Below, piece by piece: positions 1 through 64,000 of a DNA stretch of 64,000 bases; positions within the stretch are counted from its first letter, which is position 1, and every line of letters begins with the position of its first letter. The notes under the pieces are model-generated. The model saw nothing but the letters and a program-made list of their open reading frames with translations, was not told the DNA's origin and searched no databases. Source of the DNA: Geminicoccaceae bacterium (GTDB taxonomy: Bacteria > Pseudomonadota > Alphaproteobacteria > Geminicoccales > Geminicoccaceae); contig JANQNY010000059.1 in NCBI GenBank assembly GCA_028279345.1, positions 1 to 64,000 of the forward strand, given 5' to 3'. Position numbers and translations under genes: made by a program.

Positions 1-987
1 CTCCAGCGCCGCGCGGATCGCCGGCAGCACCTCGTCCTTGGCCTGCTGAACGAGCGCCGGGACCACGCCGGCAGCCTCACCCACGGCGTCGAGCCAGGCG
101 GCCGTGCCCTCTCGGCCTACCGGCGCGGACGGCACGATCGGCCGTCCCGCTTGCTCGAACTCGCGGAAGCTCGCCCGGTAGAAGGGATGCAGGCCGGCCA
201 CGACGCGGCCGTCCAGCGCGCCATAGAGCTCACGCCATTCGCGGGTGGGTACGCTCGGCCCCACGGCCAGGCCCATCGGCCGCAGCATCATGGCGATGCC
301 CACCGGATCGGCCGGAAAGAGTTCGCCGACGAGCGTCACCGTCGGCACGGCACTCCTGCCGCCGCGCGGCGCAGCGACGGGGCCCTGCTCCGCCTCCTTG
401 CGGGCGAAGCGCAGCATGGCAGCGGCGAGCACGTCCTTCGCCTCGGCATGGGTCGGTACGCCGAAGCCTGGAACGTCGATCGGAATGACGCGCACGCCGT
501 TGATCTCGGCGGGCAGCTTCTGGATCGGCACGCCCGAGGCCGTGGGCACGCAGAGGTTGGTGACGACGATGGCGTCGTAGCGCTCGGGATCGGCAAGGCC
601 GTGGACCGCGTCCCGGATATCCTCGTAGAGCTTGCCGGTGACCAGCGTCTCGGAATTGAAGGGGACGTAGCCCACCGTGCGCCTTGCACCGTAGAAGTGC
701 GAGGTGAAGCTGAGCCCGTAGACGCAGCAGGCGGAGCCCGAGAGCACGGTCGCCGTACGGCGCATTCTGAGCCCTACGCGCAGCGAGCCGAAGGCCGGGC
801 ACATGCTCTGCGGCTGGTCGTGCGGGCCCTTGGGGTAGTCGGCTTCGAACCGCTCGAGCACCTTGCTCTTGCCGGCCTGGCGCGCCGCCTCGTCGAGCAC
901 CGCCTTGCCACCGTGGCAGCCACGCGCGTCGGCCACCGTCGGGGCCTCCGGGACGCTACCTGCTGGATGGGTGTAGACGACGGTCAT
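1..987 (-). CDS. bchY: Chlorophyllide a reductase subunit Y (partial)
   Basis: This is the N-terminal 329 residues of BchY; the gene runs off the left edge, so the C-terminal third is missing. With BchZ it forms the catalytic component of chlorophyllide a oxidoreductase, a nitrogenase-like enzyme that reduces ring B on the way to bacteriochlorophyll a. The protein starts MTVVYTHPAG, and cysteines that could ligate the iron-sulfur cluster appear in the early GCHGGK, MCPAFG and ACCVYG segments. The ATG at 987 is preceded by GGGAG and lies 9 bases after the bchX stop, so it is translated from the bchC-bchX-bchY mRNA. bchZ is expected just outside the window. Confidence 0.93.
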   Translation of the reverse strand, partial: MTVVYTHPAGSVPEAPTVADARGCHGGKAVLDEAARQAGKSKVLERFEADYPKGPHDQPQSMCPAFGSLRVGLRMRRTATVLSGSACCVYGLSFTSHFYGARRTVGYVPFNSETLVTGKLYEDIRDAVHGLADPERYDAIVVTNLCVPTASGVPIQKLPAEINGVRVIPIDVPGFGVPTHAEAKDVLAAAMLRFARKEAEQGPVAAPRGGRSAVPTVTLVGELFPADPVGIAMMLRPMGLAVGPSVPTREWRELYGALDGRVVAGLHPFYRASFREFEQAGRPIVPSAPVGREGTAAWLDAVGEAAGVVPALVQQAKDEVLPAIRAALE

Positions 988-996
988 CAGGCTCCC

Positions 997-1989
997 TCAG
1001 ACCTCGTCGTAGATGACTTCGAGCGACGGCTTGGGCGCGTAGGTGACGCCGCAGAGATCGGCGAAACTCGCCGGCTGCAGCACCACGTTGCGACCGACGT
1101 CGTCACCCTTGAACAGGCCCAGAAGCGCGTCCTGGCCGAGCGGCGTGGGCGGCACTGGCGGTGCGACCGCGACCTGCTCGCCCAACGCCTCGAACAACGG
1201 CGCCCAGCGCCCGCCGGGACGGCCAATGATCTCGTAGTTGGCGCTCTTGCGACGGATGTCCTCGTCGGCCGGAATGGCGGCGAGGACCGGAATGCCGGCC
1301 GCGGCGGCGAAGGCCTCGGCCTCGCCCGTGCCGTCGTCCTTGTTCACGACGAGGCCCGCGACGCCGACATTGCCGCCCAGCTTCCTGAAGTACCGGACCG
1401 CCGAGCAGACATTGTTGGCGACGTAGAGCGACTGCAGGTCGTTCGCCGCAACGACGATGACCTTCTGGCACATGTCACGGGCGATCGGCAGCCCGAAGCC
1501 ACCGCAGACCACGTCGCCCAAGAAGTCGAGCAGTACGTAGTCAACATCCCAGTCGTGGAAGCCCAGCTTCTCCAAGAGCTCGAAGCCGTGGATGATGCCG
1601 CGTCCGCCGCAGCCGCGGCCGACCTCGGGCCCACCCAGCTCCATCGCGAAGACGCCGTCGCGCTTGAAGCAGACATCCTCGATCGCGACCTCCTCGCCCG
1701 CCTGCTTCTTGAGCGACGAGGTCTCGATGATCGTGGGGCAGCTCCGGCCGCCGAAGAGCAGCGAGGTGGTGTCGCTCTTGGGATCGCAACCGATCAGGAG
1801 AACGCGCTTGCCCTGCTGCGCGAGCATGTAGGAGAGGTTCGCGAGCGTGAAGCTCTTGCCGATCCCGCCCTTGCCGTAGATCGCGATGATCTCCGTGGTC
1901 CGCGTGCCGGCGTCCGTGCCAACCTCCGCATCAGGCGACGCTTCGTGTGGCGGGCGCTCGAGCGTGGTCGTGGCGGACGGGAGGGTCAT
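997..1989 (-). CDS. bchX: Chlorophyllide a reductase iron protein subunit X
   Basis: BchX is the NifH-like ATPase dimer that passes electrons from ferredoxin to BchYZ in bacteriochlorophyll synthesis. The 330-residue product carries the P-loop GKGGIGKS at about residues 39-46, the ADP-sensing DPKSDTT segment, and the two cluster cysteines in GRGCGGRG and VVCGGFG, as the family requires. Family proteins are about 330 residues. The frame remains open upstream, but the ATG at 1989 is chosen because it overlaps the bchC stop in an ATGA arrangement and gives the normal length. The N-terminal 30 residues are a low-complexity extension typical of BchX compared with BchL. Confidence 0.96.
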   Translation of the reverse strand: MTLPSATTTLERPPHEASPDAEVGTDAGTRTTEIIAIYGKGGIGKSFTLANLSYMLAQQGKRVLLIGCDPKSDTTSLLFGGRSCPTIIETSSLKKQAGEEVAIEDVCFKRDGVFAMELGGPEVGRGCGGRGIIHGFELLEKLGFHDWDVDYVLLDFLGDVVCGGFGLPIARDMCQKVIVVAANDLQSLYVANNVCSAVRYFRKLGGNVGVAGLVVNKDDGTGEAEAFAAAAGIPVLAAIPADEDIRRKSANYEIIGRPGGRWAPLFEALGEQVAVAPPVPPTPLGQDALLGLFKGDDVGRNVVLQPASFADLCGVTYAPKPSLEVIYDEV

Positions 1990-2924
1990 GAGCTGGCTCT
2001 CCACTCGAGGATCATCTTGAGGCAGTCGGGTGCGGTAAAGGCGGTCCGGTAAGCAGCCTCGGCAGCGTGGGCCGGGCTCCGGTGCGTGATGAGGCCATCC
2101 AGCGACAACGCACCTTGCGCAACCAATGTCTGCACCGCTGCGAGGTCCGCGTCCTGCCATTCGGCGGCGACGCGCAGGCGCGCTTCGCGCATGAACGCAG
2201 GCGGGAACGCGAAGGCGACGGGCGCTGCATAGAATCCCGCAAGCACCACCTCACCCCGCGGCTGCAGGCGGGCGATCAGTGCGTCCAGGACCGCGGGGTC
2301 GCCGCTCACATCGCAGATCCGCCGGTAGTCGCGGCGGGCATCTTCCTCGGGTGCCAGGACTTCGTAGCCGGTGGCGCCGCCGCGGCGATCAGCCGCCTGC
2401 TCCCACACCACGGGAGGCTCGCCCCCGAGTGCGACGGACGTGCGCGCGATCAGCCGCCCCAACGCGCCGTGACCGACGACCAGCTCCGGCAAACCGTCGA
2501 CGACCGCGTGATGCGCCGTGGCCGCGAGCGCCAGAAGGGTCGCCTGATCCGCGAGAGGCTCGGGAACGCGCCTGACGCGAGCGGCCGGCACGACGAGATG
2601 CGAGGCGGCGCCGCCGAAGAGACCACGCACCTCGCCGAAACAGGCGGCACCAGGAACGAACACGCGCTCGCCCGGCGCCAGGTCGGTCTCGGCGCCAGCC
2701 TCCACCACGCGGCCGACGCTCTCGTAGCCTGGCACCAATGGATAGCCCATGCCGGGGAAAGGCGGCATGCGACCGCTCCAGAGCAGCCGCTCGGTGCCGG
2801 TGCTGATGCCGCTCCATTCGACCTCGACGACGATGTCGCCAGCGGCGGCGGGCTCCAGTTGCAGAGCCCTGAGAGCCAGCTTTTCCGGCCTTTCGATCAC
2901 GACGGCAGTCGCCTGCACGTGCAC
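1986..2924 (-). CDS. bchC: Bacteriochlorophyllide a dehydrogenase (3-hydroxyethyl oxidation)
   Basis: BchC oxidises 3-hydroxyethyl bacteriochlorophyllide a to bacteriochlorophyllide a, next to the chlorophyllide reductase step encoded by bchXYZ. The 312-residue product is a medium-chain dehydrogenase-like protein with the conserved N-terminal SGISTGTERLLWSG segment, the PGYESVGRV segment and a nucleotide-binding glycine motif (VVGHGALG). Length matches the family. It is the first gene of bchC-bchX-bchY and has its own promoter with two PpsR-type palindromes (2972-3015). Its 3' end overlaps bchX by 4 bases. Confidence 0.95.
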   Translation of the reverse strand: MHVQATAVVIERPEKLALRALQLEPAAAGDIVVEVEWSGISTGTERLLWSGRMPPFPGMGYPLVPGYESVGRVVEAGAETDLAPGERVFVPGAACFGEVRGLFGGAASHLVVPAARVRRVPEPLADQATLLALAATAHHAVVDGLPELVVGHGALGRLIARTSVALGGEPPVVWEQAADRRGGATGYEVLAPEEDARRDYRRICDVSGDPAVLDALIARLQPRGEVVLAGFYAAPVAFAFPPAFMREARLRVAAEWQDADLAAVQTLVAQGALSLDGLITHRSPAHAAEAAYRTAFTAPDCLKMILEWRASS

Positions 2925-2971
2925 CTCCTGACCTCTTCCGAAGGGCCCGGAACAGCCGCCGGTCGAGGCTT

Positions 2972-3015
2972 TGTCAGTCTAACTTGACGGAAAAAGGTGT
3001 CAAGATTGACTTACA
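2972..3015 (-). promoter_or_regulatory. bchC promoter with tandem PpsR/CrtJ palindromes
   Basis: Two TGT-N12-ACA type palindromes lie in tandem: 2998-3015 is a perfect match and 2972-2989 matches except for a final G in place of A. They are separated by 8 bases. On the minus strand a perfect -35 TTGACA (2998-3003) and a -10 TAGACT (2976-2981) are spaced 16 bases apart, so each palindrome covers one promoter element. Two CrtJ sites 8 bases apart over the bchC -35 and -10 are the arrangement described in Rhodobacter capsulatus. Aerobic repression by PpsR/CrtJ is therefore inferred. The site overlaps the crtF stop codon. Confidence 0.8.
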
Positions 3016-4183
3016 TACCGTCCAGGCGGCTCGCGGCCGGTCGGGCGACCAGAATCCGCACCAGGAGGGGGGTCCGCGTGCGCCACATCCGACCCTCGTC
3101 GAACCCGGCTGCGACGAGCAGCTCACCGAGCTCGCTCGGGCTGCGCGCACGCCCCGAACCCATCGCGCACAGGTAGAACCCGAAATAGGCTGCACCGATC
3201 GGTTCGGCTCCGCGCGTCTCGGCCATCGGCTCGGCGATGAGCAGCACGCCATCCTCGGCGATCGACGCCCGGATGGCGCGCAGAAGCGTGAGCACGTCGT
3301 CGTCGTCGTGATCGTGCAGGACCCGCACTAGCGAAACGAGATCGGCACCGGCCGGCAGGCCGTCACGGAAGAAGTCGCCGCCGTTTACCTCGGCATCCAC
3401 GCCGGCCTCCTTGAGCCGCGCGCGGGCGCGCTCTGCAACGGCCGGCAGGTCGAACAAGCCAAGCTGGAGGCGTGGCGCCGCAAGTGCGACCGCTTGAAGG
3501 AAGGCTCCCTCGCCGCCGCCGACGTCCAGGAGGCGGCGGTGGCGAGCGAACGGGTAGGCCGCGATCACCTCACTGGCGATGAAGGCCTGTGATGCGGCCA
3601 TCAGCGCGCTGTAGGAGGCGACGGCGTCCTCCGCTAGGCCGTCCGGCTGACCTGCGGCGGCGTAGCCCCAATAGTCTTGTAGCTGCCGCGATTGGGAGGT
3701 GCCCCGCAGCAGCGCCAGCGGATCGGCGAGGTCCGCGTAGAGGAGCGCATGGTGCTCGACCATCGCCTTGATGCCGGCATTGTTGACCATCGCGGCCCCG
3801 AGGGCGCCCAGGCCGATGCGGCTGCCGCTCCGCCGCTCCAGAAGATCGAGCGAGATGGCTGCATCGACCAGCCGGCGCATGCCGTCGGCGGGCATGTCGA
3901 ACCGCTGCGCCAGCTCGTCGACCGTGGCAGGCGCCGCCGCCACCTCCTCGAACAGACGCAGCTTCACGCAGGCATAGAGCACTTGGGAGTAGACGAAGCC
4001 GGCGCAGAGATCGAACAACGAACGCACCCGGCGCCGGACGATCGGCCGCGTCGGCGGGAATGCCGTGGCCAAGCGCTGGAAGGTCTCACTGGTGAGCAGA
4101 CGATCGCGCCAGAGCACGGCTCGATCACGCCAGCCGAGCGTGTTGCCGGCCGAAGAGCCTTCAGGCGCTGCCGCCATCGCCAC
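3011..4183 (-). CDS. crtF: Demethylspheroidene O-methyltransferase
   Basis: CrtF methylates the 1-hydroxyl of carotenoids, giving the methoxy groups of spheroidene or spirilloxanthin. The 390-residue protein has an N-terminal dimerisation/winged-helix part (VDELAQRFDMPADGMRRLVDA, about residues 88-108) and a C-terminal SAM-binding domain with LLDVGGGEGAFL at about residue 215, then DLPAV and RVLHDHDDD as in O-methyltransferases of the plant/hydroxyindole type. It starts 9 bases after crtE and its end runs into the bchC promoter, the usual crtE-crtF-bchCXYZ order of purple bacteria. Confidence 0.93.
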   Translation of the reverse strand: MAMAAAPEGSSAGNTLGWRDRAVLWRDRLLTSETFQRLATAFPPTRPIVRRRVRSLFDLCAGFVYSQVLYACVKLRLFEEVAAAPATVDELAQRFDMPADGMRRLVDAAISLDLLERRSGSRIGLGALGAAMVNNAGIKAMVEHHALLYADLADPLALLRGTSQSRQLQDYWGYAAAGQPDGLAEDAVASYSALMAASQAFIASEVIAAYPFARHRRLLDVGGGEGAFLQAVALAAPRLQLGLFDLPAVAERARARLKEAGVDAEVNGGDFFRDGLPAGADLVSLVRVLHDHDDDDVLTLLRAIRASIAEDGVLLIAEPMAETRGAEPIGAAYFGFYLCAMGSGRARSPSELGELLVAAGFDEGRMWRTRTPLLVRILVARPAASRLDGM

Positions 4184-4192
4184 GGGCCAACC

Positions 4193-5062
4193 TCACGCCG
4201 CGGCGCGACTGAGCTGCCGCGGCACCAGCCGCGTCGCCTCCGCTTCCACCAAGGCGCGCAACTCCTCACCGCGCGCACATGGCGGGATGCCGGCAACGGC
4301 CGCCTTCACCAGGCTGCGGAGGCGGGAAAGCGCACCCTCGACGCCAAGTTCGCCCACGGCACTCGGTCGCCCGAGCAGCGCGTCCTGGCCCACGGGCTTG
4401 CCGAGCTCGGCCATGTCCGCCGCAACATCCTTGAGGTCGTCCGCCACCTGATAGGCCTCTCCCAAGCGATCGCCCAGCACGCGCCAAGGACCGGGGTCGG
4501 CGCCCGCGGCAGCAGCTCCAGCCATGCACGCGGCAACGAAGAGTGCGCCGGTCTTCTCGCGCTGATACTCGACGAGCGCTGCGTCGGGCTCGCTTTCCCA
4601 GGCTTGGCCCGCAACGATGCCGGACGGCACGCCGACGGCGGCACTGACGATTTCGACTAGGGCCGGCAGCCTGGCCGGCGCCTTGCCGGCGCAGCGCACC
4701 AATGTCTGAAAGGCCAAGATGATCAGAGCATCGCCAGCCAAGACGGCAAGCGGCTCGCCGAACGCGCGGTGCACGGAGGGACGGCCACGGCGGAGCGCCG
4801 CGTCGTCGAAGCAGGGTAGATCATCGTGGACGAGCGACGCACAGTGAAGAAGCTCGAGCGCGGTCGCCGCCCCGTCGGCCAGCGCTGGCTGGTCGTCGCC
4901 ACAAGCGTAGGCCACCGCCAGGCAGAGGCGCGGGCGGATGCGGGCACCACCAGGAAACACGGCATGACGCAATGCAGCCCCAAGGCGCGGCGGGCAACCC
5001 GGCACGTCGGCGTGCTCGACGGCAGTCAGCAGGGCCTGCTCGATCCGCGTCGACGCCACCAT
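4193..5062 (-). CDS. crtE: Geranylgeranyl diphosphate synthase
   Basis: CrtE condenses farnesyl and isopentenyl diphosphate to geranylgeranyl diphosphate, the precursor for carotenoids and for the bacteriochlorophyll tail. The 289-residue protein shows the first aspartate-rich motif DDLPCFDD, the second motif DDLKD, and the substrate segments GGARIRPRL and GQAWESE in the expected order for short-chain prenyltransferases. A GTG at 5065 immediately precedes the chosen ATG at 5062; the GGGAGG about 6 bases upstream favours the ATG. It is the first gene of crtE-crtF and is divergent from crtC. Confidence 0.93.
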   Translation of the reverse strand: MVASTRIEQALLTAVEHADVPGCPPRLGAALRHAVFPGGARIRPRLCLAVAYACGDDQPALADGAATALELLHCASLVHDDLPCFDDAALRRGRPSVHRAFGEPLAVLAGDALIILAFQTLVRCAGKAPARLPALVEIVSAAVGVPSGIVAGQAWESEPDAALVEYQREKTGALFVAACMAGAAAAGADPGPWRVLGDRLGEAYQVADDLKDVAADMAELGKPVGQDALLGRPSAVGELGVEGALSRLRSLVKAAVAGIPPCARGEELRALVEAEATRLVPRQLSRAAA

Positions 5063-5111
5063 CACCAGCCTCCCATGCCTGCGCCCGGCGTGGACGCACC
5101 GTAAAGCAGGA

Positions 5112-5143
5112 TTGTCACATCAGACTGTCAATTTATATGGACA
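5112..5143. promoter_or_regulatory. Divergent crtE/crtC promoter with PpsR palindrome
   Basis: A perfect TGT-N12-ACA palindrome occupies 5126-5143 between the divergent crtE and crtC genes. On the minus strand the palindrome contains a consensus -35 TTGACA (5126-5131) for crtE. On the plus strand a TTGTCA at 5112-5117 could be the crtC -35, with a TATATG-like -10 inside the palindrome. A second, degenerate TGT-N12-TCA overlaps at 5113-5130. One PpsR dimer could therefore shut both genes. The -10 for crtE is not clear. Confidence 0.7.
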
Positions 5144-5219
5144 TCCTACTGGTGCCGCAATGAGCAATTCGGGGTGCTCTCCCTAAGCCATTCTAAGCGC
5201 ACCGGCAGGAGCGTGCGCC

Positions 5220-6188
5220 ATGGACCAAGGCCCCGAAACCGATGCTGCGGAAGCTTTGAGCCGCGGCCGGCCGCGGTTCGACCTGACCCCGCCACCGGGC
5301 GGCTATCTTTGGTGGTATGTCGACGGGATCAGCGAGGATGGCGCTGACGGGGTGACGCTCATCGCCATGATCGGCAGCGTCTTCTCTCCCTATTACGCCT
5401 GGGCCGGCCGCCAGAACCCGCTCGATCACGTGGCCCTCAACGTTGCCGTCTATGGTGGTGCCGGCAAGCGCTGGGCGGTGACCGAGCGCCGCCGTAGCGC
5501 CCTCGAGCAGCACGCCGACGCGGTGCGCATCGGCCCGAGCCGGCTCCGCTGGGAGGGCGATACGCTCATCGTCGATATCGACGAGCGGGCAGCACCCATC
5601 CCCCTGCCGATCCGCGGGCAGGTGCGGCTCACGCCTGCGGCCCTCACCGATCATCGGGTCGAGCTCGATGCCCATGGCCGTCATCGCTGGTGGCCGGTTG
5701 CACCTTGCGCGCACATCGAGGTGGACTTCGAGGCGCCGCGCCGACGCTGGCAGGGCGTCGGCTACCTAGACAGCAATGACGGCGATGCGCCCCTCGAGGA
5801 CGACTTCACCGGCTGGCACTGGTCGCGCCTGCACGTCGGCGGCGACAGTGTGATCTTCTACGATTCCACCTACAGGCACGGTGGCGGCCAACTCCTGGCG
5901 CTACGCTGCCACCCAGACGGCCACGTCGAGGAGGCACCGGCGCTGCCACGTGTGGCCCTGCCCACGACCGGCTGGCGCATCACCCGCGCCACGCGTGCAA
6001 CGGGCCCGGACGATCCTCGCATCCGCGCGACCTGGGAGGACACCCCCTTCTACGCCCGCTCGCTTCTCGAGACACGGATCGACGGCGAGCCGGCGCTCGG
6101 CATGCACGAGAGCCTCGACCTCGATCGCTTCGCGAACCGCTGGGTTCGCCTGTTGCTGCCGTTCCGCATGCCGCGGAAGCTTCGCTGA
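5220..6188 (+). CDS. crtC: Carotenoid 1,2-hydratase (hydroxyneurosporene synthase)
   Basis: CrtC adds water across the terminal 1,2 double bond of acyclic carotenoids (neurosporene, lycopene), producing the hydroxyl later methylated by CrtF. The 322-residue product carries family blocks GGYLWWYVDG, IGSVFSPYYAW, NVAVYG, GYLDSNDG and FTGWHWSRL. An AGGAG lies about 10 bases before the ATG. It diverges from crtE over a PpsR site. In many phototrophs crtD follows crtC; here a DUF1244 housekeeping gene follows, so the cluster seems to end at this gene. Confidence 0.94.
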   Translation: MDQGPETDAAEALSRGRPRFDLTPPPGGYLWWYVDGISEDGADGVTLIAMIGSVFSPYYAWAGRQNPLDHVALNVAVYGGAGKRWAVTERRRSALEQHADAVRIGPSRLRWEGDTLIVDIDERAAPIPLPIRGQVRLTPAALTDHRVELDAHGRHRWWPVAPCAHIEVDFEAPRRRWQGVGYLDSNDGDAPLEDDFTGWHWSRLHVGGDSVIFYDSTYRHGGGQLLALRCHPDGHVEEAPALPRVALPTTGWRITRATRATGPDDPRIRATWEDTPFYARSLLETRIDGEPALGMHESLDLDRFANRWVRLLLPFRMPRKLR

Positions 6189-6273
6189 GCCGGAGTGCGA
6201 CGGCCGTCGGCCCCTGCCTTGTCAGGCGCACGCACGCCGCCCACTTGCCCCCTCACAGCACTTGGAGGGGCTC

Positions 6274-6585
6274 ATGACGTCCGACATCGACCCGCAAACA
6301 CGCCTCGAGCTCGAGGCCGCAGCGTTCCGGCGTCTCGTGGCGCATCTCCGCGAGCGGAATGACGTGCAGAACATCGACCTCATGAATCTCGCGGGCTTCT
6401 GCCGGAACTGCCTGTCGAAATGGTATGCCGCCGCGGCCGGCGAGCACGGCCTGGACCTCGACTACGAGGCCGCGCGCGAGATCATCTACGGCGAGCCCTA
6501 CGCGAGCTGGAAGGCGAAGCACCAGACGGAGGCGACGGCGGAGCAGCAGGCAGCCTTCGCGAAGTCTCATGGCGGGCACGACTGA
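6274..6585 (+). CDS. DUF1244 family protein
   Basis: A 103-residue soluble protein of the DUF1244 family, widespread in alpha- and gammaproteobacteria and of unknown function. The conserved centre GFCRNCLSKWY and the C-terminal GEPYASWKAKHQ segment are present. The frame is open far upstream through crtC, but the ATG at 6274 is chosen because of the GGAGGGG just before it and because it gives the usual family length. The paired cysteines might bind a metal, which is inference. The stop lies 4 bases from the convergent sirtuin stop. Confidence 0.88.
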   Translation: MTSDIDPQTRLELEAAAFRRLVAHLRERNDVQNIDLMNLAGFCRNCLSKWYAAAAGEHGLDLDYEAAREIIYGEPYASWKAKHQTEATAEQQAAFAKSHGGHD

Positions 6586-6589
6586 GCGT

Positions 6590-7303
6590 TCAGCGCGCCA
6601 GCAGCTCCTCCACCCAGGCCGGCACCACGTCGCCCGCCGGGCCGTGGCGTGCCTCATGGAACGCGGTGCGCACCGCCGAGGGTTCTAGATTGAGTTCGAG
6701 CGTGCGTGCGCCGTCGGCCCGCGCTGCGGCTACGAACCCTGCCGCCGGATAGACGTTGCCGCTGGTGCCGATGGCGACGAACAGCGCAGCCTCCGACAGG
6801 GCCTCAGCTATGGCGTCGAGGGCATGCGGCATCTCCCCAAACCACACGATCGCCGGCCGCAGTCGGCCCGACGTCGTGCATGATGGGCAGGCGCTCTCGG
6901 GCTCGACATCGACGAGCCACGTGTTCTCGGAGTAGCAGGCGAGGCAACGAATCCGGTCGAGCGAACCGTGCATGTGAATGACCGCACGATGCCCGGCGCG
7001 CTCGTGCAGATTGTCGATGTTCTGCGTCACCAGCGTTACGGAGCCGGGCCATTCGGCCTCGAGCAGGGCGAGCGCCTTGTGTGCGGGGTTGGGCTGGACC
7101 GCCGGATCGCCGAGCTTCGCGCGTCGCATGTTGTAGAAGCGCTGGACGAGTTCGGGATTGCGCGCGAACGCCTCGGGCGTCGCTACTTCCTCAACCCGAT
7201 GCCCTTCCCAAAGGCCACCCTCGCCGCGAAAGGTCTGCAGACCGCTCTCGGCGGAGATGCCGGCGCCGGTCAGGATCACAATGGGGGCGCCACGAGCAAT
7301 CAT
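6590..7303 (-). CDS. cobB: NAD-dependent protein deacylase (sirtuin, Sir2 family)
   Basis: A 237-residue class III sirtuin that removes acyl groups from lysines using NAD+. Motifs in order are GAGISAESGLQTFRG (NAD binding), TQNIDNLHERAG, the catalytic HGS, a Cys4 zinc site (CLAC and CPSC, 23 residues apart), and GTSGNVYPAAG. A Tyr-x-x-Arg in FYNMRR matches the pair that selects succinyl and malonyl lysine in SIRT5-type enzymes, so desuccinylase activity is likely. It is convergent with the DUF1244 gene and appears monocistronic. Confidence 0.93.
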   Translation of the reverse strand: MIARGAPIVILTGAGISAESGLQTFRGEGGLWEGHRVEEVATPEAFARNPELVQRFYNMRRAKLGDPAVQPNPAHKALALLEAEWPGSVTLVTQNIDNLHERAGHRAVIHMHGSLDRIRCLACYSENTWLVDVEPESACPSCTTSGRLRPAIVWFGEMPHALDAIAEALSEAALFVAIGTSGNVYPAAGFVAAARADGARTLELNLEPSAVRTAFHEARHGPAGDVVPAWVEELLAR

Positions 7304-7346
7304 CGACCGACCTCTTCGGGCTTTCCAGGCAGATGAACGCAGGCAC

Positions 7347-7421
7347 TGGCTCCGGGGGTCGGATTCGAACCGACGACCGATCGGTTAACAGCCGATTGCT
7401 CTACCGCTGAGCTACCCCGGA
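7347..7421 (-). tRNA. tRNA-Asn (GTT)
   Basis: A 75-nt cloverleaf on the minus strand with encoded CCA. The acceptor stem TCCGGGG pairs with CCCCGGA, the D-arm reads AGCTCAGCGGTAGAGC, the anticodon loop is CTGTTAA with anticodon GTT, and the T-arm is GGTTCGAATCC. It lies 56 bases from the tRNA-Cys gene on the same strand. Confidence 0.97.
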
Positions 7422-7477
7422 AGACGCGCTGCGGCGCTATAGCAGCCACGCGCCTTGCTCGCAATCGCCGGGGCACG

Positions 7478-7551
7478 TGGAGGCCCGGGCCGGAATCGAA
7501 CCGACGTACGAGGATTTGCAGTCCTCTGCATCACCACTCTGCCACCGGGCC
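7478..7551 (-). tRNA. tRNA-Cys (GCA)
   Basis: A 74-nt cloverleaf on the minus strand with encoded CCA and discriminator U, as expected for tRNA-Cys. The acceptor GGCCCGG pairs with CCGGGCC, the anticodon loop is CTGCAAA with anticodon GCA, and the T-loop is TTCGATT. It is upstream of tRNA-Asn and probably co-transcribed with it. Confidence 0.97.
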
Positions 7552-7707
7552 TGAAGGGCGACGCTTGTGGCAGCGTGGTCCTTGACGGTCAAGCGCGGAG
7601 CCGGCAGGAGCGCCGCCACGGCCGGCGGCGCTTCGGTGCACTTGGCTGGCCCCCCGGCAAACGCCAGAATTCGCCCTGCCCGACGGCTCCGAGGAGGACC
7701 ACGCACC

Positions 7708-8358
7708 ATGGACGACGCCGCCCGCCGCCAGCTGATGGTCGAGGCGCAGCTGCGCCCCGCCAACGTGACCAACCCGCGGGTCCTCGATGCCATGGGCAAA
7801 ACCCCGCGGACGATCTTCCTGCCGACACAGCTCAAGCCCGTCGCCTACAACGACGACGACATTAGGCTCCCAGACGGCCGTTTCCTCATCGAGCCGGTGG
7901 TACTTGCGCGCCTGCTCGAGCTTGCCGAGCCCACGGAGAGTTCGACCGCGCTCGTGGTCGGCTGCGACACCGGCTACGCGGCGGTCGTCATGGCGTCGCT
8001 TGCCGCAACGGTGTTTACCGTCGTCCATCCCGACTTCATCGCCGAGGTGGAGGCGCGTGCCGGCGCGCTCGACGCCGTCAACGTGCTCACCGTGCCCGGC
8101 GCTGAGCCGCTCGAAGGTCATGCCGAGAAGGCACCCTACGACGTCATCCTCGTCGTGGGCCGCATGGAGGAGCTGCCAGCGACGCTGGGCGATCAGCTCG
8201 CCGAAGCCGGCCGCCTCGTCGCGGTCATCGGCGATGCCCGCGTCGGCCGCGGAACCTTGGTGAGCCGGGTGCACAACCGTCTGGGGCGCCGCAACGTCTT
8301 CGACGCTGCGATCCCGCCGGTGCGTGCGCCTGCGCTACCACCACGCTTCGAGTTCTGA
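7708..8358 (+). CDS. Protein-L-isoaspartate O-methyltransferase family protein
   Basis: A 216-residue PCMT-family protein, beginning MDDAARRQLMVEAQLRPANV. The SAM-binding motif is VVGCDTGYAAVV rather than the classical GxGxGY, so repair activity is uncertain. In many alphaproteobacteria a protein of this subfamily sits just upstream of tolC, followed by a PopZ gene and valS; here popZ and valS follow but tolC is absent. The frame is open upstream, but GAGGAGG about 12 bases before 7708 supports this start. Confidence 0.85.
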   Translation: MDDAARRQLMVEAQLRPANVTNPRVLDAMGKTPRTIFLPTQLKPVAYNDDDIRLPDGRFLIEPVVLARLLELAEPTESSTALVVGCDTGYAAVVMASLAATVFTVVHPDFIAEVEARAGALDAVNVLTVPGAEPLEGHAEKAPYDVILVVGRMEELPATLGDQLAEAGRLVAVIGDARVGRGTLVSRVHNRLGRRNVFDAAIPPVRAPALPPRFEF

Positions 8359-8577
8359 GCGCTAGCGCTGGCTGACTTTCCCAGCCGGGCCGCCGGACGC
8401 CCCGCATGCGCCACCCGTCCACCGAGGGCAGCATCCTCATGGGCAGGCGGGATTCGAGAGCAGCTCAAGACAGATGCACTAGGCTCTACGGGCGCTGATT
8501 AGCATTTCGTTCACCCGCCTGTCGTAGGGCTCAATCCATCAAAGGCACGCGCCGCCGTCCGGTGATGGAGCACGAAG

Positions 8578-9096
8578 ATGACCCAGCCCACATCTACAGA
8601 CGACCCGTCGGTCGACGAGATCCTGACATCGATCCGCGAGATCATCGCCGAGGAAGAGGTCGAAGCCGTACCGGCCGAGGACGACGTCGTCGACACGGAC
8701 GACGACATCCTGGAGCTGACCGAAGCTGACGAGGCACCGACGACGACCGAACTCGCCGATCTGGTCGAGGTCGACGACGACGTGGTGGATCAGGAGCAGA
8801 TGTCGGCTGTGGGCGACGCACCGGTCCCCTCGAACGACGATATCGGACGCGCGGCGAGCGAACTGCTGCTAGCCGGCGGCGCCGCCGCGGCGACCACCGA
8901 TGCGCTCCACCGGCTATCCGCGGCGGTGGCACCGGGCGACGCCCTTCCCGCCGGCGAGCGTTCTATCGAGGCCTTCCTCACCGACCTGCTGCGCCCGGAG
9001 CTGAAGGTCTGGCTAGACCAGCATCTGGCTCCGCTGGTGGAGCGGATCGTCGAGCGCGAGATCAAGCGTCTGGTTCGCGACGCCGAGCCGGCCTAG
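8578..9096 (+). CDS. popZ: PopZ-like polar organizing protein (DUF2497)
   Basis: A 172-residue acidic protein with the two PopZ hallmarks: an N-terminal helix PSVDEILTSIREIIAEE and a C-terminal multimerisation region IEAFLTDLLRPELKVWLDQH followed by LVERIVEREIKRL. The middle is an acidic, low-complexity linker rich in Asp and Glu. In Caulobacter PopZ forms a polar network that anchors the ParB-bound origin and recruits cell-cycle proteins. Its place upstream of valS is the conserved alphaproteobacterial one. The sequence before it (8359-8577) shows no gene. Confidence 0.88.
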   Translation: MTQPTSTDDPSVDEILTSIREIIAEEEVEAVPAEDDVVDTDDDILELTEADEAPTTTELADLVEVDDDVVDQEQMSAVGDAPVPSNDDIGRAASELLLAGGAAAATTDALHRLSAAVAPGDALPAGERSIEAFLTDLLRPELKVWLDQHLAPLVERIVEREIKRLVRDAEPA

Positions 9097-9128
9097 CCGG
9101 GATCGGGTTCTTCTCGCTTGGCTCGAGC

Positions 9129-9197
9129 CACCCGCGCCCCCGCCCTTCCACCCGATGGCATCGTACGCTCGCGGGTGGAAGGGCGGGGGCGCGGGTG
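9129..9197. repeat. Perfect 26-bp inverted repeat between popZ and valS
   Basis: The arms at 9129-9154 and 9172-9197 are perfect reverse complements over 26 bases and are separated by a 17-base loop. The arms are very GC-rich (left arm starts CACCCGCGCC). No T-tract follows, so it is not a standard intrinsic terminator. It could be a strong RNA hairpin separating popZ from valS, or a mobile palindromic element. A search of the genome for copies would separate these ideas. Confidence 0.85.
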
Positions 9198-9294
9198 ACG
9201 TCGGGGCAGACTAGTAGAGAGAGCGGGCCTGCTTGAAGCGCATCGGGGCTTCTTCTAGAACGCGCGGACTGCGCCGTTCCCCGGACCCGGACCG

Positions 9295-11928
9295 ATGCTC
9301 GACAAGACGTACGACCCCGCGGCGGTCGAAGCCGGCCGCGACGACGCGTGGGAGGCCGACGGCCGCTATCAGGCGGCCGGCAATGGCGAACCCTATTGCA
9401 TCATGATGCCGCCGCCCAACGTCACGGGCTCGCTGCACATGGGACACGCGCTCACCTTCACCGTCCAGGACACGCTGATCCGGTTCGAGCGTATGCGCGG
9501 TCGCGCCGTCCTCTGGCAGCCGGGCACCGACCATGCGGGCATCGCGACGCAGATGGTGGTCGAACGTGAGCTCGCGACGGAGGGAGAGACACGCCAGGGA
9601 CTCGGCCGCGAGGCCTTCGAGGAGCGCGTCTGGGCCTGGAAGGACGAGAGCGGCCGGACGATCGTCAATCAACTCCGCCGCTTGGGCGCGTCGCCCGACT
9701 GGTCGCGCGAGCGCTTCACCATGGACGCGGGCCTCTCCGCCGCGGTGCGCCGTGCCTTCGTCACCCTCTACCGCGAGGGCCTGATCTACAAGGACAAGCG
9801 GCTGGTCAACTGGGACTGCCAGCTGCACACGGCGATCTCCGATCTGGAGGTCGTCTCGCAAGAGACGGACGGCCACCTCTGGCACTTCGCCTACCCGCTC
9901 GAGGATGGCTCCGGCAGCATCGAGGTGGCGACGACGCGGCCGGAAACGATGCTGGGCGATACGGGTGTCGCGGTTCATCCCGAGGATGAGCGTTACCGCT
10001 ATCTCGTCGGCAAGCACGTGGTCCTGCCGCTGGTCGGCCGCCGCATCCCTATCGTTGCCGACGAATACTCAGACCCGGAGAAGGGTACAGGCGCGGTGAA
10101 GATCACGCCGGCGCACGACTTCAACGACTTCGAGGTCGGCCGCCGCCACGCGCTCGAGGCGATCAACATTCTGACTAGTGATGGCGCGCTCAACGACAGC
10201 GTGCCCGAACCTTATCGTGGCCTGGACCGTTTCGAGGCGCGCAAGCGCGTGGTCGCCGACCTCGACGCGGCCGGCGTGCTTGTCGCGGTCGAGCCGCACC
10301 GGCACGTGGTCCCCTATGGCGACCGTTCACAGACGCCGATCGAGCCGTTCCTCACGGACCAGTGGTTTTGCGACGCCCACACCTTGGCGCAGCCGGCGAT
10401 CGCGGCCGTCGAGGACGACCGTACGCGGTTCGTGCCCAAGGCCTGGGAGAGCACCTATTTCGAGTGGATGCGCAACATCCAACCCTGGTGCATCTCGCGC
10501 CAGCTATGGTGGGGCCATCGCATCCCGGCGTGGTACGGGCCCGATGGCGCCATCTTCGTCGCGGAGACCGAAGAGGAGGCGATCGAGCAGGCACGGGCGC
10601 ACTATGGCGGTGAACGCCCGCTCGAGCAGGACCCGGACGTGCTCGACACCTGGTTCTCGTCGGCGCTCTGGCCCTTCTCAACGCTCGACTGGCCGGAGGA
10701 GAGCCAAGAGCTCGAACGCTTCTACCCGACCGACGTGCTGGTCACCGGCTTCGACATCATCTTTTTCTGGGTCGCGCGGATGATGATGATGGGCCTCCAT
10801 TTCATGGGCGAGGTGCCGTTCCGCGAGATCTACATCCACGGGCTCGTCCGCGACGAGCACGGCCAGAAAATGTCGAAGTCGAAGGGCAACATCGTCGACC
10901 CGCTTCAGCTCATCGACAGCTACGGCGCCGATGCGCTCCGCTTCGCGATCCTGGCGAGCCTCGCCCAGGGCCGCGACGTCAAGCTCGGTGAGGCGCGCGT
11001 CCAGGGCTACCGCAATTTCGTCACCAAACTCTGGAACGCAGCCCGCTTCTGCGAGCTCAACGAGTGTAAGCCCGCAGCCGGCTTCGCGCCCGACGCCGTC
11101 GAGACGACGCTCAACCGTTGGATCGTCGGCGAGCTGGGCGCGACGCGCGAGGCGGTCACCGAGGCTCTCGAAGCCTATCGCTTCAACGAGGCGGCGCAGG
11201 CGATCTATCGCTTCGTCTGGGACCGCTTCTGCGACTGGTACCTCGAGCTCGCCAAGCCAACGCTCGAGGCCGGCGGTCGCGAAGCCGAGGAGACGCAGGC
11301 AACGGCCGCCTGGGTCCTCGACCGGGTCTTTCATCTGCTGCACCCGCTCATGCCGTTCGTAACGGAAGCGCTCAACGAGCAGCTTTTGGACGGGCAGCCC
11401 AACAGCCTCATCGCCCAACCCTGGCCCGAAAGCGTTCAGGCGGCCGACCGCACCGCGGGTGCCGAGGTCGACTGGCTCATCACGCTCATCACTGAGATCC
11501 GCGCCGCACGGGCAGAGCTGCGGGTACCTGCAGGTGCGCGTCTCGAGCTGTGGGCCGCGGAGCCGAACGACGCCGTGCGCGCGCGACTGGCGACCTGGCG
11601 CCCGGCGCTCGAGCGGCTGGCCAGGATCGCCGATATCCGCGAGGGCCTGCCCGGCACCACCGACGGTACGCTGCAGGTCGTCGTCGATGCCGTCACCTAT
11701 GTCCTGCCGCTCGCAGGTCATGTCGACCTCGCCGAGGAGCGCGCCCGGCTGGATCGAGAGATCGAGAAGCTGCAGCGCGACGTGGCCGCCATCGACAAGA
11801 AGCTCGACAATCCGCAGTTCGTCGCGAAGGCACCGGCGGCGGTGGTGGAAGAGCAGCGCGAGCGGCGCAGCGCCGGCACCGAGACGCTCGAGCGGCTCAA
11901 GGCGGCGATGGCGAGGATCGCTTCGTGA
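9295..11928 (+). CDS. valS: Valine--tRNA ligase
   Basis: An 877-residue class I aminoacyl-tRNA synthetase that charges tRNA-Val. It has the HIGH-type motif in PPPNVTGSLHMGHAL (about residues 39-53), the editing domain with TTRPETMLGD and GTGAVKITPAHD, the KMSKSKGN motif at about residue 524, and a C-terminal tRNA-binding coiled coil after VDLAEERARLDREIEKLQ. The ATG at 9295 gives the standard alphaproteobacterial N-terminus MLDKTYDP. Its stop overlaps the start of the aminopeptidase gene. Confidence 0.97.
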   Translation: MLDKTYDPAAVEAGRDDAWEADGRYQAAGNGEPYCIMMPPPNVTGSLHMGHALTFTVQDTLIRFERMRGRAVLWQPGTDHAGIATQMVVERELATEGETRQGLGREAFEERVWAWKDESGRTIVNQLRRLGASPDWSRERFTMDAGLSAAVRRAFVTLYREGLIYKDKRLVNWDCQLHTAISDLEVVSQETDGHLWHFAYPLEDGSGSIEVATTRPETMLGDTGVAVHPEDERYRYLVGKHVVLPLVGRRIPIVADEYSDPEKGTGAVKITPAHDFNDFEVGRRHALEAINILTSDGALNDSVPEPYRGLDRFEARKRVVADLDAAGVLVAVEPHRHVVPYGDRSQTPIEPFLTDQWFCDAHTLAQPAIAAVEDDRTRFVPKAWESTYFEWMRNIQPWCISRQLWWGHRIPAWYGPDGAIFVAETEEEAIEQARAHYGGERPLEQDPDVLDTWFSSALWPFSTLDWPEESQELERFYPTDVLVTGFDIIFFWVARMMMMGLHFMGEVPFREIYIHGLVRDEHGQKMSKSKGNIVDPLQLIDSYGADALRFAILASLAQGRDVKLGEARVQGYRNFVTKLWNAARFCELNECKPAAGFAPDAVETTLNRWIVGELGATREAVTEALEAYRFNEAAQAIYRFVWDRFCDWYLELAKPTLEAGGREAEETQATAAWVLDRVFHLLHPLMPFVTEALNEQLLDGQPNSLIAQPWPESVQAADRTAGAEVDWLITLITEIRAARAELRVPAGARLELWAAEPNDAVRARLATWRPALERLARIADIREGLPGTTDGTLQVVVDAVTYVLPLAGHVDLAEERARLDREIEKLQRDVAAIDKKLDNPQFVAKAPAAVVEEQRERRSAGTETLERLKAAMARIAS

Positions 11929-13322
11929 GCCAGACGCTGCCGCGGGGTCTAGTGACCGCCAGCGAGATGTCCGACGAGGCACGCCCGCTCTGGCTCATCC
12001 GCGCCGAGCAGATGGCGGCGATCGCCGCACAATGGCCCTCTAGCGCCCGACGCTGGCTCGATGCCACGGGCTTCAAGGCCAAGCCGGGCAGTAATGCTCT
12101 CCTGCCGGATGAGGGCGGCGCCCTCTTTGGTGCCGTCAGCATCGTCGACGACACCGGCTCGCCGTTCGAGGCCGCGCGCGTCGCGGCAAGAGTGCCCGCA
12201 GGCGACTATAGGATCGCGCGCGACGGCGCCGTTGACGCTGCCACCGCCGCGCTCGGCTGGGCACTGGACAGGTATCGCTTCAGCTACGCCAGAACCAACG
12301 ACTCCGACGGTGCTCGCCTGGCCGTCGACCCCGGCGACGCCGACGTCGCCCGCGCGCTGCGGTTGGCCCGAGCGGCGACCCTCGGCCGTGACCTCGTCAA
12401 CCAACCGGCCAACCGGCTGGGGCCGGCGGACCTCGCCCAACACGCCGTGGACGTAGCCGCTGCCCACGACGCCGACATCGAGGTGATCGTCGGGGACGAG
12501 CTTCTCGCCCGTAACTTCCCGGCGGTCTTCACCGTGGGCCAGGCGAGCCCGCGTGCGCCGCGATTGATCGACCTCCGCTGGGGCAATCCGGACGCCCCCA
12601 AGGTCACGCTTGTCGGCAAGGGCGTGTGCTTCGACACGGGCGGCCTCGACCTAAAGCCATCCGCGGCCATGCTGATGATGAAGAAGGACATGGGCGGCGC
12701 GGCGGTGATGCTAGCACTCGCGCAGGCGGTGATGGATGCCGGCCTGCCGGTCCGCCTGCGGCTGTTGATCCCCGCGGTCGAGAACAGCGTCGCGGGCGAC
12801 GCGTTCCGGCCGGGCGACGTCATCGACACGCGCAAAGGTCTAACGGTCGAGATCGGCAACACCGATGCCGAGGGGCGGCTGATCCTGGCCGATGCGCTCA
12901 CCGAGGCCGACAGCGAGGCGCCCGATCTGCTGATCGACGCAGCGACGCTGACGGGCGCTGCTCGCGTGGCGCTCGGCACGGAGCTGCCAGCGCTCTTCAC
13001 CCCTGACGACGCGCTCGCGAGTGCCTTCGCCGATGCCGGTGCCGAAGCGCGCGACCCGCTCTGGCGGCTGCCGCTTCACGGCGGTTACAAGAAGCTCCTC
13101 GACAGCCCCGTCGCCGATCTCAACAACACGGGCGAAGGCCGCTTCGGCGGCGCTATCACCGCAGCACTGTTCCTCCAGGCATTCGTCGAGCGCACGACGC
13201 GCTGGGCGCATCTCGACGTCTACGGCTACAACGGCAAGACAAGCCCGGGCCGGCCGCGGGGTGGCGAAGCGACGGCGCTGCTCGCCCTCTATGACCTTCT
13301 CGAGCGTCGGTACGGAGGCTGA
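11925..13322 (+). CDS. M17 leucyl aminopeptidase family protein
   Basis: A 465-residue cytosolic metallo-aminopeptidase of family M17. It has the metal- and substrate-binding stretch KGVCFDTGGLDLKPS, a catalytic MKKDMGG lysine segment, and the family signature NTDAEGRLILADAL. The GTG at 11925 overlaps the valS stop (GTGA); an ATG at 11967 would give 451 residues and is a real alternative, since homologs vary at the N-terminus. Likely translated from the valS message and involved in general peptide turnover. Confidence 0.92.
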   Translation: MSQTLPRGLVTASEMSDEARPLWLIRAEQMAAIAAQWPSSARRWLDATGFKAKPGSNALLPDEGGALFGAVSIVDDTGSPFEAARVAARVPAGDYRIARDGAVDAATAALGWALDRYRFSYARTNDSDGARLAVDPGDADVARALRLARAATLGRDLVNQPANRLGPADLAQHAVDVAAAHDADIEVIVGDELLARNFPAVFTVGQASPRAPRLIDLRWGNPDAPKVTLVGKGVCFDTGGLDLKPSAAMLMMKKDMGGAAVMLALAQAVMDAGLPVRLRLLIPAVENSVAGDAFRPGDVIDTRKGLTVEIGNTDAEGRLILADALTEADSEAPDLLIDAATLTGAARVALGTELPALFTPDDALASAFADAGAEARDPLWRLPLHGGYKKLLDSPVADLNNTGEGRFGGAITAALFLQAFVERTTRWAHLDVYGYNGKTSPGRPRGGEATALLALYDLLERRYGG

Positions 13323-13326
13323 GCCC

Positions 13327-13770
13327 ATGACGCGGTTGCCACCGCCGAGCCGCGATGACTACGGCTTTCACTTCGAGATTCAGACCCGGTGGATGGACAA
13401 CGATCTCTACGGGCACGTCAACAACGTCACCTATTACAGCTTCTTCGACACGGCGATTGCCGAGTTCCTCATCGGCGAGGCCGACTTCGATCCCTTTGCG
13501 CAGCCGGTGGTGGGCGTCGCCATCGAGACCGGATGCCGTTTCCACGCATCGCTGCGCTTCCCGGACCGCGTCGTGGCGGGCCTCCGGATCGGTCATCTCG
13601 GCCGCTCCTCGGTGCGCTACGAGATCGGCATCTTCAATGCGGTGGGCGGACGTGCTGCCGCCGACGGGCACTTCGTCCACGTGTTCGTCGACCGCGATAG
13701 CCAACGTCCGGTGGAGATCCCCGAGCGGCTGCGAAGCGCCATGGCCCGCTTCCAACGCGCGCCAGCCTGA
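13327..13770 (+). CDS. Acyl-CoA thioesterase (4HBT hotdog family)
   Basis: A 147-residue hotdog-fold protein. The N-terminal signature TRWMDNDLYGHVNNVTYYSFFDTA is the 4HBT thioesterase pattern, with the catalytic Asp in WMDNDLYGHVNN. It probably hydrolyses acyl-CoA esters; the substrate is not readable from sequence. GGAGG lies about 9 bases before the ATG and only 4 bases separate it from the aminopeptidase stop, so it is part of the valS-pepA message. Confidence 0.9.
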   Translation: MTRLPPPSRDDYGFHFEIQTRWMDNDLYGHVNNVTYYSFFDTAIAEFLIGEADFDPFAQPVVGVAIETGCRFHASLRFPDRVVAGLRIGHLGRSSVRYEIGIFNAVGGRAAADGHFVHVFVDRDSQRPVEIPERLRSAMARFQRAPA

Positions 13771-13781
13771 CCGCCGCAGCC

Positions 13782-14246
13782 ATGGCCAAGCTGCGCGTGA
13801 ACCTGCAGGCCGGCGAGTTCGAGGTCGAGGGCAGCGAAGCCTTCGTCGAGCGCTACAGCGCGCGGATCGAGGCGCTCCTGCGACGTCTCGGACGCCCGAC
13901 GACGAACATGGACGCCGTCGAGGCCATGGCGATCGGCCCAGATGACGAGCCGCTACCGTTCGGCTCGTGGCTGCAGCGTCTGCCGCGCACCGCTACCGAC
14001 GTGGATCGCATGCTGCTCGCCGGCTGGCGGCTTCAGGAAGCGACGGCAGAGAACTGGTTCGCCACGGCGGACGCAAACCGGCTTCTGATCGAGCACGGTA
14101 TCAAGCTCGGCAATCCGTCGCAGTCCGTGAAGCAAAACCTGATCGCCAAGCGGGCTTTCCTCGTGCAACGCGGCCGCTACCGTGTGGCCCAGGACGGCGT
14201 GCGGCACCTCGAACAACTGACAGGCATGGGCGCAACGGACGCTTGA
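13782..14246 (+). CDS. Conserved hypothetical protein, winged-helix-like
   Basis: A 154-residue protein that I cannot name. The N-terminus (KLRVNLQAGEFEVEGSEAFV) resembles a short beta domain. The second half, with LAGWRLQEATAENWFATADANRLLIEHGIKLGNPSQ split by a run of charged residues and ending KRAFLVQRGRYRVAQDGVRHL, reads like a small DNA-binding-type helical domain seen in other conserved hypothetical proteins. It follows the thioesterase by 11 bases. A role in sensing or regulation is only inference. Confidence 0.75.
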   Translation: MAKLRVNLQAGEFEVEGSEAFVERYSARIEALLRRLGRPTTNMDAVEAMAIGPDDEPLPFGSWLQRLPRTATDVDRMLLAGWRLQEATAENWFATADANRLLIEHGIKLGNPSQSVKQNLIAKRAFLVQRGRYRVAQDGVRHLEQLTGMGATDA

Positions 14247-14316
14247 CCTCCTGGCCCCATCGCCGGACAATTGGCCGCATGATGTGGTTGGTGAACCCCG
14301 GTCGGCGAATTAGCAC

Positions 14317-14340
14317 CCCGACGCTTGGTTGAGCGTCGGG
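14317..14340. terminator. Hairpin (possible terminator or attenuator)
   Basis: A perfect 9-bp stem (CCCGACGCT / AGCGTCGGG) with a 6-base loop lies in the 133-base gap between the gene ending at 14246 and the ACT-like gene. No T-run follows, so termination is uncertain. Confidence 0.45.
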
Positions 14341-14379
14341 CCAAGGGACTTATCGCCGAGATCACCCGAGGGTTCTTCA

Positions 14380-14652
14380 ATGTCTGCCGACACTTGCCTG
14401 TCCGTGGTCGCCCAGCCGACCCCCTACGTCCTGCCCCGCGTCTTCGACGTGCTGGCCCGTCAGGGCGTCGTCCCCGTCCGTTGCCACTCCCAGCTCGCCG
14501 CCGTCGAGGCCGCGGGTGCGCCTGAAGCGATCACCATCGATCTCCACTTCAAAGGTGTCGACGACCGTCTTGCGACCAAGCTCGCACACGGCCTCGGCCG
14601 GCTCGTCGAGGTGGGCGACGTGCTCATCGGTGCGCGATGCTCCGCCCGCTGA
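14380..14652 (+). CDS. Small ACT-domain-like protein
   Basis: A 90-residue protein. The segment SVVAQPTPYVLPRVFDVLARQGVVPVRCHS followed by ITIDLHFKGVDD and LGRLVEVGDVLI follows the beta-alpha-beta-beta-alpha-beta pattern of ACT domains such as the acetolactate synthase small subunit. A role as a stand-alone amino-acid sensor is inference. The ATG at 14380 is chosen over an in-frame upstream start because homology-like sequence begins here. Its end overlaps the next gene by 16 bases. Confidence 0.65.
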   Translation: MSADTCLSVVAQPTPYVLPRVFDVLARQGVVPVRCHSQLAAVEAAGAPEAITIDLHFKGVDDRLATKLAHGLGRLVEVGDVLIGARCSAR

Positions 14653-15221
14653 CGCTCTTGTTTGGGACAGCGCTCCTCGTCAGCGCCGGTCCCGCGACAG
14701 CAGAGGACTTCTGTCCGGCCCTGAACGTGCCCGCAGCCCTCGACCTGACGTGCGGCGAGAACGCGGATGGTGAGTCCGTCGTCGCCAGCCCCAGCTCGCC
14801 GCTCGCCGTTCTCAATCGGCTGCGCGTCCGCCAGCTGGAAGAACCGGTCGAAGACCCGCTCAGCTGGCTCGAGGGGCAGATGACCCTCGACACTTCGGGG
14901 TTGGATGACACGATCGAGCAGTGGGCGAGGCACCCGGACAACCCGATCAAGCCGGAAGCGCTAGAGCCCTCGTTGAACGCGCTGATCGCAGCGCTACGCA
15001 GCCTAGAACAGCTCACGCGCACCGGCTGCGGTGCGCCGCGCGAACGGGAGCCTGGCCGCTGGTCGATGCGCTGCACCTACGAGGCGGGGGTCGTCGAGGG
15101 CGTCGTTCAGTTGGACCTGTTCGAGACTGAAGGACTGCCGGTCGCCACCGACTTTCGCGCGGCGAGCACGCAGCGTGCGCGGGAGTTCGAGGCACTGGTC
15201 AACGGTCTTCGTCTGGACTGA
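14637..15221 (+). CDS. Hypothetical secreted protein
   Basis: A 194-residue protein with a clear Sec signal peptide (MLRPLTLLFGTALLVSAG, likely cleavage after ATA at about residue 22). Four cysteines (two near the mature N-terminus, two around residues 130-145) could form periplasmic disulfides. No family is recognised. It overlaps the ACT-like gene by 16 bases and its 3' end overlaps the convergent yacG stop region by 23 bases. Confidence 0.7.
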   Translation: MLRPLTLLFGTALLVSAGPATAEDFCPALNVPAALDLTCGENADGESVVASPSSPLAVLNRLRVRQLEEPVEDPLSWLEGQMTLDTSGLDDTIEQWARHPDNPIKPEALEPSLNALIAALRSLEQLTRTGCGAPREREPGRWSMRCTYEAGVVEGVVQLDLFETEGLPVATDFRAASTQRAREFEALVNGLRLD

Positions 15222-15396
15222 GGTCCGCCCCGCCGGGCTCCTCGACAACCGGAACGCTGTAGGAGCCGTCGAGCCAGCGGAGCAGGTCCTGGTTACGGCA
15301 GCGCTTGGAGCAGAACGGGCGAACGTCCGGGTGGCTGGGAGCACCGCAGGCAGGGCAGCGCGATCGCACCGGCGGCTTCGCTGGCTTGCTGGTCAT
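15199..15396 (-). CDS. yacG: DNA gyrase inhibitor YacG (zinc-binding)
   Basis: A 65-residue zinc protein that binds DNA gyrase in Escherichia coli. The four zinc ligands are visible in CPACG and FCSKRC, followed by the conserved DLLRWLDGSYSVP. It is the last gene of the murA-to-yacG minus-strand operon and overlaps the rng stop by 4 bases (ATGA). Confidence 0.92.
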   Translation of the reverse strand: MTSKPAKPPVRSRCPACGAPSHPDVRPFCSKRCRNQDLLRWLDGSYSVPVVEEPGGADLSPDEDR

Positions 15397-16706
15397 CGAT
15401 GCGGCTCCCTGATGACGTAGCTCGCCCGTTCGAGGGTCGCGTCCCGCTCGGCGTCGAGCCGGCTGCCGACACGCTCAAGCCAGCGGCGCGATGCCTCGGC
15501 ATAGCCCTTCCGGCGCAACAACGCATCGACGTCGGGGGCGACGGCCGCACGCGTCACCGCCTGTCCCGACGCCCGGCGCAAGAGTTCCTCGGCCGCCTCG
15601 ACGGTCGGGTCTGCACGGTCGACGAGCGCAATCCGTCGCTGCGGCCGTTCGAGAACGCAGAGACCGGATGCCAAGAGCGCCACCAGCTGCGCCCCTGTAG
15701 AGGCCAGTTCGGCACTGACGGCCTCGCTAAGCGCCACACGACCCCCCTCGCCCGCAGGCTCCAGAAAATCGACGACGATCTGCCCACCCAGCTCACGCAC
15801 CCGGATCGCCTCCGCCAACGCATCGATTGCACGCGCGTTGACCGCAGCAGCCGGTCCCGTAGCCGCACCACGATCGACATCGACAGCGACGAACGCTTGC
15901 GTGTGCTCGATGACCAGCGCTCCACCACCGACGAGCGGCACGACCGGCTCCGCTGCCCCGGCCAAGGCCCCTTCGCAGCCCGCTTCGGCCCAAGGCAACG
16001 CCGAGGTGATCACCGCCGCGTCGACGCCGCTCGCCTGCGAGATCCGCCCCACCCATAGCCCGAATTCCGGCGTCGTCACCACACGACCGGTGCCCCGGCC
16101 GAGGCCGCGCATGGCGAGGCTCAGCTGCTCGTCCTCGGTGAGCAGCGCCGCTGGCGTGCCGGCAACCTCGAAGCGCTCCTCGAGCCTTGCCCATAAGCCT
16201 TCCAAGGTGAACGCCTCGGCCTCGATCTCCGCATCGGTCGCATCCAAAGCCGCTGCCGTGAGTGCGACGGGCGCCGCCGCCGGTAGAACCTGAAGGCGCT
16301 CGCGCAACGCTTTCGCCCGCGCGGGGGGAAGACCCTCGACGAGACCTGGCCCAGCCGCACCGGGCCACCATTCCAAGAGCGCACCAGCAAGCCTCACATT
16401 GGGACTGGCGCGACCGGCCTTGCTCCGCCGCGTATCGCGCACGCCCTGCACCATGAGCGCAGCTCCCAAGACCGGTGGCGGGTGCCTGAGGCGGCGCGGC
16501 AGCCGCACGAAGACCCCGTCGGCCCGGCCGAGGTCACAGAAGACGCCTCCCAGCTCCGGCGCTGCCGCGGTGACCCGCGCCTTGAACACGCCGTCCTCGA
16601 TCCCGGCGACGACGTCGACGACGCGCAACGCGCTCAGCCCGCCATCGTCGATGCGCCCCACGCGCCAGCGAAAAGGACCCGGGTCGACAACGAGATCGAC
16701 ACTCAA
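15393..16706 (-). CDS. rng: Ribonuclease E/G family protein
   Basis: A 437-residue member of the RNase E/G family, shorter than E. coli RNase G (about 489). The catalytic magnesium aspartates lie in VAVDVDRGAAT and IVVDFLEPA; the usual Asn after the first Asp (VDINSG) is Asp here. The N-terminal S1-like part is compressed and no CPxC zinc link is seen, so it is a diverged paralog type common in this position. The start is a TTG at 16706 overlapping the maf stop (TTGA); no ATG or GTG lies nearby. It is followed by yacG with a 4-base overlap. Confidence 0.85.
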   Translation of the reverse strand: MSVDLVVDPGPFRWRVGRIDDGGLSALRVVDVVAGIEDGVFKARVTAAAPELGGVFCDLGRADGVFVRLPRRLRHPPPVLGAALMVQGVRDTRRSKAGRASPNVRLAGALLEWWPGAAGPGLVEGLPPARAKALRERLQVLPAAAPVALTAAALDATDAEIEAEAFTLEGLWARLEERFEVAGTPAALLTEDEQLSLAMRGLGRGTGRVVTTPEFGLWVGRISQASGVDAAVITSALPWAEAGCEGALAGAAEPVVPLVGGGALVIEHTQAFVAVDVDRGAATGPAAAVNARAIDALAEAIRVRELGGQIVVDFLEPAGEGGRVALSEAVSAELASTGAQLVALLASGLCVLERPQRRIALVDRADPTVEAAEELLRRASGQAVTRAAVAPDVDALLRRKGYAEASRRWLERVGSRLDAERDATLERASYVIREPHR

Positions 16707-17284
16707 GGCGGGCGCCAACCGAGGCCGCGCAGCATGTCGAGGGTAAGCGCAAGCGGCAGGCCCACGACATTGGACCAGCTGCCGGTGATCGCCGGCACGA
16801 ACGCTTCGGCCCGCCCTTGGATGGCGTAGGCCCCCGCCTTGCCGCGCCACTCGTCGCTGGCGAGATAGGCGTCGATGTCGGCTGGATGGAGACGCTTGAA
16901 GCGCACATGGGTCATCGCCGCCTTCGCGCTTCGCCGGCCGTCGGGGGCGATCGCCGCGACACCACTCCACACCCGGTGGCGCCGGCCGCTGAGGAGCTCC
17001 AGCGCTGCGCGCGCCACCGCAGGGTCCTCGGTCTTCGGCAGGATGCGCCGGCCGCAGGCGACGACCGTATCGGCGGCGATGATGAACACGTCGGGGGCGG
17101 CCGGCAGAACCGCCGCCGCCTTAGCCTCGGCGATCCGTAGCACGTAAGGCTTGGGCAGTTCGCCCGGCAGGATGCATTCGTCGACCTCCGGGGCCACAAC
17201 GCGATCCGGCTCGATGCCAGCCTGGCGAAGCAGTGCTAGGCGACGTGGCGAGGCGGACGCCAGCAGCAGTGGCGGTGCCGGCAT
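16703..17284 (-). CDS. maf: Maf-family nucleoside triphosphate pyrophosphatase
   Basis: A 193-residue Maf/HAM1-type pyrophosphatase that hydrolyses non-canonical or excess nucleoside triphosphates. It has the N-terminal LLLASASPRRLALLRQAG signature, the metal-binding IIAADTVVACG and the C-terminal SWSNVVGLPL segment. The ATG shares one base with the infA stop (TAATG), so translation is coupled to infA. The 3' end overlaps rng. Confidence 0.94.
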   Translation of the reverse strand: MPAPPLLLASASPRRLALLRQAGIEPDRVVAPEVDECILPGELPKPYVLRIAEAKAAAVLPAAPDVFIIAADTVVACGRRILPKTEDPAVARAALELLSGRRHRVWSGVAAIAPDGRRSAKAAMTHVRFKRLHPADIDAYLASDEWRGKAGAYAIQGRAEAFVPAITGSWSNVVGLPLALTLDMLRGLGWRPP

Positions 17285-17502
17285 TACTTGAAGCGGTAGG
17301 TGATCCGGCCGCGGTTCAGGTCGTAAGGTGTCATCTCGACGGTCACGCGATCGCCGGTGAGCACGCGGATCCGGTTCTTGCGCATGCGGCCGGAAGTGTG
17401 CGCCAAGATCTCGTGCTCGTTCTCGAGCTTCACGCGAAACATGGCATTGGGCAGCACCTCGGTGACGGTGCCGCTGAATTCGATCAGATCCTCTTTGGTC
17501 AT
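17284..17502 (-). CDS. infA: Translation initiation factor IF-1
   Basis: A 72-residue S1-fold protein that binds the 30S A site with IF-2 and IF-3. The sequence [13 protein letters not shown], then [30 protein letters not shown] and [14 protein letters not shown] matches the family end to end. The ATG at 17502 with GGAGAGGG just upstream is chosen, although the frame is open further upstream. It heads the infA-maf-rng-yacG part of the operon, 101 bases after the phosphatase gene. Confidence 0.98.
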
Positions 17503-17603
17503 ACCCTCTCCGGTCTGGGACGCGCGTCCCCTTGGGACGCGACAGGTGTCGACATGACCGGAAGCTTGCCGGGAATCAAGCACGCCCTGCGCAACCCCGA
17601 CCC

Positions 17604-18047
17604 TCAAGGAGCCGGCGAGCCCTCCGGCGGAAAGCGGCGGTAGATCGCCTCCATCAGGCGATCACGCAGATCGCGATAAGCGTCGAGGCGCTGCGAGCGG
17701 CTGCCCGAGGCCAAGCTCGGATCAGGCATATGCCAGAGTTCGACCTCGACGGCCGCATCGCGCATGAACTCGACCGCCTTGTGCTGTGCCTGGGGCGAGA
17801 GCGAGATCACCACGTCGAAATAGTCGTCCATCAGCTGATCGAAATCCTGGGTCACATGCCCCTTGAGGTCGATGCCGATCTCGTCGAGCACCTCGGAGAC
17901 GAACGGGTCGGGTACGCCCGCACGGACACCGACGCTATCCACATAGATTCGCCGGTGATGAAAGTAGCGGAGGATGGCTGCCGCCATCGGCGAGCGGATC
18001 GCGTTCATGTTGCAGGCGAACAGTACGCTGCCCGGCAGGTCCCGCAC
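17604..18047 (-). CDS. Low-molecular-weight protein tyrosine phosphatase family
   Basis: A 147-residue protein with the CX5R phosphate loop in [13 protein letters not shown] and the general-acid region MPDPS. These proteins dephosphorylate tyrosine or act as arsenate reductases; the substrate is unknown here. The frame has no ATG at the right place; the GTG at 18047, giving [12 protein letters not shown], is chosen. It follows the UPF0262 gene by 4 bases, and this hisD-UPF0262-phosphatase-infA order is common in alphaproteobacteria. Confidence 0.85.
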
Positions 18048-18051
18048 GCTG

Positions 18052-18540
18052 TTAGCCGCGGATATGCAGCACGCAAACGAGCGTGAACAGCCGCCGCGCC
18101 GTGTTCTCGTCCATCTCGATGCTGCTCGCGAGCGCGTCTCTAAGCTGCTCGGACCCCTCATTGTGGAGCCCTCGACGCGCCATGTCGATCGCCTCGATCC
18201 GGCTGGGCGTGGCCGTCTTGATGGCGTTGTAGTAAGTCTCGCAGATAAGAAAGTAGTCTTTGATGATCCCGCGGAAGGGGCGCACGGGGAGCCGGACCTC
18301 GGTGTGCTGCTGCTTTGGCGCGTTCAGGTCGAGCACGAGCGTCGCATCCTTGAGCCCCAGCTCCAGATCGTAGGGCCCCTTGGGCCCTTCGCGCAGACGG
18401 AAATGATTGGACTCCAAGAGGTCGAACACCGCGACCTGCCGCTCGTGCTCCACCTCCGGTGACCAACGCACGAAGGTCTCGTTGTCGAGCGACACCGTCG
18501 CGATGCGGTGGTCCGGCTGCTGCACCTGGTCAGTGCTCAC
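18052..18540 (-). CDS. UPF0262 family protein
   Basis: A 162-residue protein of family UPF0262, found almost only in alphaproteobacteria. Conserved blocks include VEHERQVAVFDLLESNHF, LPVRPFRGIIKDYF and MDENTARRLFTLVCVLHIRG. The function is unknown. The GTG at 18540 overlaps the hisD stop by 11 bases and gives the family length; upstream frame extension would run through hisD. Confidence 0.88.
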   Translation of the reverse strand: MSTDQVQQPDHRIATVSLDNETFVRWSPEVEHERQVAVFDLLESNHFRLREGPKGPYDLELGLKDATLVLDLNAPKQQHTEVRLPVRPFRGIIKDYFLICETYYNAIKTATPSRIEAIDMARRGLHNEGSEQLRDALASSIEMDENTARRLFTLVCVLHIRG

Positions 18541-19828
18541 CCAAGGCCTCCAGGCGGAGATCCACGGCGCGCGCATGGCCATCCAGACCTTCGGCACGCG
18601 CGAGGCGTGCAGCGGGCGGGCCGAGCGTGCCCAAGGCGCGAGCGTCGCAACCGAGCACAGTGGTGCGCTTCATGAAGTCCAGGACCCCTAGGCCCGAGGC
18701 GAAGCGGGCACTCCGGGCGGTCGGCAGCACGTGGTTGGGGCCACCTACGTAGTCGCCGATGACCTCCGGCGTGAAGGGGCCGACGAAGACACTGCCGGCA
18801 TGCCGAATGGCGTCGAGCAAGGGCTGAGGCGCCTCGACGAGCAGCTCCAGGTGCTCGGGTGCCAAGCGGTCGACAATCCGGGGGGTGGCGTCGAGCCCGG
18901 CGACGATGATGGCCCCGTGCTGTCGCCAGCTCGCTTCGGCGATCTGCCGGCGCGGCAAGGTCTCGAGCTGCGCCGCGACGGCGGCCGCGACGGCATCGGC
19001 CAGAGCCGCATCGTCGGTGATGAGAATCGCCTGGGCGTCCTCGCCGTGCTCGGATTGGCTCAAGAGGTCGGCCGCGACCCACGCGGGATCGGCGCCGGCA
19101 TCCGCCACGACCACTACCTCCGAGGGTCCGGCGATCATGTCGATGCCGACCTCGCCGAACACCTGTCGCTTGGCTTCGGCGACATAGGCGTTGCCGGGGC
19201 CTACGATCTTGTCGACGGGCGCGATAGCCGCTGTCCCATAGGCGAGGGCGCCGATGGCTTGGGCGCCGCCGATGCGCCAGATTTCGTCGATGCCGAGCGT
19301 CGCCGCTGCGGTCAAGACCAACGGGTTGAGGATGCCATCTGGGGCGGGCACCGCCATCACCACCCGGCCGCAGCCCGCCACCTGTGCTGGAATTGCGTTC
19401 ATCAAGACGCTCGACGGGTACGCCGCCATTCCTCCGGGAACGTAGAGGCCCACGCTGTCGACTGGCCGCCAGCGCAGCTCCTGGCGCACGCCCAGCGCGT
19501 CGGTGGTCTGGATCGCCTCGGGGCGCTGCAGCTCGTGGAAAGCACGGATGCGCTCCGCAGCGAAGGCGAGCGCGTCTCGATCCGCGGGCGTCGTTGCGGC
19601 GCACGCCGCCTCGACATCGGCGGGCTTGACGCGCAAGCCGACGTCGCTCGGCATACGATCGAACCGACGCGTGAGCTCGCTGACCGCCTCGTCACCCCGC
19701 TCCCGGACGTCGGCGAGTATGGTCTGAACGACTTCCCTGACATCCGGCGCGGCACCGCGGCGCGCAGCGACCAGCTGATCGAGCCGGCGCTCGAAATCGG
19801 CCTCGCCCGTGGTCAGGCGCCGCGTCAC
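18530..19828 (-). CDS. hisD: Histidinol dehydrogenase
   Basis: HisD performs the last two oxidations of histidine synthesis, L-histidinol to L-histidine with NAD+. The 432-residue protein contains VDSVGLYVPGG, VDKIVGPGNAYVAEAKR, GPSEVVVVAD, the zinc and catalytic residues in LAPEHLELL and LLSQSEHGEDA, and GPFTPEVIGDYVGGPNHVLPT. Full family length. Its start overlaps the DUF2948 stop by 4 bases. No other his genes are near. Confidence 0.97.
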   Translation of the reverse strand: MTRRLTTGEADFERRLDQLVAARRGAAPDVREVVQTILADVRERGDEAVSELTRRFDRMPSDVGLRVKPADVEAACAATTPADRDALAFAAERIRAFHELQRPEAIQTTDALGVRQELRWRPVDSVGLYVPGGMAAYPSSVLMNAIPAQVAGCGRVVMAVPAPDGILNPLVLTAAATLGIDEIWRIGGAQAIGALAYGTAAIAPVDKIVGPGNAYVAEAKRQVFGEVGIDMIAGPSEVVVVADAGADPAWVAADLLSQSEHGEDAQAILITDDAALADAVAAAVAAQLETLPRRQIAEASWRQHGAIIVAGLDATPRIVDRLAPEHLELLVEAPQPLLDAIRHAGSVFVGPFTPEVIGDYVGGPNHVLPTARSARFASGLGVLDFMKRTTVLGCDARALGTLGPPAARLARAEGLDGHARAVDLRLEALGEH

Positions 19829-20229
19829 GCTGAGGTTTCCGCGGCTTCGAGCGCTTGTGGTTCGAAGTCTTCGAGGCGCACGTCGATGCGCTCGACGTCG
19901 AACCGTAGCGCCTCGCCGCCCTGAAACACCAAGAGCACCCGATCCTCGGCCTCCGCCAAGAGCGTCAGCACCACGTGATCCTCCGACGGCCGCTCCGGCT
20001 CGAGCCCGCGCCAGCTCACCGCATCCACGTTGTGCAGGCTCAGCACGCTGAAGCAGGGTCGCGCGACCTCAGCCGGGCGCTCACGCCGGAGCCGTCTGAA
20101 GCCTGCCATGAACTGCCGTGCCGTCGGATCGAAGGCCATCTCGTTGATCGGGGCTCGCGCATCCTGCAACACCGCGGCGATGACGCAGAGGTCCTCGCCG
20201 TCCATCGCGCGCAGGCGGAGCCCGGCCAT
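19825..20229 (-). CDS. DUF2948 family protein
   Basis: A 134-residue protein of DUF2948, a family conserved next to murA and hisD in alphaproteobacteria and of unknown function. Conserved pieces are LRAMDGEDLCVIAAVLQDA, the FDPTARQFMAGFRRLRRER-like basic stretch, and FQGGEALRFDVERIDVRLED. The ATG at 20229 shares a base with the murA stop (TGATG). Confidence 0.85.
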   Translation of the reverse strand: MAGLRLRAMDGEDLCVIAAVLQDARAPINEMAFDPTARQFMAGFRRLRRERPAEVARPCFSVLSLHNVDAVSWRGLEPERPSEDHVVLTLLAEAEDRVLLVFQGGEALRFDVERIDVRLEDFEPQALEAAETSA

Positions 20230-21494
20230 CAGGCTTGCCGCTCGATCTGCGCGCCGCAGGCCCGGAGCTTGCGCTCGAGGTCCGCGTAGCCGCGATCGAG
20301 GTGGTAGACGCGGTTGATCTCGGTGGTGCCTTCTGCGGCAAGCCCCGCGAGCACCAGCGACACCGAGGCCCTGAGGTCGGTCGCCATCACGGGCGCCCCC
20401 TTCAGGCGCTCGACACCGCGGACCAGGGCCGAGGACCCCTGCACGGTGATCCGAGCACCCATCCGGTGCAGCTCCGGCACGTGCATGAAGCGGTTCTCGA
20501 AGATCGTCTCGGTGATCATCGCCGCCCCGTCGGCGACGCACATCATCGCCATGAACTGGGCCTGCAGGTCGGTGGCGAAGCCAGGATAGGGCTGGGTCAT
20601 GACGTCGACGCCGCTGAGCCGCGCACCACCGCCGTCGGCGACCATGCCGGTCTCGGTCGCGTCGAGCGCTAGGCCCGTGCGCCTAAGCTTGTCGAGCGCC
20701 TCGCCGAAGAGGGACGGGTCCGCGCCGTCGATCTCGATGCGGCCACCCGTGATGCCGGCGGCCATCGCATAGGTTCCGGTCTCGATGCGATCGGGGATGA
20801 TGCGATGCAGGGCACCGCGTAGCGCCTCGACACCGTCGATGACGATCCGCTCGCTGCCAGCCCCTTTCACCTTGGCGCCCATGGCGTTCAGGCAGGCCGC
20901 GAGGTCAACGATCTCGGGCTCGCGCGCGCAGTTCATCAGAACGGTTTGGCCGCGCGCCAGCGCCGCCGCCATCATCAGGTTCTCGGTGGCACCGACGGAC
21001 ACCGTGGGCATCAGGTACTCGGCACCCTGCAGGCCACCAGGCGCGGTCGCGTGCACATAGCCGCCGTCGAGCTCGATCTTGGCACCCAGCGCCTCCAACC
21101 CAGAGAGATGGATATCGACCGGCCGCGTGCCGATCGCGCAGCCGCCGGGGAGCGATACCCGTGCCTCGCCGGCGCGGGCGACCAGCGGGCCCAGGACCAG
21201 CACCGAGGCGCGCATCCGGCGGACGAGGTCGTAGGGCGCGGTGGTTGAGAGCAGTTCCGGGCAATGCAGGACCATATGGCCCGCCTCGCCCGCCTTGTGG
21301 GTCACCTCGACGCCCAAGAGCTGGAGCAGCCGGCGCATGGAGGAGATGTCGGCGAGATCCGGCACGTTCTCGAGGTCGAGCGGCTCGGCCGACAGAAGCG
21401 CCGTCGCCATGATCGGCAACGCCGCGTTCTTGGCGGCGCTGACGCTGATGCGGCCCTCGAGCCGACGGCCTCCGGTAATGAGAATCTTGTCCAT
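20229..21494 (-). CDS. murA: UDP-N-acetylglucosamine 1-carboxyvinyltransferase
   Basis: MurA transfers enolpyruvate from PEP to UDP-GlcNAc, the first committed step of peptidoglycan synthesis. The 421-residue protein has the N-terminal [32 protein letters not shown], the catalytic loop [12 protein letters not shown] with the fosfomycin-target cysteine, and [15 protein letters not shown]. Length is standard. It lies 10 bases downstream of a 60-residue gene and heads the long overlapped operon with hisD. Confidence 0.98.
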
Positions 21495-21504
21495 GCGTCT
21501 CCGT

Positions 21505-21687
21505 TCAGACCGGACCCGCGCCGCTCGCGCGGGGCGACACCGCCGTCGCTGCCGCCTCCTGGAGCGCGCGCTGCCGGGCCTTGCGTTGCTTGAGGTTCTC
21601 CCGCATCTGGCGGGCGACCGCCTCGTCGTGCTGCTGGCGTTTCGGCGACCGCCGGCCCGTCGCTTTTGGGTCCGCGTCGTCGGTCAT
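21505..21687 (-). CDS. Small basic conserved protein upstream of murA
   Basis: A 60-residue, highly basic protein with a helical core [20 protein letters not shown] and further RQRALQEA. Small basic proteins of this kind precede murA in several alphaproteobacteria; no function is assigned. The start at 21687 ([11 protein letters not shown]) gives a compact protein although the frame is open upstream. It would be the first gene of the murA operon. Confidence 0.65.
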
Positions 21688-21804
21688 GACCGGTCCTCTC
21701 GCCTTGCTCGACTTGAGACCGTGTGGCATACCGCACCGCGCTCGCAGGCACCAGTCCCGCCCGCAGCGAGGCTGCCATCGTTGACCGGCAGCCAATTTTT
21801 GCGG

Positions 21805-21879
21805 GCCGCCATAGCTCAGGGGTAGAGCGCACCCTTGGTAAGGGTGAGGTCGAGTGTTCAAATCACTCTGGCGGCACCA
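21805..21879 (+). tRNA. tRNA-Thr (GGT)
   Basis: A 75-nt cloverleaf with encoded CCA. The acceptor GCCGCCA pairs with TGGCGGC, the D-arm is AGCTCAGGGGTAGAGC, the anticodon loop TTGGTAA carries anticodon GGT, and the T-arm is GTGTTCAAATCAC. It is divergent from the murA operon. Confidence 0.97.
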
Positions 21880-22034
21880 TCTAGGCCATTGCTAGCGGCT
21901 CACTGCTGGGCCGCGGTGGGTCGCTCAACGTTGATCGGTCGCGCCGCATCGCGCAGGCTACCTACTGCGTCACCACAATCTCGGTGTCCGCGGGCACGAA
22001 AGTACCTCAGGCGCCGACGCCCAGCACCGACCGC

Positions 22035-22973
22035 TCAATTACCCCAAAGCGTCGCCGGACGCGCCCTTTGGCGGCGTCGGCGGAGGCGGGCGACCGCGCC
22101 TAGGCGGGGCAGGCGGGCGACAGCGCCGAGGCGCGGCATCTCGTGCTCGACCAGATATTGCAGATCCTCGGTGAGGTCCTGCGGGTCGCCCTTGAGCGCG
22201 TCGGGACCGATCGGAGTGCCGACGCGCACGCGGTAGGGATAGCCCCGCTTGTTGAGCACCTCGCGGAACAGCGTGACGTCGCGCAACTCGTTGGAGAGCT
22301 GCGAAAAGGCATAGAACAGCGGCGAATTGCGACCGCTGATCGACATCGGCACGAGTGGTGCCTGAAAGCGCCGGGCCATGTTGATGATCGTCGGCTGCCA
22401 AGGACGCTCGGCGAGGCCTCGCCAGGACATGTAGGCGAGCCGACCGGCGGGAAACAGCACGACGCAACGCCCGTCCTTGAGCGCGCGCGCCGCGTTTACA
22501 AGCGTGTCCCTGGAGCTCGCGTGGCTGCGCTTGTCCTTGCCCCACTCCACTGGAATGATGAGCTCCGCGAGGCGCGGCGCGACCCTGAGCGCATCGCGGT
22601 TGGCGAAGAAGCACACGTCCGGGCGTAGCGCCTTGAGTGCCTGATAGACGACGATACCGTCGGCGATGCCGGTCGGATGGTTGGGCGCCACCAGCACCGG
22701 CCCTTCGGCGGGGAGGTTGCCGACCGCATCGGCGCGCACGTCGATCGCCAAGAGCCGGCATAGGAGATCCATGATCTCGCGGCCGCTCATGTCGCGGACC
22801 ACGTCGGCGAGCTCGACGGCCGTCCGGTAGTGCAGCAGCCGAAACAGGAGTGTCTGCATCAGCAATCGGCCGACTGGCGACCCGAACAGCCCCGGCGCTC
22901 GCTCCTCGATGAGCTCGTCGACGATGTTCCGCGCCGTCGGTTGTGCCGTCATCCCGGTCGGACCCATCTGCAT
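22035..22973 (-). CDS. 1-acyl-sn-glycerol-3-phosphate acyltransferase-like protein
   Basis: A 312-residue PlsC-type acyltransferase. The HX4D motif is in APNHPTGIADG, the second block is FANRDALRVAP, and the third is VLFPAGRLAYMSW. A membrane-proximal role in phospholipid assembly is likely, but substrates are unknown. Starts at 22973, 22967 and 22952 are all possible. The C-terminus contains a tandem duplication (PRLGAVARL twice) made by a 27-bp DNA repeat and ends in a basic tail. Confidence 0.85.
   Translation of the reverse strand: MQMGPTGMTAQPTARNIVDELIEERAPGLFGSPVGRLLMQTLLFRLLHYRTAVELADVVRDMSGREIMDLLCRLLAIDVRADAVGNLPAEGPVLVAPNHPTGIADGIVVYQALKALRPDVCFFANRDALRVAPRLAELIIPVEWGKDKRSHASSRDTLVNAARALKDGRCVVLFPAGRLAYMSWRGLAERPWQPTIINMARRFQAPLVPMSISGRNSPLFYAFSQLSNELRDVTLFREVLNKRGYPYRVRVGTPIGPDALKGDPQDLTEDLQYLVEHEMPRLGAVARLPRLGAVARLRRRRQRARPATLWGN
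22085..22138. repeat. 27-bp tandem repeat inside the acyltransferase gene
   Basis: Two copies of a 27-base unit (22085-22111 and 22112-22138) differ at only a few positions. The repeat is in frame and duplicates nine residues near the protein's C-terminus. It looks like a recent slippage event. Confidence 0.75.
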
Positions 22974-23065
22974 TCGACTAACCTTCGCGTCCGGCCCGAT
23001 TAAACGAAAACCGTCGGCCTCCGCAACCTCAAGGGGGCATGTCGGGGCGCATCGCGGCCCGGCGT

Positions 23066-24865
23066 TCAGGCCGCATCGGCCTGGAACTGCAGGGCTGCGA
23101 GGCGGGCATAGAGGCCACCCCGGGACAAGAGCTGGTCGTGCGTTCCCTGAGCGACGATGCGCCCCTCGTCGACGACCACGATGCGGTCCGCTTTGAGTAC
23201 GGTCGCCAAGCGGTGCGCGATGACCACGGAGCTGCGCCCCCGCGCGAGCCGGTCCACCGCCGCCTGGACCAGGCGCTCGCTCTCGGCGTCGAGCGAACTG
23301 GTCGCCTCGTCGAGGAGTAGCACCCGCGGGTCCCGCAAGAGTGCTCGAGCGATCGCGATCCGCTGGCGCTGCCCACCCGAGAGCCGCACGCCCTTCTCAC
23401 CCACAAACGTGTCAAAGCCGTTGGGCAGGCGCTCGATGAACTCCGTCGCATGCGCGGCGTCCGCGGCGCGGCGCACCTCGCCGTCGCCCGCGCTGGGGCG
23501 CGCATAGCGGATATTCTCCAGCGCGTTCTCGGAGAAGATCACTGGCTCTTGGGGCACGAGGCCGAGGACCGCGCGGTAGACCGACGGATCGAAGCTGCGC
23601 ACGTCGACACCGTCGAGCCTTACGCTGCCCCGCTCAGGATCGTAGAAGCGCATCAACAACTGGAAGACCGTGCTTTTGCCGGCGCCGGATGGACCGACCA
23701 GCGCCACGCTCTCGCCGGGCTCGACCGTGAGGTCGAAATCATCGAGGACGGGTGTTTCCGGCACCGCCGGATAGGCGAAGCGGACGTGCTCGAGCGAGAT
23801 CCGACCCCGCATCGGCGTCGGCAACGGCTTGGGGTGCGCCGGCGGTGCGATCGTGCTCGGTGTGTCGAGCAGCTCGAACAGCCGTTCCGTGGCACCTGCG
23901 GCCCGCTGCAGATCGCCGAAGATCTCCGAGAGGCCACCCGCGGCGCTCGCCACGATCGTTGCGTAGAAGACGAAGGCCGACAGCTCACCCGCGGTGAGCC
24001 GTCCGGTCAGCACGTCGTGGCCACCCAGATAGAGCACGCCGACGATCGCCCCGAAGACGAGCGCGATCACTGCGGCACCCAGCGCCGCACGCGCCCAGAT
24101 ATAGCCCGCGGCCGCATTGAACGCGCGCTCGGCGGCCGTCGAGAAACGTTCTTGCTCGGCGCTCTCCTGCGCGCAGGCCTGGACGGTGCGGACCGCGTTC
24201 AGGCTCTCCTCGGCAAGCCCCGAAACATCGGCCACCCGGTCCTGCGCCACACGTGAGCGGCGGCGCACCCGGCGACCGAAGACGACGAGCGGCACCACCA
24301 CGAGCGGCATGGCCAAGAGCACATAAGCTGTGAGGCGCGGCTGGGTCAGCATCAGCAGGACCAGACCGCCTACGAGCAGCAGCAGGTTGCGCAACGCCTG
24401 GGTAACACTTGCGCTGATGACCGTCTGGACGACGCTCGTGTCGGTGGTGAGCCTGGAGATCACCTCGCCGGTGCGCGTCACCTCGAAAAAGCCGGGCGAG
24501 AGCCGCACGACGTGGGCATAGACGTCGCGTCGGAGGTCCGTGACCACACGTTCGCCCAAGAGCGTCACGAAGTACGAGCGCGCGAAGGTCGCCACCGCGA
24601 TCACGAAGACGATCAACAACATCGCATAGAGCGCGTCGTCCAACGCCGACGGGTCGCCAGTCGCGAAACCGCCATCGATCAGAAGGCGCAGCCCAACCCC
24701 GATCGACAACACGCTCGCAGCGGCCACCACCAGACCGACCGCAGCGCTGATCACCCAGCCGCGATAGGGTGCGAGATAGCGTGCCAGTCGGCGCAGCTGT
24801 CGGAGGTCCCGGCTACGCTCGCGCCCGGCGGCGGCACCTTGTAGCTGCGCCTGGGCTTGTTCCAT
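23066..24865 (-). CDS. ABC transporter, fused permease and ATPase (MsbA-like)
   Basis: A 599-residue half-transporter. The N-terminal transmembrane domain (about residues 35-330) has six predicted helices. The C-terminal ATPase has Walker A GPSGAGKST, the Q-loop PQEP, the signature LSGGQRQRIAIARALL and Walker B VLLLDEATSSLD with the H-loop VIAHRLATV. Homodimeric exporters of this type move lipids or drugs; the substrate is unknown. It is divergent from rpmE, an arrangement seen in other alphaproteobacteria. Confidence 0.92.
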   Translation of the reverse strand: MEQAQAQLQGAAAGRERSRDLRQLRRLARYLAPYRGWVISAAVGLVVAAASVLSIGVGLRLLIDGGFATGDPSALDDALYAMLLIVFVIAVATFARSYFVTLLGERVVTDLRRDVYAHVVRLSPGFFEVTRTGEVISRLTTDTSVVQTVISASVTQALRNLLLLVGGLVLLMLTQPRLTAYVLLAMPLVVVPLVVFGRRVRRRSRVAQDRVADVSGLAEESLNAVRTVQACAQESAEQERFSTAAERAFNAAAGYIWARAALGAAVIALVFGAIVGVLYLGGHDVLTGRLTAGELSAFVFYATIVASAAGGLSEIFGDLQRAAGATERLFELLDTPSTIAPPAHPKPLPTPMRGRISLEHVRFAYPAVPETPVLDDFDLTVEPGESVALVGPSGAGKSTVFQLLMRFYDPERGSVRLDGVDVRSFDPSVYRAVLGLVPQEPVIFSENALENIRYARPSAGDGEVRRAADAAHATEFIERLPNGFDTFVGEKGVRLSGGQRQRIAIARALLRDPRVLLLDEATSSLDAESERLVQAAVDRLARGRSSVVIAHRLATVLKADRIVVVDEGRIVAQGTHDQLLSRGGLYARLAALQFQADAA

Positions 24866-24976
24866 GATCGCGGGTGTCCCGTCGTGCGCTCGTTGGTCGG
24901 GGCGCGATGCCAGACCGGGCCTTGTCGAGCAAGGGGGATGAGGCTATAGACCGCGCTCCGCGCGAGGAGACTATCG

Positions 24977-25204
24977 TTGAAGAAGGACATTCACCCGGAC
25001 TACCACGACATCACCGTGGTAATGACCGATGGCTCGACCTTCGAGACGCGCTCGACCTATGGAGAGCCCGGCGCGACGCTCACGCTCGACGTCGACCCGC
25101 GGTCGCACCCGGCGTGGACCGGCGGCGCGATGCAGGTGACTCAGCGGGGTCAGGTCGACAAGTTCAACAAGAAGTTCGCGAGCTTCCGGCGCAAGAAGGC
25201 CTGA
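24977..25204 (+). CDS. rpmE: 50S ribosomal protein L31
   Basis: A 75-residue L31 of the form without zinc cysteines. It reads [18 protein letters not shown], then RSHPAWTGG and [11 protein letters not shown], matching alphaproteobacterial L31. The start is a TTG at 24977 preceded by GAGGAG, since homologs begin with MK-x-DIHPDYH. It leads rpmE-rpmJ-fzlA-queG-SDR. Confidence 0.96.
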
Positions 25205-25208
25205 TCCG

Positions 25209-25334
25209 ATGAAGATTCGCAACTCACTGAAGAGCGCCAAGACGCGTCACAAGGATTGCCGGGTGATTAGGCGCAAGGGGCGGGTTTACGTCATCAACAA
25301 GACGAACCCGCGCTTCAAGGCGCGTCAGGGCTGA
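25209..25334 (+). CDS. rpmJ: 50S ribosomal protein L36
   Basis: A 41-residue basic protein starting 4 bases after rpm[18 protein letters not shown], then [21 protein letters not shown]. It is the alternative (C-minus) form, since only one of the usual zinc ligands is present. Pairing of C-minus L31 and L36 in one message suggests that both avoid zinc dependence. Confidence 0.95.
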
Positions 25335-25365
25335 ACGTGCCGGCGACGGTTCGGCGGCCGGCCGA

Positions 25366-26037
25366 ATGACGGCTCTCAAGCTCCACCACTTTCCGATCTG
25401 TCCGTTCTCGCGCAAGGTCAGGCTCGTCCTGGCCGAAAAGGCGTTGGACGTTACTCTCGAACCGCATGAGCCCTGGCGTCGCGACGAGCGTCTGATGGCG
25501 CTCAATCCTTGGGGCGAGGTGCCGGTGCTCGAGGTCGAGAACCATGTTCTCACGGAAAGCCTCGCCATCTGCGAGTTTCTGGAGGAGCGCTTTCCCGAGG
25601 TTCGGCTGGGTGGCGGCGACATTTGGGAGCGCGCCGAAGTGCGGCGTCTAGCGCTGCATTTCGACACCAAGTTCGCCCGCGAGGTCACCGATCTGATCTG
25701 GCGGCAGAAGCTCATCTACCGCCTCAAACGCTCGGGCACGGTGAACACGGCGGCGCTGCGTGCGGGTCAGGACAACATTCGCAATCACCTGGCGTTCGTC
25801 GGCCACTTGGTGCGCGAGCGGAACTGGCTCGCGGGCGACCATCTGAGCCTTGCCGACCTCGCTGGGGCGGCGCATCTCTCGGTGCTGGACTATCTGGGCG
25901 ACGTGCCCTGGGAAACCGACGCCGAGGCCAAGGAGTGGTATGCACGGATCAAGTCGCGACCGACCTTCCGTGCCTTGCTCGGTGACCGCATCCCGCAGCA
26001 GGCGGCAGCCCCCCACTACGCCGACCTCGACTTCTGA
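25366..26037 (+). CDS. fzlA: FtsZ-localized protein A (GST-fold)
   Basis: A 223-residue glutathione S-transferase-like protein. In Caulobacter, FzlA binds FtsZ filaments and is essential for constriction; it lacks normal GST activity. The N-terminal thioredoxin-like part ([20 protein letters not shown]) and the C-terminal end ([15 protein letters not shown] followed by PHYADLDF) match FzlA orthologs as I remember them. The neighbouring queG is the conserved alphaproteobacterial context. A general GST is the alternative. Confidence 0.82.
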
Positions 26038-27157
26038 ACTCAAGGCGGCGCTCACCGACCGTGCACTGGCGCTCGGCTTTGCGGAGATCAGGGTCGGACC
26101 CGCGACGATGCCCGAGAAGCGCCAACGCGCTTTAGGACGCGCGATCGCCCAGGGCCATCACGGGACGATGACCTGGCTGGAGCGCACGCTCGCCCGCCGC
26201 CGGTCGCCTGAAGCGCTATGGCCGCAGGCGCGGAGCGCCATCAGTCTCTCCATGAACTACGGACCGGTGGGTGATCCGCTGGCCCGGCTGACCAACCGCG
26301 AATGCGGCATGATCTCGGCCTATGCGCAAGGCGACGACTACCACGATCTCGTCAAGGGCCGCCTCAAGCAGCTCGCGCAATGGCTCGGCGCGCGGACCGA
26401 CGCCGCGGTCAAGGTGTTCGTCGACACGGCTCCGCTCATGGAGAAGCCGCTCGCCCAACAAGCGGGCCTGGGGTGGCAAGGGAAGCATACCAACCTAGTC
26501 AGCCGGCGCCACGGCAGCTGGCTCTTTCTGGGCGTCATCCTGACCGATCTCCCACTGCCGCCCGACGCGCACGAGACGGACCATTGCGGCGGCTGCCGTC
26601 GCTGCCTCGACATCTGCCCGACGGACGCCTTCCCTGCGCCCTATCGGCTCGACGCCCGACGCTGCATCTCCTACCTGACAATCGAGCACGCTGGCCCCAT
26701 CCCGCTGGCTCTGCGTGCGCCGATGGGCAACCGCATCTACGGCTGCGATGACTGTCTCGCCGTGTGCCCGTGGAACAAGTTCGCGAGCGTCGCTACGGAG
26801 GCACGACTGCACGCGCGGGAGGAACTCGCCTCGCCGCCGCTCGACGACCTTGCCGACCTCGACGATCGGAGGTTTCGCGCGCTCTTCCGCAAATCGCCGG
26901 TCAAACGCATCGGCCGCGACCGCTTTGTCCGCAACGTTCTGATTGCTATCGGCAACAGCAGGGAACGACGCCTCGCGGCAACGGCCCGACGGCGGCTGGA
27001 CGACGCGAGCCCGCTGGTCCGGGGCGCCGCCGTTTGGGCGAGCGTTCAGCTATTCGAGCCAGCGGCCATGAGGCGTCTGGCGGCAGCCGCTCGCGAACGT
27101 GATGTCACAGTGCGGCGCGAATGGGCATTGGTGAACCGAGCGACGACCCCGCCATGA
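25982..27157 (+). CDS. queG: Epoxyqueuosine reductase QueG
   Basis: QueG reduces epoxyqueuosine to queuosine in tRNA, using cobalamin and two [4Fe-4S] clusters. The two ferredoxin-type clusters are visible in [16 protein letters not shown] and [13 protein letters not shown], and the cobalamin-domain segments LSMNYGP and [11 protein letters not shown] are present. A C-terminal HEAT-like repeat follows. The start is uncertain: the GTG at 25982 overlaps fzlA by 56 bases and gives 391 residues; no ATG precedes conserved sequence starting near [14 protein letters not shown]. Confidence 0.9.
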
Positions 27158-27993
27158 GCACCCTCCTCTGCTTCGGCCTAGGCTATTCGGCGCAGGTGCT
27201 CGCCCGGCGGCTGCGCGCCTCTGGCTGGACCGTCCGCGGCACGTCGCGCGAGCCCGAAACACGACACCTCGAAGGTATCGACATCGCAGCATTCGACGGG
27301 ACACGCCCGCTGCCCGACCGCATGTTCGACGGTGTCACGCACGTGCTGAGTTCCATTGCTCCGACCGCTGAAGGCGATCCGGTTCTGACCGTCGAGGGCG
27401 ACCGGCTCAGCACGCTTCCGCACGTCGCGTGGGCCGGCTATCTGAGCAGCACGGGGGTCTATGGTGACCGAGGCGGCGCTTGGGTCGACGAGACCAGCTC
27501 GCTCGAGCCCTCGAGCGAACGCGGCAAGCGCCGGGTCGACGCCGAACGCGTCTGGCTCGCAAGCGGCTTGCCCGCGCATGTGTTCCGTCTTGCCGGCATT
27601 TACGGCCCGGGCCGCAGCGCCGTCGACCAGCTGCGCGCCGGAAGTGCACGGCGGATCGTCAAGCAGGGGCAGGTCTTTTCGCGCATCCACGTCGAGGACA
27701 TCGCGACAGTGCTGGAAGCCTCGATCGCGCGCCCGCGGGCTGGCGCCGTCTACAATGTGTGCGACGACGAGCCGGCGCCGCCGCAGGACGTCGTGGCGTT
27801 CGCGGCGCGACAGTTGGGCCTGCCGGTGCCGCCCGACCTGCCCTACGCGAGCACCGAGTTGTCGCCGATGGCCCGCAGCTTCTACGCCGACAACCGCCGC
27901 GTCCGGAACGACCTGATGAAGCGCGAGCTCGACGTCGCGCTAGGGTTTCCCACCTATCGCGAAGGCATGAGGTCGCTCGTCGACGCCGGCTGA
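27154..27993 (+). CDS. SDR-type NAD-dependent epimerase/reductase (YeeZ-like)
   Basis: A 279-residue extended short-chain dehydrogenase. The Rossmann loop is [15 protein letters not shown], and the SSTGVYGD and GIYGPGRS segments match the YeeZ/epimerase group, but the classical YxxxK is replaced (no Tyr four residues before a Lys at the expected place). It overlaps queG by 4 bases (ATGA). The substrate is unknown. Confidence 0.85.
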
Positions 27994-28245
27994 CGGCGTT
28001 CGTCGCCGCCAATCGGGTACACCATCGGTGGTTGTGCTTGCGGCGAGAGCATCGACAAAAGACCCTACGTATTGGCGTACCTCTCTAACCGGTATGTGCG
28101 ACTGCACGCCGCACATAGGTGTCAGTATCGTAGGGCTTTATCACGGTCTCGTACCATGTCGACGCATGGTGCTCGGGCCCATGGCTTCGGTCGGCGAGCA
28201 ACGCGCGAGAACGGCGCCCGCCGCAACCAAGACGCGAGATTTGCG

Positions 28246-29778
28246 ATGCAAGCTAGGACTTGGACACTCGTCCTAATCGGCCTTTTTCTCTCCGCCTGCG
28301 CGCAGCAGCAAGGGCCCGCGATCGACCAGACCACGCTGGCTTCGGTCGATCCCTCGGCGACGCCCGCGGCGGCTCTGGCAAGCCCCCTGAGGCAGACCTT
28401 GCCGCCAGCGCTCGCCGAAGCGAACGGCACCGAGGCAGCAGCGCTCGAAGCCTTCTATCGGGGCCGCGGCTTCGCTCCGATCTGGTATGATGGCGGCCCC
28501 TACGACGTGACGCGCGACCGCATCCTAGCGACGCTCGCTGACGCCGACCTCGCACCAGCGCCACTCGCGCCGAACGCCGATACGGCTGCACGCGCGCGCC
28601 ACGAGATCGCGCTGAGCCAGGCTGCGTTGCGCTTCGACGCGGCACCCCCAATCGGGGCCGAGCGCGGGCCCACCGCCCTGCTGGACGCCCTGGCCGACGC
28701 GGTAGAGGCTTCACAGCCGGCGCGCCAACCCGCGCCCTTTGCCGGCCAGCCGTTCGGGATCGAGCGCTATAGCGCGATCGTGGCCGCGGGCGGCTGGCCC
28801 ACCGTACCGGGCGGTGGTTCGCTCGAACCAGGCGCCACCAGCCCCCGCGTGCCCCTGTTGCGCGAGCGGCTTCAGGCCAGCGGCGACTATGTGGGGGTGG
28901 CGAGCCCCGACACGGTGTACGACGCCGCGCTGGTGGACGCGGTGAAGAGCTTTCAGGTGCGCCATGGTCTCACCGCGGACGGCGTCGTTGGCCCCGCGAC
29001 CTCACGGGCGCTCAACGTCTCGGCGAGCGAGCGTCTGGCACAACTCCAGCGCGCCGCCGCGCGGCTAGACGGGCTGCAAGCACAGCTGGGCGAGCGCTAC
29101 GTGCTCGTGAACCTCCCCGCCTACGAACTCCGCTATGTGCGCGGCGGCGAGGTGCGCCACCAGGCGGACGTCATCATCGGCAGCAAGAAGCACCAGACGG
29201 TCGAGTTTTCGGACGCCATCGACCACCTCGTTTTCAATCCCTACTGGAACGTTCCATCCAGCATCGCCCGCAACGAGCTCATCCACGATCTGCGCGCCGA
29301 CGCTTCGAACATGAAGGCGCGCGGTTTCCGGGTAGTCGACGCCAGCGGGGCGTCGATGTCCCCAACGGCGGTCGACTGGCATGCGGTGTCGGCCAGCTCC
29401 ATGCCCTACCGCATCCGGCAGGGCCCCGGGTCCGGCAACGCACTCGGTCGGGTGAAGTTCATGTTTCCGAATCGGCACGCGATCTACTTGCACGACACGC
29501 CGAGCAAGTCGCTGTTCAATCGCTCGATGCGAGCGCTCAGTCACGGGTGCATCCGTGTTCAGGACCCGATGGCGCTTGCAGAGCGCCTCCTCGAGGTTGA
29601 TGGGGTCGACCGCGGCACCATCGACAACTATGTCGCTAGGGGCAGCAATCGCCGGGTCAATTTGGTCAACCCGGTGCCAGTGCACCTTGTCTACATCACC
29701 GCCTGGGTGGAGCCGGACGGCACGGTGAACTTCCGCGAGGACGTCTACGGCCGCGACCACCGGGTCCCTGGGGCCTGA
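28246..29778 (+). CDS. Murein L,D-transpeptidase lipoprotein (YcbB-like)
   Basis: A 510-residue protein that probably forms 3-3 cross-links in peptidoglycan or anchors envelope proteins. It starts with a lipoprotein signal peptide (LVLIGLFLSAC, lipobox LSAC). A scaffold domain (AFYRGRGFAPIWYDGG) and a peptidoglycan-binding domain (VKSFQVRHGLTADGVVGP) precede the YkuD catalytic domain with the active-site SHGCIRV (Cys near residue 435). The frame is open upstream; the ATG at 28246 is chosen because of the signal peptide. Confidence 0.9.
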   Translation: MQARTWTLVLIGLFLSACAQQQGPAIDQTTLASVDPSATPAAALASPLRQTLPPALAEANGTEAAALEAFYRGRGFAPIWYDGGPYDVTRDRILATLADADLAPAPLAPNADTAARARHEIALSQAALRFDAAPPIGAERGPTALLDALADAVEASQPARQPAPFAGQPFGIERYSAIVAAGGWPTVPGGGSLEPGATSPRVPLLRERLQASGDYVGVASPDTVYDAALVDAVKSFQVRHGLTADGVVGPATSRALNVSASERLAQLQRAAARLDGLQAQLGERYVLVNLPAYELRYVRGGEVRHQADVIIGSKKHQTVEFSDAIDHLVFNPYWNVPSSIARNELIHDLRADASNMKARGFRVVDASGASMSPTAVDWHAVSASSMPYRIRQGPGSGNALGRVKFMFPNRHAIYLHDTPSKSLFNRSMRALSHGCIRVQDPMALAERLLEVDGVDRGTIDNYVARGSNRRVNLVNPVPVHLVYITAWVEPDGTVNFREDVYGRDHRVPGA

Positions 29779-29808
29779 GGGAGAGCGGGCCGTTCGCCCG
29801 CCCCTCCC
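29779..29808 (+). terminator. Hairpin after the L,D-transpeptidase gene
   Basis: A stem of GGGAG and GCGGGC pairing with GCCCGC and CTCCC, with a small internal loop and a CGTTC loop, begins right after the stop codon. The following sequence has only a short T-run, so efficiency is unclear. Confidence 0.5.
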
Positions 29809-29841
29809 GCAAGCTTTCGCACATTGCGCTCCACGTCGCTT

Positions 29842-29863
29842 TTGCTACGGGTGTTCGTAGCAA
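29842..29863. promoter_or_regulatory. Perfect 8-bp inverted repeat upstream of the TRAP operon
   Basis: TTGCTACG and CGTAGCAA flank a 6-base spacer, 43 bases before the TRAP binding-protein start. A 22-bp palindrome in this place could be an operator for a dimeric repressor or activator, or an RNA hairpin. No regulator gene is adjacent. Confidence 0.5.
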
Positions 29864-29905
29864 GGTGAGCCATCAACGAGCTCGCCTGTATTCAGGGAGC
29901 GTGAA

Positions 29906-30946
29906 ATGAAGGTACGTCTTTCGTTGGCCGCGGTCAGCGCGATTGCCCTATCCATAGCGCTCGACAGCGCCGCTGCGGACACGGTCCGCATGGACCTGCA
30001 AGGGGGCTACGGCTCCAATGTCGGCTTGCTCGGGCCGACCCAACTGCACCTTGTCGACACGGTCAACAAGATCTCCGGCGGCACGCTGAAGGTTAGGTTC
30101 CACGAGCCCAACTCGTTCGTGCCGAACCTGCAGTCCCTCGACGCCGTCGCCAACAACTCGCTCGACGCCGCCTGGACGTCGCCGGGCTACTGGACCGGCA
30201 AGGACGTCGCCTTCGCGCTCGTCGGTGCCGTGCCCTTCGGCCCGGCGGCCGGCGAGTACATCGCCTGGATGAAGTTCGGTGGTGGCCGGGAGCTGTGGGA
30301 CGAGCTCTATGGCAGCTACGGCGTCAAGGCCATCCCCTGCGGCATCATTCCGCCAGAGAGTTCCGGCTGGTTCCGCGAGCCGATCGAGAATGTCGAGGAT
30401 CTCGAGGGCATCAAAATGCGCTTCTACGGCCTCGGCGCCGAAGTGATGGAGAAGCTCGGAGTCTCGACACAGCTGATCGGTGGTGGCGAGATCTTTCAGG
30501 CGCTGCAGTTGGGGACGATCGACGCCACTGAATTCTCGATGCCCGTGATGGACCTGTCCTACGGTTTCTACCAGATCGCCAAACACAACTACTTCCCAGG
30601 CTGGCACCAGCAATCGACCATGAACGACCTGCTGATCTCGCAGGCGAAGTGGGACGAAATGGACGAGACCCAGCGCGCGATTTGGGAGACCGCCTGTGAC
30701 GCCACGATGATGTGGCAGTTCGCCAATGGCGAATCGATGCAGGGTGCCGCGATGCGCGAGCTCGAAGAGAAGGGCGTGACCTTCCACATGTGGCCGGACG
30801 AGATCCTCACCGAGATGGAAGTCGCCTGGGCGGAGGTCGTGGAAGAGAAGAAGGCCGAAAGCGAGATGTTCGCGAAGATTTGGGACTCGTTGGCAGCCTT
30901 CCGCGACGAGTACGAGCCCTGGAAGCAGATGGGTTACTTGAACTAG
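29906..30946 (+). CDS. TRAP transporter periplasmic substrate-binding protein (DctP/TakP type)
   Basis: A 346-residue protein with a Sec signal peptide (cleavage near SAAA-DT, residue 25). It belongs to the TRAP family solute-binding proteins of the TakP type, with KMRFYGLGAEVMEKLG and GGGEIFQALQLGTIDATEFS, in which an Arg and an Asp/Glu region bind carboxylates such as 2-oxoacids or lactate. That ligand is inference. A GGGAG lies before the ATG. dctQ and dctM follow. Confidence 0.93.
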   Translation: MKVRLSLAAVSAIALSIALDSAAADTVRMDLQGGYGSNVGLLGPTQLHLVDTVNKISGGTLKVRFHEPNSFVPNLQSLDAVANNSLDAAWTSPGYWTGKDVAFALVGAVPFGPAAGEYIAWMKFGGGRELWDELYGSYGVKAIPCGIIPPESSGWFREPIENVEDLEGIKMRFYGLGAEVMEKLGVSTQLIGGGEIFQALQLGTIDATEFSMPVMDLSYGFYQIAKHNYFPGWHQQSTMNDLLISQAKWDEMDETQRAIWETACDATMMWQFANGESMQGAAMRELEEKGVTFHMWPDEILTEMEVAWAEVVEEKKAESEMFAKIWDSLAAFRDEYEPWKQMGYLN

Positions 30947-30948
30947 GT

Positions 30949-30995
30949 CGAACGGAGGCGGCGTCTTGGCGGCGCCGCCTCGCCTGTCCGTTTCG
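30949..30995 (+). promoter_or_regulatory. Intercistronic hairpin between binding protein and permease genes
   Basis: AGGCGGCG (30956-30963) pairs perfectly with CGCCGCCT (30973-30980), and flanking CGAACGG pairs imperfectly with CCGTTTCG. Such stems after binding-protein genes commonly protect the 3' end and raise binding-protein expression over the permease. That role is inferred. Confidence 0.6.
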
Positions 30996-31051
30996 TTGCG
31001 CGGCGACCATGGTGGTCGCGACTAGCCGCAGCCACGCCCACGGGTCGTCGC

Positions 31052-31615
31052 ATGCATCATCTTCGCGCCATCAGCGCCGCGATCGACACCCTCTTGTCCC
31101 GCGTTGCATACGGCACCGGCTGGCTGTTCCTCGCCGCGGTGCTCGTCATTTGCTTCGATGTGATCTCGCGCAAGCTCGGCTATCAACTGCCCTATTTCAC
31201 GTCGACACGTCTGCAAGAACTGCAGTGGCACCTGACCTCGACGCTGTTCCTCGCTTGGTTGGCGTTCGGCGTCATCAAGAACACGCACGTTCGCATTGAC
31301 GTGTTCACGATGGCGCTACCGCAGCGGCGGAAAGACTGGATCGACCTCTTCGGTGTACTCGTCTTCGCGCTGCCGATGTGCCTAGTCGTCGTGCCCTATG
31401 CGTGGATCTACGCTTTCGTCTCTTGGCAGCAGCTGGAGAGCTCGGACGCGCCCAACGGCCTGCCGGCACGCTACATCATCAAGACGATCGCAGCTTGCGG
31501 CCTCACCCTGCTGCTCTTGTCGGCCGTCTCGCTGCTCTGCCGGCGCCTGGTCGATCTGTTCGGTCCACCCGACTGGCACTCGAACGCCAAACGCGACGAA
31601 GCCGTCGAACTATGA
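31052..31615 (+). CDS. TRAP transporter small permease (DctQ type)
   Basis: A 187-residue inner-membrane protein with four hydrophobic helices, consistent with the small TRAP subunit. Features include an early helix (VAYGTGWLFLAAVLVICFDV), a helix around SSTLFLAWLAFG and the WIDLFGVLVFALPM helix. Its stop overlaps the start of the large permease (ATGA). It works with DctM and the periplasmic protein in sodium-driven import. Confidence 0.92.
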   Translation: MHHLRAISAAIDTLLSRVAYGTGWLFLAAVLVICFDVISRKLGYQLPYFTSTRLQELQWHLTSTLFLAWLAFGVIKNTHVRIDVFTMALPQRRKDWIDLFGVLVFALPMCLVVVPYAWIYAFVSWQQLESSDAPNGLPARYIIKTIAACGLTLLLLSAVSLLCRRLVDLFGPPDWHSNAKRDEAVEL

Positions 31616-32997
31616 GTGTCGACTGGCTTATCGATCACCTCGCGATCCTCATGTTCTTCGCGCTGATCTTCTGCCTCTTCATCGGATTTCCGGTTGGCTT
31701 CACGGTCGGCGGCGTGGCCGTCCTCTTCGGCTTCCTAGGCGCTTACTTCGACGTCTTCAGCATGGCGCGCTGGGGCGTGATAATGCCGCGCATCTACGGC
31801 GGGGTCGTCACCAGCCAAGTGTTGATGGCGATCCCCATGTTCATCTTCATGGGGGTCATCCTCGAACGCAGTCGTGTCGCCGAGGACCTTCTAAAGACGC
31901 TCCAGGTGCTGCTGCGACGCGTGCCAGGCGGGCTCGCCATGTCGGTGGCCGCAATGGGCACGATCATGGCTGCCACCACCGGCATCGTCGGCGCCTCGGT
32001 GATCATGCTGACGCTCATGGCGCTGCCGACGATGCTCGAGCGTAACTACTCGAAAGAGTTGGCGACGGGGACGATCGCCGCCTCGGGCACGCTCGGCATC
32101 CTCATCCCACCGTCGATCATGCTCGTCATCCTGGGCGACCTGGTGCAGGTGCCGGTCGGCACGCTGTTCGCTGCTGCCGTGTTCCCGGGCCTGCTCTTGT
32201 CGATGCTCTACCTCACCTATATCGGCGTCTTCGCACGCCTCGTGCCCACGGCGGCGCCGCCATTGCCGGACGCGTTCGCGCCGGAGAGCCAGAGAGCCCT
32301 CTTGTTCATGGTTCTCAAGAGCCTGGTTCCGCCGGTGGTGCTCATCGGCGTCGTGCTCGGCTCGATCTTCGGTGGGCTCGCCACCCCCACGGAGGCCTCC
32401 GGCGTGGGTTGTGCCGGGGCATTGTTGTTGGCCGCTGCCTATCGTCGCCTCGACAGCAAGATGCTGGGTGACGTGATCTACCAGGCGGGCCTAACCAACG
32501 CCCTCGTCTTCTTCATCATCGTCGGCGCCACGCTCTTCGCCTACGTCTTTCGCGCGCTCGGCGGCGACTACATCGTCGAAGAAATCCTCGTTGCATCTGG
32601 GATCGACACCGCGTGGGAAGTGTTGATCTTTGTCATGATCCTGGTTTTCATCATGGGATTCTTCTTTGATTTCATCGAGATTTGTCTGATTGTTATTCCC
32701 ATCTTCTATCCGATCCTGATCACGCTCGACTTCACCGAACATGTCGGCCCCGCGTTCTGGGCGATGCCCTGGGCGACGATCCTGATCGCGGTTAACCTGC
32801 AGACGTCTTTCCTGACCCCGCCCTTTGGCTTCTCACTGTTCTACATGAAAGGTGTGGTGCCGCCGGAGGTGCGGATGCAGCACATCTATCGCGGTATCAT
32901 CCCGTTCGTGATGCTGCAGCTCACCGCGGTCGGCCTGGTGATGGCATTTCCGCAGATCGCGCTGTGGCTGCCGCAGGCGACCGGATTCCTGGATTGA
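31612..32997 (+). CDS. TRAP transporter large permease (DctM type)
   Basis: A 461-residue polytopic inner-membrane protein with about a dozen hydrophobic helices, the transport subunit of the TRAP system. Family motifs include FIGFPVGFTVGGVAVLFGF, AIPMFIFMG, the GTIAASGTLGILIPPS loop and LTPPFGFSLFYMKGV. The ATG at 31612 is chosen since it overlaps the dctQ stop; an upstream open frame reads through dctQ. A ribokinase follows 15 bases later. Confidence 0.94.
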   Translation: MSVDWLIDHLAILMFFALIFCLFIGFPVGFTVGGVAVLFGFLGAYFDVFSMARWGVIMPRIYGGVVTSQVLMAIPMFIFMGVILERSRVAEDLLKTLQVLLRRVPGGLAMSVAAMGTIMAATTGIVGASVIMLTLMALPTMLERNYSKELATGTIAASGTLGILIPPSIMLVILGDLVQVPVGTLFAAAVFPGLLLSMLYLTYIGVFARLVPTAAPPLPDAFAPESQRALLFMVLKSLVPPVVLIGVVLGSIFGGLATPTEASGVGCAGALLLAAAYRRLDSKMLGDVIYQAGLTNALVFFIIVGATLFAYVFRALGGDYIVEEILVASGIDTAWEVLIFVMILVFIMGFFFDFIEICLIVIPIFYPILITLDFTEHVGPAFWAMPWATILIAVNLQTSFLTPPFGFSLFYMKGVVPPEVRMQHIYRGIIPFVMLQLTAVGLVMAFPQIALWLPQATGFLD

Positions 32998-33012
32998 GGG
33001 AGGGCCTTCGCG

Positions 33013-33939
33013 TTGACCGCGATCGCGATCCTTGGCGTGTTCAACGCCGACACCACCTACCGAACGCGGCGCCTGCCACAGATGGGTGAGACCGTGATGG
33101 GCCAGGCCTTCACGCTCGGCCCCGGCGGCAAGGGCTCGAACCAGGCCGTCGCCTGCAGCAGGCTTGGCGCCTCCGTCACCTTCATCTCCAAGGTCGGTCG
33201 AGACCCCTTTGCCGACCTCGCCTTCGCGCTCTGGAGTGAGGCCGGGGTGACGCCCTTTGTCCAACGCGATGCCACACGGCCGACCGGTGCCGCGTGCATC
33301 CTTGTCGACGACGCTAGTGGCGACAACGCCATCATCGTCTGTCCCGGCGCCGCGGGTGCCTTGGATGCGGCCGACGTCGACGCCGCTGCCTCCGTCATCC
33401 GCGCCGCGCGCGTGTTCGTCGCCCAGCTCGAGCAACCCGTCGCCGCGGCTGTGCGCGGGCTCGAAATCGCTCGTGCCGCCGGGGTGCGGACGATCCTCAA
33501 CCCCGCCCCCGCCTGCTCGCTCCATGACGCCGTCCTGGAGCTGGTCGATCTCTCGACCCCAAATGCCGCCGAAGCCGCCGCCCTCACCGGCATTGAGGTC
33601 ACCGACCCCGCGAGCGCCGAAGTCGCCGCTCGAAGGCTGCTCGCGCGCGGCGTAGGTATCGTCGTGGTCACGCTCGGCGCCCACGGTGCCCTCTTGGTCG
33701 AGCCAGAACGCACCACGCACGTGCCGGCGGTCGTTGCCGGCCCGGTCGTCGAGACCACAGGTGCGGGTGACGCGTTCAACGGGGGCCTCGCCGTAGCGCT
33801 CGCCGAGGGCATGTCGCTCCAAACCGGCATTCGTTTCGCGAACGCCGTCGCGAGCATCGCGGTCACCCGCGCCGGTGCTGCGACCTCGCTGCCGCTGCGA
33901 TCGGAAGTTGACGCCGTGCTCGGCCTTGAAGCGCCATAG
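33013..33939 (+). CDS. rbsK: Ribokinase (PfkB family)
   Basis: A 308-residue PfkB-family kinase. It shows the ribokinase GPGGKGSNQAVA motif near residue 37, NPAPA, and the C-terminal ATP/substrate motif TTGAGDAFNGGLA with the catalytic Asp. A TTG at 33013 with an upstream GGAGGG is the start. It phosphorylates ribose or another nucleoside-derived sugar. It lies 15 bases after the TRAP large permease, so its substrate and that transporter may be connected. Confidence 0.88.
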   Translation: MTAIAILGVFNADTTYRTRRLPQMGETVMGQAFTLGPGGKGSNQAVACSRLGASVTFISKVGRDPFADLAFALWSEAGVTPFVQRDATRPTGAACILVDDASGDNAIIVCPGAAGALDAADVDAAASVIRAARVFVAQLEQPVAAAVRGLEIARAAGVRTILNPAPACSLHDAVLELVDLSTPNAAEAAALTGIEVTDPASAEVAARRLLARGVGIVVVTLGAHGALLVEPERTTHVPAVVAGPVVETTGAGDAFNGGLAVALAEGMSLQTGIRFANAVASIAVTRAGAATSLPLRSEVDAVLGLEAP

Positions 33940-34051
33940 ACGCGCAGGTTCCTTTGCCGCAGCTCTTGCGATCGCGTGGGTGAGACGGTGCGTCGCAGCG
34001 CGCCACCGTCCAGGCGAGCGCACCTGAGGCGTGGATGGCGGAGGTGCACGG

Positions 34052-34666
34052 ATGCAGGCGCTAGGTAGGCTTCGGCTGGTGCTTTGGTTGGCAGTTGCTG
34101 CCCTGGTGGTCGTGGTGGCGGCTACCGTCGGCTACCGCCAATTCGACCGGACGACGACCGCGAGTGCGGACGGATCGGCGCTTGTCGGCGGGCCGTTCAC
34201 GCTCATCGACGGCGACGGCAACGAGGTCACCGACGCTGATCTTCGAGGCGAGCCGTTCGCGGTCTTCTTTGGCTTCACACACTGTCCGGATGTCTGTCCA
34301 ACCTCCCTCTTCGAGTTGAGTGCCTGGATCGAGGCCCTGGGCGCCGACGCGGAGCGCATGCGCTTCGCCTTCGTCTCGGTCGATCCCGAGCGCGACACGC
34401 CCGAGCGGATGAAGCTCTATGTTGGTTCGTTCAGCGACCGCATCCTGCCCCTGACGGGCAGCCCCGAGCAGGTTCAGCAGGCGATCGACGCCTATCGCGT
34501 CTATGCGCGCAAGGTGCCGCTCGAAGGCGGCGATTACACGATGGACCATAGCGCGTTCGTCTATCTGATGGACGCAAACGGCGCCTATCACAGTCATATC
34601 ACCTACGGCGAAGCGCCTGACCTCGCGGTCGGTAAGTTGCAGGAGCTAATTGGCACCGCGTCTTGA
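34052..34666 (+). CDS. SCO1/SenC family copper chaperone
   Basis: A 204-residue membrane-anchored thioredoxin-fold protein. One transmembrane helix (LRLVLWLAVAALVVVVAATV) precedes a periplasmic domain with the copper ligands CPDVCP and the distal His in MDHSAF. Such proteins deliver copper to the CuA site of cytochrome oxidase. The ATG at 34052 is preferred over a GTG at 34031 because of the GGAGG in front of it. No oxidase genes are adjacent. Confidence 0.9.
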   Translation: MQALGRLRLVLWLAVAALVVVVAATVGYRQFDRTTTASADGSALVGGPFTLIDGDGNEVTDADLRGEPFAVFFGFTHCPDVCPTSLFELSAWIEALGADAERMRFAFVSVDPERDTPERMKLYVGSFSDRILPLTGSPEQVQQAIDAYRVYARKVPLEGGDYTMDHSAFVYLMDANGAYHSHITYGEAPDLAVGKLQELIGTAS

Positions 34667-34678
34667 GGCTGAGCCGCC

Positions 34679-35338
34679 TCAGCGCCGGCGCAGCAGGAGT
34701 AGGCCGTCGGCGATCGGCAAGAGGGTCATGCCCAAGCCGTCGTCATCGCGGCAGCGATCCACCACTTCGCGCAGCGCGTCGACCTGCCGCTCGCGGTCGT
34801 CGGGATCGGCGATGGCCCCGCCCCAGAAGATGTTGTCCATGGCGACGAGCCCGCCCGGGCGAACGAGCATCAGCGCCTGCTGCAGGTAGCGCGGATAGAG
34901 CTTCTTGTCGGCATCGACGTAGACGAGATCGACAAGGCCCCGCTCGGGCCCGGCGATGAGGGCGTCGAGGCTTTCCTTGGCGAGACCTAGGCGCCGTTCG
35001 ATCCGCTCTGCAACGCCCGCCTGCGCCCAATGCCCCTCCCCAATACCGTCCCAGTCGCCCACGTCGAGTGTGATGAGCCGACCATCCTCCGGCAAAGCCA
35101 GCGCCATCGCGAGCGCGCCATAGCCCGTGAAAGTGCCGACCTCGACGACGAGCTTGGCGCCAATGAGCTCGACCAGAAAGGCCAGCAGCTCGGCCTGCTC
35201 GCTCGCCGTCTGCATGTTGCGCTCGGGCAGCGCCTGGGTCGCCTCCTCCAGCGCATCGAGCGTCGGGTGTCGGCGCGAGGCGTGCTCACGGCGCCAAGCG
35301 CCGACGGCGGGCGGCAGGCTGAGGAGATCTTCGGGCAT
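34679..35338 (-). CDS. O-methyltransferase (caffeoyl-CoA O-methyltransferase family)
   Basis: A 219-residue SAM-dependent O-methyltransferase. The SAM motif is VVEVGTFTGYGALAMALALP and the metal/catalytic segment is LVYVDADKKLYPRYL followed by VAMDNIFWGG. The natural substrate is unknown; members act on catechols or polyketides. It lies 10 bases downstream of bcp and its end is convergent with the SCO gene. Confidence 0.9.
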   Translation of the reverse strand: MPEDLLSLPPAVGAWRREHASRRHPTLDALEEATQALPERNMQTASEQAELLAFLVELIGAKLVVEVGTFTGYGALAMALALPEDGRLITLDVGDWDGIGEGHWAQAGVAERIERRLGLAKESLDALIAGPERGLVDLVYVDADKKLYPRYLQQALMLVRPGGLVAMDNIFWGGAIADPDDRERQVDALREVVDRCRDDDGLGMTLLPIADGLLLLRRR

Positions 35339-35348
35339 GAGCTGCGCC

Positions 35349-35813
35349 TCAGAGCTGCTTCGCCGCCTCGAGGACCGCCTCGGCGTGGCCGGGCACCTTC
35401 ACGCCGCGCCAGACCTGCTTGATCGCGCCGTCGCTGCCGACGAGGAAGGTCGAGCGGTCGATGCCCATGTACTTCTTGCCGTACATCGACTTCTCCACCC
35501 AGGCGCCGAGCGCCTCGACGAAGCCGCCGGCCTCGTCGGAGAGCAGCGGGAAGTTGAGCTCGTGCTTGGCCTTGAACTTGTCGTGGCTCTTCACGCCGTC
35601 CTTCGAAAGGCCGACGATTGCTACCCCGATCGCATCAAACGCGCCCTTGAGGTCCTTGAAGGCGTTGGCTTCCTTGGTACAGCCCGACGTGTCGTCCTTC
35701 GGATAGAGGTAGAGGACGAATGGCTTGCCCGCGAGGTCCGCGTTCTTGAGGCTGCCGCCCCCGTCGGTCGGCAGGTCGAACTCGGGAAGCGGGTCGCCTT
35801 CGGTCACACTCAT
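35349..35813 (-). CDS. bcp: Thioredoxin-dependent thiol peroxidase (Bcp)
   Basis: A 154-residue bacterioferritin-comigratory-type peroxiredoxin that reduces peroxides. The peroxidatic cysteine is in YPKDDTSGCTKEANAF; the usual nearby resolving cysteine five residues later is Ala, so it probably works as a 1-Cys enzyme or resolves with another thiol. The gene sits between glnE and the methyltransferase on the same strand. Confidence 0.95.
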   Translation of the reverse strand: MSVTEGDPLPEFDLPTDGGGSLKNADLAGKPFVLYLYPKDDTSGCTKEANAFKDLKGAFDAIGVAIVGLSKDGVKSHDKFKAKHELNFPLLSDEAGGFVEALGAWVEKSMYGKKYMGIDRSTFLVGSDGAIKQVWRGVKVPGHAEAVLEAAKQL

Positions 35814-35871
35814 CGTCAGTCCTCTCCTTGGCTTCAGATCAATTGCGAAGATTTGCCGCTGCGCACGCGGG

Positions 35872-38817
35872 TCAAGAGCTTGCGCTCACCTCCGCCTCGG
35901 CCGTAGGGGGGCCTATCTCGCGGGTGAAGATCAACACCACCTCGGCCTGAGCGGCCGCCAGCTCACGGGTGAGCGTCGCCATGTCGATGGTCGCTTGGTC
36001 GTCGTCTAGGGCTGCCTGTGCCGCGGCTTGAAGCGCCGCCAGCAACGGTGCTGGAACGGACTCCGGCTCGAAGCGCTCGTCGATCGTCAGGCGAACGACA
36101 GCCGCGAGCGCGTGGTTCAGGCGCAGCGCGCGGATGAGCGCATCGGCGTCCGTCGACGGGACTAAGCCGAGACGGCCCGCCTCGGCGAACACCCCCTCGG
36201 TCGTAAGGTGCAGCAGGGAAGCGTGCGCAGCGGCGTGGCGCAGGACCAGGTACTGAGCCAAGAACTCGAGGGTCACCACGCCACCTGGGCAGTGCTTGAG
36301 GTCGAAGGGATCGGTCGAGCCGTGCTCCTTGAAGATGCGGCGGCGCATCTGGGCGACCGCGGCGGCGAGCTCTTGCGGATCGCGCTCAGCGGTGAGTACG
36401 TCGCGGATGATCGCTCCGAGTGCCTGACAGAGGTCCGCATCGCCGGCGATCGGGCGCGCGCGCGTCAGGGCCTGATGCTCCCAGACCTGCGCGGTCCGAC
36501 GCTGATAACCGTCGAAGCTGGCAAGCGCGCAGGCGACCGGCCCCACTTTGCCCGACGGCCTGAGCCGCATATCGATCTCGAAGAGGCGACCCTCGGCGGT
36601 CTGCGCGGACAAGGCACTCACTAGGCGCTGGCCGAGACGGGCGTAGTAGGTCGCCGCCGGGAGCGGCCGCTTGCCGTCACTCTTGGCGTCGGCGCGTGCA
36701 TCGTAGACGAACACCAGATCGAGATCGGAGCCGATCGTCAGCTCACGCGAGCCGAGCTTGCCCATCGCCAAGATGGCGAAGCGCCCACCCGGGATGCGTC
36801 CATGGCTTACCGCGAGCCAGTCTTCGACCGCGGGCAGCAGGCGTTCGAGGAGAAGGTCCGCGATGGCGGTCAGCTGGTCGAGCCCGCCATGAGCGCTGAC
36901 CCGGGCCGTCAGCACCATGAACTCCACCTGGAACTGCCGGGACTGGGCCCAGACCCGCGCCCGATCGAGCAGGTCCTCGGTACTGCGGGCGGCGCCGAGC
37001 GTCTGGTCGAGCTCGGCCGCGAGCGACCGCCGCGGCGGCAGAACCTCGATGAAGTCGGGCGTGAGCATCGCCTCGAACAGCCGGGTCGAGCCGGCGAGGC
37101 GCTCGGCCATCCGCGGCGCCGTGCCCATGATCAGCGCGATCAGCTTGAGCAGGCTGGGATTGGCATGGAACAGCGAGAAGAGCTGCACACCGGCGGGCTG
37201 CGCGCTCAAAAAGGCGTCGAAGCGACGGAAGGCGGCGTCCGGCTCGCGCTGGTCGGCGAGCGCCCGCAGGAGGTCGGGCAGAAGCTCCGTCAAAAGCTCG
37301 CGCGCGCGCGTGCTGCGGGTCGCCGCGATGTGGCCGTGATGCCAACCGCGCACCTTGGCACTCAGTGCCGATGCGTCGTTGAAGCCGAGCGCCTGTAGAT
37401 GTCCGATCGTCGCCGGGTCGTCGTCGGTGCCGGTGAACACCAGTGCTGCCGCGTCGGACAGGTCCGGGCTCGTCTCGAAGAGGCTCGCATAGTGCCGCTC
37501 GACCGTCTCCAGGCGATCGACCAACGCCCGCTCGAAGCTCTCCGGGTCGGCATAGCCCATGAACGCGGTGAAGCGTGCGAAGGCCGTGTCACGCTCTGGC
37601 AGAACGTGCGTCTGCGCGTCGTCGACCATCTGCAGACGATGCTCGACGCGGCGCAGGAACCAGTAGGCCTCGATGAGCTGCCGTGCGACCTCTGCGCCGA
37701 TCCAGCCCGCGGCGACCAGCGCCTCCAGCGCCTCAGTCGTGGCGCGTTCGCGCAAGGACGGCACCCGGCCACCGAGAATGAGTTGCTGCGTCTGGCAGAA
37801 GAACTCGATCTCGCGGATGCCACCGCGCCCGAGCTTGATGTTGTGGCCGCGGGTGCGGATGCGGCTGTGCCCGCGGAAGGCGTGGATCTGCCGCTTGATC
37901 GAATGGATGTCGTTGATGGCGGCGAAGTCCAACGACCGCCGCCAGATGAACGGTGCAATGCGCTCGAGAAACGCGTCGCCGGCCTCGAGATCACCTGCGA
38001 CCGGTCGCGCTTTGATGTAGGCCGCCCGCTCCCAGTTCTGGCCGTGCCGTGCGAAGTAGGTCTCGGCGGCGTCGACCGTGAGCGCCAGCGGCTGGCCCGC
38101 CGGGAAGGGACGGAGCCGCAGATCCGTCCGAAAGACGTAACCGTCCTTGGACTGCTCGCCCAAACCTTGAGCCAGCGCCCGTGTGATCTTGGCGGCGAGC
38201 GCCGTCGGGCTCTCGCGACCGTGATAGGGCAGTCGCTCCGGGTCCAGGAACACGACGAGGTCGATGTCGCTCGAGTAGTTGAGCTCGAATGCACCGTATT
38301 TGCCCATGCCGAGAACAAACAGGCCATGCCCATGGTCATCGAGGACCGACGATGCCACTTCACCGCGCTCGACGGCGAACCGCAGCAGCATGGTCAGCAG
38401 TGCTTGCACCGCGCGATCGGCGAAGGCACTGAGCGCTCGGCAGAAATTGGGCGCATCGAGACTGCCGTCGAGGTCGCCTAGTGCCAAGGCCAAGGCGACA
38501 CGGCGCTTGTGCCGTCGCAGCGCTGACAAGAGGCGGGCACGCTCGGTGACAGCATCCTGGCCGGTAGCGGCGATCTCGTCGGCAACCACCGCCGGAACCC
38601 CACGCTCCTGGCAGGCCCTCAGGATATCGGGTTCGCGCTGGACGAGCCCGGTGAGGTATGGGCTGTGGTTGAAGATGAGATCGACCAGATCGCCGGACTG
38701 CTGGAGAAGCTGCTCGCGATCGGCCCGCCCGGCGGCGTCGATGGCGGCCTGGACGAAACGCTCACGCTCGCGCGTTGCTCGGGCGAGATGAGGCGGCTGA
38801 GGCGGTGATGCGGACAC
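35872..38817 (-). CDS. glnE: Bifunctional glutamine synthetase adenylyltransferase/adenylyl-removing enzyme
   Basis: GlnE adds AMP to glutamine synthetase under nitrogen excess and removes it under limitation. The 981-residue protein has two nucleotidyltransferase domains: the N-terminal one with VLGMGKYGAFELNYSSDIDLV (split at GMGKYGAFEL and YSSDIDL) and the C-terminal one with AMGKLGSRELTIGSDLDLVF, each followed by a helical PII-responsive region. The start is a GTG at 38817. It starts divergently with the DUF3971 gene with a 10-base overlap. Confidence 0.97.
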   Translation of the reverse strand: MSASPPQPPHLARATRERERFVQAAIDAAGRADREQLLQQSGDLVDLIFNHSPYLTGLVQREPDILRACQERGVPAVVADEIAATGQDAVTERARLLSALRRHKRRVALALALGDLDGSLDAPNFCRALSAFADRAVQALLTMLLRFAVERGEVASSVLDDHGHGLFVLGMGKYGAFELNYSSDIDLVVFLDPERLPYHGRESPTALAAKITRALAQGLGEQSKDGYVFRTDLRLRPFPAGQPLALTVDAAETYFARHGQNWERAAYIKARPVAGDLEAGDAFLERIAPFIWRRSLDFAAINDIHSIKRQIHAFRGHSRIRTRGHNIKLGRGGIREIEFFCQTQQLILGGRVPSLRERATTEALEALVAAGWIGAEVARQLIEAYWFLRRVEHRLQMVDDAQTHVLPERDTAFARFTAFMGYADPESFERALVDRLETVERHYASLFETSPDLSDAAALVFTGTDDDPATIGHLQALGFNDASALSAKVRGWHHGHIAATRSTRARELLTELLPDLLRALADQREPDAAFRRFDAFLSAQPAGVQLFSLFHANPSLLKLIALIMGTAPRMAERLAGSTRLFEAMLTPDFIEVLPPRRSLAAELDQTLGAARSTEDLLDRARVWAQSRQFQVEFMVLTARVSAHGGLDQLTAIADLLLERLLPAVEDWLAVSHGRIPGGRFAILAMGKLGSRELTIGSDLDLVFVYDARADAKSDGKRPLPAATYYARLGQRLVSALSAQTAEGRLFEIDMRLRPSGKVGPVACALASFDGYQRRTAQVWEHQALTRARPIAGDADLCQALGAIIRDVLTAERDPQELAAAVAQMRRRIFKEHGSTDPFDLKHCPGGVVTLEFLAQYLVLRHAAAHASLLHLTTEGVFAEAGRLGLVPSTDADALIRALRLNHALAAVVRLTIDERFEPESVPAPLLAALQAAAQAALDDDQATIDMATLTRELAAAQAEVVLIFTREIGPPTAEAEVSASS

Positions 38818-41672
38818 GGGGCTCCAAGAACGGCGCGCGGGCTGAGGACCCGCAGAGAACGCAGCCCAGGCGGCGCGGTCAAGCTCGGCGCCGGCGCGGC
38901 TTGCTGCACCGCCTCCTGTCGCTGGCAGGCGCCTTGTTGACGCTGCTCACCGCTCTGGCGGTTCTCGCGTTGCTTCTGGGGCCTCCGCCGCGCGCCTGGA
39001 CCGAAGCGCCGAGCGTCGGGCCGGGGGCTGCGGCGGGCCCCGCTACGGGGTGGCTGACCGTCGCGCGCACCCTCGCCAAACCCGAGTTCGGCTGGCTCCG
39101 ATCGCTTATCACCTCGGCGTTCCCTGACGGCCTGAACCTGGAGAATACGACCCTTCGCCTCACAGGGTTGCCATCGGGCGAAGATCTCGTGCTCGTTCTG
39201 GACCAGCTCACCGTCGTGCCGTCAGCCGCGGGTGCGGACGCACGCGTCAGCGGACGGCTGGGCGACGGGACGGACCTGCGGGTCAATGGGGTCGTCACGT
39301 TGGCCAACGAGCGGCTCAGTGCCGCGCTGCGACTGGCGTCGGTGACCGGTCTCATGGACGTGCTCGAGGTCCCGGACGCCGACCTCGAAGGCGGGCCGGT
39401 CGACATCGAGCTCACGACCGATGTCGGTGGCGGCCCGATCGACCTGGTGGTGCAGAGCGCAGGGCCCCTTGCCGTCCGCGGGCCAGGCATGCCAGACGCC
39501 CTGCCCGTCGATGCGCTCGATGCGGCGCTCGCCTGGGAGCCCGGACAAGAGTTCGTCGACGTGAAGCGGGCGTCGCTGTCGTCACCGGCGCTCGACCTCG
39601 AAGGCGGAGGCCGCGTCGGCCGCGATTTGATATCGTTGGTGGTCATGTTCACCGATGTGGATGCGAGCTGGGCGCCGCGGCTCTGGCCTCCCGCCATCGC
39701 GAGCGGCGCCCACGATTGGGTCACGGAGAACATCCCTGCCGGAATCATCGAGCGCTTGGACCTCTCGGTCGACCTCGACGAGGCAGCGCTCGAGGGCGCC
39801 CTGCCGATCGATGCGATCCGCGGCGAGGCGCTCATCTCCGGTGCCGAGGTGCACTACCTACGACCGATGCCGCCCGTCACCGGTGCCTCGGCAACGGCGA
39901 CCTTCGACGCCGACACGCTGGCCTTCGAGATCACGGGAGGGAACCTTCAAGGCGTCGAAGTCATCGGCGGCGACGTGCGCATCACGGAGATGGCGAGTGG
40001 CGCTACGGTCGAGGCGTTGAGCACCCGAATCGAGGCGCGCGGCGACGTGCCTACCATCCTCAACGTGGTCGATAGCGAACCGCTCACGCTGGCGAGCCGC
40101 TACGACCTGCCGAAAACGGGAAGCACCGGCAGCGGTCGCTTTACAATCGAGGTGGCCCTCCCCCTGCTTCGCGACGTGGCGCTCGAACAGGTCAGCCTAC
40201 TGTTCCAGGGCGACTTCGAGAACGTGACACTACCGGGAGTAGCAGCAGGCCGCGATCTGGCGGATGCGCGCCTCACGCTCGAGGCGACGCCCGATCGCGT
40301 CTCAGCCGACGGCAATGGACTGATCGCGGACGTACCCTTGGCCTTCACCTTCCTGGTCGACGGCTCGAGTGACACGGAGACGATCGGCGTCAACGGCCGC
40401 GTCGACGCGACCGCGTTGGAGCGTTTGGGCCTGCCCGCCGGCCTACCGCTCAGCGGCACCATCGGCCTCGACGCCCAGCTCGACCTGGCCGGCAGGACGA
40501 CGCGCACCGACCTCACGCTCGATCTGGCGGAGGCCGAGGTGAACATGCCCGTCTTTGCGGTGTGGAAGCCTCCGGGCATCGAGGGTCAGGCCACGGCACG
40601 GCTCACCGAAACGGACGAAGAGATCGATCTGGAACGCCTGGCCGTCACGTGGCCGGGGGTTGAGGTGGTGGCTAGAGGCAGCCTCGCCGCTGACGGAGCG
40701 GTCCGTGCGCTGGTCGTGGAGCCGCTGGTCGTCGCCGGCACACAGCTCTCCGTGACGATCGAGCGCGCCGGGCCCGGACTTGCCATCCTCGTGATCGGGC
40801 CCCGTCTCGACCTCGCCCCCTTGCACGCGCCACCGCGTGAGGCCGAAGAGGCGGAAGCTATCCTCGACACCGACGTCGAGCTGCGTCTGGCGATCGACGA
40901 AGTGTCGAGCGGCAGCTCCGCAGCGCTCTTGGACGCGAACGGTAGCGCCACGATCCAGGCCGGCCGTTTGCGGGCATTGAGCCTCGATGCTCGCACCGCA
41001 GAAGCGGCGCAAGGGCTCCGGGTACGCCTTTCGCCGGATGCCGTTGGCGGCCTCGACCTCGATCTCGCGAGCAACGATGCGGGCGGCGCGCTCCGTGCGT
41101 TGGGCCTCAGCGACGCGCTTCACGGTGGCGTCATGCAGGTGGATGCGGTGGTGGCTGGACCGGGGTCCGCGACGCCGACACAGGGCACCATCGCCGTGGA
41201 GAACGCGGCCGTCGTGGGCGCGCCGCCGCTCGTTCGTCGCCTAGCCGCCGCACCTGCGATCGAAGGGTTGGCAACCGACGCCATCCAGGTGGCCAGCTTT
41301 GCGAGCGGCTTCACCCTGGACGGCACGGAGCTACGTCTGAACGATGCCTCGATCCGCGCAGCCCAGCTGGCAGCGCGGGTCTCGGGGACGGTCGATCTTC
41401 GCACCAATCGGCTCGATCTCACCGGCAGCCTGGCGCCGCTCGCAACGATCAACCAGTTCATCGGCAACATCCCGGTGATCGGTGACCTGCTGCAGGGCCA
41501 GCGCGAGGCCGGTGCCTTCGCCATCGCGTTCTCGATCAAGGGCCCACGCGACGATCCGCAGGTCTCGGTCAACCCGCTGACCGTGGTCACACCAGGCGCG
41601 CTCCAAGACATGTTTGGTGGAAGCGGCATTGTCCCCGATAACCGTAGCCGCACCAACCTCCACGGCGACTGA
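38808..41672 (+). CDS. AsmA/YhdP-like DUF3971 protein
   Basis: A 954-residue protein with an arginine-rich N-terminus (RRRGQARRRRGLLHRLL), one transmembrane anchor (LAGALLTLLTALAVLALLLG) and a long beta-rich periplasmic part. The final segment ATINQFIGNIPVIGDLLQG, then FAIAFSIKGP and NPLTVVTPGAL, is the AsmA-like C-terminal signature. YhdP/AsmA proteins carry phospholipid to the outer membrane. The start is uncertain because 38808 overlaps the glnE start; the frame is open a little further up. Confidence 0.88.
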   Translation: MRTRGSKNGARAEDPQRTQPRRRGQARRRRGLLHRLLSLAGALLTLLTALAVLALLLGPPPRAWTEAPSVGPGAAAGPATGWLTVARTLAKPEFGWLRSLITSAFPDGLNLENTTLRLTGLPSGEDLVLVLDQLTVVPSAAGADARVSGRLGDGTDLRVNGVVTLANERLSAALRLASVTGLMDVLEVPDADLEGGPVDIELTTDVGGGPIDLVVQSAGPLAVRGPGMPDALPVDALDAALAWEPGQEFVDVKRASLSSPALDLEGGGRVGRDLISLVVMFTDVDASWAPRLWPPAIASGAHDWVTENIPAGIIERLDLSVDLDEAALEGALPIDAIRGEALISGAEVHYLRPMPPVTGASATATFDADTLAFEITGGNLQGVEVIGGDVRITEMASGATVEALSTRIEARGDVPTILNVVDSEPLTLASRYDLPKTGSTGSGRFTIEVALPLLRDVALEQVSLLFQGDFENVTLPGVAAGRDLADARLTLEATPDRVSADGNGLIADVPLAFTFLVDGSSDTETIGVNGRVDATALERLGLPAGLPLSGTIGLDAQLDLAGRTTRTDLTLDLAEAEVNMPVFAVWKPPGIEGQATARLTETDEEIDLERLAVTWPGVEVVARGSLAADGAVRALVVEPLVVAGTQLSVTIERAGPGLAILVIGPRLDLAPLHAPPREAEEAEAILDTDVELRLAIDEVSSGSSAALLDANGSATIQAGRLRALSLDARTAEAAQGLRVRLSPDAVGGLDLDLASNDAGGALRALGLSDALHGGVMQVDAVVAGPGSATPTQGTIAVENAAVVGAPPLVRRLAAAPAIEGLATDAIQVASFASGFTLDGTELRLNDASIRAAQLAARVSGTVDLRTNRLDLTGSLAPLATINQFIGNIPVIGDLLQGQREAGAFAIAFSIKGPRDDPQVSVNPLTVVTPGALQDMFGGSGIVPDNRSRTNLHGD

Positions 41673-41695
41673 CCGCGCTCTCGCGCGTGCCAGGT

Positions 41696-42943
41696 TCAGC
41701 CGGGCCGAAGGAGGACGTGCCGCTTCTTGCCCGCCGAAAGCTTGACTGTTCCGTCGACCCGCAGATCGGCTTCGCCCACCTGTTGCAGCTCGTCACCGAC
41801 ATGCCCGTCGTTGAGCCGCGCACCGCCGCCGCGCACTAGGCGCCGGGCCTCGCCCTTGCTCGCCACCAAGCCCGCGGCGACGAAAAGATCGACGACCGTG
41901 ACGCCCGCAGCGACGACCGCGCGATCGATCGTCACTTCCGGAAGGTTGGTGTCATCGCCCACCGCCTCGAAGACGCCCGCTGCCGCGTCCCTGGCATCGA
42001 TGGCGGCGGCTTCGCCATGCGCAAGCCTAGTCGCTTCGGTCGCGAGCACCTTCTTCGCCTCGTTCAACTCCCCGCCGGCGAGCGCCTCCAGGCGCTCGAT
42101 CTCCGAGCGCGGCAGCAGCGTGAACAATCGGAGGAAGCGGCCGACATCGGCGTCGTCCACGTTCCGCCAGAACTGCCAGTAGTCGAAGGGCGCCAGGCGG
42201 TCGGCATTGAGCCAGACGGCACCCTGCGCGGACTTTCCCATCTTCTCGCCCGACGCCTTGGTGATGAGCGGCGTCGTGAGGCCGAAAAGCTCCACCCCGC
42301 CGAAGCGACGATTGAGCTCGACGCCATTGACGATGTTACCCCACTGATCCGAGCCACCCATCTGCAGCCGGCACTCGTAGCGCCGGGCGAGCTCGGTGAA
42401 GTCGTAGGCCTGCATGATCATGTAGTTGAACTCGAGGAACGTCAGCGGCTGCTCGCGCTCCAGCCGCAACCGCACCGAATCGAAGGTCAGCATGCGGTTA
42501 ACGGTGAAGTGCCGCCCTACCTCCCTGAGAAAAGGGACGTAGCTCAGCCGGTCGAGCCACTCGGCGTTGTCGACCAAGCGCGTGCGTCCGCCGTCGAGGT
42601 CCAAGAACGCCTGCAGCGAACGGCGGATACCCGCCTGGTTGACCGCCAGCGTCGCGTCGTCCTGGAGCTTCCTGACCTCGTCGCGGCCCGAGGGATCGCC
42701 GACCTTGGTCGTCCCGCCGCCGATGAGCGCGATGGGCCGGTGCCCGGCCTCCTCGAGGTGCCGCAGCAGCATGATCGAAACGAGATTGCCGATGTGCAGG
42801 CTGTCGGCGGTGCAGTCGAAGCCGACATAGCCACCGATGGCGCCACCCAGCAGCGCCTCGTCGAGCCCCGCAGCGTCGGTGATCTGATGGATGAAGCCAC
42901 GCCATTCGAGCGTGCGTAGGAAGTCGGAACGGAAGCTGGTCAT
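41696..42943 (-). CDS. tyrS: Tyrosine--tRNA ligase
   Basis: A 415-residue class I synthetase. It has the HIGH-type motif SLHIGNLVSI, the substrate segments GGGTTKVGDPSGR and GGSDQWGNIVNGVEL, the KMSKS-type KMGKSA, and a C-terminal S4 domain (LVASKGEARRLVRGGGARLN). It is convergent with the DUF3971 gene and 33 bases downstream of the hydrolase gene. Confidence 0.97.
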   Translation of the reverse strand: MTSFRSDFLRTLEWRGFIHQITDAAGLDEALLGGAIGGYVGFDCTADSLHIGNLVSIMLLRHLEEAGHRPIALIGGGTTKVGDPSGRDEVRKLQDDATLAVNQAGIRRSLQAFLDLDGGRTRLVDNAEWLDRLSYVPFLREVGRHFTVNRMLTFDSVRLRLEREQPLTFLEFNYMIMQAYDFTELARRYECRLQMGGSDQWGNIVNGVELNRRFGGVELFGLTTPLITKASGEKMGKSAQGAVWLNADRLAPFDYWQFWRNVDDADVGRFLRLFTLLPRSEIERLEALAGGELNEAKKVLATEATRLAHGEAAAIDARDAAAGVFEAVGDDTNLPEVTIDRAVVAAGVTVVDLFVAAGLVASKGEARRLVRGGGARLNDGHVGDELQQVGEADLRVDGTVKLSAGKKRHVLLRPG

Positions 42944-42976
42944 CGGTCGGTCCGGCGGCGCCTAGGCCGTTCGCGT

Positions 42977-43630
42977 TCAGGCGAGCTCGACGGTCGACAT
43001 CTCGCGATCGATGTAGGCCTCGACCAGTTGTGCAAGCTCGTCGATCTTCTTGGAGAAGACGTGGTCGGCGTTCTCGATGACCGACACGTCGATGGTGATG
43101 GCGCGCTGATGCGCGAGCCGCTCGCACAGCTTCCGCACGGCCTCGGTCGGGGTCACGATGTCACGATCGCCCTGAATGACGAGACCCGATGAAGGGCACG
43201 GTGCCAGAAAGGAGAAGTCGTAGAGGCTCGCGGGCAAGGCTGCGCAGACAAAGCGATAGATCTCGGGCCGCCGCATCAGGAGCTGCATGGCGATCCAGGC
43301 GCCGAAGGAGAAGCCCGCGCACCAAACGATGCGGCTGTTCGGGTTGTGAAGCTGCATCCAGTCGAGGGCAGATGCGGCATCGCGCAGCTCACCCTGGCCA
43401 TGATCGAACACACCTTGCGAGCGGCCGACGCCCCGGAAGTTGAAGCGCAGGACCGAGAAGCCGCGCCGCTGGAACGCCTGAAACATGGCGAGCGCGACGC
43501 GGTTGTTCATGGTACCGCCATGCAGCGGATGCGGGTGCAGAACGATCGCGAGCGGCGGCGTGGGGCCCTCACCGTGGGTGTAGCGTCCCTCGAGCCGGCC
43601 ATCCGATCCGTTGAAGATTACCTCGGGCAT
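42977..43630 (-). CDS. Alpha/beta hydrolase
   Basis: A 217-residue alpha/beta hydrolase of the dienelactone-hydrolase/YtxM-like group. The oxyanion-hole region is LHPHPLHGGTMNN and the nucleophile elbow is GFSFGAW, with the Asp in QGDRDIVTP and the His in ENADHVFSKK. The substrate is unknown. The ATG at 43630 gives the standard N-terminus MPEVIFNGSDG. It is divergent from cysE. Confidence 0.88.
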   Translation of the reverse strand: MPEVIFNGSDGRLEGRYTHGEGPTPPLAIVLHPHPLHGGTMNNRVALAMFQAFQRRGFSVLRFNFRGVGRSQGVFDHGQGELRDAASALDWMQLHNPNSRIVWCAGFSFGAWIAMQLLMRRPEIYRFVCAALPASLYDFSFLAPCPSSGLVIQGDRDIVTPTEAVRKLCERLAHQRAITIDVSVIENADHVFSKKIDELAQLVEAYIDREMSTVELA

Positions 43631-43808
43631 GGCCGTCTCCGCTTCGACCCGTCGCACTGCCGGCACCGCACGCAATTGACCGCGCTGACGCGACGACGGT
43701 ATGGCTGATGTTGAGGTGGTCGAGCGAGCGAACGGAAGGGCGTGAACACGCTACTTGTCGAGCTGCGGCTGTAATCCCACCTTGGGAGGCTGGATATAGC
43801 CTCGGGGG

Positions 43809-44507
43809 ATGGCGATGTTCAAGAGACTGTGGGACGACGTTGCCGCGATCCGCGAACGCGACCCGGCGGCTGGGTCGAATTTGGAGGTGCTGCTGTGCTA
43901 TCCTGGATTGCACGCAATCCTCTGGCATCGCCTGTCGCACGCGCTTTGGCGACGCGGCCTTAAGCTGCCGGCTCGGTTCCTTTCCAATGTCAATCGGACG
44001 CTGACCGGTATTGAGATCCACCCCGGCGCGCAGATCGGCGCGCGCGTTTTCATCGACCACGGCATGGCTGTGATGATCGGCGAAACGGCGGTCATCGGCG
44101 ACAATGTCACGCTCTACCAGGGTGTCACGCTGGGTGGTGTCAGCCTCGATCCGGGCAAGCGGCACCCGACAATCGAGGACGATGTGGTGGTAGGAGCGGG
44201 CGCGGCCGTGCTGGGACCCTTCACGGTCGGACGTGGTGCGCGTGTGGGCGCCAACGCCGTAGTTCTTCGCGAGGTGGCGCCCGGCGATACGATGATCGGC
44301 ATTCCTGCGCATTCTGCGGCAAACAAGCGCCGACGTCCCGATCAATGCTGCTTCCAGCCCTACGGCACCGAGCCGGGTGAAGCGGAAGACCCGACCATCC
44401 GCGCCGTCGACGAGCTCTGCAAGCACGTGGATATGCTGCACGCCCGCATCGAGACGCTGGAGGCCGAGCGGGTGCAGGAGCGCAAGCGCGAGCTGCTCGC
44501 GTCCTGA
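43809..44507 (+). CDS. cysE: Serine O-acetyltransferase
   Basis: CysE makes O-acetylserine for cysteine synthesis. The 232-residue protein has a short N-terminal helical part and a left-handed beta-helix of hexapeptide repeats ([58 protein letters not shown]). A C-terminal helix extension ([17 protein letters not shown]) is an addition often seen in this subfamily. It is followed by a cysteine desulfurase gene, linking cysteine supply and use. Confidence 0.95.
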
Positions 44508-44511
44508 GCGG

Positions 44512-45591
44512 GTGATCGACCTCGACCACAACGCCGGCTCACCGCTGCGGCCCGAGGCGCGCCGCCCGATGCATGAGGCGCTCGACGCCGGCGGCAACCC
44601 CTCCGCCGTCCACGCTTCGGGCCGACGCGCCAAGCGCCACCTCGAGGACGCGCGGGAGATGGTCGCTGATGTCGCGGGAACCTGCCCCGACCGGGTCGTC
44701 TTCACCAGCGGCGGCACCGAAGCCAACGCACTGGCGCTGCATGGCCGGCGCGTGCTGGCATCCGCCGTCGAGCACCCCGCCGTCCTACGTCATCCGCATA
44801 CGCTCGGGGAGCGCCTGCCGGTAGATGCTGCGGGATGCGTCCGCGTCGAGGCAGTGGCCAGAATGGTCGTTGCCACGGGTGCCGACACGGTCGCGGTCAT
44901 GGCGGCCAACAACGAAACGGGTGTGATTCAGCCACTCGCCGCCGTTCGCGACGCGTTGCCGGAGGGGGTCAACTTGCACGTGGACGCCGTGCAAGTGCCG
45001 GGACGCCTTGACCTGGCACCCCTCGTTGCGCAGGCGGACAGCCTCGCGCTGTCGTCCCACAAGGTTGGCGGACCGGCCGGAGCCGGTGCCCTGATCCTCG
45101 CGCCCGGATTCGAACCCGTTTTGCTGATCGCCGGAGGCGGGCAGGAGCGAGGCCTGCGCGGTGGCACGGAGAACGTGCCGGCTGCGGCAGGGTTCGCTGC
45201 GGCGCTGACGGCTATCGACGCGAACGAGATCGCACGTGTTCGCGAGCTGCGTTCTAGGTTGGAAGCTGGCCTCAGGGCACTCGTCGCCAACCTCGTGGTG
45301 CTGGGCGACGGCGCTCCGCGGCTCATCAACACGTTGGCCGTCACGGCACCCGGGTGGCGCGCCGAGCGGCTGTTGATGGCGCTGGACCTGGCAGGCGTTG
45401 CCGTCAGCAGCGGCGCCGCGTGCTCGTCCGGCACGGTAAAGCGCAGCCATGTCCTTGAAGCGATGGGCGTGTGTGACGATTTGATAGATGGAATGCTCAG
45501 GTTTTCGCTTGGCTGGTCGACGATCGAGGCCGACATTGATGAGGCACTCGCCCGCATCGCACCGATACTCGGGCGACGCCGCGCAGCCTGA
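44512..45591 (+). CDS. Cysteine desulfurase
   Basis: A 359-residue PLP-dependent enzyme of the NifS/IscS family that moves sulfur from cysteine to a persulfide. The PLP lysine is in SSHKVGGPAGAG, the active cysteine in SSGAACSSGTVKRSHVLEAMG, and the N-terminal DLDHNAGSPLRPEA is the family start. The GTG at 44512 is used; it lies 4 bases after cysE. The enzyme is shorter at the N-terminus than E. coli IscS. With mnmA downstream it could supply tRNA thiolation. Confidence 0.92.
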   Translation: MIDLDHNAGSPLRPEARRPMHEALDAGGNPSAVHASGRRAKRHLEDAREMVADVAGTCPDRVVFTSGGTEANALALHGRRVLASAVEHPAVLRHPHTLGERLPVDAAGCVRVEAVARMVVATGADTVAVMAANNETGVIQPLAAVRDALPEGVNLHVDAVQVPGRLDLAPLVAQADSLALSSHKVGGPAGAGALILAPGFEPVLLIAGGGQERGLRGGTENVPAAAGFAAALTAIDANEIARVRELRSRLEAGLRALVANLVVLGDGAPRLINTLAVTAPGWRAERLLMALDLAGVAVSSGAACSSGTVKRSHVLEAMGVCDDLIDGMLRFSLGWSTIEADIDEALARIAPILGRRRAA

Positions 45592-45637
45592 GCGGTAGCG
45601 AGGCCTCCTGACCGAGGCTCTGGAAACGGCAGGGAAC

Positions 45638-45985
45638 ATGGCGACAGCGATACGACCAGCGCCGATCAGCATCACCGAGGCCGCAGCAGCACGACTGCGC
45701 GAGCTCATCGCGACCAAGGGCGACACGGCAACCGGCATCCGCCTCGGGGTGAAGATGGCCGGCTGCTCTGGGCTTACCTACACCCTCAACTTCGCCGACG
45801 AGGCCAACGACCGCGACGAGGTCGTGGATTTGGGCGGCGCCAAGCTGTTCGTCGAGCCCGACGCGATGATGTTCCTCATCGGCACGGAGATGGACTTCGT
45901 ACGCGATCGGCTGGGTGCATCGTTCAAGTTCCACAATCCCAACGAGAAGGGCCGGTGCGGCTGCGGCGAGAGCTTCACCGTCTAG
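45638..45985 (+). CDS. iscA: Iron-sulfur cluster A-type carrier (IscA/SufA/ErpA)
   Basis: A 115-residue A-type carrier. The three conserved cysteines lie in KMAGCSGLTY and GRCGCGESF. It transfers Fe-S clusters to target proteins. The ferredoxin start lies 1 base after its stop, so the two are coupled. ErpA or SufA are alternative names; the fold is certain, the subfamily not. Confidence 0.92.
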   Translation: MATAIRPAPISITEAAAARLRELIATKGDTATGIRLGVKMAGCSGLTYTLNFADEANDRDEVVDLGGAKLFVEPDAMMFLIGTEMDFVRDRLGASFKFHNPNEKGRCGCGESFTV

Positions 45986-45986
45986 T

Positions 45987-46298
45987 ATGCCGCGCGTCAT
46001 CGCCGTCATCGGCGAAGGCCACGAGCGCGAGCTCGAGGCGGCGGCTGGATCGACCATTCTGGACATTGCCCGGACAGCCGACCTGCCGCTCGAGGGCACC
46101 TGCGGGGGCCAGATGGCGTGCGCCACCTGCCATGTGGTGGTAGATGCGGCGTGGGCTAAGCGCCTGCCCCGCCCATCACCCGAGGAGAGCGAAATGATCG
46201 CTCTAGCCGTCCGCCCCCAACCGCGCTCAAGGCTCGGCTGCCAGGTTCGACTCGCCGACGAACTCGACGGGCTGCGCTTCGAGGTGGTGGGAGAATGA
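45987..46298 (+). CDS. fdx: 2Fe-2S ferredoxin (adrenodoxin/ISC type)
   Basis: A 103-residue plant/adrenodoxin-fold ferredoxin. The cluster cysteines are in EGTCGGQMACATCHV and the fourth in RLGCQV. The spacing C-x5-C-x2-C fits the ISC group. It sits directly after iscA and may supply electrons for cluster assembly. The gene stop overlaps the mnmA start by 4 bases. Confidence 0.93.
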   Translation: MPRVIAVIGEGHERELEAAAGSTILDIARTADLPLEGTCGGQMACATCHVVVDAAWAKRLPRPSPEESEMIALAVRPQPRSRLGCQVRLADELDGLRFEVVGE

Positions 46299-47410
46299 CG
46301 GGCTTCGACGAGCTCCCCACAGGTGCTCGCGTCGTCGTCGCGATGTCGGGCGGCGTTGACAGCGCCGTCGCGGCGGCGCTCGCCAAGCGGCGTGGGCTCG
46401 ACGTCGTCGGCATCACGCTGCAGCTCTACGACCACGGCGCCGCGGTCGGTCGCAAGGGCGCGTGCTGTGCCGGCCAGGACATCTACGACGCCCGCCGCGT
46501 CGCGGACCAGCTCCAAATCCCGCACTACGTCCTCGACTTCGAGGAGCGCTTCCGCAAGACCGTGATCAACGACTTCGCGGATAGCTACGCCCAGGGGCGC
46601 ACGCCGATCCCCTGCGTGCGCTGCAACCAGCGTATCAAGTTCGGTGACCTGTTCGCGATCGCCGACGACCTGGGTGCGGCAGCTCTCGTGACCGGGCACT
46701 ACGCGCGGCGGCTCCCCGGCCCCGAACTGCACCGTGCCGTCGATGCGAGCCGCGATCAGACCTATTTCCTCGCCCAGACCACCCCTGCCCAGCTCGAGCG
46801 ACTGCGCTTTCCGTTGGGTGCGCTCCTGAAGCGCGAGGTCAGGCGGCTCGCCGACGAGCTGGGCCTCAAGGTCGCCGCAAAGCCGGAGAGCCGCGACATC
46901 TGCTTCGTGCCGAGCGGTCACTACAGCGAGGTGGTCAGGCGACTGAGGCCTGACGCAGCGGAGCCCGGACCGATCGTCGACGTGGACGGGCGCGAGGTTG
47001 GCACGCATGGGGGGCTCGCCAACTACACAGTTGGCCAAAGGCGCGGCCTGGGCGTCGCCACGGGCCAACCGCTCTACGTGCTCGGGCTGGAGCGCGAGCG
47101 GCGTGCGGTCGTCGTCGGCCCCAAGCGGGCGCTGGTCGTGCCGGCGTTTCGCGTCAACGAGGTGAACCAGCTCGTCGCACACGATGCGCTCGTGGGGCCG
47201 GTCGAGGTCAAGCACCGAGCGCATGAGGCGGCCGTGGCGGCGCGGCTCGAGCCGGACAGCGACGGCATCAGGGTCGTACTCGGCGAACCCGGTTTCGGCA
47301 TCGCACCCGGTCAAGCCTGCGTTGTCTACAGTGGCAGCCGCGTTCTCGCTGGCGGCTTCATCGACCACGTCGAGACCGCGCGGCCGGTGGCGCAACCCGC
47401 CTCGGCTTGA
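46295..47410 (+). CDS. mnmA: tRNA-specific 2-thiouridylase MnmA
   Basis: MnmA makes 2-thiouridine at the wobble base of tRNA-Lys, -Glu and -Gln, using ATP and persulfide sulfur. The 371-residue protein has the PP-loop MSGGVDSAVAA, the catalytic cysteines in IPCVRCN and RDICFVP, and the GQRRGLGVATG and YVLGLE segments. Length is standard. It follows the cysteine desulfurase, iscA and fdx genes, forming a sulfur-relay block. Confidence 0.96.
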   Translation: MTGFDELPTGARVVVAMSGGVDSAVAAALAKRRGLDVVGITLQLYDHGAAVGRKGACCAGQDIYDARRVADQLQIPHYVLDFEERFRKTVINDFADSYAQGRTPIPCVRCNQRIKFGDLFAIADDLGAAALVTGHYARRLPGPELHRAVDASRDQTYFLAQTTPAQLERLRFPLGALLKREVRRLADELGLKVAAKPESRDICFVPSGHYSEVVRRLRPDAAEPGPIVDVDGREVGTHGGLANYTVGQRRGLGVATGQPLYVLGLERERRAVVVGPKRALVVPAFRVNEVNQLVAHDALVGPVEVKHRAHEAAVAARLEPDSDGIRVVLGEPGFGIAPGQACVVYSGSRVLAGGFIDHVETARPVAQPASA

Positions 47411-47451
47411 CACTGGCGGGTGTCGATCTTAGACCGCGGCGCACCGCGCGT

Positions 47452-47526
47452 GGCGGAGTAGCTCAGCGGTAGAGCAGAGGAATCATAATCCTTGGGTCGG
47501 GGGTTCAAATCCCTCCTCCGCTACCA
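47452..47526 (+). tRNA. tRNA-Met (CAT)
   Basis: A 75-nt cloverleaf with encoded CCA. The acceptor GGCGGAG pairs with CTCCGCT with a terminal G-U, the anticodon loop is ATCATAA with CAT, and the T-arm is GGGTTCAAATCCC. The G1-U72 pair and lack of the initiator C-A mismatch point to an elongator. It marks the left limit of an accessory-looking block. Confidence 0.93.
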
Positions 47527-47853
47527 ACGCGAACCGCGGGGTTCAGCAATCGCCCCGGTCCGACAGCTAACGCCGCTGCGACTTCAGCGCGGCAGCCGAC
47601 GGCTGACGTCAATGGTTCGACAGACCGCCGCAGTGAATCCTTGAAGAACGATGGCATGTTGAACTGCGCGACACGCAGGCGCGGTCGGCTTGGCGCGTTG
47701 TTGGAGACGACCTCGTTCGGTTGCCCGGGCCCGCCTGTGTCGCGTTGCGCGCCGTCGCGGCGGTGTTAGCCTGCGAACGAGCGGTTGCCGTTTCCGCCGC
47801 GCCGGAGTGTGCGATGGCGGACGTGCGGGCGCAATTTGCAACGACAGGACGGC
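47527..47853 (+). other. Intergenic region, no gene supported
   Basis: The 327 bases between tRNA-Met and the GNAT gene contain no convincing coding sequence. Long open frames on both strands here are GC-driven shadows with unfavourable composition. A promoter for the next gene is expected here but none stands out. Confidence 0.5.
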
Positions 47854-49077
47854 ATGCCCAGTCAGTCCGACGGAAACGGGCGCGGCAACGAACCGCGCCG
47901 CACCGCGCGCAACCGAACGGCGAAGCGAGGCTCCGCGCGCGGCCAATTGCCGTTGGCGCTGCAACGCTCGGCCGGCGCGCTCACCATCAGTCCCGTCGAC
48001 TCGCTCGTTGAGCTCAAGCGGCTCGAGATGCCCTGGTGGGAACTTGTGCGCAGCGCGCCAAGGCCCAGCTACTACAACACCCCGGGGTTTCTCCTGCCGT
48101 GGGCCGAGTGGGTGGCTTCCGCCTGGACGCCGCACATGACTGCGGTCCACCGCGGGCGTGAGCTGATCGGTCTCGTGCCGCTCTTTCATCGTAGTTCGAG
48201 CGCGGCACTGTTCGGGTTGGGCGTGCTCGGCTTCCCCGTCCAGGGACCGACGCCTCCCTTCGAGATCGTCGCCGCACCCAATGAGCAGCAAGCGGTGGCC
48301 GACGCGCTGATGGGCTCGCTGCTTGCCGACCGGAGCTGGTCGGCGCTCTGGCTGCCTCACCTGGATCCGCGCGCGCCCACGAACCGGGCCTTCCTGCACA
48401 TCGCCCGACGGCGCCTCCACGTCCTGCCACGGCGGACGACACGGCTGCTCGGCGTCGATACGGCGCGCGGCACCTTCGCTGCCTTCTCCACCGGACCGGA
48501 GCGCACGGCCACGAAAGCGAAGGAGCAGCATAGCGCAGCGCTCGACGCTGGTCGCACGTGGCGCGTCCGGGTGTACCCCCAGGATGCCGAGCTGCCGTTC
48601 GACGCAGCCCTCGACGGTGCCGCAGGCGTCGTCCGGCGGAGCACCACAAGGGCGGACGTTGTGGCAGCACGCCTCAAGGCCTTGCGGCTCTTGGCCCTGG
48701 CCGCCGACCAACATGGCGCCTTGCAGATCCACTTGCTGGAGCACGAGGGCAAGGTGGTGAGCCTGCTTGTCGCATTTCGCTTCCGCCGCCGGCTGCAGCT
48801 GTTCAGCCACGCCACCGCTCACCAACATAGCGAGGGGTCGCCGCACGTGCGGCTGCTCCTGGATGCCATCGAGCGGAGCTTCGTCGACGAAACACAGCTC
48901 GTCGAGTTCGGCGCAGCGTTCGACGACGTGCAGGCGCTAGCGAATTGGCGGCGCCCCGATATGGAGTTTCGCGCGGCGCGCTCGGGCTTCATGTCTCGCG
49001 CGCACGCAAGTGCTTACTTTCGTTTCCGCGACCCGCATCGCGATGACCCCGAAGTCTCCTCCAGCGCACGACGCTGA
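47854..49077 (+). CDS. GNAT-family acetyltransferase (BioF2/CelD-like)
   Basis: A 407-residue protein of the acetyltransferase group found in cellulose and exopolysaccharide loci. The pattern YYNTPGFLLPWAEWV, then GRELIGLVPLFHR near residue 110 and LLVAFRFRRRLQLFSH with LLLDAIERSF towards the C-terminus, fits the double-GNAT FemAB-like arrangement. The N-terminus is a basic, low-complexity tail of about 50 residues. The start at 47854 has AGGA upstream; its function is not known and no polysaccharide genes flank it. Confidence 0.7.
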   Translation: MPSQSDGNGRGNEPRRTARNRTAKRGSARGQLPLALQRSAGALTISPVDSLVELKRLEMPWWELVRSAPRPSYYNTPGFLLPWAEWVASAWTPHMTAVHRGRELIGLVPLFHRSSSAALFGLGVLGFPVQGPTPPFEIVAAPNEQQAVADALMGSLLADRSWSALWLPHLDPRAPTNRAFLHIARRRLHVLPRRTTRLLGVDTARGTFAAFSTGPERTATKAKEQHSAALDAGRTWRVRVYPQDAELPFDAALDGAAGVVRRSTTRADVVAARLKALRLLALAADQHGALQIHLLEHEGKVVSLLVAFRFRRRLQLFSHATAHQHSEGSPHVRLLLDAIERSFVDETQLVEFGAAFDDVQALANWRRPDMEFRAARSGFMSRAHASAYFRFRDPHRDDPEVSSSARR

Positions 49078-49343
49078 CCGAAGCGTCGATAGCACGACAG
49101 GCGCAGGGTCGACCTCCCCCGCACGGCATGGACCGGCACCCGCGGGCCGTGCCAGCCAGCTTCGCCAACAGGCCACCGAAGCCCAGTTGCACGACGAGAA
49201 GACCCCGACGACAATTCGCGCGAAGCCCGATCGGCCACGCGGCCAAGCGTGCGATGCGGCGTTCAACCAAAGCCGGACTGCGCTACGCCTCGCGCGTGTG
49301 CCACTGTCACGAGTCGACAAGATCGCTTTGCTGGAAGCAATAG

Positions 49344-51362
49344 ATGCAACGTAGATTCTCCTATGGAGCCTTTTTTCTATGTTCTTTTCTAATCACCAGT
49401 CCCATTCTATTTGTACCCTCGTTACATGCACAGGACGAATGGACTCCGGAATTAAGCATGGAGGTCAAACGCCTCTCTGATTTGGCGTTTTCGCCGGACA
49501 GCGAAGAATTGCTTTACGGTGTTAATACGATTGATCTCGCCGCCAACAGCTACTTAACCGAGTATGTCATTTCGGACCTGACTGGTGGCGACATTCGCAC
49601 GTTACTGGAGGCCTCGCCGCACATCTCAAGCGCCCAATGGTCACCGGACGGCGAGATGGTCGCCTATCTATCCTCCGATTCCGGCGAAAATAATCTCTGG
49701 CTCGTCGACGCAAATGAAGGACGCACGAGCCAGCTTACAGACTTCCAGGAGGACATCTCGAGCTTTCGATGGGCACCCGATGCCAAGGCCATTGCCTTTG
49801 TGATGCCTGACCCTGAGTACACGAAACCCGTCGTCGAGGATCCGCAGGACTTCAATCGAAACCGGCTCTGGCTACTGCCTCTAGATGAGGCGCATCGAGG
49901 CGGCCACATCGTCAACCTCACTGCCGATCAAGAATTCTCGGTCAGCGACTGGGCTGGTCACTGGGCATATGGCTGGTCTCCGGACAGCGATCGGATCGTC
50001 TTTGCGCATCAGGATGGCCCCGGCCTCGATTCGTGGACCGCAGCCCAGCTTGCGACCGTCGACGTCAGCACAAAACAAGTAACACAGGTCGATGCGTGCA
50101 ATACAAATTGGAAGTACTTTCCAAAATACTCGCCTGATGGTCAATGGTTAGCTTTCATCAATGCGCCCGGCACGTTCAAGTGGTCCTTCCTATGGGATAT
50201 CAAAATCATTCCTGCCGCGGGAGGCGTGCCAATTCCGCTCGCCAGATCAAAAAATGAGCTGCCATTCCTTTGGCAATGGGCACCTGACTCCAAGAGTGTC
50301 TATTACATCGAGAACGATCGCTCCACGTACTCATTCTATCAAATGCCAATTGATGGCAGCGCTCCTCGGAAAATACTTGGTTCCCCTGAAGATTTAGAGA
50401 TCCCCGGCCTAAACACCTATCTTGTTTCCTCGCTTATTGATGTCGCCCAAGATGGCAAAACACTTGCGTTTATCGGGCAAACATACAATAAGCCGCCCGA
50501 GGTCTACACGACCGACATCCACGATGTCGCTTTGTCAAGAATTAGTAACGTTAACGCTAGTGACATAGCCCTCCCTGTTGGGAGGACCGAATTGGTCCAA
50601 TGGCATTCATTGGACAACACGGAAGTTCAAGGCTTACTTACCTATCCGGCGCGTTATGATGCGACACAGAAATACCCAATCATTGTACAGATTCATGGAG
50701 GCCCGAATGGCGTAGATTTCAATGAATATCTACCTTTAATTAAATACTTTCCAACAGCCGTTTATGCGGAGCAAAATTACTTCGTACTGAGAGTAAATTA
50801 CAGAGGAACATTGGGTTATGGGAAGAAATTTCGTGAAGACTTAATTGGAAATTTTGGAATTTCTGACTATCAAGACATTGTATCGGGCGTCAATCATGTG
50901 ATAAATTTAGAACTTGTCGATCCTGACCAACTCTTTGTGTTGGGTCAAAGCAATGGTGGTACCTTAACGGGCTGGATCGTCACTCAGACAGACATGTTCA
51001 AAGCGGCATGCTCGATTGCCGGTGAAACCGATTACATAAGTTTGGAAGGCACCAATGGTTATTTCCAGACAAGCTGGTATTTGGGTGGCAGCTTTGTTGA
51101 CCACTTGGAGAAATTCATAGAACGTTCACCAATCTTCCATGTCAAGAATGTGCGTACGCCGATTTTGCTGCAGGGGGGGCTGCTGGACGACAATGTCCCC
51201 TTCACCCAAGTGCAGGAGTTTTATCGAGCCCTGAAGCGGGTCGGCGTTGACACCCGTTTGGCGGGATACCCAAACTCAACCCACGAGTACTACCCGCCCC
51301 AGCTCTACTTAAAGCTGCTGCAATCATGTCTGGAGTGGGTTGACGAGAAGTCAAACAACTAG
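49344..51362 (+). CDS. S9 family serine peptidase (prolyl oligopeptidase-like), secreted
   Basis: A 672-residue peptidase with a signal peptide (cleavage after LHAQ, about residue 30). A beta-propeller made of WD-like PDSxxLxY/SPDGExxAY blades (residues 45-390) precedes the alpha/beta hydrolase domain. The triad is Ser in GQSNGG (residue 536), Asp in LLDDNVP and His in NSTHEYY (residue 647). Base composition is visibly AT-richer than all neighbours, and codons ending in A/T are common, so it looks acquired by transfer. It probably cleaves peptides in the periplasm. Confidence 0.93.
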   Translation: MQRRFSYGAFFLCSFLITSPILFVPSLHAQDEWTPELSMEVKRLSDLAFSPDSEELLYGVNTIDLAANSYLTEYVISDLTGGDIRTLLEASPHISSAQWSPDGEMVAYLSSDSGENNLWLVDANEGRTSQLTDFQEDISSFRWAPDAKAIAFVMPDPEYTKPVVEDPQDFNRNRLWLLPLDEAHRGGHIVNLTADQEFSVSDWAGHWAYGWSPDSDRIVFAHQDGPGLDSWTAAQLATVDVSTKQVTQVDACNTNWKYFPKYSPDGQWLAFINAPGTFKWSFLWDIKIIPAAGGVPIPLARSKNELPFLWQWAPDSKSVYYIENDRSTYSFYQMPIDGSAPRKILGSPEDLEIPGLNTYLVSSLIDVAQDGKTLAFIGQTYNKPPEVYTTDIHDVALSRISNVNASDIALPVGRTELVQWHSLDNTEVQGLLTYPARYDATQKYPIIVQIHGGPNGVDFNEYLPLIKYFPTAVYAEQNYFVLRVNYRGTLGYGKKFREDLIGNFGISDYQDIVSGVNHVINLELVDPDQLFVLGQSNGGTLTGWIVTQTDMFKAACSIAGETDYISLEGTNGYFQTSWYLGGSFVDHLEKFIERSPIFHVKNVRTPILLQGGLLDDNVPFTQVQEFYRALKRVGVDTRLAGYPNSTHEYYPPQLYLKLLQSCLEWVDEKSNN

Positions 51363-52024
51363 GCGCTAAGTTGACCCGTTGGAACCTGCGCTGTTATAGC
51401 GTCGGTTCGGGACGGATCTTAGCTGTGGCTCCATTCGCCGCTTGCATGCCAGGCTCTCGCCATGGTTGTTGCACGCGCCAGGCAGCTATCCCTAGCCGCC
51501 ACCGAGGCGGGAAACTCCCTGAGAGTCCCATGCTTCGGGGCTGCGTCATGGATTTGCCTCGTATCTGGCGCTCGGCTGTGAAGATCATGGCAGCGATGCG
51601 GCACCGGGAGGTGTCAGCTGCGCGGCGCTTGGTGCACGTCGCAGACAAGACGCGCGGATTCCCAGCGCAGCAGGCGGTGCTTGGTTGGCGGCGACCCCAA
51701 GGCCACTGTCACGGCCCTGCAGGAGCACCGACAGAGCGTGCGCTCTCCGCGTTCGGCTGCAACGTTTGGATCGCGACAACAACGCCTTGCCGACTGCTGA
51801 CAGGCGATCACGGCGTGCACATAGATATCGATCCCGGCATATCATCGGCGACCTGTAGCCGCAGTCTTTAGAAGCATTGCGAGATATGAATTTGGCGATT
51901 TATTCTCGTTCTTGTCGCGCGGGGGGCAAAGCGACCGAGATCGAAGGCGGGCTACCCTCCGGCATCGCCCCACAAACTGCGACTACCGGCAGCTTGGACG
52001 GGCTGGATTGATGGAGGACGTATC
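51363..52024 (+). other. Intergenic region with no recognisable gene
   Basis: This 662-base gap separates the S9 peptidase from the PFOR genes. Short open frames exist on both strands but none has a ribosome-binding site, recognisable domain or plausible composition. It could be a degraded gene or insertion remnant, but I see no transposase motif or terminal repeat. A weak promoter candidate lies at 51877-51906. Confidence 0.5.
51877..51906 (+). promoter_or_regulatory. Candidate promoter for the PFOR-Nfn operon
   Basis: A -35-like TTGCGA (51877-51882) and a -10-like TATTCT (51901-51906) are separated by 18 bases in a locally AT-rich stretch, about 120 bases before the first PFOR gene. Each box matches the consensus at four of six positions, so this is a weak call. 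Confidence 0.3.
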
Positions 52025-53089
52025 TTGCAGACGGAACCGCAAGCCATCGAGCAAGGCCAGCCATCCGCTGCGCTGCCGCAGACCGACGAGGACGGTCTGT
52101 TCGAGATCCGCCTCGAATCTCTGGGCGGGTTCGGCGCGCACCTGGCTGGCAAGATGCTCGCCGAAGCGGCCGTACTGCGAATGGGCCTGAATGGCGCCCA
52201 CTTTTCATCTTACGGTTCGGAGAAGAAGGGCTCGCCGATCAAGTCGTTCGTGCGCCTGGCCGCGGCGAGCGACAGGGTTAGAACGTCCGCACCCGTCGAG
52301 CGTCCGTTCGTTGTCGCCGTCTTCCTCGACAACCTCCTCAACGATCCGGCCATCCTGAGCGGGCTGCGCGCGGGTGGCATCTTGATCGTGAACACGACCA
52401 AGACGCCCGAGGAGGTCCGAGAAGCGCTCGGCTACCACCACGACACGCTCGCCTGCCTCGATGCCACGACCATCGCGCTCGAGGAGAAGACGCGGGTCAA
52501 CACGGCCATGCAGGGCGCGCTTGCGGCCATGATACCCTTCTTGGACGTCGGTGCTGTCCGCGAAGTGCTGGCGACCACCTTCGAGCGCAAGCACGCCAGC
52601 ATCATCGAATCGAACCTCCGCACCTATGATCGCGGTGCCAGCGAGATTAGGATCGACCGCCGTGACCCGGCCCCCGAAGGACGTGGTGTCGTGAGTGTGG
52701 AGCCCAAATGGGGCTACCTCAACGCGCCGATCGGCGGCGTGGTGGCGGATCCCGCGAACACCGTGACGAAGAACCTGTCCGGCTCGCGCACCGGCCGCAT
52801 TCCAGTGTTCCACCAGGACAAGTGCATTCACTGTGGACTGTGCGACCTCGCGTGCCCCGACAACAACTTGTCGTGGGATATCGTCCATCGCGAAGACGAG
52901 ACATGGCACACGCGCCTGCGCGGTATTGACTATCAGTACTGCAAGGGCTGCGGGGCTTGCGTCGACACTTGTCCGACGGGCGCGATCACGAGCGAGCGGG
53001 AGACGCCGGGCTTTGCGGACGCCAATACCGTTCCGCTCGACTGGTCCCCGAGGATCGTCGACGGCGCACGTCGTCACGAGCCGAGCTAG
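52025..53089 (+). CDS. 2-oxoacid:ferredoxin oxidoreductase, fused gamma and delta chain
   Basis: A 354-residue chain joining a gamma domain (ESLGGFGAHLAGKMLAEAA, then GSEKKGSPIKSFVR) to a two-cluster ferredoxin delta domain. The [4Fe-4S] ligands are in CIHCGLCDLACP (about residue 267) and CKGCGACVDTCPTG (about residue 306). It passes electrons from the alpha-beta catalytic chain to ferredoxin. The start is TTG at 52025 with GAGGA before it. The alpha-beta chain follows 56 bases downstream. Confidence 0.93.
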   Translation: MQTEPQAIEQGQPSAALPQTDEDGLFEIRLESLGGFGAHLAGKMLAEAAVLRMGLNGAHFSSYGSEKKGSPIKSFVRLAAASDRVRTSAPVERPFVVAVFLDNLLNDPAILSGLRAGGILIVNTTKTPEEVREALGYHHDTLACLDATTIALEEKTRVNTAMQGALAAMIPFLDVGAVREVLATTFERKHASIIESNLRTYDRGASEIRIDRRDPAPEGRGVVSVEPKWGYLNAPIGGVVADPANTVTKNLSGSRTGRIPVFHQDKCIHCGLCDLACPDNNLSWDIVHREDETWHTRLRGIDYQYCKGCGACVDTCPTGAITSERETPGFADANTVPLDWSPRIVDGARRHEPS

Positions 53090-53145
53090 GTGTGCGAGAG
53101 CACACGCAGACCATAAGCTAGTCAAACCACGATAGGGGGTACGCC

Positions 53146-55446
53146 GTGGCCATTGCTGATCCAAGTTTGGTTCGAGGCCCTGTCGACGGCGAGCTGACGC
53201 AGAAGACAGCGTTCCTTAGCGGCAATGAGTGCGCTGCTCAGGCCGCCAAGGACGTGAACTTCCACGTCATGGGCTACTTCCCCATCACGCCTTCGACGGA
53301 GATCGCGCAGGTTCTCGACGAGAAGTTCGCGAACGGCGAGCACAGCATCACGATGATTCCCGCCGATGGCGAGCACGGTGCCGCCGGCATCTGCTATGGC
53401 GCCAGCATCGGCGGGGGGCGCGTGCTGAACGCCACCAGCGCCAACGGCCTGCTGTACGCCATCGAGCAGCTACCTGTGCAAGCCGGTACACGCTCGCCGA
53501 TGGTGTTGAACTTGGTCACCCGAGCAGTGAGCGGGCCGCTCGACATCCTCTGCGACCATTCCGACCTCTATTACACGTTGAACACGGGCTGGATCGTCCT
53601 CATGGCTCGGGACCCGCAGGCGGTCTACGACATGAATCTGATCGCCGTGCGCATCGGTGAGCATCTGGACGTGCGGTTGCCGGTGATCGTGGCGTCGGAC
53701 GGCTTCTTCACGAGCCACCAGAAGCGCCGCGTCGACGTGTTCACCGACTCGGAGGCGCTCCGCGAGAAGTTCCTGGTGCGCACGGAACCGCCCTACCACG
53801 CCCTCGATCCGCGCAACCCAATCACCTTCGGGCCGTACATGAACGACCCGGATATGATCAACAACAAGTACCAGCTCAACCGGGCGATGCAGGCGGCGCT
53901 GCGCGAACTGCCGAAGCTGTTTGAGGAGTACGCCGCGGTCTCCGGACGACAGTACTCGCTTGTCGAGACCTATCAGGCGGACGATGCAGAAGTCGTCGTC
54001 TTTCTGCTCAACTCGGCAGCCGAGACCGCCAAGGACGCGGTTGACCGCTTGCGCGCCAAAGGCCTCAAGGTTGGCGTAGTTTCACCGAGCGTCCTCAGGC
54101 CGTTTCCGCTCGAGCAAATCCGTGCGGCGCTCGGCAACGCCAAGGTCATCGTTATCGGTGACCGCGCCGACTCCTATGGCGCCAATGGCGGCAACATGAC
54201 CCACGAGATCCGCTCGGCCCTGGCGGAGCTCGACAACAAGCCACTCTTCGTGAGCCGCATCTACGGTCTCGGTGGCAAGGCGTTCACCGTTCCCGACGCA
54301 GAGGCATTCTTCCAACTCGGCCTGGATGCGTTGGCGAGCGGCACGGTTGAGGTGCCCTTCGACTATCATGGCGTGACGCCCGGGGTGCCCCTGAAGAAGC
54401 CGCAGCGGGTCGTCCCGCCACTCACGAAGGAGGAGGTCAGCACCAACCTCGTCACCGTTGAGCGAGACGAGGAGACCGGCAAGCTGAACGTCGAGCTTCC
54501 GCCGTTTTGGGCGCTCGCCGCACGACCGAAGCGCATCGTGCCCGGCCATGGAGCTTGTCCGGGGTGCGGCATGTTCCCGGTGCTGGATCAGGTGTTCAAG
54601 TCACTCGAAGGCGACGTCGTGGTGCTGTTCCACACCGGCTGCGCCATGGTCGTCACCACGGGCTTCCCGTTCAGCGCGCACCGCGTCACCTACATCCACA
54701 ACCTGTTCCAGAATGGGTCGGCTACGCTTTCCGGCTTGGTCGAGATGTATCACCAGCGCGTGGCGCGCGGCGAGCTGCCGGATTCGGACGACATCACGTT
54801 CGTCATGATCAGTGGCGATGGCGGCATGGACATCGGCATGGGTCCGGCGCTTGGCACCGCGCATCGCAACCACCGCATGATGATCATCGAGTACGACAAC
54901 CAGGGCTACATGAATACCGGCAGCCAGATGTCGTACTCGACGCCACTCGGCCACAAGACCAGCACGAGCCACGTCGGCAAAGGCGAGGAAGGCAAGGCCA
55001 CCCAGCACAAGGACACCGTGCAGCTCATGGCGGCGACCCACATACCTTACGTGTTCAGCGCCGTCGAAGGCTTCCCTGCGGACATGATGCGGAAGGTCGC
55101 CAAGGCGCAGTGGTACGCCAAGCACGAGGGCATGGTGTACGGCAAGATCCTCTCGTTCTGTCCGTTGAACTGGGGCACGCCCGACGACGACGGCGCCAAC
55201 ATACTGCACGCGACGGTCGATTCGTGCTTCTTCCCGCTCTACGAGGTGGAGCACGGGCACACCACCATCACGCACGACCCGGAGGAGCTTGGGACCCGCC
55301 AGCCGCTCGCGGCTTGGCTCGGCAAGATGAGCAAGACCAAGCACTTGATGGAGCCGGAGTACCGGCACTTGCTGGACGGCTTGCAGGCGGAGGTTGATAG
55401 GCGCTGGCGCCGCGTCAAGGCCATGCACGAGCATCCGGACCTTTGA
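53146..55446 (+). CDS. Pyruvate:ferredoxin oxidoreductase, fused alpha and beta chain
   Basis: A 766-residue chain. The alpha part has GYFPITPSTEIAQ and RAVSGPLDILCDHSDLYY, the pyruvate-type substrate region. The beta part has the cluster cysteines in GACPGCGMF (near residue 471) and HTGCAM, and the thiamine-diphosphate motif GDGGMDIGMG (near 557) with NQGYMNTG. It decarboxylates pyruvate to acetyl-CoA, CO2 and reduced ferredoxin, reversibly. Other 2-oxoacids cannot be excluded. The start is a GTG. Two-chain (gamma-delta plus alpha-beta) organisation is unlike the single-chain enzyme. Confidence 0.92.
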   Translation: MAIADPSLVRGPVDGELTQKTAFLSGNECAAQAAKDVNFHVMGYFPITPSTEIAQVLDEKFANGEHSITMIPADGEHGAAGICYGASIGGGRVLNATSANGLLYAIEQLPVQAGTRSPMVLNLVTRAVSGPLDILCDHSDLYYTLNTGWIVLMARDPQAVYDMNLIAVRIGEHLDVRLPVIVASDGFFTSHQKRRVDVFTDSEALREKFLVRTEPPYHALDPRNPITFGPYMNDPDMINNKYQLNRAMQAALRELPKLFEEYAAVSGRQYSLVETYQADDAEVVVFLLNSAAETAKDAVDRLRAKGLKVGVVSPSVLRPFPLEQIRAALGNAKVIVIGDRADSYGANGGNMTHEIRSALAELDNKPLFVSRIYGLGGKAFTVPDAEAFFQLGLDALASGTVEVPFDYHGVTPGVPLKKPQRVVPPLTKEEVSTNLVTVERDEETGKLNVELPPFWALAARPKRIVPGHGACPGCGMFPVLDQVFKSLEGDVVVLFHTGCAMVVTTGFPFSAHRVTYIHNLFQNGSATLSGLVEMYHQRVARGELPDSDDITFVMISGDGGMDIGMGPALGTAHRNHRMMIIEYDNQGYMNTGSQMSYSTPLGHKTSTSHVGKGEEGKATQHKDTVQLMAATHIPYVFSAVEGFPADMMRKVAKAQWYAKHEGMVYGKILSFCPLNWGTPDDDGANILHATVDSCFFPLYEVEHGHTTITHDPEELGTRQPLAAWLGKMSKTKHLMEPEYRHLLDGLQAEVDRRWRRVKAMHEHPDL

Positions 55447-55477
55447 TTGAACGCGTGAGCGGGCCGAGAGAGGCAAC

Positions 55478-56341
55478 ATGTTCGAGATCCTCCACACACG
55501 ACGGCTGACGCCCGTGACAACGCTGTTCGAGGTCGATGCGCCTCTCGTGGCTAAGGCGGCGCAGCCCGGTCAGTTCGTGATCCTGCGCGTGCACGGGCGC
55601 GGCGAGCGCATTCCCGTCACGATCACCGATTCGGACCCAGCGGCCGGTACGGTGACGGTCGTCATCCAGGAGGTCGGGGCGACCTCCAAGATGGCCAATG
55701 AGCTCAAGGACGGTGAGCATTTCCACGATCTGGCAGGTCCGCTTGGCGAGGCGGCCCCGCTGCGTGAGATGGGCCACGTCGTGTGCGTCGGCGGCGGTTT
55801 CGGCGCCGCCGCCATCCTGTCGATCCTGAAGGGCCTTAAGCCGAAGGCGACGCGCACCTCGGCCATCGTCGGAGCGCGCACGGCCGAGCTCGTCATCCTC
55901 GAGGACCGTCTGCGCGAGGCCGCCGACGATGTGCATATCTGCACGGACGACGGATCAGCCGGTTACAAGGGCTTCGTCACGGACAAGCTCGAGGAACTGA
56001 TCACATCGGGCGAGCCCGTCGACGAGATCGTGGCCATCGGACCGATGGTGATGATGCGGGCAGTGGCCGCCACCACGGCTCCCCATGGCATCTCCACGCT
56101 GGTCTCGCTGGATCCCATCATGATCGATGGGACCGGTATGTGCGGGGCCTGTCGCGTGACGGTGGAGGGTGAGACCAAGTTTGCGTGCATCGACGGCCCG
56201 TTGTTCGATGCCACGAAGATCGACTTCGACGAGCTTGTGCGCCGCAACAAGACGTACCGGGCTGAGGAGGAGGCAGCGCTCCATCGCTACGAGGAGGCCC
56301 ACTGTCATGCGGAGGCAGCCGCTGCGGCGGCTAGGCCCTGA
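55478..56341 (+). CDS. nfnA: NAD(P)H-ferredoxin transhydrogenase small subunit (NfnA/PyrK-like)
   Basis: A 287-residue FAD/NAD-binding reductase of the PyrK/NfnA family. It has an N-terminal FAD domain (AAQPGQFVILRVHGRGERIP), the NAD-binding VVCVGGGFGAAAILSILK and a C-terminal [2Fe-2S] loop GTGMCGACRV with FAC (near residue 222). In NfnAB it carries the FAD that takes electrons from NADH. Its start lies 31 bases after the PFOR alpha-beta chain. Sulfide dehydrogenase beta chain (SudB) is the alternative name. Confidence 0.9.
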   Translation: MFEILHTRRLTPVTTLFEVDAPLVAKAAQPGQFVILRVHGRGERIPVTITDSDPAAGTVTVVIQEVGATSKMANELKDGEHFHDLAGPLGEAAPLREMGHVVCVGGGFGAAAILSILKGLKPKATRTSAIVGARTAELVILEDRLREAADDVHICTDDGSAGYKGFVTDKLEELITSGEPVDEIVAIGPMVMMRAVAATTAPHGISTLVSLDPIMIDGTGMCGACRVTVEGETKFACIDGPLFDATKIDFDELVRRNKTYRAEEEAALHRYEEAHCHAEAAAAAARP

Positions 56342-56408
56342 GGATTCGTCGGACGTTATGTCGTTTTGCGCGCAGCCAACCGAGATGAAACGCTGAGAGG
56401 TACCGACC

Positions 56409-57827
56409 GTGCCGGTTATATCCCCTAGCAAGACTCCCATGCCGATCGCGGACGCCAAAGAGCGCTCGAAGACCTTTCGCGAGGTGAACTTCGGCTACGA
56501 CCCGAAGAAGGCGGTGGAAGAAGCCGATCGCTGCCTGAGATGCCAGGAGCCGACGTGCCAGACCGGGTGTCCCGTCAACGTGCCCATCCGCGAGGTGATT
56601 CATCTTACCTCGCAGCGCCGGTTCGACGACGCACTGGCGCTGATCAAGCGCTTCAACAGCCTGCCGGGCGTGTGTGGCCGGGTGTGTCCTCAGGAGAACC
56701 AGTGTGAGGGCCGCTGTCACATCGGCGACCGTTTCGGTCCGGTGGGCATCGGTTACATCGAGCGCTTCCTGGCCGACTGGGAGCGCTTGCACGGATCCCA
56801 GCCCGTTGAAAAGGCAGAGCCCAAGGGCCAGAAAGTGGCCATCATCGGGTCCGGTCCGTCTGGCCTCACGGCAGCCGGCGACCTCAACCACATGGGCTAC
56901 GACGTGACCGTCTTCGAAGCACTGCACGATGCGGGCGGCGTGTTGCGCTACGGCATCCCCGAGTTCCGGCTGCCGAAGGACGTGCTCGATGACGAGATCA
57001 ACGCCCTGGTCCAGGCCGGTGTCGACATCCAGTGCAACGTGGTGATGGGCAAGACCATCACGCTCGACCAACTCATGGAAGACATGGGCTACGAGGCCGT
57101 GTTCATCGGCACGGGTGCCGGCCTGCCGCGTTTCATGAACCTGCCGGGTGAGAACCTCAACGGCATCTACTCGTCCAACGAGTTCCTGACGCGGATCAAC
57201 TTAATGGGAGCATACCAATTCCCCGACTACGACACGCCGGTGAAGTCGGGCCGGCGCGTGGCGGTGATCGGCGCGGGCAACACGGCGATGGATGCGGCGC
57301 GCTGCGCCATGCGCGCTGGCTCCGAAGAGGTGACGGTCGTCTACCGTCGCTCGGAGGCCGAAATGACCGCCCGTGTCGAGGAATATGAGCACGCCATCGA
57401 GGAAGGCATCCAGTTCAAGTGGCTCAACAATCCGATCGAGTTTCTTGACGACGGCAAAGGTTGGGTGAGCGGCATGCGGTGCATCCGTATGGAGCTGGGC
57501 GAACCCGATGAAGATGGAAGGCGTCGGCCGGTGCCGGTTCCAGGATCGGAGTTCGTGCTGGATGTGAACAACGTGATCGTGTCGATCGGGACCAGCCCCA
57601 ACCCGCTCCTGTCGCGCACCACGCCGGGCCTCGACACCACGTCGTGGGGCGGCCTCGTGGCGGAAGACGCCACAGGCCAAACCAGCCGCGAGGGCGTGTT
57701 CGCGGGCGGTGACATCGTCACCGGTTCGGCGACCGTGATTCTGGCGGCAGGTGCTGGCAAACGCGCCGCGTCAGCGATCCATAAGTATCTGTCGGAGAAG
57801 CGCGGCGAGCCTGCGACGGCGGCCTGA
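56409..57827 (+). CDS. nfnB: NAD(P)H-ferredoxin transhydrogenase large subunit (NfnB/GltD-like)
   Basis: A 472-residue flavoprotein of the glutamate-synthase small-subunit family. The N-terminal double [4Fe-4S] region has CLRCQEPTCQTGCPVN and CGRVCPQENQCEGRC. The first dinucleotide fold is IIGSGPSGLTAAGDL and the second is VIGAGNTAMDAARCAMR. In NfnB this subunit carries the bifurcating FAD and the NADP(H) site. The start is a GTG at 56409 (VPVISPSK), matching NfnB N-termini. It is the last gene of the PFOR-Nfn set. Confidence 0.92.
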   Translation: MPVISPSKTPMPIADAKERSKTFREVNFGYDPKKAVEEADRCLRCQEPTCQTGCPVNVPIREVIHLTSQRRFDDALALIKRFNSLPGVCGRVCPQENQCEGRCHIGDRFGPVGIGYIERFLADWERLHGSQPVEKAEPKGQKVAIIGSGPSGLTAAGDLNHMGYDVTVFEALHDAGGVLRYGIPEFRLPKDVLDDEINALVQAGVDIQCNVVMGKTITLDQLMEDMGYEAVFIGTGAGLPRFMNLPGENLNGIYSSNEFLTRINLMGAYQFPDYDTPVKSGRRVAVIGAGNTAMDAARCAMRAGSEEVTVVYRRSEAEMTARVEEYEHAIEEGIQFKWLNNPIEFLDDGKGWVSGMRCIRMELGEPDEDGRRRPVPVPGSEFVLDVNNVIVSIGTSPNPLLSRTTPGLDTTSWGGLVAEDATGQTSREGVFAGGDIVTGSATVILAAGAGKRAASAIHKYLSEKRGEPATAA

Positions 57828-58413
57828 TCCGAGGTCGGCGAGGTTAAGCCCATTTGGGTGGTGGAATCGGGGCCGTGCTGAGGCAAGCACGTGGCCTTCC
57901 GATCGTTCGCCGCCTCAACCTCGTGCCGTCGCTGCGGTCGTGGCGATGTGGGCATTGCATCAGCAACGCTGATCGTCGCCACCGGTAGACCGTCTGCCTC
58001 GAACTCCGTGCGTAGGCTTCGCCACGCCCGCGCCAGATGCGGCCTCGTCCACACGACGCCGGCACGCTCCAAGGATTGTCTGTCCGGCGTTGGCCCGACC
58101 CGATGGCAGCCTGACGCGAGCGGCGCTCAATGCTCAGGCTGCGCGCGAGTGGCTGGTCTTCGATCTGGACCTCGACAGGTCCGGACCACGCCGGCCCGGC
58201 TCATCTGCAAGGGAGAAAGTGGGGGGTGCCGCTTCAAGGCGAACCAAGTGGCGCCTGCACCAAGTGCAAATCTGTACGCTTGGAAGACCATCGGACGACG
58301 CCGCCAAGCGCTCCAACCAACGCCAATTCGCTGAGACAGTGATGCCACGGTGCCATCATGTTCCCGCGGATTGCCTCGCGGCAGACCTAACGCAATGAAT
58401 CTACATGAAGAAA
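57828..58413 (+). other. Intergenic region with no recognisable gene
   Basis: These 586 bases between nfnB and tRNA-Val lack a convincing gene. A minus-strand open frame (about 57840-58090, ending inside nfnB antisense) has protein-like composition around EFEADGLPVATISVADA but no start signal, and overlaps nfnB for nearly half its length. It may be a remnant or chance. No inverted repeats suggest an insertion element. Confidence 0.45.
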
Positions 58414-58488
58414 TGGTGGGCGGTACTGGGATCGAACCAGTGGCCCCTACGGTGTGAACGTAGTGCTCTTCCGCTGAGCTAACCGCCC
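58414..58488 (-). tRNA. tRNA-Val (CAC)
   Basis: A 75-nt cloverleaf on the minus strand with encoded CCA. The acceptor GGGCGGT pairs with ACCGCCC, the D-arm is AGCTCAGCGGAAGAGC, the anticodon loop TTCACAC carries CAC, and the T-arm is TGGTTCGATCCCA. It marks the right limit of the accessory-looking block. Confidence 0.95.
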
Positions 58489-58603
58489 CCCGAGAGGCGG
58501 TCGGATACGGGGCTGGATCGGCGGTGTCAAGCGATCGGCCGTTGCCTCCGCGCGCCGCTTGCGCCAAGCACGCGCTCGATCGTGCAACCCTCGTGGAGTG
58601 CCC

Positions 58604-59989
58604 GTGTCCACGACCTTCACGCCTCTGATCCTCGCCGCCGGCAAGGGAAGCCGGATGCGCTCGGCCCGGCCCAAGGTGCTTCACCCGCTGGCGCACAAAC
58701 CGCTCTTGGGCCACGTGCTCGACGCTGTCCGCGCCGCCGGCGCCGCCGACGCGGCACTGGTGCTGGCGCCCGGCATGACCGAGGTCGAGGCCTACGCGAC
58801 GGCTCAGCCGCTCGCCGTCCGGGTGGCGCTGCAAAGCCCGGCTCTCGGCACGGGCCATGCGGTCGCCACCGCCCGTGCCTTGCTGCCTCAGGAAGGCACG
58901 GTGGTCGTCCTGTTTGCCGATACGCCGTTCCTCGAGGCCCAGACCATCGAGCGCCTCGTCGCCGCACGTGAGCGGAGCAACGCGGCGATCACGGTCCTCG
59001 GCATGGAGCTGGATGATGCGGGCGCCTATGGCCGCCTGATCGAGCGCGACGGCGGGCTCGCGGCCATCGTCGAGGTGGCCGATGCGGATGCGCAGACGCT
59101 TGCGGTCCGTCTCGCCAACAGCGGCGTGATGGCGTTCGATGCGGCGCGCCTGCCGGAACTGCTCGACGCGCTCGAGCCGCGCCGCGCCCGCGACGGCAAC
59201 GAAGAGTTCTACCTGACCGACATGGTGGCGCTTGCCCGGTCGCGTGGCTGGGAGGTCGTGATCGAACGCTGCACGCCGACAGAAGGGCTAGGCATCAACG
59301 ACCGCGTGCAGCTCGCGACCGCCGAAGCGATCCTGCAGACGCGCCTCCGGGAACGGGCGATGCGCGGCGGTGTCACGCTACTCGACCCAACGACCACGTA
59401 CCTAGCGGCCGACACGGTCTTTGGCCGCGACGTCGTGATCGAGCCCAATGTCATCATCGGCCCGGGCGTGATGCTGGAGGACGAGGTACGCATCCGCGGT
59501 TTCTCGCATCTGACAACCGATCCGCCCAAGGACGCCAAACCCATCGTCGTGCGCCGCGGCGCGGTGGTCGGCCCCTTCGCGCGCATCCGCAGCGGCAGCG
59601 ATGTCGGTGCGGAGGCGCATGTCGGGAATTTCGTCGAGCTCAAGAACGCGCGGCTCGACGCCACGGCCAAGGCAAACCATCTGTCCTATCTGGGTGATTG
59701 CAGCGTGGGCAGCGGGTCGAATGTCGGCGCCGGAACCATCACCTGCAACTATGACGGCTTCGCCAAGTGGCAGACGACCATCGGCCGCGACGTCTTCGTC
59801 GGCTCCAACAGCACGCTCGTCGCTCCGGTCAGCATCGGCGATGGCGCGCTTGTCGGCGCCGGGAGCTGGGTCGGCCGCGATGTTCCAGCCGAGGCAAGCC
59901 ACATCGCTCGCGGTGTTGCGGAGCAGCGGGAGGAAGGAGCGACCCGCGTGCGACGTCATCTCAAGCGACGCGCGTCGAAGACGTCCTAG
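58604..59989 (+). CDS. glmU: Bifunctional UDP-N-acetylglucosamine pyrophosphorylase/glucosamine-1-phosphate N-acetyltransferase
   Basis: GlmU makes UDP-GlcNAc for peptidoglycan and lipopolysaccharide. The 461-residue protein has the pyrophosphorylase motif LILAAGKGSRMRSARPKVLHP, then FADTPFL and NEEFYLTDMV. The acetyltransferase half is a left-handed beta helix with GAEAHVGNFVELKNARL and YLGDCSVGSGSNVGAGTITC. The GTG at 58604 with GTGGAG upstream is chosen, although the frame opens earlier. Confidence 0.96.
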   Translation: MSTTFTPLILAAGKGSRMRSARPKVLHPLAHKPLLGHVLDAVRAAGAADAALVLAPGMTEVEAYATAQPLAVRVALQSPALGTGHAVATARALLPQEGTVVVLFADTPFLEAQTIERLVAARERSNAAITVLGMELDDAGAYGRLIERDGGLAAIVEVADADAQTLAVRLANSGVMAFDAARLPELLDALEPRRARDGNEEFYLTDMVALARSRGWEVVIERCTPTEGLGINDRVQLATAEAILQTRLRERAMRGGVTLLDPTTTYLAADTVFGRDVVIEPNVIIGPGVMLEDEVRIRGFSHLTTDPPKDAKPIVVRRGAVVGPFARIRSGSDVGAEAHVGNFVELKNARLDATAKANHLSYLGDCSVGSGSNVGAGTITCNYDGFAKWQTTIGRDVFVGSNSTLVAPVSIGDGALVGAGSWVGRDVPAEASHIARGVAEQREEGATRVRRHLKRRASKTS

Positions 59990-60022
59990 CGATCTGCGGC
60001 GTGCCGCAATCGGAGGTCACCG

Positions 60023-60907
60023 ATGAACGAGCGCACGCTCGGTGTCTTGCGTCGCGCGTTCGCCAAGCAGGTCCTGGCGATCGCCGGTGTCGCCGCGGAC
60101 ACCCGTCTCGAGGCCGCGTTCGGCAGAGTACGGCGGGAGCGCTTCCTGGGCACCGATCCCTGGACCATCGTGCGGAATGACGGCGTGCTCGTTCGTGTTC
60201 CGGCGAACGACCCCGTCTACGCTTATCAGAATGCCCTCTTCGCGATCTCGCCCAGCCGGGGCGTCAACAACGGTGAGCCCTCTCTCCACGCTCGCCTGCT
60301 GCATGCGCTGGCACCGGAGCCGGGACAGACCATCGTGCACCTCGGTGCGGGGACTGGCTATTACAGCGCCATCCTCGCCGCACTGGTCGGCCGCAGCGGC
60401 CGCGTTACGGCGGTCGAGATCGATCCCTACCTGGCCGCCATGGCCAAGGCGAACCTGGCGGATGTCCGCAATGCGGAGGTGGTGGTCGGCGATGGCGCCT
60501 CCTGGCCGCGCACGGAGGTCGACCGCATCTACACCAACTATGGCGTATCGGCGCCCGCCGAACCCTGGATCACTGCCCTCGCCGCAGGCGGACGCCTCGT
60601 GCTGCCGCTGGGTGTACCCGCGGCACCGATAAGACCGGGGGGGCCAAGCTTCGCGCAGCAGGGCGGCGCATTCCTGATTGCGCGCCAGGACTCAAGCTTC
60701 ACCGCCAAGTATCTGGGGGGCGCATTCTTCGTCCATGCGGAAGGGACGGACGCCGAGCGGGACCCGCAAGCGCTCGCCCGGCTGAGCGATGCGTTCCATT
60801 CGGGAAAGGCTGCGCTGGTGCGAAGCCTGGTCTGGAAAGGCACGATCGAGGCACGCCGATGCTGGTACTGGTCGCCCGAGTGGGCGCTGTCCTATGATCT
60901 GCCCTGA
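60023..60907 (+). CDS. PCMT-family methyltransferase
   Basis: A 294-residue SAM-dependent protein of the isoaspartate methyltransferase type, with VHLGAGTGYYSAILAALVG as SAM motif and VVVGDGASWPRTEVDRIY, then TNYGVSAPAEPW. The N-terminal part (LEAAFGRVRRERFLG, then VYAYQNALFAI) fits PCMT-like proteins, and the long C-terminus (GTIEARRCWYWSPEWALSYDL) is unusual. The substrate is unknown. GGAGG precedes the ATG, 33 bases after glmU. It is unlike the PCMT protein at 7708. Confidence 0.85.
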   Translation: MNERTLGVLRRAFAKQVLAIAGVAADTRLEAAFGRVRRERFLGTDPWTIVRNDGVLVRVPANDPVYAYQNALFAISPSRGVNNGEPSLHARLLHALAPEPGQTIVHLGAGTGYYSAILAALVGRSGRVTAVEIDPYLAAMAKANLADVRNAEVVVGDGASWPRTEVDRIYTNYGVSAPAEPWITALAAGGRLVLPLGVPAAPIRPGGPSFAQQGGAFLIARQDSSFTAKYLGGAFFVHAEGTDAERDPQALARLSDAFHSGKAALVRSLVWKGTIEARRCWYWSPEWALSYDLP

Positions 60908-61024
60908 CTTGAGCAACGCTGCGCTCTCGGTGCGCTCGCGCGCGTGCGGCCGTTGTCGGCGGGGCGCGGGCTCGCTACATAAGCGCGCTCCACGCCCGAA
61001 CGGCCACGCACACTGGAGTTGAGA

Positions 61025-61591
61025 ATGGATCGGCCCTTGATGCCCAAGGCCACCGCGGTCTGGCTCGTCGAGAATACCAGCCTAACCTTCGAGCAAATCG
61101 CGGAGTTCTGCGGCCTGCACATGTTGGAGGTGAAGGGCATCGCCGATGATGAGGTGGCGCAGGGCATCCGGGGCATGGACCCGGTCGGTGCCGGCATTCT
61201 CTCGCGCGACGAGCTCGCCCGCTGTCAGGCCGACCCGAGCCTCAGCTTGACGATGCTCAAGCCCAAGGCCGAGGTGAAACTGCCCAAGAAGCGCGAGGCC
61301 AAGTACACGCCACTGTCGAAGCGGCAGGACAAGCCCGACGCCATCGCCTGGCTCCTCCGCCACCATCCCGAGCTCACCGATCAGCAGATCACGAGGCTGC
61401 TCGGCACGACCAAGAACACGATCCAGTCGGTGCGTGAGCGGACGCATTGGAAGAGCCAGGAGATCCGGCCGCGCGATCCCGTGATTCTGGAGCTGTGCTC
61501 GCAGACCGATCTCGACGCCGCCATCGCGAAGGCGCAAGCGATGCGCAGTGATGCGCGTGCGATCGCCCCAGGCTCGGCAGTCGAGCACTGA
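61025..61591 (+). CDS. trcR: Cell cycle transcriptional regulator TrcR (DUF1013)
   Basis: A 188-residue DUF1013 protein, a small alphaproteobacterial DNA-binding family annotated as TrcR. The helical N-terminal stretch WLVENTSLTFEQIAEFCGLH and the second helix-turn-helix-like part LTDQQITRLLGTTKNTIQ fit this. The ATG at 61025 is preceded by a GGAG and is 6 bases after an in-frame TTG, which could be an alternative. It lies alone between a PCMT-like gene and a methyltransferase gene. Confidence 0.88.
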   Translation: MDRPLMPKATAVWLVENTSLTFEQIAEFCGLHMLEVKGIADDEVAQGIRGMDPVGAGILSRDELARCQADPSLSLTMLKPKAEVKLPKKREAKYTPLSKRQDKPDAIAWLLRHHPELTDQQITRLLGTTKNTIQSVRERTHWKSQEIRPRDPVILELCSQTDLDAAIAKAQAMRSDARAIAPGSAVEH

Positions 61592-61610
61592 GCCACCTGT
61601 CACGCGTCAC

Positions 61611-62246
61611 ATGACGCCGGAACCCCGACCTGCGGATCTGAGGCAGCTTGCCGCCGCGACGGCGGAGATCTATGAGCGCAACGCCAAGCGTTTCGACGTC
61701 GAGCGTCCGAAAGGGCTTCACGAGCGCGCCTGGCTGGATCGCTTGCTGGCTTTGGTGGAGCCGGCGGGGCGCATTCTCGATGTCGGATGCGGCGCCGCCG
61801 AGCCCATCGGCACTTATCTGATCACCGCGGGCCATCGCGTCACTGGGACCGATATCTCCCACGCGATGCTGGCTCTCGCCCGGGCACGGGTGCCGTCAGG
61901 TGACTGGCGCCATGCCGACATGCGGACACTCGATCTCGGCGAGCAGTTCGCCGGCATTCTCGGTTGGAACAGCTTCTTCCATCTGACGCCGGACGAGCAG
62001 CGTTCGACACTGCCACGGCTCGCCGAGCATCTCCTGCCGGGTGGCGCGCTGATGCTAACGGTCGGACCCGCGGCCGGTGAGGTAGTCGGCCGTGTCGGCG
62101 ACGATACCGTCTACCATGCGAGTCTGGCGCCCGAAGAGTATCGTTCGATCCTCGAACGCAACGATATCGGCGTCGTCGCATTTGTCGCCGAGGATCCCGA
62201 GTGCGATCGGCAAAGCGTGCTGCTCGCCAAGAAGGGCGACGGATGA
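61611..62246 (+). CDS. Class I SAM-dependent methyltransferase
   Basis: A 211-residue methyltransferase. The SAM motif is RILDVGCGAAEPIG (near residue 54), followed by VTGTDISHAMLALAR and GILGWNSFFHL. The substrate is unknown; the small size and the DVGCG motif suit small-molecule or lipid substrates. The ATG at 61611 is 19 bases after the trcR stop; the frame is open upstream. Confidence 0.87.
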   Translation: MTPEPRPADLRQLAAATAEIYERNAKRFDVERPKGLHERAWLDRLLALVEPAGRILDVGCGAAEPIGTYLITAGHRVTGTDISHAMLALARARVPSGDWRHADMRTLDLGEQFAGILGWNSFFHLTPDEQRSTLPRLAEHLLPGGALMLTVGPAAGEVVGRVGDDTVYHASLAPEEYRSILERNDIGVVAFVAEDPECDRQSVLLAKKGDG

Positions 62247-62291
62247 CCTCAAGGAACATGGCGACGACGCGCGCACAAGGCGAGCGATGAG

Positions 62292-63266
62292 GTGAGGATC
62301 TTCTCCTGCCCAAGCTGCGGCGGCGTCCTCTACTTCCACAATTTGCGCTGCACCTGCGGCACGGAGGTGGTGTGGTCGCCTGGGTCGGGTGGCTTCCTGC
62401 CGATGCTCCACGGCTGCACCAATCGTGAGCGGATTCGCTGCAATTGGGAGGCGACGGCTGAGGGCCGGTTCTGCCACGCCTGCGCGATGACCACGGTCGT
62501 TCCGGACCTCGCCGTGATGCGCAATCTCGGGCTCTGGGCAGAGGCGGAGGAGGCGAAGCGCTGGGTCTTGGCGACGCTAGCACGCTGGGGCTGGTTCGGC
62601 CCGGGCGATCTTGGACCCCGGCCCGTCTTTCATCTCTTGGCCGAAGAGACCCGCGCAGGCTTCGTGCCCGTGACCATGGGGCATGCGGCCGGTGTGGTGA
62701 CCATCAACGTCAGCGAGAGCGACCACGCCGAGACGGCCCGCCGCCGGCAGGAGCTGGGTGAACCTTACCGGACGATGATGGGCCACTTCCGCCACGAACT
62801 CGCGCATGTCCTGTTCGACCGGCTCGCCTCGCGCGACGGATTTCTCGACGGCGCACGCGCGCTGTTCGGCGATGAGCGGCAAGACTACGCCGCAGCGCTT
62901 GCGACCCACTACGAATGGGGGGCGCCGCCGGACTGGGCGGTGCGACACGTGACGGCTTACGCGTCCGCGCACCCTTTCGAGGACTGGGCCGAGACGCTCG
63001 CCCACCTGCTCCACCTCACCGACCTCACGGACAGCGTCGCCGCCGCGGGCCTGAGCGGTACGAGCCTGCCCCCACCGGGTTATGACGCCTACGCCGAAAC
63101 CGATGCGCGCCGGCTGATCGCCTATGCGGTCGACCTCGGCATCGCACTCAACCACGTGAACCGGACGATGGGGCTCTCGGACCTCTACCCATTCGTTCTA
63201 AGCCCGGCCTCGCGCGAAAAGCTCGCCTTCGTCCACCATTGGCTCAAGGGCGCGAGCGCCAACTGA
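62292..63266 (+). CDS. Putative zinc-binding metallopeptidase with zinc-ribbon N-terminus
   Basis: A 324-residue protein. The N-terminus carries zinc-ribbon cysteine pairs (CPSCGG, CTCG, then a CNWEATAEGRFCHAC region). The catalytic zinc motif HELAH is in FRHELAHVLFD (near residue 176), with a third ligand probably a downstream Glu/His (DWAETLAHLLH). The family is annotated as a putative zinc-binding metallopeptidase; its substrate is unknown. The start is GTG at 62292; an ATG nearby is followed by a stop. Confidence 0.86.
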   Translation: MRIFSCPSCGGVLYFHNLRCTCGTEVVWSPGSGGFLPMLHGCTNRERIRCNWEATAEGRFCHACAMTTVVPDLAVMRNLGLWAEAEEAKRWVLATLARWGWFGPGDLGPRPVFHLLAEETRAGFVPVTMGHAAGVVTINVSESDHAETARRRQELGEPYRTMMGHFRHELAHVLFDRLASRDGFLDGARALFGDERQDYAAALATHYEWGAPPDWAVRHVTAYASAHPFEDWAETLAHLLHLTDLTDSVAAAGLSGTSLPPPGYDAYAETDARRLIAYAVDLGIALNHVNRTMGLSDLYPFVLSPASREKLAFVHHWLKGASAN

Positions 63267-63269
63267 GCC

Positions 63270-64000
63270 TCAGTGCGCCGCGTCCCAATTGGCACCGTGG
63301 CCGACCTCCACCTCGAGTGGAACCGAGAGCTCGGCTGCACCCGCCATCTCCTGCTTGAGAAGTGCCGTGGTCGCCTCGATCTCGGCTTCGGGCACCTCGA
63401 AGACCAGCTCGTCATGGACCTGCAGGAGCATCTTGGCCTCCGCACCCTCGCGGCGGAGGCGCCGGTCGACGCGGATCATCGCCCGCTTCATGATGTCGGC
63501 CGCCGAACCCTGGATCGGCGCGTTGATCGCCTGGCGCTCCGCATAGCCGCGGCGTGCGACCACCTTCGTATTGATCTCCGGAATGACGCAGCGCCGGCCA
63601 AATAGGGTCCGGACCGACCCCGATGCGCGCGCCTCGTCCTTGGTCCGGTCCATATAGGCCTTGATCCCCGGATAGCGCTCGAAATAGCGCTCGATGAAGG
63701 CGCGCGCGTCGCTTTGCGCGATGCCGAGCCGGGTCGCGAGCCCCCAAGCGCCGATGCCGTAGATGATGCCGTAGTTGATGGTCTTCGCACGCCGGCGCAG
63801 CTCACTCGACACCTCACCCACCGGTACATCGAACATCTCACTCGCCGTGACGTTGTGAATGTCGATGTCGTTGGCGAAGGCCTGCTTCAGAGGCTCGATT
63901 TCGGCGATGTGGGCGAGGATCCTGAGCTCCACTTGCGAATAGTCGGCCGAGACCAACGCGTGGCCGTCGGCGGCAACAAAGGCGGTCCTGATCTTGCGGC
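63270..64000 (-). CDS. polA: DNA polymerase I, C-terminal part (partial)
   Basis: The last 243 residues of the family A polymerase; the gene continues past the right edge. Motif A is SADYSQVELRILAH, motif B (fingers) is RRAKTINYGIIYG and motif C (catalytic Asp) is QVHDELVFEVP, in the right order, with INAPIQGSAADIMKRAMI between them. It repairs DNA and processes Okazaki fragments. It is convergent with the metallopeptidase gene (3 bases between the stops). Confidence 0.96.
   Translation of the reverse strand, partial: RKIRTAFVAADGHALVSADYSQVELRILAHIAEIEPLKQAFANDIDIHNVTASEMFDVPVGEVSSELRRRAKTINYGIIYGIGAWGLATRLGIAQSDARAFIERYFERYPGIKAYMDRTKDEARASGSVRTLFGRRCVIPEINTKVVARRGYAERQAINAPIQGSAADIMKRAMIRVDRRLRREGAEAKMLLQVHDELVFEVPEAEIEATTALLKQEMAGAAELSVPLEVEVGHGANWDAAH

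Follow-up and report, generated by a model that had tools for sequence, protein, structure and literature searches.

The window analyzed here, 64,000 nucleotides at the start of a contig from the genome of a Geminicoccaceae bacterium, begins with a series of bch and crt genes (Table 1). The family match of the bchX frame starts at residue 91, placing the true start of the gene inside the frame. Frames read as the end of bchY and as bchZ, followed by reaction-centre genes, lie at the start of another contig (C1), so the bchC operon probably continues there if, as we infer, the two contigs join. On the other side of bchC, genes similar to crtF and crtE precede a crtC-like gene of opposite orientation. 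The two overlapping PpsR-like palindromes in the crtE-crtC gap are offset by 13 bp, a geometry unlike that at bchC.

Table 1. Features at the bchC locus and at the ppsR locus (contig C19). Positions are those of the window except where a contig is named.
Feature	Position	Strand	Basis or remark
Tandem PpsR/CrtJ-type operator (predicted)	2972-3015	-	Sequence, shuffles, conservation at bchC loci
Upper palindrome TGTAAGTCAATCTTGACA	2998-3015	-	Perfect TGT-N12-ACA; contains the -35
Lower palindrome CGTCAAGTTAGACTGACA	2972-2989	-	One arm mismatch: TGT-N12-ACG on +, CGT-N12-ACA on -
-35 hexamer TTGACA (predicted)	2998-3003	-	Promoter scan; within upper palindrome
-10 hexamer TAGACT (predicted)	2976-2981	-	Promoter scan; 16-bp spacer to -35
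Predicted transcription start (+1)	2968	-	R. capsulatus positions carried over (lower palindrome -4 to -21)
bchC	1986-2924	-	TIGR01202, 441.9 bits (cut-off 291); GTG start, AGGAGG a few bases 5'
bchX open frame	997-2160	-	TIGR02016, 407.7 bits (cut-off 331)
Probable bchY, truncated at contig edge	1-987	-	Inferred from position and sequence, downstream of bchX
crtF-like O-methyltransferase, just 5' of bchC	3011-4183	-	TIGR02716, 37 bits, below cut-off (276); named by position
crtE-like prenyl diphosphate synthase	4193-5065	-	NF045485, 178 bits, and NF045685, 136 bits, both below cut-offs; named by position
crtC-like carotenoid 1,2-hydratase	5220-6188	+	NF045922, 299.8 bits, below cut-off (400)
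Two overlapping PpsR-like palindromes, crtE-crtC gap	5113-5130 and 5126-5143	none	First imperfect, second perfect TGT-N12-ACA
AerR-like B12-binding gene, directly 5' of ppsR	C19:38169-39071		PF02310, 51.8 bits (cut-off 32.1)
ppsR	C19:39209-40651 (L001 1405-2847)		HTH_8 and PAS domains found

Upstream of bchC, the minus strand from position 3015 to 2972 of the window reads TGTAAGTCAATCTTGACA CCTTTTTC CGTCAAGTTAGACTGACA towards the gene. As the initial annotation had described, one of these two palindromes is perfect and the other near-perfect, with 8 bp (2990-2997) separating them; the near-perfect one carries a single mismatch, and a further 47 bp lie between the lower palindrome and the bchC start. 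The coordinates and a promoter scan also bear out its proposal that the upper palindrome overlaps TTGACA and the lower TAGACT. TAGACT starts at the dyad centre of the lower palindrome, and TTGACA-16-TAGACT is the sole sigma-70-like promoter that the scan detects between 1900 and 5300 (scan at 10/12; shuffle mean 0.2). At its other end the operator reaches into the upstream gene: the TAA within the TGTAA of the upper palindrome is the stop codon of the crtF-like frame. Transcription of bchC would be expected to start near 2968, just beyond the lower palindrome.

Single TGT-N12-ACA palindromes were rejected as evidence: 8 occur in the window versus 4.5 expected, and 318 genome-wide versus 293 for a reversed control. 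The spaced pair is a different matter. Within 200 bp 5' of bchC the pair with an 8-bp spacer scores 11/12, and 5000 dinucleotide shuffles reached a maximum of 10, in 3 of the 5000; when the spacer was free to vary between 4 and 12, the maximum of 1000 shuffles was again 10, in 3 of the 1000. Across the 4.44-Mb genome, two places carry a pair with no more than one mismatch, against one in the reversed control: this site and C77:113100, which sits inside a long open frame. Together with conservation at bchC loci, the shuffles and the genome scan rule out a chance origin of the pair.

Conservation was assessed at 90 bchC loci, ten from whole genomes (our own and nine relatives) and 80 named loci. 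The named loci are the best 80 out of at least 557 relatives confirmed for a BchC alignment; their titles place them among the proteobacteria. One locus, L076, duplicates L004; it is included in the count of 90 and left out of the 89-genome table and of both 81-locus sets described below. A pair with an 8-bp spacer and at least 10 of the 12 core bases was identified at 82/90 loci, and at least 11 of 12 bases are matched at 64/90. Other spacers from 0 to 20 give 10 or more of 12 bases at no more than 15/90 loci, and mononucleotide shuffles with the spacer held at 8 do so at about 1/90.

Among 81 loci chosen for at least 10/12 core bases, positions G2, T3, A16, and C17 of both palindromes carry 1.8 to 2.0 bits, and the 8-bp spacer 0.05 to 0.34 bits per position. 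The outer arm bases are looser in these selected loci (upper T1 in 64, upper A18 in 70, lower T1 in 35, and lower A18 in 74 of 81). The first five bases of the -35 TTGACA are each identical in 78-81 of the 81, and the -10 retains its T in 76, its A in 80, and its last T in 77. The arm figures are partly circular, given that the loci were chosen for arm bases and that the register favoured TA plus TTGACA. The loci were therefore re-aligned on the promoter hexamers alone, using the 81 with at least 8/9 hexamer bases. In this register, upper G2 is kept in 80/81 loci and upper T3 in 77/81; for the lower palindrome the counts are 77/81 (G2), 79/81 (T3), 78/81 (A16), and 80/81 (C17). Position 1 of the lower palindrome varies freely (T 35, C 21, A 20, and G 5 of the 81 selected loci; T 32, C 22, A 19, and G 8 of the 81 aligned on hexamers), and the C found here is thus ordinary. 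A third palindrome-like 18-mer occurs 6-7 bp 5' of the upper site at ten loci (L011, L013, L041, L044, L048, L054, L061, L071, L080, and L105), and L087 has an extra one 7 bp 3' of the lower site. Some lineages possibly have three-site operators.

PpsR is a repressor of photosynthesis genes. The initial annotation had made its reading depend on a ppsR gene in the genome, and one was identified (485 bits; cut-off 275). Across 60 genomes including our own, ten have a bchC over the cut-off, and all ten also have a ppsR over the cut-off. One more genome, G025, contains a fragment of ppsR and no bchC over the cut-off. A ppsR was found in 75 of the 80 named genomes (37/40 and 38/40). In the table of 89 genomes, the pair is present in 79 and missing from 5 with ppsR, and present in 2 and missing from 3 without it (Fisher p = 0.0045, uncorrected for relatedness).

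No ppsR was found in five of the named genomes: the isolates Rhodocyclus gracilis and Magnetospirillum molischianum, and three metagenome-assembled genomes (MAGs L059, L061, and L115). The two isolates retain promoters (TTGACT-16-TAGACT in R. gracilis; TTGACA with TACACT and a 16-bp spacer in M. molischianum). Their lower palindromes match at 0/6 and 2/6 arm bases, respectively, and the upper 18-mer still scores 5/6 in both, which leaves the pair disrupted but not completely lost. MAGs L061 and L115 have the pair with ppsR undetected, perhaps because these bins are incomplete, and L059 has a 12/12 pair with a 9-bp gap. Conversely, no pair was identified in the ppsR-bearing Thiorhodococcus drewsii (L047), Thiocystis violacea (L055), and a Phenylobacterium MAG (L085); in the ppsR-bearing MAGs L038 and L053 the pair scores 9 with its geometry intact. 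In L047 and L055 the 400 bp 5' of bchC did not yield a usual type of promoter either, and these purple sulfur bacteria may have rebuilt the promoter.

The bchC promoter of Rhodobacter capsulatus and its regulator CrtJ are reportedly the subject of work by Ponnampalam, Elsen and Bauer in 1998. In the available text of PMC5362033, the upper site of that promoter spans -30 to -47, the gap -22 to -29, and the lower site -4 to -21. The geometry here equals that of the footprinted R. capsulatus sites, as had been proposed for this locus, and a pair with this spacing recurs at 82 of the 90 bchC loci (10 plus the best 80 of at least 557). Both systems have two TGT-N12-ACA palindromes with an 8-bp gap, the upper over the -35 and the lower over the -10 (hexamers predicted in our case), and both genomes encode crtJ/ppsR plus aerR. 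Of the two sites, it is the lower that is weaker in R. capsulatus (same paper, available text) and imperfect here, with one arm base off. Taken together, the ppsR gene, the R. capsulatus geometry, and the conserved pair favour the earlier assignment of a PpsR/CrtJ operator at the bchC promoter, a well-supported reading, as far as sequence can tell, and a known kind of system.

We consider it very probable that 3015-2972 is a fused promoter/operator of the bchC operon, repressed by PpsR, with release mainly via the AerR-like protein as the better guess. RNA polymerase carrying the housekeeping sigma would use TTGACA-16-TAGACT, and PpsR, presumably bound to both palindromes cooperatively, would block it. 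The operon under this control would comprise bchC, then bchX, followed by the predicted bchY and bchZ. PpsR might instead act as an activator or dual regulator, as it reportedly does in some species, rather than as a simple repressor. Activator roles are mentioned for Rubrivivax PpsR in the accessible part of PMC4452267, and in R. capsulatus the AerR-CrtJ complex remains on the DNA while bchC is on (PMC5362033, available text). Sites that cover both the -35 and the -10 would best fit polymerase exclusion, and we regard an activating or dual role as unlikely.

Direct repression by PpsR raises the question of how it would be relieved, and the cysteines of the protein bear on this. CrtJ of R. capsulatus responds to oxygen through Cys249 and Cys420 (PMC4452267, in the part available). 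We aligned 69 PpsR rows drawn as best matches from the 84 ppsR-bearing genomes of the table, leaving out L161 as a duplicate and L124 as a fragment, the latter from a genome that lacks bchC. One column of the helix-turn-helix (HTH) has Cys in 58 rows, Tyr in 7, Ser in 3, and Ala in 1. CrtJ is not part of the alignment, and we equate this column with Cys420 as the sole HTH column with Cys in at least 8 rows. Our PpsR has Tyr there. The aligned part of R. sphaeroides PpsR (4hh2) contains a single cysteine, a PAS-region residue that is probably the equivalent of R. capsulatus Cys249, and our protein has Ile opposite it. Its own cysteines are at residues 38 and 65 alone, close to the N terminus, and it thus differs from CrtJ in having neither of the two that serve oxygen sensing. 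Ser occupies the HTH cysteine position in L173, L176, and L182 (Rhodopseudomonas), and in L205 and L208.

The tyrosine is shared by a small group. The PpsR of the congener G001 has Tyr at the HTH position and zero cysteines in the matched part, and that of G010 has Tyr and three cysteines elsewhere. These two genomes and our own (G000) each have one PpsR over the cut-off, and the three proteins group together (93/92 on an unstarred branch; bootstrap not settled) within the ordinary PpsR branch of the tree. The four other Tyr rows, together with one Cys row, form a branch of their own (100/100; bootstrap not settled). These four, plus two further copies, are Tyr-type second copies from Rhodopseudomonas and relatives, which we take to be PpsR2-like. 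The six genomes with a fetched second copy have two PpsRs each, the other copy having Ser in G063, G129, G125, and G119 and Cys in G060 and G102. The single PpsR of Rhodopseudomonas faecalis (G128) has Ser at the HTH position. Tyr is common to our protein and the second copies, but ours is the only copy and falls in the ordinary branch, whereas theirs belong to two-copy genomes and, for the four rows in the tree, to a separate branch. The portions of the literature searched contain no description of a sole PpsR with Tyr in place of the HTH cysteine.

Since the HTH cysteine is absent and the PAS-region cysteine is replaced by Ile, this protein is unlikely to sense oxygen through thiols in the textbook manner, and PpsR probably binds without a thiol switch. 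How substitutions at this position affect the protein varies: C420S brought an approximately 4-fold gain in CrtJ DNA binding and C420A, in R. capsulatus, an approximately 60-fold loss (both from the available text of PMC9144470), and Rubrivivax C436A PpsR kept aerobic repression (PMC4452267, in the part available). The last result indicates that a PpsR without the HTH cysteine can repress, and the loss with C420A means that Tyr could alternatively signify weak binding here. A more specific guess, which we put forward tentatively as somewhat short of probable, is that the sole PpsRs of this genus and a neighbour (G000, G001, and G010) have lost the cysteine switch and are naturally redox blind, with operators and AerR kept and light via B12 as the chief signal. 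Serine at this position of CrtJ reportedly imitates the oxidised (sulfenic) state; the hydroxyl of Tyr might do likewise and hold the protein in a DNA-binding state.

These residues also weigh on the possibility that the operator is a plain oxygen switch in the R. capsulatus fashion, worked by oxidation of PpsR thiols. The operator geometry equals that of R. capsulatus bchC, and the genome has bchE together with a frame read as acsF, so pigment may be made both with and without oxygen and such a switch would be useful. Nevertheless, the sole PpsR has Cys at 38 and 65 only, the G001 protein lacks cysteine in the matched part, and Rubrivivax PpsR showed little or no redox effect at 8-bp spacing, its binding being redox dependent at 9 bp (PMC4452267, in the sections available), so that 8-bp spacing is no guarantee of redox-dependent binding. 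An oxygen switch of this type is accordingly improbable on present evidence. The same source describes an 8-bp pair with degenerate arms at Rubrivivax gelatinosus crtI (TGa-N12-ACA and cGT-N12-ACA), as here; the differences are that its sites, in the available text, lie at crtI and pucB rather than bchC, and that its PpsR retains the HTH Cys436.

That the stretch is a strong sigma-70 promoter and nothing else, its palindromes mere by-products of TTGACA and TAnnnT, is very unlikely. In favour of this view, both hexamers show strong conservation of their own, the arm conservation of the selected loci is partly built in, and the upper 18-mer persists in the two ppsR-less isolates. Against it, G2, T3, A16, and C17 outside the hexamers are kept in 77-80 of 81 loci in a register set by the hexamers, and those same isolates have hexamers and spacing without the lower palindrome.

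For a PpsR-repressed promoter/operator, the better guess at an input is encoded beside ppsR itself. The protein of the adjacent AerR-like gene has the cobalamin motif ExHxxG (PMC6199135, available text) as EQHGFG at residue 178, and the gene pair adjoins frames read as bch genes. Frames with ExHxxG are adjacent to ppsR in all three genomes of this Tyr group (EQHGFG in G000, EQHSFG in G001, and EQHSFG in G010); the B12 domain was searched for, and found, in our own protein only. Two other light inputs were considered and set aside, as neither a PHY domain (bacteriophytochrome) nor a BLUF domain (AppA-like) was matched in our genome. AerR with cobalamin, responding to light, is thus the best candidate, and release of the operator would be governed mainly by this B12 protein through light and cobalamin, perhaps with an indirect oxygen input. 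The initial annotation had predicted oxygen- or light-repressed transcription of the operon. The light half, via AerR, is plausible; the oxygen half, via PpsR thiols, is unlikely with Tyr and Ile at the cysteine positions.

Other candidate PpsR targets were sought with TGTMA-N8-TKACA, an extended consensus drawn from bchC sites, this one included. Exact matches number two in the 4.4-Mb genome, the upper bchC palindrome and C49:6417-6434 (the reversed control covers the one-mismatch set only). The latter has a one-mismatch partner at 6392-6409 across a 7-bp gap (L203 6392-6434), and the pair precedes a putative pucB frame, followed at some distance by one resembling pucC, on a contig other than that of the bch genes. 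With one mismatch allowed, there are 48 places versus 39 in the reversed control, so these matches are mostly chance. They include sites before aerR (C19:38031), before ppsR (C19:39088), and in the crtE-crtC gap (5113-5143). Another one-mismatch palindrome (C9:121947-121964; L202 7947-7964) lies about 120 bp before a plus-strand frame read as ALA-synthase-like (122087-123331), which suggests tetrapyrrole control. Sediminicoccus sp. KRV36 is very close to our genome in its pattern of PpsR sites, at bchC plus puc, and its ppaA and ppsR adjoin bchFNBHLM (PMC10949492, in the part available). The sites of KRV36 come from a database motif search with expression data, whereas ours are predicted from the DNA alone.

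The analysis confirms in this bacterium a bchC promoter design known since the 1990s, with a geometry tightly kept over 90 loci (10 plus the best 80 of at least 557). The less expected part is the only PpsR, which appears to lack the oxygen-sensing cysteine of Rhodobacter PpsR. Operator and sensor are naturally split in two directions: here the operator stays with a sole PpsR that has no apparent thiol switch, and in the ppsR-less isolates the promoter is kept and the lower palindrome is gone. With this split one could ask whether oxygen, or light plus cobalamin, is the signal for which the bchC operator has been retained.
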